Of a DNA stretch of 24,291 nt, positions 1-24,291 are shown piece after piece. How positions within the stretch are numbered: position 1 is the stretch's first letter; every line of letters begins with the position of its first letter. Below the pieces are notes generated by a model. The model worked only from the letters and a program-made list of their open reading frames with translations, was not told the DNA's origin and searched no databases. The stretch is from IMG/VR virus record IMGVR_UViG_3300033155_000018, positions 1 to 24,291 of that record; one strand, given 5' to 3'. Source of the stretch: a virus. The position numbers and the translations under genes are program-made.

Positions 1-500
1 CTGACATTAGATGCCGCTAAAGCACCTGTTAGGGTTATGTTGTTTGCATCTATGTTACCGTTTCCAGATGATGTATTTGCTAATACATATCCAAAATCAC
101 CTGACAAATTACCTATGACTGTATTACCTTGAACATTACCTGACACTACTACATCAGTAATATTTGCTATCGAATTAGGTAAATCAATGTATAATGTTTG
201 AGTAGAATCTGTGATAGTCGCAGTACCTGGGCCTGTACCCGGTGAACGACCTACTGATAAAGTTGTTGAAGAAAACTGAACACATGCAATGTTTGCACCT
301 AATACAACGTTACCTACTGGGGAACCATTAACTAAATATACTCCGGGTCCTGCAGTTTTGTTGACTGATACTACTGCTTGGTCACCTAACCCCGCAAATA
401 CTTCTGTAAAATTTAACTGAACTTTTTCAAACGCCGATCGTATTGCATCTGCATCTGGATCGTCAGGGAATGCTCCGAAGTCAATATTTCTTTGTGCCAT
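1..500 (-). CDS. Fibre-like virion structural protein, N-terminal part (runs off left edge)
   Basis: The first 166 codons are present; the stop lies left of base 1. The N-terminus contains NIDFGAFPDDPDADAIR followed by an aromatic-rich helix (FEKVQLNFTEVF). I recognise this as the usual start of long structural or tail-fibre-type proteins of marine T4-like phages. Beyond about residue 45 the sequence becomes rich in Gly, Asn, Val, Thr and Ser (VVLGANIACVQFSS, NVQGNTVIGNLSG), which fits beta-rich shaft repeats. The ATG at 498-500 is the only sensible start, and a late promoter element lies 21 bases upstream. The same Asn/Gly/Val repeat style appears in the partial gene at the right edge, so both probably belong to the fibre set. 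The exact role (fibre, baseplate decoration) cannot be told from this fragment. Confidence 0.75.
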   Translation of the reverse strand, partial: MAQRNIDFGAFPDDPDADAIRSAFEKVQLNFTEVFAGLGDQAVVSVNKTAGPGVYLVNGSPVGNVVLGANIACVQFSSTTLSVGRSPGTGPGTATITDSTQTLYIDLPNSIANITDVVVSGNVQGNTVIGNLSGDFGYVLANTSSGNGNIDANNITLTGALAASNV

Positions 501-521
501 AGTAATTCTATCCTAATATTA

Positions 522-530
522 GTATTTATC
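522..530 (-). promoter_or_regulatory. T4-type late promoter element GATAAATAC
   Basis: On the minus strand GATAAATAC lies 21 bases upstream of the ATG of the fibre-like gene. It sits downstream of the terminator that ends the preceding gene. It matches the T4 late consensus TATAAATA at seven of eight positions. The same element recurs before five other virion genes here. Confidence 0.65.
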
Positions 531-553
531 AATCTTAGTTCTTATTACCTAGA

Positions 554-583
554 TAAAAAAATACCCGACTAAGCCGGGTATTT
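554..583 (-). terminator. Intrinsic terminator after the 544-aa repeat protein
   Basis: A nine-base-pair stem (AAATACCCG paired with CGGGTATTT) has a seven-base loop and, read on the minus strand, is followed by a run of seven T. It lies about 25 bases past the TAA of the upstream gene and before the late promoter of the next one. It therefore separates two transcription units. Confidence 0.8.
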
Positions 584-607
584 AAGTGGGTACAACGAGT
601 TTTCTTA

Positions 608-2242
608 TTATTTTAGACTATCTAATTTGTTTAAAATAGTTGCAAATCCGCTTGATGAAAGTACAGAACCTTCTTTAACAACGTCAGCACCATTGTAGCC
701 CATTCTGTCTTCTTGACCAGCAATGACTGGGATAGTTGTTTGTCCTGTTGACTTCTGTTTGTTAATTCCACCTGAGATAACTTTAGTCATAAAGTCAATG
801 TCTTGTTCAAATGATGTTTCAGTACCGTTCTTGCCTGCATCATTAGCCCATTCGTCAACTTTTTCTTTTTCATCTTTAGAATCATCTTTATCTTTAGAAT
901 CATCTTTTTTATCAGGATAGATATCCTTGAGATTTTTAGCAGTAATTTTTTTGCCTGAATCATCTTTTAGTTTATTAAACCATTTTTCTTCATCTTCTGC
1001 TACTTTGAATTCTCTTTGATCATCAGTTTGCATTTCAGTGATTTCTTCGTTCTCACCATCGTTTATAGAGTCCTTAGGGGCATCCTCTGCGCCTTCTTTA
1101 GTTAAAAGTCTCTCATCATCATGTTGTGATAATGGCTGAGTAGGTTCTTCTGAAGTTTCTGCACCTACTTCTGCTAATAAGTCTAAAGTTCTAAGATTTT
1201 CTTCTAAAGAAACGTGTCTGTCTTCTTTATCTCTCTTACCGAACTTACCATATGAATCATCTCTGCGATCTTTCATACTTTGTTTCTTATCAGATTCTTT
1301 ACCTTTACGCATACCTAATGACTCATCTTCTTCGTCATCATAGCCTTGCTTTTCGTCTAACTGAGCAAGTTCGTCTAACTGAGATAAAGTTTCTTCTAAA
1401 GATTTTTCTCTATGTTCTTCATCTCTCTTACCGAACTTACCATATCTTTCATCTCTACGGTCTTTCATTGACTGCTTCTTGTCAGACTCTTTACCGTCTT
1501 TCATGCCTAATGACTCATCTTCTTTGTCATCATAGCCTTGACCTTCTTCCATATGGTGCTCATCTTTCCAGTCATCGTATTCTAAATCTTTAACGATGTC
1601 TTCACCATCTCTTCCTGGGTGCTTACGACCGTCGTACTTTGCGTGTCGTGCAACTTCTTTACCTGCACGTTCTGCATGATCGTCTCTTTCAGCATCAGAT
1701 TCTTCGTCAATGCCTTTTTTAGCAACTGTAGATGCGTCCCAATCATACTTGTCGTATATTCCTGCATCTTTTTCTTGTTCTTCTAATGAAACATCTCTGT
1801 GTTCTTCGTCACGTTTACCGAACTTACCGTAAGAGTCGTCTCTACGATCTTTCATTGATTGTTTTTTGTCAGACTCTTTGCCTGTACGCATGCCTAATGA
1901 CTCGTCTTCTTCGTCATCGTAGCCTTGCTTTTCTTCTAAATGTCCACCGTGTCTATGACCGAAGTCTCCACGTGAATCATCTCTGCGATCAGCATAAGAT
2001 TGTTTCTTGCTAGATTCTTTGCCGTCTTTCATGCCGAGTTGTTCGTCTTCTCTATCGTTATAGCCTTGATCTTCGTATGCTTTGTCTCCACAGCCTTCTT
2101 CCATGCTATGTCCGCCACCGCATTCGTCACATGATTCTTCGTCTACATCGACTACAACACCTGGTGCTTCTACTTCGTCTTCGTAATCACCGTCTACGTC
2201 TACAATACCCATTAACTTGAGCATGTCATCGTGTGAACTCAT
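608..2242 (-). CDS. Acidic repeat-rich conserved phage protein, C-terminal half of a probably split gene
   Basis: This 544-residue, highly charged, presumably largely disordered protein has no assigned function. Four copies of a ~40-44-residue repeat lie at about residues 59-97, 106-149, 235-278 and 299-342, with cores such as ESLGMRTGKES, KKQSMKDRRD and YGKFGKR. The motif YDKYDWDASTVAKKGIDE (about 163-180) recurs in the preceding ORF. C38, C41 and C51 form a possible CxxC metal site. A Lys/Asp-rich run is followed by a more ordered C-terminus (DIDFMTKVISGGINKQK). I recognise the family from marine T4-like phages. The ATG at 2242 has no good ribosome binding site. The frame stays open for 36 coding-looking codons upstream, back to 2350, where it meets the end of the preceding ORF. 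The likely reading is one gene of about 1115 codons broken by a one-base deletion. The product may be a virion component. Confidence 0.7.
   Translation of the reverse strand: MSSHDDMLKLMGIVDVDGDYEDEVEAPGVVVDVDEESCDECGGGHSMEEGCGDKAYEDQGYNDREDEQLGMKDGKESSKKQSYADRRDDSRGDFGHRHGGHLEEKQGYDDEEDESLGMRTGKESDKKQSMKDRRDDSYGKFGKRDEEHRDVSLEEQEKDAGIYDKYDWDASTVAKKGIDEESDAERDDHAERAGKEVARHAKYDGRKHPGRDGEDIVKDLEYDDWKDEHHMEEGQGYDDKEDESLGMKDGKESDKKQSMKDRRDERYGKFGKRDEEHREKSLEETLSQLDELAQLDEKQGYDDEEDESLGMRKGKESDKKQSMKDRRDDSYGKFGKRDKEDRHVSLEENLRTLDLLAEVGAETSEEPTQPLSQHDDERLLTKEGAEDAPKDSINDGENEEITEMQTDDQREFKVAEDEEKWFNKLKDDSGKKITAKNLKDIYPDKKDDSKDKDDSKDEKEKVDEWANDAGKNGTETSFEQDIDFMTKVISGGINKQKSTGQTTIPVIAGQEDRMGYNGADVVKEGSVLSSSGFATILNKLDSLK
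1217..2068 (-). repeat. Four in-protein repeats of about 120-130 bases
   Basis: The repeats encode a charged unit that begins QGYDD..DESLGM and ends YGKFGKRD..HR. Copies lie at 1952-2068, 1796-1927, 1409-1540 and 1217-1348. Copies 2 to 4 are nearly identical in protein; copy 1 has diverged (QSYADRRDDSRGDFGHR). Copies 1 and 2 are almost adjacent. Copies 2 and 3 are separated by a spacer holding the YDKYDWDA motif. DNA-level identity is lower than protein identity, which points to selection on the protein rather than recent duplication. Confidence 0.85.
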
Positions 2243-2337
2243 TGGTTGCTCACTTTGATCTGGGCTACCATAGAATGATACGTCTGCAACTTCACCGGGT
2301 GCATCTAAAACTTCTGCATCACCGTAGTTACCTAAGC

Positions 2338-2353
2338 CTACGTCTCGTCTTTA
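2338..2353 (-). other. Frame junction: apparent one-base deletion joining the 538-aa and 544-aa ORFs
   Basis: The 538-aa frame ends with TAG at 2338-2340. The next frame opens right after a TAA at 2351-2353 and continues without interruption into the 544-aa ORF. The total span 608-3954 is 3347 bases, one short of a multiple of three. No XXXYYYZ-type slippery heptamer lies in the overlap, so programmed -1 shifting is not supported. Confidence 0.6.
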
Positions 2354-3954
2354 ACAAACTTGATTAACTTGTCTGCTTCTGCATCTGTTGCATTAACACT
2401 TACTCTATCAGGCTGATTCATTTCGCCTTGAGTAATAGACATTGTATAGCCTTCATCAAGTTTTTCTTTTGTTGTTTCTACACTTTCATTTAAGTGTGTG
2501 TTTAATTCTTTATCTAAAGACTCAAAAGTCCACTCATCTTCTTCTAATGTAGCGGCTTCTGATGTTTTTGTAAATGTTTTGTCACCTACTGCAAATTTTT
2601 CGCCTTTATCTGCTTTTGCTAGGGCGCCTGTGAATGCATTACCTTCGTCCATATCATCTTCATCAATGCCTTTACGTGCTACAGTTTGTGCGTCCCAGTC
2701 ATATTTGTCATAAGCACCGTCATCATCTGCGCCAACGTTTCCGTCTGGTGAAGATTCTGCTTCGCCCATTGCACCGTAAGATGCCATAGTATCTACGACT
2801 TCGCCTTCGCCTTCGTTAGCATGATCTTTAGTTGCTAAATGTCCTAATGCACCGCCTGCTACTGCTCCAGGAATACCTGCTGTTTTACCACCTAAGTATG
2901 CTCCTGCTACTGCTCCCGGCAATCCTTCTTCCATACCTACGATAGGATCATTTTTGATTCCCATGCCACATGCTTCATCTAGGCCTCTTTTATAACCTTC
3001 GTGGTATGCTTTTGCACCTTCAGAACCTTCATCATGCGGACATGCATACGATCCTTTACATAAACCATGAGCATGACCCATGTGTTTCGCGGCTTTCAGA
3101 ATGTGGTCTGCGCCTTCTTTTAAGTTTGTTTTAGTATTTTTAATCATAATATTAAGTTCTTGTTGGTTGCACTTAGGGTGCAGTTGTTTTATATCTTTTG
3201 CTGACAAACCTTCATTACACATCTCTTTAACACGTGAAATGCTAGGTAAAGTACTCTCTGTACTTTCTGCAAAAGTCTTCTCTTTAACAAGTTGAGGAGT
3301 GTCGGCATCATTAGCGGCTAGTGCCGCATTAGCGGCCGCATTCCCTTTCTCATCATTAGTTGAATTAGGTGATCCATCGTCTGCTGGATATTGAGCACCT
3401 TCTTCAAATGTTAAGGGAGATGCTTGACCTGGACCTTGTGGGGGCATTTCACCCTCTTTCATCTTGCCTAATGTTTTAGCAAGATTTGCTTGTTTTTCTG
3501 TTTTTGCTGGGAAATCATCTTTATGTGATAAAACATGATTTGCAAATTCTTTAGTAGACATACCATGTCTTTTTGCTTTTGCTGAAAAAGCACCTGGATT
3601 TTTAATTGCGCCTGAGATCCAATCTTTTGCTTCTTGGATTTCTTCTTCACCAATTGTGAGTTCGCCCTTGTCCATTGCTTGTTTCATTTGAGATGCAACT
3701 GTTGGGTTTGAAACTGATCCAATTGCTTGACCGTCTTTTTGAATGACTTGAGCACCAGGCTGTGCTGGCTCTAGTGAAAGTTCTTCAAAGACATTCTTAA
3801 GAGATGGTACTTTAACGCCTTCGACAACTTCAACAGTCTCTGCTGATTCAGTCAACATATTACTAGGTCGAGTTGTTTGTTTTTCACCTAATAACTTGTT
3901 ATCTTCGTCTTTAGTTACTTCTTCAAACTTGTTTAAGATGTCTTTAAAATCCAT
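2338..3954 (-). CDS. Conserved marine T4-like phage protein, N-terminal part of a probably split gene
   Basis: This 538-residue protein has unknown function. The start at 3954 is supported by an AAAGGA ribosome binding site. In order, it has an acidic N-terminus, then a helical segment (about 110-165) containing IKNPGAFSAKAKRHG and QANLAKTLGKM, a module I recognise from cyanophage structural-region proteins. A second helical module follows (ISRVKEMCNEGLSAKDIKQL), then a Cys/His patch (GHAHGLCKGSYACPHDE). A glycine-rich hydrophobic stretch (PGAVAGAYLGGKTAG, PGAVAGGALG) could pack as a glycine zipper. It also carries YDKYDWDAQTVARKGIDE, which recurs in the next ORF. The C-terminal DAEADKLIKFVKDE reads like the middle of a longer family member. 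It lies in the virion gene block after the 208-aa gene, with a gap of 11 bases. Late virion or head-core functions are possible but unproven. Confidence 0.75.
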   Translation of the reverse strand: MDFKDILNKFEEVTKDEDNKLLGEKQTTRPSNMLTESAETVEVVEGVKVPSLKNVFEELSLEPAQPGAQVIQKDGQAIGSVSNPTVASQMKQAMDKGELTIGEEEIQEAKDWISGAIKNPGAFSAKAKRHGMSTKEFANHVLSHKDDFPAKTEKQANLAKTLGKMKEGEMPPQGPGQASPLTFEEGAQYPADDGSPNSTNDEKGNAAANAALAANDADTPQLVKEKTFAESTESTLPSISRVKEMCNEGLSAKDIKQLHPKCNQQELNIMIKNTKTNLKEGADHILKAAKHMGHAHGLCKGSYACPHDEGSEGAKAYHEGYKRGLDEACGMGIKNDPIVGMEEGLPGAVAGAYLGGKTAGIPGAVAGGALGHLATKDHANEGEGEVVDTMASYGAMGEAESSPDGNVGADDDGAYDKYDWDAQTVARKGIDEDDMDEGNAFTGALAKADKGEKFAVGDKTFTKTSEAATLEEDEWTFESLDKELNTHLNESVETTKEKLDEGYTMSITQGEMNQPDRVSVNATDAEADKLIKFVKDET

Positions 3955-3965
3955 AATATTATCCT

Positions 3966-4592
3966 TTAGTACCCTGCTGATGTTTCAGGCTTGGGTCCTC
4001 TTTTAACGTCAGTCATTGGACTCTTTTGACCTTTAATTGAATCATCAGTCCAAGGCTTCCAAGGATCAAAAGAATCTTTAGTGTTCTTCTGATCAGGAGG
4101 TAAACCTACTTTACCAACGTTCTTGTATTCTGCATGTTTATGTATACTGTCTAAGTACTTATCACCGTATTCTTCTGATGCTTCTTTTCCATTGTCATTC
4201 ATTTCTTCGTGTTGCAGAATAGGTGAATCTTTCATTTCGTTTTCATAACCAACCATTTCTTCGTCAATACCTTCATCAAATGCAGTATTAACCATTCTTA
4301 CGTAATTAACGTTATGACCTAGCAGTTGTGCTAGTTGCTGAACCATGGGCTCAGTTACTGGATATGCAAATTCACATTTAAATATGTGTACTTGCTCATT
4401 TGAAAGATTGGGGAAACCATATGGTGATTTCATAATCGGTGTTGATGTTGGGCCTTTAATTGACTTAGGCTCAAACTTGTTTAAGTTATGCTTAAATAAC
4501 TCTAAGAAATTTTTGCTACAGTCACCGGCAATTTTGATTGTACAATCATAAGTGTGGACTGACTCTGCAATGTAATGTTTTAAACTTTTCAT
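3966..4592 (-). CDS. Conserved T4-like marine phage protein of unknown function (208 aa)
   Basis: The N-terminus MKSLKHYIAESVHTYDCTI begins a compact alpha/beta domain (about 1-105) that includes YGFPNLSNEQVHIF and YPVTEPMVQQLAQLLG. A loop-rich tail follows, with DSPILQHEEM, a lysine-rich stretch and a closing SPMTDVKRGPKPETSAGY. I recognise the whole arrangement, including the K-S-P-M-T..KR.P.PE ending, as a family conserved in marine T4-like phages and always without an assigned role. The gene starts 28 bases after the gp16-like stop and has its own late promoter element at that stop. A GGGAA sequence 13 bases upstream may act as a weak ribosome binding site. The position among head-packaging and structural genes suggests a late protein. 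No enzyme motif is visible. Confidence 0.75.
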   Translation of the reverse strand: MKSLKHYIAESVHTYDCTIKIAGDCSKNFLELFKHNLNKFEPKSIKGPTSTPIMKSPYGFPNLSNEQVHIFKCEFAYPVTEPMVQQLAQLLGHNVNYVRMVNTAFDEGIDEEMVGYENEMKDSPILQHEEMNDNGKEASEEYGDKYLDSIHKHAEYKNVGKVGLPPDQKNTKDSFDPWKPWTDDSIKGQKSPMTDVKRGPKPETSAGY

Positions 4593-4614
4593 ATTGTATA
4601 GTTCCCGTATAATA

Positions 4615-4622
4615 TATTTATC
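4615..4622 (-). promoter_or_regulatory. T4-type late promoter element GATAAATA
   Basis: On the minus strand GATAAATA lies 23-30 bases before the ATG of the 208-aa gene. Its first two bases are the last two of the TGA stop of the gp16-like gene, giving TGATAAATA. The promoter and an in-frame tandem stop (TGA TAA) are thus packed into the same bases. Confidence 0.6.
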
Positions 4623-5106
4623 ATTCCTCTGTGTTTTTTGACGTTAATACTCGTAGTAATTCATTACGATCTAAATTCTGAGCACCGTCCCCTAAAGGTA
4701 TATTGTCTATTTTTTCTTCCATTTTTGCTTGACGTTGATCTAGTGTTGCTTTCTTTAATTGTAAATCAATCATCTTTAATTTCTTGTTTAACTTAGCAGT
4801 CTTAGCGGTTATAGCACGATTGAGCATGTTACTAGCAACACTTAAAATGTCACCACTGAAACGTGAATCTACTTGCATTCCTAAGTCCATTAAATCTTGG
4901 AAACTAGTTTCTGCTTTCTTACTTAGTTCATCCATTTCTCTGTCTGATGCTTCTAGTCCTCTAACTGTAGGCAAAGCAGTTTCAATCTTTTCTAAGTTAC
5001 TCAATGCTTCTTTAGTAACTTCTTCTGCTACGCCAGGAATAGGTTCATTCAGTTCATTTTCATCACTGGATGCTAAGTCAAATAATTCTTCAAGTTTCTT
5101 TGTCAT
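4621..5106 (-). CDS. gp16: gp16-like small terminase subunit
   Basis: At 161 residues this is close to T4 gp16 (164). Small terminase recognises phage DNA and stimulates the large subunit (gp17) during headful packaging. The protein starts with a short acidic motif (KKLEELFDLASSDENE). A central helical region follows (about 60-135: RGLEASDREMDEL, SFQDLMDLGMQVDSRFSGD, ITAKTAKLNKKLKMIDLQLKK) that should form the coiled-coil oligomerisation core typical of the family. The tail is polar. The assignment rests on length, helical layout and resemblance to marine T4-like versions; similarity to T4 gp16 itself is faint. It follows gp4 with a 12-base gap. The stop is TGA with an in-frame TAA directly after it. 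The large terminase is not in the window. Confidence 0.7.
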   Translation of the reverse strand: MTKKLEELFDLASSDENELNEPIPGVAEEVTKEALSNLEKIETALPTVRGLEASDREMDELSKKAETSFQDLMDLGMQVDSRFSGDILSVASNMLNRAITAKTAKLNKKLKMIDLQLKKATLDQRQAKMEEKIDNIPLGDGAQNLDRNELLRVLTSKNTEE

Positions 5107-5118
5107 ATATCTATTTAG

Positions 5119-5565
5119 TTACTTTCCTCGTCCATTATAGAAAAGGTCATCTTCTGTAACTACTCTAAATTTAATACCCTGTGATTTACAGAATGCTTGT
5201 GCTGATTTCCATTTAGCATGATTGATTGCAATGACTGCTTGTTGTCTTGCATTTTTAACTTTTTCTGTTATAATGCTTTCTGCTTTAGGTTTGATTTCTA
5301 TCAATTCGGCATTTGTTCTTCCGTATTTGTCTTGGTAAACAATAAAAAAGTCTGGTATATAATTAGTTCTTCTACCTTTAAAAGGATGTAAGTAAGGAAT
5401 AACAATAGATTCACTGGCCCATTTAATTATTTTGTCATTAGTATCACAGAAAATCATAAATGTAAGTTCCCAGCCTGATCGATACTTAGGCTTACCTTTG
5501 CCTACATATTTTTCTGGATTTTTTACAGTATAGATACCCTGTGCGTATTTTTTTCTACGAGGCAT
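5119..5565 (-). CDS. gp4: gp4-like head completion nuclease
   Basis: At 148 residues this matches the T4 gp4/50 head-completion protein (about 150). That protein acts on filled heads before tail joining and carries a PD-(D/E)XK nuclease-type fold. The motif residues are visible: E33 in SGWELTF, D72 in YIPDFFIVY, and E90 with K92 in LIEIKPKAE. A helix with NHAKWKSAQAFCKSQGIKF follows, then VVTEDDLF. The layout resembles TnsA-like nucleases. A TAAGG ribosome binding site overlaps the TAA stop of the upstream gene. It sits next to the small terminase, so two head-maturation genes are neighbours, which is not the T4 arrangement. Nuclease activity is inferred from motifs. Confidence 0.8.
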   Translation of the reverse strand: MPRRKKYAQGIYTVKNPEKYVGKGKPKYRSGWELTFMIFCDTNDKIIKWASESIVIPYLHPFKGRRTNYIPDFFIVYQDKYGRTNAELIEIKPKAESIITEKVKNARQQAVIAINHAKWKSAQAFCKSQGIKFRVVTEDDLFYNGRGK

Positions 5566-5574
5566 TGATTGACC

Positions 5575-5952
5575 TTAAGGTACTACGTTACGTTGTACTG
5601 CTTGATTAGGAATAGGAACGTTGGATACACCATACAATGCTGTTTTTGACTTTAATAAATTAAGATAAAAAGCCATTTCTGTGTTTACTTGTAATGTAGT
5701 TTCTACATTAGTTCTAAAGTAATCCATAAAGATATTGATATTTGTTCCTGTTTCTTGTGCAATTCTAAACAATACAGTTGCAAATTGACTAGCAGTTTGT
5801 TGTGTTCTTTCTGATTCAGGATTTCCTTTTATTACTCCTAAAAAATAAGAATAAACTGCGTCCCATTCTGCCGCATTTACTTTTAAATCTTGTGCATAAA
5901 AACTATCAAAGATTCTTATTGTGTTTTCTTGTTTTGTTACTTGTATAGTCAT
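5575..5952 (-). CDS. Conserved small marine T4-like phage protein (125 aa)
   Basis: I recognise this as a conserved family of marine T4-like phages with no assigned function. Its N-terminal beta-rich segment (TIRIFDSFYAQDLKVNAAEWDAV) is followed by helices (QFATVLFRIAQETGTNINIF, MAFYLNLLKSKTALYG). The ending VPIPNQAVQRNVVP is typical of the family. Its start overlaps the stop of the 401-aa tube-fold gene by one base (TAATG), which implies translational coupling. It precedes gp4 with a nine-base gap. Co-occurrence with tube genes suggests a tail-assembly or tube-accessory role. This is inference, and no catalytic motif is visible. Confidence 0.75.
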   Translation of the reverse strand: MTIQVTKQENTIRIFDSFYAQDLKVNAAEWDAVYSYFLGVIKGNPESERTQQTASQFATVLFRIAQETGTNINIFMDYFRTNVETTLQVNTEMAFYLNLLKSKTALYGVSNVPIPNQAVQRNVVP

Positions 5953-7157
5953 TACATTCCACTAGTTTGCATGCCAGCAGGTGATGGGTCTGCTGGGTCG
6001 GGTGCTACAGGTTGTCCATTAGATGAGAATGAACTTTGATTATTAAATTGAGTCATCTCAGGAGATGCCGCATTTGTCGGGAAAAAGGCACTTGTATCTG
6101 CTTCAGGTCCTAATCCTAATTTGTTAAGAACTGTTTCAGTTAATCCTTCAGTTACTGCTTTTTTCGCACTATCAACAACAGTATCTAAACCACCGTCATA
6201 TAGTTGTCCTAGAGTTCTTGCTTTTTCTAGTAGACTCTCATCCTCTCCTGCAAGAGATTTCATATTTTTAAAAATATCACCTATATTACTACCACCTTGT
6301 TCTAAAGGACTTTCTCTGTTATCATAATTTGCATCTGCTCCGAAACCTTCAACTAGATCACCAGTTAACTCACGTGTACCGTCTTCTCTTTTTTCTCCAA
6401 TTTCACCTGTGTTATAAAGAACAGTTTCATAATCTATAGTCATTCTATTTTGCATCGTGCCAGCACCGTCTGCATAATCATATGTATCATGGTCAAATGA
6501 TGTGAGAACTGGATTAATTAATGTGTAAGCAATAAAGTTTCCTGCCCACATACCATATATAGTAATGTTATTAAAGAACGGAACTTTTTCTCCTGATGTT
6601 TCTTGTGGTGATCCAGGCGCCCCTCTAACATCTCCTCTATAACCATATTCAGTATCACCTGATATTGATGGATCATAAATGTTACGTCTGTTGTAATTCT
6701 TAGTTGAGCCACTAGATGATCCTTCTGTAAATCTACTAATTGTAGGGTTCCAGGAATCTGCATAATTGTATCTATAGTATGCGTCCCACATTGCAGTGAC
6801 TTGTGACATGTTATCATCATGGAATGTAATATCAATTGGTTGATATTTAATTTTTGATTGAATCAAACGTTTTCTATTATATTGATTCATTTCTTGTACT
6901 TCCATATTAAATGTAGGTAACTTAACTTGTTTGACTAATAAACCGTAGTTTTGTCCTGTTGGTGGGGCATAAGCGGCTTCGTTAATAGAAAAATAAGTAT
7001 GAAACTCAAATTTAACTTTGCCTGCGTTACCATATCCACCAGGTAAAAATGTTTTAGCCGCATGTTGCCAATCACGTAAGTATACTCGACCAGTTAACTG
7101 ATCTAGTATTCCAGTCTTTACTGAATCTACAATTCTGTCGACGGCACCTGAAGCCAT
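5952..7157 (-). CDS. Second tail-tube-fold virion protein (gp19/gp54-like)
   Basis: Residues about 45-275 read like the tube-protein fold shared by T4 gp19, gp48 and gp54. Visible segments are FEFHTYFSINEAAY, LVKQVKLPTFNMEVQEMNQY, YQPIDITFHDDN, a Trp/Tyr-rich helix (MWDAYYRYNYAD), and later NPVLTSFDHDTYDYADG followed by MTIDYETVLYNTGE. Between them lies a Tyr/Gly/Ser-rich loop (NYNRRNIYDPSISG). The C-terminal 125 residues are helical then low-complexity, rich in Pro, Asn and Ser. At 401 residues it is longer than T4 gp54 (320) or gp19 (163). A baseplate tube initiator or a tube-associated capping protein would fit. I cannot decide between gp48, gp54 and a marine-specific paralogue. It has an AGGAG ribosome binding site and its own late promoter after the gp19 terminator. 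Confidence 0.65.
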   Translation of the reverse strand: MASGAVDRIVDSVKTGILDQLTGRVYLRDWQHAAKTFLPGGYGNAGKVKFEFHTYFSINEAAYAPPTGQNYGLLVKQVKLPTFNMEVQEMNQYNRKRLIQSKIKYQPIDITFHDDNMSQVTAMWDAYYRYNYADSWNPTISRFTEGSSSGSTKNYNRRNIYDPSISGDTEYGYRGDVRGAPGSPQETSGEKVPFFNNITIYGMWAGNFIAYTLINPVLTSFDHDTYDYADGAGTMQNRMTIDYETVLYNTGEIGEKREDGTRELTGDLVEGFGADANYDNRESPLEQGGSNIGDIFKNMKSLAGEDESLLEKARTLGQLYDGGLDTVVDSAKKAVTEGLTETVLNKLGLGPEADTSAFFPTNAASPEMTQFNNQSSFSSNGQPVAPDPADPSPAGMQTSGM

Positions 7158-7177
7158 ATTAATTTTCTCCTATAAGA

Positions 7178-7186
7178 GTATTTATC
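7178..7186 (-). promoter_or_regulatory. T4-type late promoter element GATAAATAC
   Basis: On the minus strand GATAAATAC lies 20-29 bases upstream of the ATG of the 401-aa tube-fold gene, just after the gp19 terminator. The AGGAG ribosome binding site lies between the element and the ATG. Confidence 0.65.
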
Positions 7187-7202
7187 TAAACAATAAACCC
7201 AT

Positions 7203-7227
7203 AAAAAAACCGGTCGAAACCGGCTTT
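7203..7227 (-). terminator. Intrinsic terminator after gp19
   Basis: On the minus strand a GCCGGT/ACCGGT stem with a TTCG loop is followed by seven T. It lies about 25 bases beyond the TAA of gp19. It separates gp19 from the late promoter of the next gene. Confidence 0.85.
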
Positions 7228-7249
7228 CTTATTTAATCTAAGTCTGTAC

Positions 7250-7897
7250 TTATGTTGAGTTATTAGTATTACTTGGGAAAGTCTGTAACCCTGATTGTCC
7301 TACACCAGCACCTGGTACGCCGTTGATATCACCACCAGCATTTGTCTGGATTGCGTTATCGTAACGTAAAGTCATTGCAATAGTAACTGCATCAGATGTA
7401 CCATAGTTTAGTGTCTGATAGTTTGCTTGTTGTAAATAACAACCTGCTAATGACCAGTTTTCTAATACTGTTGGTGTAGAGATGCCATTACCACCGTCTA
7501 AGATTTGAATTTCAGTACTGAATTTATAATCAGAACCGGCTGCCGCTGAAGACTGCTCATAGAAATCTAATTGACGTTGTAACTGTGCACCGACTGCTTT
7601 TGATACATTACCAGAAGCATCGTCTCTGACGTTAATTGCAAGTGTTTGCCATGTGTGCTTACCAGCAAGATAGACACGTGAGTTATACACGTTCATTGTG
7701 ATTTCATCAAACTGAACTTGTGGTCTCGCACAATCTACAACTTGTCTTGTAAGTATAAGTGAAGAATCATCGTCAAAACCAAAATTAATAAAGTTCACAC
7801 GGAATCTATATTGAAGTTTTGGCATCAACAAGTTTTGGTTAGCACCTCCCTCAGGTTGTACCGAAAGTTTTGCTAATGTATCTGAGGCTGTTGCCAT
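7250..7897 (-). CDS. gp19: Tail tube protein gp19
   Basis: This protein forms the inner tube of the contractile tail, polymerising inside the gp18 sheath. Visible tube-family features include YRFRVNFINFGFDDDS, a strand pair around VVDCARPQVQFDEITMNVYN, then SRVYLAGKHTWQTLAINVRDD, and later QLDFYEQ. The C-terminal strands ENWSLAGCYLQQANYQTLNYG and VTIAMTLRYDNAIQT also fit. At 215 residues it is longer than T4 gp19 (163). The extra length includes an N-terminal arm and a Gly/Asn/Ser-rich tail of about 25 residues. It lies directly after gp18, as in T4. It has a strong CAGGAG ribosome binding site, its own late promoter and a clear terminator, which suits a protein needed in many copies. Confidence 0.88.
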   Translation of the reverse strand: MATASDTLAKLSVQPEGGANQNLLMPKLQYRFRVNFINFGFDDDSSLILTRQVVDCARPQVQFDEITMNVYNSRVYLAGKHTWQTLAINVRDDASGNVSKAVGAQLQRQLDFYEQSSAAAGSDYKFSTEIQILDGGNGISTPTVLENWSLAGCYLQQANYQTLNYGTSDAVTIAMTLRYDNAIQTNAGGDINGVPGAGVGQSGLQTFPSNTNNST

Positions 7898-7930
7898 TGT
7901 TAATCTCCTGTTTTAATATATCTTAATATA

Positions 7931-7938
7931 TATTTATC
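7931..7938 (-). promoter_or_regulatory. T4-type late promoter element GATAAATA
   Basis: On the minus strand GATAAATA lies 33-41 bases before the gp19 ATG. It lies downstream of the hairpin that follows gp18, so gp19 can be transcribed separately from gp18. Confidence 0.6.
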
Positions 7939-7947
7939 TTTTTAATT

Positions 7948-7980
7948 CAGAGAGGCCGAAGCCTCTCTGTATATCTTTTT
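7948..7980 (-). terminator. UUCG-capped hairpin between gp18 and gp19
   Basis: A perfect nine-base-pair stem (CAGAGAGGC with GCCTCTCTG) has a TTCG loop on the minus strand, giving the very stable C(UUCG)G tetraloop. It lies right after the gp18 stop. On the minus strand it is followed by AATTAAAAAG, a poor T tract, so it may stabilise or process the message or terminate weakly. On the plus strand it is followed by TATATCTTTTTT and would be a good terminator for antisense transcripts. Confidence 0.65.
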
Positions 7981-7982
7981 TA

Positions 7983-10900
7983 TTAAGATCCTGATAACTC
8001 ACCAGTGTTGAATATTCTGACCGGAACGTAGATAAACTCAGCGGCTTTCACGGGCTCTACTGCTATGTCAATCCAAAGTTCATTTCGATCAATTCTTGCT
8101 GGAGTGTTGTTAGAATCATCACAGACTACTGAGTAGTCATATAATCCTCGTTTTGAAACTAGATCCTGGAACAATGTTTCTACTACTGCTTTAATAGACT
8201 TTCTTGTTTGAGGGTCATTAGGTTCAAAGACAAATGGTCTTGCGGCTAATATTAATTGTCTACGTATGTAAGCAACTAATCTTGCTACGTTTACTCTGTC
8301 TAATGCAGATGATGAATCAAATGAAGTTTTGTTACCATAGTTCAATAATCCATTACCTGTAAAGAATACCATTGGGTTAATAAAGTTAGTGTATAACACA
8401 TCTCTAATACCAATACGTGTTCTGATTGAGTTAAATTCGCCTTCTGCATCAATGTAACCAATGCTTGTAGCATTATCGATTATACCACGTCTAGTACCTG
8501 CTGGTGCTAACCAAGGATAAGCAATATTGTCATTACGTAACATAGTTCTTGTCATCATGTGTGATGATGGAACAGCAACTAAGTTACCTGATAGATCACT
8601 AGTGATACCTGATGGATAGAATAGACCCATGTAAGTATTTCTAGTTACAAGTCCATCTTCTCCTGTTGTTACTGCACCTGCGGCGTTAGTTGCCCAAGCC
8701 TGAATATCAGTTGCATCATCTTTCAGTCTCATTGGTGTATCACCGACGATGTAAGAAGTTTCACCTCTATCAGAGTTCAATGCTACCATGTTAGGCTGTA
8801 GTTCAGGATAACCTGGAGTTGCTTGTAAGTTGAAGAAGTTATCTTCATCTCTAATTGCAACGTTAGAGTCTATTGCTGAACGTAATGCTTGTGTTACCAT
8901 TGCTCTCTGTGCTTTACGACCTGCGTACATTGCGCCGTCAGACTGATCGCCTGAAGCAGATACCCATGCATCTTTCTGTACTGGTAAAGAAGCAGACGGG
9001 AATCTATCACTGTTAAAGTAGTTTACACGATACTGTTTAACGTTGTATGAAGAACGTCTTGTGTTCCAAAGCAACATACCTTGTGGATAGTTTGCTGATA
9101 AAGGAGCATCAATATCTAAGTAATCACTTGCTAACAATGACTTGATACTTGGTACTGGGTCATTTGCTGGATTAGTTGTGCCGTTAGTTGCCCAACGTGC
9201 ATCTTTAAATAAAATACCTTGTGGTGTAGTTTGATCAGAGTTGTCGATTAAGACCCACTTATCAGTAGCACTACCGCCACCTGTTGCTGGTACTGATTGC
9301 CATCTATAGAGTAACGGATAGTTCTCTAAGTCAGCAGTACTTAACCAAAGATCACCGTATACTAGTGCTGTGCCGTCACTTTGAAGTGTAGGCTCACTAG
9401 CAGATACAATTGGTCCTGCTGGATCAGTTGCATTTACGACTGATGGGCTAGGTAATCCGTTTGCATCATAACCTTGTGACTTATAGCCTTTCCAATTACC
9501 GTCATAGTTGATCATAATGTCTACTTGATCAGTTGATGAATAGTACCAGTTAGTAAAGTTAGTTGGTATTGCAGTTGGAGCGCCTTCATTTGCTGTTAAT
9601 GAATTTGCACCTGAAGTTGTTAATGAGAATTCTTTCCAGTTAGATAACTGAGTTGTGAATGCATTTGCACCTGATCCTGAAGACCATGTGTAAGATGTAA
9701 CAACACCTGCTGTAACACTTGATACTGTAACAACTAAGTCATTTGCTGGAGAAGCACCACCTAAGTCTGTACCTAAGAAAGTAACTCTATCTCCTACTGC
9801 GTGACCACTACCACCAGAAACTACTGCATCTGGATCAAAGTCATAATAACCGTAGTCATTAGTTACTTTAATTTGTAAAGCAGTACCTGCTCCTGTTGTA
9901 GCACTTTGAGTTGTTGTAAATTCGATGTCATCTCTAAATGGTCCATTTTTACATCCTGCTGTAGCAGTTGTAAATCCTGCTTGTGAGAATAAACCAGATG
10001 AAACTCCTGTTGCGTTATCAAAGTCGTCTAAGATTATAACACCACCTGATGTGTGTTGTAATTGAATAGAACCGTCATCGTTTACACTTGCTGAAGTGTA
10101 AGGAATGTTTGCCGCTGACCATGCAGTTACAAAGTCAGATGCATCAGTGTTATCGCCTAAGTTAAACGGATAAGGGCTACTTAAAGTCTGTGAGCCAGGA
10201 GTTGAAATTTGAACTCTTGCTACATATGGTCCTGATGTAAAGTCTGGTGCAGTGTTTGTACCGTTGATTACTGTTGCCCCAGTGCCTGCTCTGTAGTAAT
10301 AATATACTGGTGCCGCACCATACTCGCCATTGTAGCCGTATTGTGCATAAACAGAACCTGCCGCTATTGCTTGTCCACCTGTTGAATCTGCTGAATAGAT
10401 TTGAGACCAATCAGAAGTTGCAAAAGTTGGAGTCTTAGTAGTGTAAGATGCTGATGTTGAATCATATTCAGCAATTACTGGTTGTAATCCAGTTCCGTCA
10501 ACCTTAACCCATACAGAACCAGTTGGTGCGGGTTCTGCTTGACCTGATTGCCATAATGGCTGTTGAGCAGATGTACCGTATAATGCTCTTGGCTGGAAGC
10601 CAGTTACATTAGTTCCTGTAAATCCTAAGTCTGTAAAGATAGTACCTGTTGCGTTAGCAAGTCTAATGTAGAATGGTGACTCAGGTGAACCTTGATCTCC
10701 ACCTGTCTGAGCAGAGTAGATTTCAAGTTTCTGATCGATAACTGCGGCTGAAATCCAACCCCAGTTAAGAGCATTAATGTCTGCCGCTAACTGAGATACA
10801 GTGTTATTTGGAGCCGCTGATACTGTTAACTGAACTACGTTAGTACCGTTGACAACTAAATCAATAGTATCACCTTGTGTTAATGTAGGATTAGATGTAG

Positions 10901-11591
10901 GACAAGTGATAGTCGGCCATGCCTTAAACCAATCGTCTGAATCTAAACCAACCCAAACGTTAGAACGATTCTTGTACCAATATGTTGGTGCATTATCATT
11001 GTTTGGATCTCTGTAATTAGGAATTGCAACTACTGCATAGTCACCAATATTTCCTACTGATTGTAGAGGTGTACCAATTGACACTAAAGTAGAGTCAGAG
11101 ATAACGATTGGTGTTTTTGCTGTAAATGCGCCTGTTGTTTCGTTAAACTCATTGATTCCCCATGTAGAAGAAGTTGTGTTTAACCAGAAAGAACCATCTT
11201 GTGGAGCTCCTGTAGGTCTAGTTGTCGAACCAACTAAACTGGCTAAGTCAATATCTGCTCTTAAACAGAAAACTTGATTTGAAATACCAAGTGCAGAATA
11301 AGCCGCTAATAATCCATATTCATTTAACTCATAGCCTTGTAACGGAGTACCGTTTGATGCTGTGTAAAAGAATGGGTTACCATATAAAGTAACAAGATCA
11401 CGTTGAGAAGTGATTCTGTATAATTTACCTGCATTCGCGGCTGTTGTTGCGGCCGCTGTGCCTGTTGATGTTGGATCCGCTTTATCTTGTGCTGTTGCTA
11501 ACAAGAAGAAGGGGATTGATGCTGTTGCGCCTGGTAAGTATTGACTTTCATCAATGATGCTTACTTCTACGCCTGGTGATGTTAGTGCCAT
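7983..11591 (-). CDS. gp18: Tail sheath protein gp18, unusually large
   Basis: This is the contractile sheath subunit that surrounds the gp19 tube. The N-terminus MALTSPGVEVSIIDES and the segment around LYGNPFFYTASNG, LNEYGLLAAYSALG and NQVFCLRADID match phage sheath proteins. The C-terminal core (about 870-1202) contains GRKAQRAMVTQALRSAI, IRTRIGIRDVLYTNFINPM, LVAYIRRQLILAARPFVFE and the terminal RIDRNELWIDIAVEPVKAAE. T4 gp18 has 659 residues; this has 1202. The additional sequence lies between about 116 and 830 and is beta-rich, Gly/Thr/Ser-rich material. It has three similar modules around GSFWLN (133-138), GSVWVK (358-363) and GDLWLS (746-751). This insert should project outward from the sheath. 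Start: ATG with an AAAGGAA ribosome binding site. A structured leader precedes it, and a weak late-promoter-like TTAAATAG lies 55-62 bases upstream. Confidence 0.92.
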   Translation of the reverse strand: MALTSPGVEVSIIDESQYLPGATASIPFFLLATAQDKADPTSTGTAAATTAANAGKLYRITSQRDLVTLYGNPFFYTASNGTPLQGYELNEYGLLAAYSALGISNQVFCLRADIDLASLVGSTTRPTGAPQDGSFWLNTTSSTWGINEFNETTGAFTAKTPIVISDSTLVSIGTPLQSVGNIGDYAVVAIPNYRDPNNDNAPTYWYKNRSNVWVGLDSDDWFKAWPTITCPTSNPTLTQGDTIDLVVNGTNVVQLTVSAAPNNTVSQLAADINALNWGWISAAVIDQKLEIYSAQTGGDQGSPESPFYIRLANATGTIFTDLGFTGTNVTGFQPRALYGTSAQQPLWQSGQAEPAPTGSVWVKVDGTGLQPVIAEYDSTSASYTTKTPTFATSDWSQIYSADSTGGQAIAAGSVYAQYGYNGEYGAAPVYYYYRAGTGATVINGTNTAPDFTSGPYVARVQISTPGSQTLSSPYPFNLGDNTDASDFVTAWSAANIPYTSASVNDDGSIQLQHTSGGVIILDDFDNATGVSSGLFSQAGFTTATAGCKNGPFRDDIEFTTTQSATTGAGTALQIKVTNDYGYYDFDPDAVVSGGSGHAVGDRVTFLGTDLGGASPANDLVVTVSSVTAGVVTSYTWSSGSGANAFTTQLSNWKEFSLTTSGANSLTANEGAPTAIPTNFTNWYYSSTDQVDIMINYDGNWKGYKSQGYDANGLPSPSVVNATDPAGPIVSASEPTLQSDGTALVYGDLWLSTADLENYPLLYRWQSVPATGGGSATDKWVLIDNSDQTTPQGILFKDARWATNGTTNPANDPVPSIKSLLASDYLDIDAPLSANYPQGMLLWNTRRSSYNVKQYRVNYFNSDRFPSASLPVQKDAWVSASGDQSDGAMYAGRKAQRAMVTQALRSAIDSNVAIRDEDNFFNLQATPGYPELQPNMVALNSDRGETSYIVGDTPMRLKDDATDIQAWATNAAGAVTTGEDGLVTRNTYMGLFYPSGITSDLSGNLVAVPSSHMMTRTMLRNDNIAYPWLAPAGTRRGIIDNATSIGYIDAEGEFNSIRTRIGIRDVLYTNFINPMVFFTGNGLLNYGNKTSFDSSSALDRVNVARLVAYIRRQLILAARPFVFEPNDPQTRKSIKAVVETLFQDLVSKRGLYDYSVVCDDSNNTPARIDRNELWIDIAVEPVKAAEFIYVPVRIFNTGELSGS

Positions 11592-11606
11592 AATAATATT
11601 CCTTTT

Positions 11607-11646
11607 GTATGATTTTGAGGGTTACACCCTGATTGTTTTTTCATAC
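11607..11646 (-). promoter_or_regulatory. Nested inverted repeat in the gp18 leader
   Basis: On the minus strand GTATGA pairs with TCATAC across 40 bases. Inside it is a tight AGGGT/ACCCT hairpin with a three-base loop. The structure ends just before the AAAGGAA ribosome binding site of gp18. It could stabilise the message or control access to the ribosome binding site. Confidence 0.45.
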
Positions 11647-11687
11647 TATTTAATTATATTAAGAACGGCAAGCGCCATTACAGAAGT

Positions 11688-11948
11688 ATGTGCAATCAAT
11701 GTGGTAAGCAACAAAAAAGAAAAAAGCCTGTTTATCTTTGGCAGAAAGCAGGATACGAAAAAGATACTAATTGTTTTCTATGCGGATTTAAAAGTTTATA
11801 CTCTACGCAAATGACTGTTTATCATATTGATGGCAAGCCACAGAACACAGATTTTAAAAATTTAAGAACGATATGCTTAAATTGCATTGAAGTTGTAAAA
11901 AGAAAACATGTCGTATGGCACAGGGGAGATTTAACTGTTGACTATTAA
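11688..11948 (+). CDS. HNH-like zinc-binding protein, probably 5'-truncated
   Basis: The 86 residues from the first ATG resemble a short phage HNH-endonuclease family. Cys pairs lie at MCNQC and CFLC; HIDGKPQNTDFKNLRTIC matches the HNH core (H..G...N..NL..LC); a final C..C-type pair (TICLNC) and the closing WHRGDLTVDY follow. The usual His after the last Cys is replaced by Ile. The frame is open upstream to 11619 with no start, and those codons encode NYIKNGKRHYRS (11652-11687), which belongs to the conserved N-terminal part of the family. The first Cys pair and the normal start are missing. The gene therefore looks truncated where it abuts the divergent gp18 leader. No good ribosome binding site or promoter is visible. 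Its 3' end overlaps the dNMP kinase gene tail to tail by 18 bases. A homing-type origin is possible. Confidence 0.6.
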   Translation: MCNQCGKQQKRKKPVYLWQKAGYEKDTNCFLCGFKSLYSTQMTVYHIDGKPQNTDFKNLRTICLNCIEVVKRKHVVWHRGDLTVDY

Positions 11949-12551
11949 CTCCATATGTTTATGTAAGTCATCAATTGTCCCGTTGTTGTCAACTTGAAAA
12001 TCATAATCTAATCCAACACTACTATACTCACTAGCATGAACTCCTAGATCAGTCAGTCTTGCTAATGCTTGAGGATTTTGATAATAATTATAATCGACTG
12101 CATCGTTTAACCAAGTAGGTTGTTCTCCTCGATTGACTCTAAGTGTAGTTCCACCTGCATTCTTAATTGCTTCTACTTCATTTTTAAATCTGCAATCAGT
12201 AATGACTACGTTATCTTCTATTTTACGTAATTGATTTTCAATAGATGACACCCAGATATCATTATGAAATGATCGTCTGCCTACTTCAGTTCCCCAATAC
12301 TGTAATACCCAACGAGGAGTGAGATGAGGCATGTCTAATCGTTTTGCCCACCATTCATCAACTTCTTCTCGCCACTCTCTACTAGATTGGGTCGTTCCTT
12401 CTAACATTTCTCTATCCCATCCAAAGATAGCAGACACACAGTCCTTTAAAGGGCCTGCATAACTGAGTTTTCTAAAACCATGAAATCTAATAAGGTAGTC
12501 GGCCGCAGTGTCTTTGCCACTGCTGATAAGTCCTGTAATACCTATAATCAT
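11931..12551 (-). CDS. gp1: Deoxynucleoside monophosphate kinase (T4 gp1-like)
   Basis: This P-loop kinase phosphorylates dNMPs to dNDPs for phage DNA synthesis. The Walker A motif is GLISSGKDT (residues 7-15), with the GKDT form typical of T4 gp1 and related phage dNMP kinases. Further family features are the LKDCVSAIFGWDREMLEG region, the lid-like helical stretch around PRWVLQYWGTEVGRRSF, and VVITDCRFKNEVEAI (about residues 116-130), which resembles the Walker B-like strand and following helix. At 206 residues it is somewhat shorter than T4 gp1 (241). It has a CAGGA ribosome binding site and its own strong sigma70-type promoter, unlike the virion genes around it, so early or middle expression is likely. 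Confidence 0.87.
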   Translation of the reverse strand: MIIGITGLISSGKDTAADYLIRFHGFRKLSYAGPLKDCVSAIFGWDREMLEGTTQSSREWREEVDEWWAKRLDMPHLTPRWVLQYWGTEVGRRSFHNDIWVSSIENQLRKIEDNVVITDCRFKNEVEAIKNAGGTTLRVNRGEQPTWLNDAVDYNYYQNPQALARLTDLGVHASEYSSVGLDYDFQVDNNGTIDDLHKHMELIVNS

Positions 12552-12581
12552 ATTGGATAGTCCTGTAGTAAAGTAGTCACT

Positions 12582-12610
12582 ATTATAAACTATTGAACAG
12601 GTAAAGTCAA
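12582..12610 (-). promoter_or_regulatory. Strong host-type sigma70 promoter for the dNMP kinase gene
   Basis: On the minus strand TTGACT (12605-12610) and TATAAT (12582-12587) are separated by exactly 17 bases. The -10 is a perfect match and the -35 matches five of six. The predicted start lies about 25 bases before the gene ATG. No late element is present. Confidence 0.8.
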
Positions 12611-12623
12611 GTGTTTTTGGTAA

Positions 12624-13919
12624 TTATTTGTAAATCCAATCACTATCTGGACTATCATAATATTGACGTAGCGGAGGAGGTGTGACAAAAAGACGCAAAA
12701 ATTTAATTTTATCTACACCTTTTAAAAAAGGACATGCTTGATATAACAGATTCCAAGACTTATTAATTACATGTTTGTGATGACGATAATTAAATTCTAA
12801 ATCTGATACGATGTCATGGTAATGTTCATCACAATTGTCTAAAAACGACAATACTCTTTCATATGCAATATCAACGTATTCACATTTACGCATATGTGAA
12901 TCTGAAATCAACTCTGGTTTAGTTGTATACTTTCTAAAAGTTTTATAACCTAAATTTTCTAAAGTTCTTTCTTGTAAGTCTAATTCACTAATACCTATAA
13001 ACGGTCTTTTAGTCACAATAGGCTTCCATGTTTTTTCAGTTGTTGGATATGAACCGTGTTCCCAAAAATGTTTTGGATTAGATCCTCTATCTCCTGGATG
13101 TTCAAACCAAGTCTCAGGCATAATAATTAAACTAGAATCATTCCATTCAGTTGGATACACATATGTTGCTAGTGAAAACGAAAGACGATCTGGAATCATT
13201 TTATGAAAAGTCTCATCTCCAGGAAGAGTACATTCTAATCCTTTATACAATTCGACTAATTCATCAAAAGTAATATCCATATCAAAATGATTTTTAAACA
13301 TATCGACAAGCCCAGAGTCTTCTCTCTTGTCATTATCATAAGTTAATGGATCATAACCGTTTAATGCATTTGTCAAAGAATATGTAAGTTTCCCTAATTT
13401 AAAATTTCTAGCAAATTTATAAAGTAAAGGAAATTTATGCGGTCTATTAGAAATGTCTCCTATTAACCACAATGCTCTTTTTTCTCCGTCATTACAGATT
13501 GGATTCCAATTAATACTATAATCAACTCCAATCTGATGGGCTTCTACAATTTCTGGGTCTGATTGTAGTAAGAAGAATTTCATTTGATGACCGTATATTG
13601 GATACCAACAAGGTAAGTTTTGAAAATTTATATGAACTCCATCATAAAGAATAGTAATAGTCTTTAAGGCAGGGAACATATTATTATCGTAGATATAATT
13701 TATAGTGTTGTCTACCCAATCACTATAGTCATAATTAAGTTGAGGTTCATAAAGAGCAAAACTAATAATTAAGTATTCTATATTTTGTGTGTCTTCACCA
13801 CGATGTGTAGAGTCTATTTGTCCAGTAAAAGGATGAAGGTCTGACGGGCTATGAGAGCAGTCAACTCCGATATGCCAAATATTATTTAAAAAATAATAAG
13901 AACTGAATCCACCATTCAC
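12624..13919 (-). CDS. Putative glycosyltransferase-like protein (431 aa)
   Basis: This is not a T4 morphogenesis protein. The C-terminal third contains TEKTWKPIVTKRPFIG, then ELDLQERTLENLGYKTFRKY. I recognise this pattern (S/T-E-K-T..P....PFI, then L..LGFKTF) from marine phage and algal-virus proteins of putative glycosyltransferase type; it recalls the C-terminal nucleotide-sugar domain of GT-B enzymes. The N-terminal half (IWHIGVDCSHSPSDLHPF, ITILYDGVHINF) could be a Rossmann-like domain, but I see no clear catalytic residues. The start is GTG, three bases after the gp13 TAA and in the same frame; CAAGG serves as ribosome binding site. It is probably co-transcribed with gp13 and could modify a glycan on host or virion. 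The function is inferred and the substrate unknown. Confidence 0.5.
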   Translation of the reverse strand: MNGGFSSYYFLNNIWHIGVDCSHSPSDLHPFTGQIDSTHRGEDTQNIEYLIISFALYEPQLNYDYSDWVDNTINYIYDNNMFPALKTITILYDGVHINFQNLPCWYPIYGHQMKFFLLQSDPEIVEAHQIGVDYSINWNPICNDGEKRALWLIGDISNRPHKFPLLYKFARNFKLGKLTYSLTNALNGYDPLTYDNDKREDSGLVDMFKNHFDMDITFDELVELYKGLECTLPGDETFHKMIPDRLSFSLATYVYPTEWNDSSLIIMPETWFEHPGDRGSNPKHFWEHGSYPTTEKTWKPIVTKRPFIGISELDLQERTLENLGYKTFRKYTTKPELISDSHMRKCEYVDIAYERVLSFLDNCDEHYHDIVSDLEFNYRHHKHVINKSWNLLYQACPFLKGVDKIKFLRLFVTPPPLRQYYDSPDSDWIYK

Positions 13920-13922
13920 TCG

Positions 13923-14708
13923 TTAGCCTTGAATCCAAGTAAGAGGTTGTGAGTAGTCTACGTAGTCTCGTAAATCTTTGAGACATTTTTCTTGTCCTGC
14001 TAGACCTTCGGCTTTCATTGCCGCTCCGTTAAGAGCAGTTCCACCTGCAGGGCCTGCGATAGTTGAGAATTTTTCACGTGCTTGACCAATAGAAATTGTA
14101 ACAGTTGCTAACACAAAGTCTTCTATCCAAGGTGCAATGCCTGGGTCTTGTAATAGAGTTGTTTCTGGACGTTGAATATCAGCCCAAATAAGAATTTGTT
14201 CTCCTGATCCTTTGAAGTCTCTTACAAATCTAATTGTTTTAGAAACAGGATCAAATGTGTAGATGACAAAACCACCAAACATTCTAGCGGCTAATTCTAC
14301 ATACCCTGCATAGAAATCATATGTTGCCATACCACCGGCATAGTTATAGTTTAACAAGTAAGTGTTTAAGATAGCAGATGAAAACGGATCGAATGATGAT
14401 GCACCTGGTCCTGTTTCAAGTCCAATTGTTCTTCTAAAACATTGTCTGACGTTGATAAACTCTGTTGGTAGTGTATAAGTATCTTGGTCCTTTTCTACCG
14501 TTAACAAAGTATATGATTCCTGTACTGAATTTTCTGCACGTTGTCTATACGTTTTGATTGTATAGTTGTATGCCGCTTCATAATGTTCTGGATCTAATTC
14601 TAAGTCAACAATACCATCGCCCAACCTAAAACGGATGTTCTCAAACATTGACTCTTTGAGTTGTTCGAGGTTCTCGTTATTTGGTACTGCTAGTTCTGTT
14701 GATGCCAT
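13923..14708 (-). CDS. gp13: Neck protein gp13
   Basis: T4 gp13 and gp14 form the neck that closes the filled head and receives the tail. The family signature is visible near the N-terminus: LKESMFENIRFRLGDGIVD, ELDPEHYEAAYNYTIKTYRQR (T4 has a similar RLG..I..VEL....Y...I..ALE.Y). The central part has PTEFINVRQCFRRTIG, NTYLLNYNYAGG and ARMFGGFVIYTFDP. The C-terminus (WIEDFVLATVTISIGQAREKFSTIAGPAGG, a helix, PLTWIQG) parallels the T4 end. At 261 residues it is shorter than T4 gp13 (309). It has a late promoter that overlaps the region after the SGNH gene stop. In T4, gp13 is followed directly by gp14 and gp15; here those lie on the opposite strand 2 kb away. Confidence 0.82.
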   Translation of the reverse strand: MASTELAVPNNENLEQLKESMFENIRFRLGDGIVDLELDPEHYEAAYNYTIKTYRQRAENSVQESYTLLTVEKDQDTYTLPTEFINVRQCFRRTIGLETGPGASSFDPFSSAILNTYLLNYNYAGGMATYDFYAGYVELAARMFGGFVIYTFDPVSKTIRFVRDFKGSGEQILIWADIQRPETTLLQDPGIAPWIEDFVLATVTISIGQAREKFSTIAGPAGGTALNGAAMKAEGLAGQEKCLKDLRDYVDYSQPLTWIQG

Positions 14709-14729
14709 ACTGATAAATTCCTATTTCTA

Positions 14730-14738
14730 GTATTTATC
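14730..14738 (-). promoter_or_regulatory. T4-type late promoter element GATAAATAC
   Basis: On the minus strand GATAAATAC lies 22-30 bases before the gp13 ATG and four bases after the TAG of the SGNH-like gene. It should drive gp13 and the glycosyltransferase-like gene. Confidence 0.65.
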
Positions 14739-14741
14739 AGT

Positions 14742-15500
14742 CTAAATGTTTTTCTGTTTTATATAATTAAACAAATCAGTGGCTCTGGAGAGATGTGCGT
14801 CTGCGCCATGATGTCCGTATTTGGCATTTGGATTAATCATTCCTGCTTGTTTATACTTTTCATAAAAACCGTAGTCATTATCTCTGTACTTGTAATAACG
14901 TTTAGCATCAATCTTTGATAGATAAGGTTTTAACCATTTCATATTTCTTTCGTTAAAAGCAATTCCAGAGTTAGTCATAAGATATCTAATGTTCTCTGCT
15001 TTGAAAAAATATTGTAATGATAGAGCATCCTTAGCAGTCAGACATTCAGTATAAGTTTCTGAATAGACTAAGAATCGTTGTGCTGTTAGGAACTGTTCCT
15101 TTTCTTGTGGGGCAACATGATGTGGATCTGTCATTGCATTTACTTGAACTGAACTTAAAAATGATGGGTCTGCCCAATCAGCACAAGTATCTTGGTCGAT
15201 ACCTACATTGTGTGGGACAGGTGCTTCTATTCTACAACTCTCTGCCCAATTGACTAAAACAAAAAGGTTGTTTGCTTTATTTGACAGTAAATTTTGGTTA
15301 AGTGTAAACCAATTTAGTACACTACGATGTATAGCACCATTAGAAGAACCGTTTCTTGCAATATTAATTGGCGTATGATCTAACATTTTTGCAAGTTGAT
15401 TACCAAAACTTGCTTGACGATTTTCTGGACTTGATAAGTTCCCGTCAATTTCCGAACCAGCGGCATGACTACACCCCGCAATTAACATATAATTTGCCAT
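14742..15500 (-). CDS. Putative SGNH/GDSL-family hydrolase
   Basis: The N-terminus MANYMLIAGCSHAAGSE places a Ser (S11) in a G-C-S-H-x-x-G motif right after the first strand, as in block I of SGNH hydrolases. ARNGSSNGAIHRS (about 49-60) fits the block II Gly/Asn loop, VLVNWAESCR (about 81-90) fits block III, and GHHGADAHLSRATDLFNYI near the C-terminus would supply the Asp/His pair (D234, H236). Such enzymes remove acyl groups from glycans or lipids; in marine phages they are common and unassigned. At 252 residues the length suits a single domain. It starts four bases after the upstream stop and has a weak ribosome binding site. The preceding sigma70-like promoter at 16.6 kb may serve it. Activity on a surface glycan is a guess. 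Confidence 0.65.
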   Translation of the reverse strand: MANYMLIAGCSHAAGSEIDGNLSSPENRQASFGNQLAKMLDHTPINIARNGSSNGAIHRSVLNWFTLNQNLLSNKANNLFVLVNWAESCRIEAPVPHNVGIDQDTCADWADPSFLSSVQVNAMTDPHHVAPQEKEQFLTAQRFLVYSETYTECLTAKDALSLQYFFKAENIRYLMTNSGIAFNERNMKWLKPYLSKIDAKRYYKYRDNDYGFYEKYKQAGMINPNAKYGHHGADAHLSRATDLFNYIKQKNI

Positions 15501-15504
15501 ATAA

Positions 15505-15954
15505 TTAAAACGCCTTTAAAATAATCATTTGATCGTTGAAACGACCTTTTGGTTGAATACCCACTGCTTTTATTTCGTCAAAGAATTTACGGGCCGCGGG
15601 CTTACTACCCATAATCTCTTTAATTTGTTCTTTGGGTTTACGTAATGTCTTAATTGCACTCTTAGACTTATCAAATCCATACAATGTGTTACCCTTGACG
15701 AACATTTCTCCTGCCATATCTTCTGCGACATAGTGATGAAGTTTTCTCTTAGCAGTATCATAGCACCATGCTTCTTTAGACATGTGTAATTCTGTTGGTC
15801 TGATACTTTCTAGTTTTAGTTTAGTTGTTTCACACTCAAACCTTTTTTGATACTTTAACTTTTGAGTTGCTTTTTCAGGAGTAATTGGCTTAGTTCTGCG
15901 TTTAGCCCTGTTTTTAATCTTAAGAGCCTGATATGAATTCAACACTCCGATCAT
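15505..15954 (-). CDS. C-terminal part of a frameshifted conserved phage protein
   Basis: The 149-residue ORF from ATG 15954 begins MIGVLNSYQALKI, but the frame is open back to 16023. Those 23 extra codons read YSNEAYSHFNKRKLKGII and onward, which is conserved family sequence, so the ORF start is internal. The protein has a basic linker (KIKNRAKRRTKP), then a C-terminal domain with ELHMSKEAWCYDTAKRKLHHYVAEDM, then LYGFDKSKSAIKTLRKP. Its last segment is IKAVGIQPKGRFNDQMIILKAF. In marine T4-like phages the N- and C-terminal parts normally form one protein, function unknown. The split looks like a one-base loss near 16018. It ends four bases before the SGNH-like gene. Confidence 0.7.
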   Translation of the reverse strand: MIGVLNSYQALKIKNRAKRRTKPITPEKATQKLKYQKRFECETTKLKLESIRPTELHMSKEAWCYDTAKRKLHHYVAEDMAGEMFVKGNTLYGFDKSKSAIKTLRKPKEQIKEIMGSKPAARKFFDEIKAVGIQPKGRFNDQMIILKAF

Positions 15955-15980
15955 AGAGTCATATGCATTTATAATGCCTT

Positions 15981-16526
15981 TTAATTTTCTTTTGTTAAAG
16001 TGACTGTATGCTTCATTGCTGTATTAAATTTAGCATCTGCTTTGATCTCGTCTTCAAAGAATTGATCCATGATGCCATCAATCTCTCCACCTGCTTCCAT
16101 TAACTTGCCAAGCATGATTTCTTGTATAGAAGGACGATTGGGTTTGTCTTTTGCTTTTTCTTCTTTTACTTGAGCAATCTGTTTACCTTTCTCTAACCAT
16201 TCTTCTTTGAGTTTAGCAATATGATTAATATGACCTTCTGGCATATACCCAACTCTGTTTAGAAAATATACAGATGTACCAGTAGAGTTAAAGTTCCAGT
16301 CTGGATTTCTAAGAATAATTTCGATTTCTTCTGTGGTGTAACCAGATTCTTTTTTGATCCAAGTTTTAAATTCTGTCAGTCTTTTCTTGTCACTGATTTC
16401 TGTACGAATAAAATACTGGCAGTCTTGGTATGCCTTTGCCCGTGCTTCTTGGTCTTCAATATCTTTGTACTTTTCCCAGTCAGGTTCAGGTGTCAAATAA
16501 ACTGTCTTTTGTTTACGTCTTGCCAT
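15981..16526 (-). CDS. N-terminal part of a frameshifted conserved phage protein
   Basis: The 181-residue ORF starts MARRKQKTVYLTPEPDW, which I recognise as the N-terminus of a protein conserved in marine T4-like phages. It continues with ARAKAYQDCQYFIRTEISDKK, TWIKKESGYTTEEIEIILRN, NSTGTSVYFLNRVGYMPE and a lysine-rich helix. The final 13 or so residues (AMKHTVTLTKEN) are frame-shifted sequence: the conserved EAYSHF reading is in the -1 frame at the same place. Joining 16526 to 15505 gives 1022 bases, one short of 341 codons. The function is unknown; the mixture of basic and acidic helices suggests a nucleic-acid- or protein-binding role. The start has an AAGGGA ribosome binding site and a sigma70-like promoter. 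Confidence 0.72.
   Translation of the reverse strand: MARRKQKTVYLTPEPDWEKYKDIEDQEARAKAYQDCQYFIRTEISDKKRLTEFKTWIKKESGYTTEEIEIILRNPDWNFNSTGTSVYFLNRVGYMPEGHINHIAKLKEEWLEKGKQIAQVKEEKAKDKPNRPSIQEIMLGKLMEAGGEIDGIMDQFFEDEIKADAKFNTAMKHTVTLTKEN
16012..16023 (-). other. Frameshift site in the split conserved gene
   Basis: The -1 frame opens just after a TAA at 16024-16026, so the missing base must lie downstream of it. Adding one A to the AA at 16016-16017 would give ...NTANEAYSHFNKR, restoring the family reading. No slippery heptamer is present. Confidence 0.6.
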
Positions 16527-16570
16527 TATGTCCCTTAAAGTTGATTTGAATGTTCATACTTAGTGTTCGC

Positions 16571-16599
16571 ATTTTACATCAAATATTTTTTTATATCAA
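16571..16599 (-). promoter_or_regulatory. Sigma70-like promoter for the split conserved gene
   Basis: On the minus strand TTGATA (16594-16599) and TAAAAT (16571-16576) are spaced by 17 bases; each matches the consensus at five of six positions. The predicted start is about 40 bases before the ATG at 16526. It would also serve the SGNH-like gene. Confidence 0.65.
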
Positions 16600-16636
16600 C
16601 CTTTATTTACCCAAATTCTCCCGTAACGTAAGGTTA

Positions 16637-16644
16637 GATAAATA
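16637..16644 (+). promoter_or_regulatory. T4-type late promoter element GATAAATA very close to the ATG
   Basis: GATAAATA ends five bases before the ATG of the gp14-like gene. T4 late transcripts start a few bases after this element, so transcription from it would give a message with almost no leader. The nearest ribosome-binding-like AAGG lies 16 bases before the ATG, inside or upstream of the element. Confidence 0.5.
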
Positions 16645-16649
16645 TATAT

Positions 16650-18164
16650 ATGCCAAGACTAAGTTTATACCGGGAAGAAAAACAAAACGACTACCGTTTT
16701 TTAGACAGAAATATATCTGAACAATTGACTGTGGGCGGTACTGATTTGTACATTCACAAGTATGCTGGTCCAATGGATCAAGGTCCTTCTGCTGATTTTA
16801 CACAACCTCAGTACAGTTCTATGGACCCTACAAATATACAAGATTTGCTGTTTTTAGAGAACAGAGATAGAAAATATGAAAAGGATATTTATCGATTACG
16901 TGGTCATTACTCTGTACAAAACTTAGACTTTGATCTGAGTCAGTTCGGCTTATTCTTAAGTAATGACACTATTTTTGTTACTGTTCATTACAATGACATG
17001 ATTGATATCTTAGGAAGAAAGATGATGGTAGGAGATGTTATCGAACTACCTCACTTATTAGATTACAATCCGTTAAATGATGATGCTACAGAATTTCCAA
17101 CAGCATTAAAAAGATTCTATCAAGTTACAGACGCCAACTATGCAAGTGAAGGATTTGCTATTGATTGGTATCCTCATCTTTGGCGTATTAAATGTGAGAA
17201 GTTAGTAGACAGCCAAGAGTTTCAGGACATCTTACGTGATCCAGTTGACAAAGACAATTACTTAGGTGACTGGGATAAAAATAAAGAGTACCCAGCCGGG
17301 TATGTAATGACATTTGGAGATAAAAACTATATTGCATTACAAGATGTGCCTGCTGGAACTAAGCCTGGTGCAACTGATCCTGATCCTTTCTGGGAACTAG
17401 ACACTGGTAAAACATTAAAAGATGTCTTAGGTCGTTACAATGAAAATATTAGAATCAATGATGCTAACTTAAAAGAAGCCGCACGTATTGTACCTAAAGC
17501 AGGTTATGACACATCAAACTTATATGTCGTTCCTGGTTATGGTATATTTGAAGAAAACGGTGTACCATCAAATAAAGAAAATCAACCTGCACCTCCCGTT
17601 GATGTTCGTTCATGGATGCCGGGTAACAGTGCATTAAGTGCTACTGGACAAGTCATCACAATGAAAAGTGAAAAGTTTAAATATGATTCTACTGGTATCA
17701 GAATACCAAAAGAAGTCGTAGATGTGATGCAAGATAAATTTAAAGAATTCGATTGGGACTTAGAAACAATGATTGAAAAGTTTGTACAAGCAAACTTAGC
17801 CATTGCAGTTGAGTCTCCAGAAATGTCATCTACTGGTTCAGGTCAGTTAGAAGGCACAAAAGTATTAACAGTTAATATATCAGGACCTGTTACAGGTCCA
17901 TACGGTACTGCTGATAACACTTACGCAACAGCAGACCAAGACCCAACAGCGGCAGGGTTCACAGGTACAGAACCATATGGTCCTAACACAATGGACTATC
18001 GTGCAGATTGTGATCCTCGTTTTCAATATATTGCAAGATATACCCCACGTGACTTTGGTTATACAACAGGTTACTTATCAGGAGATGGTACTCCACCTAA
18101 TGGACTACCAGCAGGGGCAGGTATATCGTTCCCAACATCACCTCAAGTAGGAGATTATTTCTGA
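16650..18164 (+). CDS. gp14-like neck/virion structural protein, interrupted by an in-frame TGA
   Basis: I recognise the N-terminus (MPRLSLYREEKQNDYRF, GGTDLYIHKYAGP, IQDLLFLENRDRKY) as a large structural protein of marine T4-like phages. The section from about 95 to 190 (LSQFGLFLSNDTIFVTV, LGRKMMVGDVIELP, RFYQVTDANYASEG, WYPHLWRIKCEKLVDSQE) has the layout of T4 gp14 around FGM...DEVTLS, GDLIYFP and the following strands. It also lies directly upstream of gp15, as gp14 does in T4. A CBM5/12-like insertion occupies about 205-250. The ORF stops at TGA 18162-18164 after PQVGDYF. The same frame continues with conserved residues to a TAA at 18405-18407 that overlaps the gp15 start. The intact gene would have 585 codons. 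The assignment to gp14 is inference. Confidence 0.65.
   Translation: MPRLSLYREEKQNDYRFLDRNISEQLTVGGTDLYIHKYAGPMDQGPSADFTQPQYSSMDPTNIQDLLFLENRDRKYEKDIYRLRGHYSVQNLDFDLSQFGLFLSNDTIFVTVHYNDMIDILGRKMMVGDVIELPHLLDYNPLNDDATEFPTALKRFYQVTDANYASEGFAIDWYPHLWRIKCEKLVDSQEFQDILRDPVDKDNYLGDWDKNKEYPAGYVMTFGDKNYIALQDVPAGTKPGATDPDPFWELDTGKTLKDVLGRYNENIRINDANLKEAARIVPKAGYDTSNLYVVPGYGIFEENGVPSNKENQPAPPVDVRSWMPGNSALSATGQVITMKSEKFKYDSTGIRIPKEVVDVMQDKFKEFDWDLETMIEKFVQANLAIAVESPEMSSTGSGQLEGTKVLTVNISGPVTGPYGTADNTYATADQDPTAAGFTGTEPYGPNTMDYRADCDPRFQYIARYTPRDFGYTTGYLSGDGTPPNGLPAGAGISFPTSPQVGDYF
17262..17399 (+). other. CBM5/12-like (chitin-binding-type) domain inside the neck protein
   Basis: Residues 205-250 read LGDWDKNKEYPAGYVMTFG, then DKNYIALQDVPAGTKPG, then DPDPFWEL. 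This is the W....Y..GD.V.Y.G..Y.A....P.G..P.....W pattern of carbohydrate-binding modules 5/12. The flanks (VDSQEFQDIL before; TLKDVLGRYNENIRIND after) are the normal continuous family sequence, so this is an insertion into a loop. Confidence 0.55.
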
Positions 18165-18407
18165 AGAATAGATTATACACCAAATGTATTGGATCGATGG
18201 GCAGGTACTCTTTGGGTAAGAGGCAGTGAAGATGTAAGAACTACAACTGGCTTTACTGATACTGATGATTCGCAACTTTCAGGCTTTATAAATAACGATG
18301 CGAATATATACAATAACAATGATGGGGCAAATATATCGTCTGCTCAACCGTTAAGTTCTATATTAGACTTGACCCCAGACAATAATCCACCAAGTGATGG
18401 AACATAA
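18165..18407 (+). pseudogene. Conserved 3' continuation of the gp14-like gene beyond the in-frame TGA
   Basis: The 80 codons after the TGA, in the same frame, read RIDYTPNVLDRWAGTLWVRG and then a Thr/Asn/Asp-rich tail ending with TAA. In relatives as I know them the segment runs F-L-R-T-D-Y-x-P-N-x-L, so the TGA stands where Leu (or another residue) is expected. A TTA-to-TGA change would explain it. The TAA overlaps the gp15 ATG (TAATG), which makes sense only if ribosomes normally reach this end. A TTG at 18189 could start a 72-aa fragment, but no ribosome binding site supports it. Confidence 0.65.
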
Positions 18408-20002
18408 TGGCACAATATTTTTACGACAATCAAATAAGAAGATTTTTATTACAGTTTGCTAAAATTTTTAGTAACTGGTATGTAACTCAAGGGAACGATC
18501 CTAATGGCAACCCTATTCTTGTTAGAGTACCTATTCAATATGGAGATGCAAGTAGACAAGCATCAACAATTATTGCAAACAACTCAGCAAGTAATTTGCC
18601 TTCAGCACCATTAATAACTTATTTTATTAATGGACTTGAATATGATCAAAGACGCACACAAGAACCTTACTTTGTAGAAAAACAAAATGTACGTCAAAGA
18701 GAATTTAACCAAGAAACAGCACAATACGGAGAGACACAGGGTCAAGCATTTACTGTTGAAAAGTTGATGCCAGTACCATATACACTTAGACTACAAGTAG
18801 ACTTTTGGACAACTAACTATCAACAAAAATTAGAATTAATTGAGCAGTTAGGTACACTATTCAATCCATCATTAGAAATTCAAAACACTGATAACTTTAT
18901 TGACTGGACATCTTTAACAGTTGTATATCAGGATGGACTGACGTTCTCATCTCGTACTATACCACAAGGAACAGGTAATCCTATTGATGTTATGTCATGG
19001 AAATTTTACTTACCTATGTGGTTGACAACATCTTCTAAACTTAAAAAGTATGGTGTTATTAATAAGATTATTACTTCTATCTTTGATGGTAAAACACAAG
19101 AAGATATGAAAGATGATGACTTGTTATTAGGTACAAGACAAAAGATATCGCCGTATGGTTATCAAGTATTATTTGTTGGTAACTCATTACAACTGTTGCC
19201 CCAGAATGAAGTAGATAATCCATCAAACTTCTCATTAGACAAACCAATTAATCCGGATACTGATATCTATTGGACATCAATTTTAAATATGTACGGTGCA
19301 TATCGTGCAGGTATCTCACAAGTATGGTTAGATAATCCATACATGGACACAGAAATTGTAGGTACAATTGTAGTCGATCCTCTTGATGATCGTTATCTAA
19401 TCTTTAACGTTGATGAAGATACATTACCCCAAAATACATTAGACCCTGTTACATCTGTTATTAATCCTCAAGTATCAGGACCAAATAACGGACTACCGGG
19501 ACCTATTCCTAATGTCAGATATCTACTAACACAAGACATCGGATCTCATACTGAATCATGGGGAACAATATTAGGAAGTCAAACAGGTAAATCAGTGTTG
19601 CCAGAAACTCAAAGTGCAACTACAATGACCCCTGGTACATTATATCAAATTGCTAGTATAGGTACAACTGACTTTAGATTCTATGGTGCTCCAGATAACA
19701 ATGTAGGTACAAAATTTACAATGAACAATGTTCAACCTGAAGGAACAGGAACAGTTTATACTGTTGTAGAAGCAAAAGCAAATGACATTGTACAGTTTAA
19801 TGCAGACTTAATGCAATGGTTTGTTGCATTTGATTCAAATGTTAATGCAACAGGTCTTGAGTATGTAACTAACTTGACTACAGAAATTCAATATCGTTGG
19901 GCAGAGACTCCCGCTGATTCAGTTCAGCCTGGTTTGCCTGCACAATGGATGAAGTCTTATGAAGGTTATTATAATGAAGGTGATTATAGTATAGTTATTT
20001 AA
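18407..20002 (+). CDS. gp15: Tail sheath stabiliser / tail completion protein gp15, extended
   Basis: gp15 caps the finished tail and contacts the last gp18/gp19 ring and the neck. The family N-terminus is clear: QYFYDNQIRRFLLQFAKIF, then ILVRVPIQYGDASRQ (T4: YFYN.SFRR....F..I....IRVPI.Y). The core continues with LITYFINGLEYDQRRTQEP, VPYTLRLQVDFWTTNYQQKL, QLGTLFNPSLEIQ and MSWKFYLPMWLTTSS. T4 gp15 has 272 residues; this has 531. The extra 290 or so at the C-terminus are beta-rich and of unknown fold (GTVYTVVEAKANDIVQFN, QYRWAETPADSVQPG). The start ATG overlaps the TAA of the gp14-like reading frame, so translation is probably coupled to it. Confidence 0.82.
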   Translation: MAQYFYDNQIRRFLLQFAKIFSNWYVTQGNDPNGNPILVRVPIQYGDASRQASTIIANNSASNLPSAPLITYFINGLEYDQRRTQEPYFVEKQNVRQREFNQETAQYGETQGQAFTVEKLMPVPYTLRLQVDFWTTNYQQKLELIEQLGTLFNPSLEIQNTDNFIDWTSLTVVYQDGLTFSSRTIPQGTGNPIDVMSWKFYLPMWLTTSSKLKKYGVINKIITSIFDGKTQEDMKDDDLLLGTRQKISPYGYQVLFVGNSLQLLPQNEVDNPSNFSLDKPINPDTDIYWTSILNMYGAYRAGISQVWLDNPYMDTEIVGTIVVDPLDDRYLIFNVDEDTLPQNTLDPVTSVINPQVSGPNNGLPGPIPNVRYLLTQDIGSHTESWGTILGSQTGKSVLPETQSATTMTPGTLYQIASIGTTDFRFYGAPDNNVGTKFTMNNVQPEGTGTVYTVVEAKANDIVQFNADLMQWFVAFDSNVNATGLEYVTNLTTEIQYRWAETPADSVQPGLPAQWMKSYEGYYNEGDYSIVI

Positions 20003-20032
20003 GGGAGACCCTGTCACTCACTAAATAACTGT

Positions 20033-20449
20033 ATGGCAATCATTATAAATCAATCTGCTGGTATATTCTTTTACAGCAAATCTACTAGACGATCACTTTA
20101 TCTTCTACGCAACGAAGGTAAAAATCCAACATGGTCTATACCAGGTGGAAAGATTGAAAAAAATGAAACCTTACTTGCTGGATTAAAACGAGAGTGCATG
20201 GAAGAAATTGCATATTGGGAAGATGATTTTAAATTAGTTCCTATTCAAAAATTTGTCAACAATACTTTTGCATATCACACATTCTTTTGTGAAGTAGATG
20301 AAGAATTTCCCCCAATTCTTAATGACGAGCATTGTGGGTATGCTTGGGTAGGTGAAGACAGATATCCTAAACCGTTACATCCTGGGTTATTTTCTACAAT
20401 TAACATTGATAATGTTGTAGAGAAGTTAGCAAGTCTTAAGAATCTCTAA
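20033..20449 (+). CDS. Nudix hydrolase
   Basis: This protein hydrolyses a nucleoside diphosphate linked to another group, with Mg2+ bound by the Nudix box. The box is intact in residues 39-59: G39, E45, then RECMEE (R53, E54, E57, E58). The Gly usually found two positions after the last Glu is Ala60. IPGGKIEKNE precedes it and the 138-residue length fits a single Nudix domain. C-terminal strands (NTFAYHTFFCEVDEEF, YAWVGEDRYPKPLHPG) resemble ADP-ribose or mutator-type members. The substrate cannot be told. It is the last gene of the plus-strand operon, 30 bases after gp15. The gap holds AAGGGAGA too far from the ATG (about 24 bases) and a TAAATA close to it, so the ribosome binding site is poor. 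Confidence 0.87.
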   Translation: MAIIINQSAGIFFYSKSTRRSLYLLRNEGKNPTWSIPGGKIEKNETLLAGLKRECMEEIAYWEDDFKLVPIQKFVNNTFAYHTFFCEVDEEFPPILNDEHCGYAWVGEDRYPKPLHPGLFSTINIDNVVEKLASLKNL

Positions 20450-20456
20450 TTTAACC

Positions 20457-20562
20457 CCCTCAGAGACGATTTCAGACACCTTATACAGATCATTCGTATG
20501 TAGAGTCACTTTTCAAGAGGGTTCATTACAGGGCGATTTACGAGGTCTGAGGGTGTATACCC
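20457..20562. other. Intergenic region with an 8-base inverted repeat and small hairpin
   Basis: Between the convergent Nudix and membrane-protein genes, CCCTCAGA (20457-20464) is repeated inverted as TCTGAGGG (20546-20553), 81 bases apart. A GGGT/ACCC hairpin (20551-20562) overlaps the right arm. No ORF, tRNA cloverleaf or known ribozyme core is visible. It may be a folded RNA at the end of one transcript or two terminators back to back. Confidence 0.35.
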
Positions 20563-20586
20563 AAAAAGAAAGGGTGACTAGCACCC
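20563..20586 (-). terminator. Intrinsic terminator after the membrane-protein gene
   Basis: On the minus strand a GGGTG/CACCC stem with a five-base loop is followed by TTTCTTTTT. It begins about 20 bases after the TAA of the 109-aa gene. On the plus strand the same stem is followed by CTTCTT and could end Nudix transcription weakly. Confidence 0.7.
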
Positions 20587-20604
20587 CTTCTTAAAAAGTT
20601 AGAT

Positions 20605-20934
20605 TTAGTGAGACATCCAGAACTCAATGACTGAGTATCCTAATGTTCCTGCTACCATACCTGCACCAATAAGCATCCATCTCCAACGTTCCAATGCTGT
20701 AATCTTAGTCGCCATCATATCATGTGACTCCTGATTAGACTTTTGAAAGTCAATCAACATTTTATGTGTAGATGCATTGCCCTCTTTAATTAAGTCAGTA
20801 TTAGTTTTAATATCTGCCTTAACATCTTTCAATGCAGTATCGAACTTTTCATCTAAGTTTTTAAATTCCACTTTGAGAACAGCAATATCAGTATCATACT
20901 GTTGTAATTGCTTTTGTGCGTTACTCTGTGCCAT
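20605..20934 (-). CDS. Small coiled-coil membrane protein (XhlA/holin-like)
   Basis: Residues 1-82 form a polar heptad-rich helix (YDTDIAVLKVEFKNLDEKF, LKDVKADIKTNTDLI) expected to be a coiled coil. The C-terminus has one membrane segment (about 85-106) that starts with RWRW and continues MLIGAGMVAGTLGYSVIEF. This is the arrangement of XhlA-type haemolysin/holin-accessory proteins, in which a coiled coil is followed by W-x-W and one membrane helix. It lies 13 bases after a fibre gene and has a CGGAG ribosome binding site, so it is probably made late. A role in lysis or membrane association is inferred from architecture only; no endolysin gene is adjacent in the window. Confidence 0.65.
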   Translation of the reverse strand: MAQSNAQKQLQQYDTDIAVLKVEFKNLDEKFDTALKDVKADIKTNTDLIKEGNASTHKMLIDFQKSNQESHDMMATKITALERWRWMLIGAGMVAGTLGYSVIEFWMSH

Positions 20935-20947
20935 TTAAGTTCTCCGA

Positions 20948-22156
20948 TTACGCCTTGTTAACTGTAACTACTGCGTAAGGAACACCGTTTGACGGGTCAG
21001 CCGCTTCTGCTGATCCGAATGTAGTGAATACTGGAGTACCGTTTGCTAATGTAGAATCTGAACCGAACTCTGTACCAGTGTGATCACTGAATGACAATAG
21101 TTCTTCTGTTGCCGCTGTGTTATCTGTTGATAGTAAACTAAATGTGTTTGCTGTCAAAGCCGCATTTGCTAGATTACTTGTAGTACAAATTGCTTGATTA
21201 CCTGATGCATCTGAACATAGGTACTTGAATTTACCTTTTTGTCTTACAATGAATCCTGCACCGTCAGTTGCTTGAATGAATGCTTCATCCTGAACTGTAG
21301 CACTTGAGATTGCCGCATCTAAAACAGCAACTTCTTGTGTAGATGTAACTGCTGATGTTTCACTTGATAAGTCAACTTCAGGACCTGCTGTACCGTCAAC
21401 TAATTGACTTGCTGATACTGTATAAGCAGATGCGTTAGCAATGTTCTTAACAAAATATGTTTGTCCTGCAACTAATCCACCAATGTTTGCTGAGAAGTGA
21501 ATAGGCTTATCTGCAACTAAATTAGTAGCAGTACCTGATGCGCCGACGATGTTACCTGTTGCTTGTGTGTTAGCAACTGCAACGTCTACGACAGCAATAC
21601 TTGCTACAAAACCAAGTTGAACTTGAGAGATAGTTCTATCACCTTGATCAGTTGGTGCGTTAACTGCGATTGAATCACCTACGTTTAATAAGTTATCAAA
21701 GTCACCAGTTGCACCACCGTACATTTGATCTGAACCTGTGTCTACCCAAATATTTCCAGTACCTGCTGATCCAATTGCTACTGCAACTAAACACTGATCG
21801 CCATAGATCGCAGTGTCTCCACCTACGATACCATAACCTGCAGGGTTAGGATAACCTGTGTTAACTGTGTTAACAGATAGAATTACACTACCGCCTGTTG
21901 TTGTTGTTAATGTTGGAGAGACTTGAGGTTGTACTGAAGGGTCAGATACTAATGCAGTAAATGTAGTACCATCAAGCACTTCATTTACGAAATAAGTTGT
22001 TCCGCCAGTTAAACCGCCTACTGTTGTAGCAGGGATAAATCTGTCACCTTGTGTCAATCCAGTAGTAGAATCTACTGTGATGACGTTTGTGGTCGCAGTC
22101 GTGTCTGATAAGACAGGTTTGGCTGCTACCTTTGCTATTTTTAATCTATTCGCCAT
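20948..22156 (-). CDS. Fibre- or decoration-like virion structural protein (402 aa)
   Basis: The N-terminus MANRLKIAKVAAKPV is followed by beta-rich Thr/Gly/Ala/Val sequence without enzyme motifs. Two copies of a module are visible: GGLTGGTTYFVNEVLDGTTF (about 47-66) and GGLVAGQTYFVKNIANASAY (about 227-246). I recognise this module from marine phage fibre proteins, where it may repeat along a shaft. Similar units occur in the partial gene at the right edge. The C-terminal quarter (KGKFKYLCSDASGNQAICT, FTTFGSAEAADPSNGVPYA) looks more globular. It has a TAGGAG ribosome binding site and a perfect TATAAATA late promoter about 110 bases upstream, with a structured leader between. Its role as a short tail fibre or head decoration is unknown. 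Confidence 0.7.
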   Translation of the reverse strand: MANRLKIAKVAAKPVLSDTTATTNVITVDSTTGLTQGDRFIPATTVGGLTGGTTYFVNEVLDGTTFTALVSDPSVQPQVSPTLTTTTGGSVILSVNTVNTGYPNPAGYGIVGGDTAIYGDQCLVAVAIGSAGTGNIWVDTGSDQMYGGATGDFDNLLNVGDSIAVNAPTDQGDRTISQVQLGFVASIAVVDVAVANTQATGNIVGASGTATNLVADKPIHFSANIGGLVAGQTYFVKNIANASAYTVSASQLVDGTAGPEVDLSSETSAVTSTQEVAVLDAAISSATVQDEAFIQATDGAGFIVRQKGKFKYLCSDASGNQAICTTSNLANAALTANTFSLLSTDNTAATEELLSFSDHTGTEFGSDSTLANGTPVFTTFGSAEAADPSNGVPYAVVTVNKA

Positions 22157-22201
22157 TTTATTTTCTCCTATAATATAGTTTGACGTTCTAGGTCACACGT
22201 T

Positions 22202-22258
22202 CGGTGGGAATAAGCACCGCATGAGATTGTTTATCGAACTCGACAAACGAGAACAATC
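22202..22258 (-). promoter_or_regulatory. Structured 5' leader with two stem-loops before the 402-aa structural gene
   Basis: On the minus strand the first structure pairs GATTGTT (22252-22258) with AACAATC (22225-22231), with an inner CTCG/CGAG hairpin. The second pairs CGGTG (22215-22219) with CACCG (22202-22206). The first stem begins almost exactly where a transcript from the TATAAATA element should start. This suggests a 5' end-protecting hairpin in a leader of about 100 bases. Confidence 0.5.
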
Positions 22259-22262
22259 ATAT

Positions 22263-22271
22263 GTATTTATA
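22263..22271 (-). promoter_or_regulatory. Perfect T4-type late promoter TATAAATAC
   Basis: On the minus strand TATAAATA (22264-22271) matches the T4 late consensus exactly. It lies 22 bases after the stop of the right-edge gene and about 108 bases before the ATG of the 402-aa gene. It is the only full consensus copy in the window. Confidence 0.75.
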
Positions 22272-22292
22272 GTTTTTGCGTAAAATCGTGGG

Positions 22293-24291
22293 TTACAGAC
22301 GACCGACTGCTACCTCAAGAATAGACAATTCAGTATTAGTTTTGTCTTCGATAGCCTTACCTAAAGTCATGCCAGGATGCATTATTGTAGCAACATGATA
22401 CCAAGCAGTTGCACCACCTTGACCATCACTTACCATAACATCACCTTTCTGACATGAGCCTGTTACTTTACATGGTACTCTACCTTGTAATGCGACAGCA
22501 ACTGGAATGCCTGGACACTCTGAATTCATTACATATGCTGGATTAGTTGATACTATACCTGCTACTCGTCTACTACCTTTTTCATCAGAAACATGAACTT
22601 CTTTACTACCACCAAAACATACAACAGTACCTGGTTCATATACTTCTTCACCGTTATAATACTCAGCCAAGTCAGCATATGTTGCTTCTAATTTAGATCC
22701 TGCAGTCAATGACCAGTTACCTGTTATTGAACCTGCTGTAGTGTTTGCACCTGATGTAAGTGCTGTTGCTGTAATCGTTGTTGTGTCTACTGAACTTGCA
22801 CTTATGCCAAATCCACTTATGGAGCCGGTTCCGGCAATATTTGCAATACCAGTAAGATTAACACTTCCATTACCTGCAATGTTACCTCCAGATGGCATTG
22901 AAAGACCACCAGTTCCTGTAACAACTTCCGTACCTTCTATTGTTGGAGCAAATACTTTTCCTGTTGCATTAACATTTCCTGCACTAACATTTGCAGAAAC
23001 AGTTAATGATGATAGTGTACCAACAGATGTAATGTTGGCTTGTGCGGCGCCTGAAACTGTACCGGCTACTGATGCTAATGCTACAGTACCTGATACATTT
23101 GCGCCAGCAACTGCATTAGCAGTCGCGGCAAAGTTAACTTGACCTGCAACGTTTGCCCCTTGAACATTAGAAACATTGCCTGCATCTCCTTGAAGTATAC
23201 CAACAACGTTACCGATAAATTGATCTGCGGCTACTCTGTTAGTAAATGTTGTGTGAGTTGCATTTGATGTAATTTCTTGGAAGCCTAATGTGATAGACGA
23301 TCCTGATAGATATAAATCTTTAAATCTATTTGTGTTGTTTCCTAAGTCATAAGAAACGTTTGCATCTGGAGTAATGTCTCCTGATACTTCTAAACTTGTA
23401 AGTGTACCAACACTAGTGACATTTGGTTGTGCGGCTGTTGTTAATGGACCCGTAAGAGTCGATCCTGACACATCATAAGTTGCTTCAACATTGCCTGATA
23501 CGAATTTTGCATTCGCAGTATCAAATGTATAACTACCACTGACGTTGAGTGGTTTATTACCTGTTGCAGAAGTAGATACTAATGCTGGGAAATAATTTCC
23601 TGTAGTAAGATTACCTACTACACTGTTATCTACTACGTTAGCATAATCAACATTTAAATTTGCTACACGTGTTGTAGAGTCTACGACAATAGGTGTCGTA
23701 CCCGTTGCTACGTTTGAAAATAGTCTGGATGATGTGACTGATCCAGTTGCATTTAAATTTCCTACATTTGCATTACCATTAACAGTTAAAGTTTTACCTG
23801 CACTAAAGTCCCAAGTAAAATCTCCATCACCATCAATAACACCTGAGTTATTATATTGTACACTTGTGTTACTACCTTGGGCCGCTGATCCACCTGTTCC
23901 GCCACCTACTGATGCTACTGCTCTACCACCTACACCATATACATATGATGCTGAAAAGGTTGCAGTTGTTAATGCTTTGATTGGTCCTGCTACGCCGTTT
24001 GCATATACAGAATCTGAAACTGTAATCGTTGTACCGCCTGGCTTACTGTTAACGTAATATGTATTTGCTATATTTAATTCACTACCGTCTACATTTCCTG
24101 TAAATCTGACAGGAATATTTAATGCAAATACAGAAGAATCACCAACAGTGATTTGGTTAGTTGCTATAGTTGATGAGTCTGCGTTAGTGTAAGAGTAAGC
24201 ATTAAATCCTGTCCCGTTAACTGGTGTTGTTAATGAAGTATCAGAGTATAATGAAAATGTATTTGCTGTTAAAACATTAGCATAATATGTA
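22293..24291 (-). CDS. Long fibre-like virion protein, C-terminal 665 codons (runs off right edge)
   Basis: The frame is open from the TAA at 22293 to the right edge, with no stop in 665 codons. A GTG at 23469-23471 is therefore internal and not the start. The upstream part holds shaft-like units (TYYANVLTANTFSLYSD; NTYYVNSKPGGTTITVSD). GSNTSVQYNNSGVIDGDGDF and TWDFSAGKTLTVNGN follow, a segment I know from marine phage fibres. Then come long Ala/Asn/Val/Gly repeats (ADQFIGNVVG, NITSVGTLSSL). The C-terminal domain of about 150 residues contains ATYADLAEYYNGEEVYEPG, GTVVCFGG and RRVAGIVSTNPAYVMN. Its ADLAEYY and VAGIVS..P motifs recall Peptidase_G2-type autoproteolytic chaperone domains of phage appendages, which I could not verify. 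A tail fibre or baseplate appendage is likely. Confidence 0.75.
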   Translation of the reverse strand, partial: TYYANVLTANTFSLYSDTSLTTPVNGTGFNAYSYTNADSSTIATNQITVGDSSVFALNIPVRFTGNVDGSELNIANTYYVNSKPGGTTITVSDSVYANGVAGPIKALTTATFSASYVYGVGGRAVASVGGGTGGSAAQGSNTSVQYNNSGVIDGDGDFTWDFSAGKTLTVNGNANVGNLNATGSVTSSRLFSNVATGTTPIVVDSTTRVANLNVDYANVVDNSVVGNLTTGNYFPALVSTSATGNKPLNVSGSYTFDTANAKFVSGNVEATYDVSGSTLTGPLTTAAQPNVTSVGTLTSLEVSGDITPDANVSYDLGNNTNRFKDLYLSGSSITLGFQEITSNATHTTFTNRVAADQFIGNVVGILQGDAGNVSNVQGANVAGQVNFAATANAVAGANVSGTVALASVAGTVSGAAQANITSVGTLSSLTVSANVSAGNVNATGKVFAPTIEGTEVVTGTGGLSMPSGGNIAGNGSVNLTGIANIAGTGSISGFGISASSVDTTTITATALTSGANTTAGSITGNWSLTAGSKLEATYADLAEYYNGEEVYEPGTVVCFGGSKEVHVSDEKGSRRVAGIVSTNPAYVMNSECPGIPVAVALQGRVPCKVTGSCQKGDVMVSDGQGGATAWYHVATIMHPGMTLGKAIEDKTNTELSILEVAVGRL

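Follow-up and report, generated by a model that had tools for sequence, protein, structure and literature searches.

We report that two neighbouring open reading frames (ORFs) of 538 and 544 codons in a viral metagenome contig are, judging by the homology of their sequences, two parts of one gene of ~1,100 codons, whose product would have roughly 1,115 residues, and that this gene was very probably broken by a chimeric metagenome join in which an overlap was left unmerged. The window, as we call the whole stretch of DNA analyzed (24,291 nucleotides), covers positions 1 to 24,291 of the record IMGVR_UViG_3300033155_000018.

The N-terminal part of the split gene lies on the minus strand at 2338..3954; its ATG is preceded by a ribosome binding site (AAAGGA), and it terminates with a TAG at 2340-2338. 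The C-terminal part (608..2242, minus) has an ATG at 2242 with no convincing ribosome binding site upstream, as the first-pass annotation had observed, and its frame is open upstream of this ATG from 2350, through the 36 codons that had been pointed out there (2350-2243; RRDVGLGNYGDAEVLDAPGEVADVSFYGSPDQSEQP). This open frame meets the end of the 538-aa ORF, as claimed, with an overlap of 13 bases, and what had been described as a total one base short of a whole number of codons is seen as an offset of -1. Both ORFs are acidic and both carry YDKYDWDA(Q/S)TVA(R/K)KGIDE, a motif correctly noted earlier as shared, in which DA and TVA are separated by a single variable residue where two had been given. 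The 544-aa part contains four imperfect charged repeats (QGYDD.EDESLGM..GKESDKKQSMKDRRD...GKFGKRD, at residues 60, 107, 236 and 300) and ends in a strongly conserved tail, EWAN.AG...FEQDI.FMT.VI.GG.NKQKSTGQT, which is the most conserved portion of the family. The length of the repeat-bearing region within 608-2242 varies among relatives.

Given the base composition, an open run of 36 codons would occur by chance in about 7% of cases and is not significant alone; homology is what decides for a single gene. Searching viral contigs with each half retrieved 28 loci for the first and 78 for the second, and after removal of duplicate loci of the same contig, 67 distinct viral contigs read through the junction in one open frame, in agreement with the single protein of about 1115 residues proposed before. 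Relatives that hold both halves have them, conserved cores included, in a single ORF, and distant relatives (~31-35% identity to the protein of contig L003) keep this arrangement together with the gene order: tail tube, second tube, small gene, gp4-type head closure, two small genes, split gene, fibre gene. Invariant columns flank the break on both sides, above all in the C-terminal EWAN... segment. In one homologous gene (L097:4033-6372), the frame is interrupted by one in-frame stop, in the 6163-6168 region, shortly ahead of the conserved C-terminal segment.

The same contigs bear on two other readings of the layout. Taken by itself, ORF prediction would give two independent genes, with ATG 2242 as the start of the second, and the first-pass annotation had named relatives with such an arrangement as the observation to look for. 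The search found none: the residue opposite the Met of ATG 2242 is a Met in 9 of 65 contigs and elsewhere Gln, Asn, Val or others, the ATG stands without a convincing ribosome binding site, and the 36 codons upstream of it are conserved coding sequence, a linker (2243..2350, minus; DVGLGNYGDAEVLD...) that is coding in every intact relative. We consider two genes very improbable. Programmed -1 ribosomal frameshifting, which would yield a short and a long protein, fits the -1 offset and the 13-base overlap, but the overlap (codons AAA GAC GAG ACG TAG) contains no slippery heptamer, the frame is continuous in the 67 contigs and no relative has an overlap here. We give this mechanism almost no credence, and the earlier preference for a mutation or an assembly error, made in view of the missing slippery site, stands.

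The lesion itself had been read as a one-base deletion, which alignment of the window with L003, L005, L006, L007, L032, L004 and L016 rules out: five bases were gained. The window carries an extra AGACG adjoining the resident AGACG (2350-2346 and 2345-2341, minus), forming a tandem duplication at 2341..2350 where every relative aligned has one copy, and this gain of five bases shifts the frame in the same way as a loss of one. The alignments disagree at 2342-2350 solely on the placement of the extra five bases. Within the viral collection, the duplicated AGACG sequence was found in no other contig and the unduplicated form in 18 stretches.

The duplication falls where the nearest relative of the window changes. 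From 2351 upward the window is nearly identical to L003 (IMGVR_UViG_3300033153_000091), with 3 differences over 2351-8100 and a run of near-identity reaching about 8,120; below the break, identity to L003 falls to 39-99% per 100 bases. Window positions 1-2341 are nearly identical (3-4 mismatches) to L006 (IMGVR_UViG_3300025151_004231; 3 differences), L032 (IMGVR_UViG_3300026136_000184) and L005 (IMGVR_UViG_3300002483_000038), and above the break identity to L006 drops to 70-96% in most 100-base bins. These three contigs differ from the window in that their gene is continuous over the junction, with an N-terminal part at ~78-91% protein identity to that of the window. All diagnostic sites examined between 1719 and 2797 are of L003 type at or above 2371 and of L006 type at or below 2231; the 538-codon part is L003-type and the 544-codon part L006-type sequence. 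Inside the switch interval (2231..2371, unstranded) both parents are identical and the duplication alone is new. The chance of one such lesion landing in this 139-base interval of a 3.3-kb gene is ~4% (139/3347), and the duplication and the strain switch are therefore probably linked. A contig from another sample (L008) ends at window position 2353, 3 bases from the duplication.

Farther along, from ~8.1 kb, the window leaves its close match to L003, the best contigs being mostly 82-95% identical beyond 8.5 kb and 65-72% at 12.5-14 kb. Near 8.1 kb, either the window or L003 may pass from one strain to another within the tail sheath gene, because L003 is itself seamed there; the window has no duplication at that place.

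A lesion sitting at a strain switch moves the balance from mutation to an assembly join. Fragments of two related contractile-tailed phages would have been joined within a ~140-base stretch of identity, and a 5-base overlap (AGACG) would have been placed end to end rather than merged, leaving a tandem duplication and a shifted frame. The window has both marks expected of a chimeric join, a nearest-strain identity that switches at the lesion and a lesion that resembles an unmerged overlap and is missing in relatives. Chimeric contigs are known to arise where closely related viruses co-exist (PMC5610896). We infer that the seam originated in assembly, not in a phage genome.

Contig L003 offers a parallel. 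It contains an exact 58-base tandem duplication (L003 1774-1889) and a 59-base one with one mismatch (L003 1294-1411); exactly at these two duplications its similarity to the window falls, first from 99.9% to 97.2% and then to 91.0%, and its outermost segment matches L005 at 99.6% identity. Both duplications put its tail sheath gene out of frame. They are probably join errors; concatenated overlapping strain fragments would give this pattern. A chimeric join in the window explains why there is a duplication, why it lies where it does and why it is unique, as well as the parallel in L003. Several points weigh against a seam: mosaicism occurs naturally in phage genes, and L003 and L006 were recovered from separate samples, which makes a true recombinant possible; the overlap is 58-59 bases in L003 and 5 in the window, and the joining step may differ; and five-base tandem repeats are common in the window, which has 29.

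The frameshift might be real, the window being a natural recombinant of two strain types in which a 5-base duplication, at or near the crossover or independent of it, truncates the protein after its N-terminal part. Within the family the gene is mosaic, and a crossover could plausibly have taken place in the flanking 140 bases, which are identical in both parents. The truncation may also be tolerated, as most of the predicted folded segments lie in the N-terminal part and nearly all of the rest is predicted to be disordered. However, homologous exchange in identical sequence makes no duplication; recombination explains the switch only; the broken form is in no other contig, the C-terminal tail that would be lost is the family's most conserved part, and the same kind of duplication in L003 is an evident join error. 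We regard a real frameshift as unlikely, and as somewhat less likely still its fuller version, in which a junction-associated duplication in a real recombinant cut short a long structural protein, conserved and disordered, and a viable phage makes the N-terminal half only.

The intact protein is acidic and predicted to be mostly disordered, and conserved segments flank the break. Structure prediction for the intact L003 protein gave a mean pLDDT of 40.9, with 921 of 1,126 residues below 50, too poor for a fold search; such values may reflect disorder or an alignment that is too shallow. The break follows directly on a predicted strand-strand-helix element whose end is near residue 536. In Pfam nothing scored above the cut-off, and the protein's sole family match is that of residues 111-166 to PHROG 20603 (E 2e-16; WI..AIK.PGAF.AKAKR.GMS..EFA..V). 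With the N-terminal part, tblastn recovered this motif only, in Thermus phages and one uncultured gut phage; tblastn with the C-terminal part and with a distant relative found nothing, a nucleotide search of named phages gave no match, and a scan of bacterial and archaeal genomes yielded no confirmed relative. Gp23 and Portal_T4 were sought in six relatives and gave no hits, which says little, the controls having been empty too.

The gene sits between a head-closure and tail-tube cluster and a tail fibre gene, and upstream of it on the same strand lie two small conserved neighbours (208 and 161 aa; 3966..5106, in the same order in all relatives checked), a gp4-type head closure protein (5119-5565), a small protein (5575-5952) and two tail tube proteins (5952-7157 and 7250-7897). 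One ORF spanning both halves in relatives, within a conserved gene order, is what a single long virion-associated protein would give. From its position, the product is probably a virion or virion-assembly protein. The side-by-side tail tube-like proteins (401 and 215 aa) both match PHROG 4542 and are kept together in those of the checked relatives whose contigs include the region.

Elsewhere, each end of the window (1-500 and 22293-24290) falls within a minus-strand fibre-like gene. The left end carries the beginning of a gene of ~1,100 aa, found whole in L031 and L032, to which the right-hand gene is only weakly related. Adjacent ORFs of 149 and 181 aa at 15505-16526 match the C- and N-terminal parts of PHROG 11903 (383 positions), and are either one gene divided into two or a further case of breakage.

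The split gene matters mainly as a data-quality result, an error to flag. A strain switch coinciding with a short tandem duplication, in a gene whose frame is open in every relative, is a recognizable sign of a bad join, of which L003 shows two more. In gene counts and genome comparisons using these contigs, the halves should not count as genes, nor the contig as one genome. Behind the error stands a family of long, acidic proteins, encoded in conserved order beside tail genes in many environmental phages and with no function assigned.

With PHROG 20603, known from Thermus phage P23-45 and its relatives, this family shares a small motif, 56 of ~1,115 residues here; PHROG 20603 carries no functional annotation in PHROGs. 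A close comparison for the break is L003, near-identical to the window over 2351-8123, where tandem duplications likewise mark strain switches; there, in contrast, the split gene is intact (1,126 codons) and the broken gene is the tail sheath. The chimeric contigs described in short-read viromes (Roux et al., 2017, PMC5610896) likewise join two related genomes in a shared stretch, while in the window a short tandem duplication, which breaks the reading frame, comes with the proposed join.

Follow-up and report, generated by a model that had tools for sequence, protein, structure and literature searches.

The HNH-like open reading frame that lies between a tail sheath gene and a nucleotide kinase gene in this virus record (the window, 24,291 bases) is very probably what is left, the 3′ five-sixths, of an HNH-endonuclease-like gene resident here, a single illegitimate deletion of some 119 bp having taken its 5′ end. 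This reading, a young pseudogene, is the best supported because the frame has no promoter, no start codon and one half of a putative zinc ribbon. The deletion takes a palindrome, the promoter, the start and a metal-binding motif together, while its joint restores the core of a presumed tail sheath promoter; the case would show how an HNH gene wedged among phage genes can be silenced without harm to its neighbour.

Architecture of the locus and the missing 5′ end

The tail sheath gene, gp18 (7983–11591, minus strand; phrog_10581, E 1.7e-207), is preceded by a 5′ leader that comparison with relatives places at 11592–11650 (minus strand) and that is common to the close ones. The phages heading its match list (first 15 of 2,581 records) are jumbo phages, and Sinorhizobium phage Phosso, Agrobacterium phage Atu_ph07 and Pseudomonas phage PA5oct are found among these 15 at 44–47% identity. 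On the other side lies a deoxynucleoside monophosphate kinase gene (dNMPk; 11931–12551, minus strand; phrog_139, E 5.6e-50), which is convergent with the HNH-like gene, the two 3′ ends overlapping by 18 nt. From the open reading frame and its relatives, the remaining coding part of the HNH-like gene consists of 97 codons and a stop (11655–11948, plus strand). Counted from the ATG at 11688 to the stop at 11946–11948 the open reading frame has 86 aa; the frame is open back to 11619, and this ATG is an internal Met. Translation of 11580–11948 in this frame gives C*CHNNIPFV*F*GLHPDCFFILFNYIKNGKRHYRSMCNQCGK...; going upstream, the first stop encountered is the TGA at 11616–11618 (plus strand). A first-pass annotation had stated that no start codon lies between this TGA and 11688 and that the gene adjoins the gp18 leader. 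Both statements are borne out: the codons of 11619–11687 include no ATG, GTG or TTG, and the only conceivable rare starts among them are ATA 11643, CTA 11646 and ATT 11658.

Relatives were collected by scanning viral contigs with the 97 codons from 11655 (136 confirmed stretches, 80 loci kept) and then with the kinase and with two family alignments (80 loci kept from each longer list), giving 320 loci, many of them from the same contigs. In the first 80 loci the stretch from the Tyr codon at 11655 is conserved at 61–88% identity over residues 1–97 (1–96 in one locus), and gp18 and the kinase flank the HNH gene as in the window in 77; the other three lack gp18 (L029, L062) or the kinase (L068), each near the end of the locus. 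The HNH gene is present in 315 of the 320 loci. The order gp18(−)/HNH(+)/dNMPk(−) holds in 297 of these, one neighbour was not found in the other 18 (15 near a contig end, 3 with no detected kinase), and no different arrangement around the gene was seen among the 315. One of the five loci that lack the gene, L103, is cut by a contig end, and in L149, L158, L159 and L160 gp18 and the kinase adjoin directly. No gene is annotated at the gp18/kinase junction of Serratia phage BF or of PA5oct, and other genes occupy it in Atu_ph07 and Phosso. The HNH gene is thus dispensable, since junctions without it exist. In one locus (L030, 5475–6289) the kinase and the following gene are partly present twice, possibly an assembly duplication.

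About 119 bp net are missing from the window when it is set against close relatives that share its gene order: the distance from the gp18 ATG to the Tyr codon is 64 nt, as opposed to 182–183 nt in the relatives. Alignment with seven of them (L001, L006, L007, L010, L011, L014 and L017) opens a single clean gap, and the leader to the left of this gap is identical to that of six of the seven, L014 differing by one base (by eye). The missing segment comprises the relatives' gp18 late box (TATTTAT on the plus strand), a palindrome of the CCTTYRAAGG type (CCTTCGAAGG), the late box of the HNH gene itself (TATAAATA or CATAAATA, 5 nt ahead of the ATG in the aligned relatives), and the ATG together with about 18 codons, which include the first CxxC of the putative zinc ribbon. 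In the relatives the frame runs upstream into M..RPICxxCNxx.CAVN or a variant of it; in L001 the residues ahead of NYIKNG read M-S-L-P-R-P-I-C-K-I-C-N-R-K-V-C-A-V-N.

These comparisons bear on what the first-pass annotation had proposed for the 5′ end. Its suggestion that recombination removed the 5′ end is upheld, in that relatives carry about 119 bp absent here and have a matching leader on the left side of the joint; conservation extends to the residues upstream of the first ATG, so the claim of a lost start stands. The upstream residues NYIKNGKRHYRS do belong to the family sequence, as proposed, but they do not form the family N-terminus: relatives start at ATG (a few at GTG or TTG) 15–23 residues earlier, and NYIKNG lies that far inside the intact protein (M..RPxCxxCN..AVNY). 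The same distance argues against the proposed rare start at ATT 11658, and the promoter box that preceded the relatives' start is gone. An upstream indel hiding the start is excluded because only 59 bp separate the joint from the gp18 start, all of them gp18 leader. A frameshift or internal stop concealing the N-terminus was likewise rejected, no N-terminal remnant being found in these 59 bp.

The part of the protein that was lost holds conserved residues. In an alignment of 26 full-length members, picked for diversity from 60 representatives, R5, C8 and C11 are invariant (26/26) and are absent from the window, and C32 and C35, the partner pair in the apparent ribbon, are likewise invariant. 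C8/C11 and C32/C35 together look like a zinc ribbon, which would bind the metal. Residues D78, N88, C59, C62, C93 and C96 are invariant and H76 nearly so in the same alignment, and the window keeps all of them. The assignment to the HNH group rests on weak but repeated matches and on these conserved motif residues. Pfam HNH (PF01844), HNH_3 (PF13392) and PHROG HNH families match weakly over the stretch YHIDG..N...NLRTICLNC, the window protein scoring 17.7/19.3 bits against PF01844 (curated cut-off 21.4) and 14.0/14.7 bits against PF13392 (curated cut-off 24.8), below the cut-off in both cases. HNH_3 was matched by 12 of the 26 members and HNH by 5 (E 0.01), and one PHROG HNH family by 18 (E 0.001). 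Unlike Pfam HNH, the window protein has no evident third His of the triad (by eye). The best solved relative by profile is Legionella IcmJ/DotN (PDB 5x1h, 5x42; E 1.4e-4, profile positions 42–98), a type IV secretion protein that shares with the family only the HNH-like core. An AlphaFold2 model is of fair confidence (mean pLDDT 84, pTM 0.56), and a Foldseek search found no significant solved fold (best E 0.35).

The deletion joint and the gp18 leader

Alignment with relatives places the joint at 11650–11651, with an ambiguity of about 1 nt. To its left CATACTATT (11642–11650) is the relatives' leader, to its right TTAATTATATT (11650–11660) is the HNH coding strand of L007, and the two halves have about one base in common. 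Across the joint a TAAATA core is re-formed on the minus strand (11652–11647), 55 nt before the gp18 ATG by hand count, and we presume it to be the gp18 late promoter: TAAATA stands 25–83 nt before the gp18 ATG in all 168 distinct gp18 upstream regions. The deletion thus seems to rebuild the promoter of its neighbour. The 8-mer that reads across the joint on the gp18 strand, ATTAAATA, is absent from the gp18 boxes of the 168 distinct upstream regions, and we count this against the re-formed promoter having full strength; ATTAAATA or other TTAAATA forms do occur at the HNH boxes of relatives.

Several features of the leader are of interest in themselves. On the minus strand of close relatives of the L001 type, an ATG lying 5 nt after the gp18 late box opens a short frame that runs into the gp18 start (by eye); the shifted box of the window would remove this frame. 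A hairpin search of the leader found a 5-bp stem, AGGGT-GTA-ACCCT (11618–11630, minus strand), whose pairing is kept in relatives while its letters change, the forms being AGGGT-GTA-ACCCT (17), AGGT-GGTAA-ACCT (27), AGGG-CGTTAA-CCCT (10) and AGGTT-GTA-AACCT (9). Some hairpin, not always of one kind, is present in 104 of 168 distinct gp18 leaders, and 64 have none by this test. Read on the plus strand, 11618–11630 scored as a terminator-like hairpin (1 found, 0.2 expected). We do not favour this reading, since many relatives lack the T-run (by eye) while the stem persists in the gp18 leader; it may still hold for the window itself.

Rarity of start loss and the standing of other readings

The loci yield 194 distinct HNH sequences by the shorter key (195 under an earlier one), three of which are cut by contig ends (L062, L082, L091), leaving 191 informative relatives. 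A start codon precedes the CxxC in 187 of these; by a strict motif 184 start at most 12 codons before it, and L275, L294 and L299, which fail this motif, are classed as having an ATG with CxxC. In three others (L151, L193, L226) a GIY-YIG-like domain, with Pfam matches of E 4e-4 to 7e-3 that fall below the cut-off, is fused ahead of the HNH protein; in L151 and L193 a palindrome lies between the late box and the new ATG. The last of the 191, L044, is without promoter and ATG because of another deletion, of 36 bp, which has its left end within the palindrome. Losing the start is therefore rare, with one case among the 191 in addition to the window; the two losses are independent, and in both, box and start go together.

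Both cases carry a caution about assembly. A 25-mer across the window's joint has no match in other records, and a 21-mer matches 2 viral and 19 genome stretches, none with a window protein nearby (the window's own record being left out of both searches), so the deletion rests on one assembled contig, which is the chief doubt about it. L044 is likewise a single contig, of 5,069 bp; its alignment to L045 falls into two main parts (99.0% over 3,799 columns, 100% over 744), and the contig should be read with care because a further length difference of about 105 bp within gp18 suggests that it may be unreliable. It is accordingly conceivable, though we think it quite unlikely, that the 119 bp are present in the phage and were dropped from this contig in assembly or amplification. 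The joint has been seen once, and the second case of start loss comes from the L044 contig, but a collapsed repeat is ruled out by the near-absence of any repeat at the joint (about 1 nt in common), and both sides of it match one group of relatives (L001–L018, 84–91% in gp18 and 86–98% in dNMPk).

The remaining codons look constrained. Comparing the 97 codons of the window with those of nine relatives gives dN/dS of 0.05–0.12 (one pair saturated), inside the range of 0.02–0.19 among the intact pairs listed; of the changes seen in the window alone, 4 are silent and 2 non-silent. Either the loss was recent, then, or a short protein still works. The latter would call for translation from an internal start, at ATG 11688 or at ATT 11658 or ATA 11643, with the HNH part and its CxxC pair retained. 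The low dN/dS agrees with this, as do the intact HNH motif with its four Cys and a slightly better Pfam HNH match when the upstream stretch is left off (19.3 rather than 17.7 bits). However, none of the informative relatives uses such a start or begins at the Met equivalent to 11688, so that here too the claim of a lost start holds; no late-type TAAATA occurs on the plus strand from 11000 to 12000; sigma-70-like sites in 11500–12000 do not exceed chance (1 found, 2.1 expected); and the first half of the zinc ribbon is absent. A functional shortened gene is therefore very improbable. A gain of the longer N-terminus by the relatives, with a window lineage that was always short, can be dismissed almost entirely: gene-free junctions do exist in other phages and nothing else speaks for it, while the N-terminal CxxC occurs in distant members as well (37–49% identical to L001) and the window keeps the codons N-Y-I-K-N-G right up to the joint.

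In the young-pseudogene reading, an HNH gene would have settled between gp18 and the dNMP kinase, and one illegitimate deletion would then have removed about 119 bp with the palindrome, the HNH late box, the ATG and the codons for M..RPxCxxCN... The joint would have re-created a TAAATA core for gp18, and the deletion may have been tolerated because gp18 kept a usable promoter. The window's copy, promoterless, startless and with half a zinc ribbon, would no longer be transcribed or translated as a working protein.

The intact gene: late box, palindrome and homing

The T4 late promoter is described as an 8-bp TATA box about one helical turn ahead of the RNA start (PMC2988020). The box of the intact relatives resembles a promoter of this type (TATAAATA-like), and of 65 distinct upstream regions 62 have a TAA[AG]TA core 4–6 nt ahead of the start codon, a figure that leans upward because the script favoured starts having a late-type box; in part of a sister clade the box is further upstream. 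With the box 4–6 nt from the start codon, the 5′ end of the HNH RNA would fall at or next to the AUG, giving a leaderless message. The arrangement is wider than this gene: 11 records taken together have 201 instances of TAAATA-N4/5-ATG and 66 of the reversed pattern, though some matches are not gene starts and two of the records, G001 and G002, are closely related. Little or no excess is seen in G005 (20 vs 15) and G008 (4 vs 4); in most related phage records boxes 5 nt ahead of an ATG are over-represented. In the window, late-type boxes exactly 5 nt before an ATG are found at 16637 (plus strand), 20020 (plus) and 5119 (minus), ahead of open reading frames of 504 aa (virion structural protein), 138 aa (nudix) and 161 aa, which are probably leaderless late genes.

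Of 124 distinct late-box upstream regions, 89 have the palindrome CCTTYRAAGG ahead of the HNH box. Followed by TAAATA, it is found a single time in 10 of 11 records, always just before the HNH gene; alone, it has one copy in 9 of the 11, three in G005 and none in G007. It is not strictly single-copy: the window has a copy, CCTTTAAAGG (12443–12452), inside the kinase gene, and a second copy in the kinase is also found in L005, L014, L015 and L016 among the first 80 loci. Variants may keep the symmetry (L236, GGCTTCGAAGCC; L161, CCTTTGCAAAGG; L155, GCCCTTAAATTAAGGGC) or lose it (L219, CCTTCGAAGA), and in the sister clade L242–L321 two direct repeats of the AAAAGGGC kind (AAAAGG) replace the palindrome. 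Of 12 records, 8 have a single such pair of repeats, each time immediately upstream of the HNH gene, and 4 have no match. A role for the palindrome as part of the target site finds no support in the four gene-free junctions (L149, L158–L160), all of which lack it, an absence of little weight since L158–L160 are near a clade whose gene-bearing members (L153–L157) lack it too. Regulation of many genes through the palindrome is not supported, with one copy in 9 of 11 records.

The simplest reading is that the palindrome is a candidate operator for the gene's own product. I-TevI is reported to be an autorepressor with an operator at its own late promoter (PMC2988022); as in that account, the site here lies beside the gene's own late promoter, but unlike that of I-TevI the candidate site is the dyad CCTTYRAAGG, or direct repeats AAAAGG(GC) in the sister clade, and in the window it is deleted. 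We infer that the intact gene is a late, leaderless and probably self-regulated HNH gene of the homing-endonuclease type. The free-standing HNH homing endonuclease genes mobA–mobE of T4-like phages, the intron-encoded I-TevIII and the family described here all are small HNH genes amid phage genes, and the family shares with them a presumed late-type promoter. Degraded copies are also known among the T4 HNH genes: I-TevIII of T4 is described as inactive through a large deletion (PMC2988022) and mobA as "apparently defective" (PMC3014915). PMC2988022 makes the point that deletions are disfavoured by embedded host promoters, and the restoration of TAAATA for gp18 by the present deletion is in keeping with it. 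In contrast to the T4 genes, the family here occupies one position in hundreds of phage loci, on the strand opposite to both neighbours and with its promoter box 4–6 nt from the start codon.

Homing by the family is plausible in view of the gene-free junctions, the HNH motif, the late promoter box and the GIY-YIG-like domain fused in three relatives. Recent mobility is not supported: all 15 records examined have one strong HNH copy each (weaker relatives occur elsewhere in 4), and HNH distances follow kinase distances over 178 distinct loci (Mantel r 0.69, a value reached in 0 of 999 permutations; 0.41 when only close pairs are taken).

A bolder proposal, which we regard as unlikely, combines these elements. 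The family, as a leaderless late HNH gene, would repress itself by way of the zinc ribbon at the near-single-copy palindrome beside its own promoter; its own nicking near this operator would lead to 5′ deletions, and the window and L044 would each carry a loss of this self-inflicted kind, which would survive only if gp18 still had a late promoter. The window's deletion spans the palindrome, and the breakpoint in L044 lies inside it. What binds a near-single-copy palindrome just before an HNH gene is the question posed by the intact family, and this context is of more interest than the HNH remnant.

Elsewhere in the window, a very acidic open reading frame of 544 aa (608–2242, minus strand) contains repeated blocks resembling YDDEEDESLGMRTGKESDKKQSMKDRRDD.
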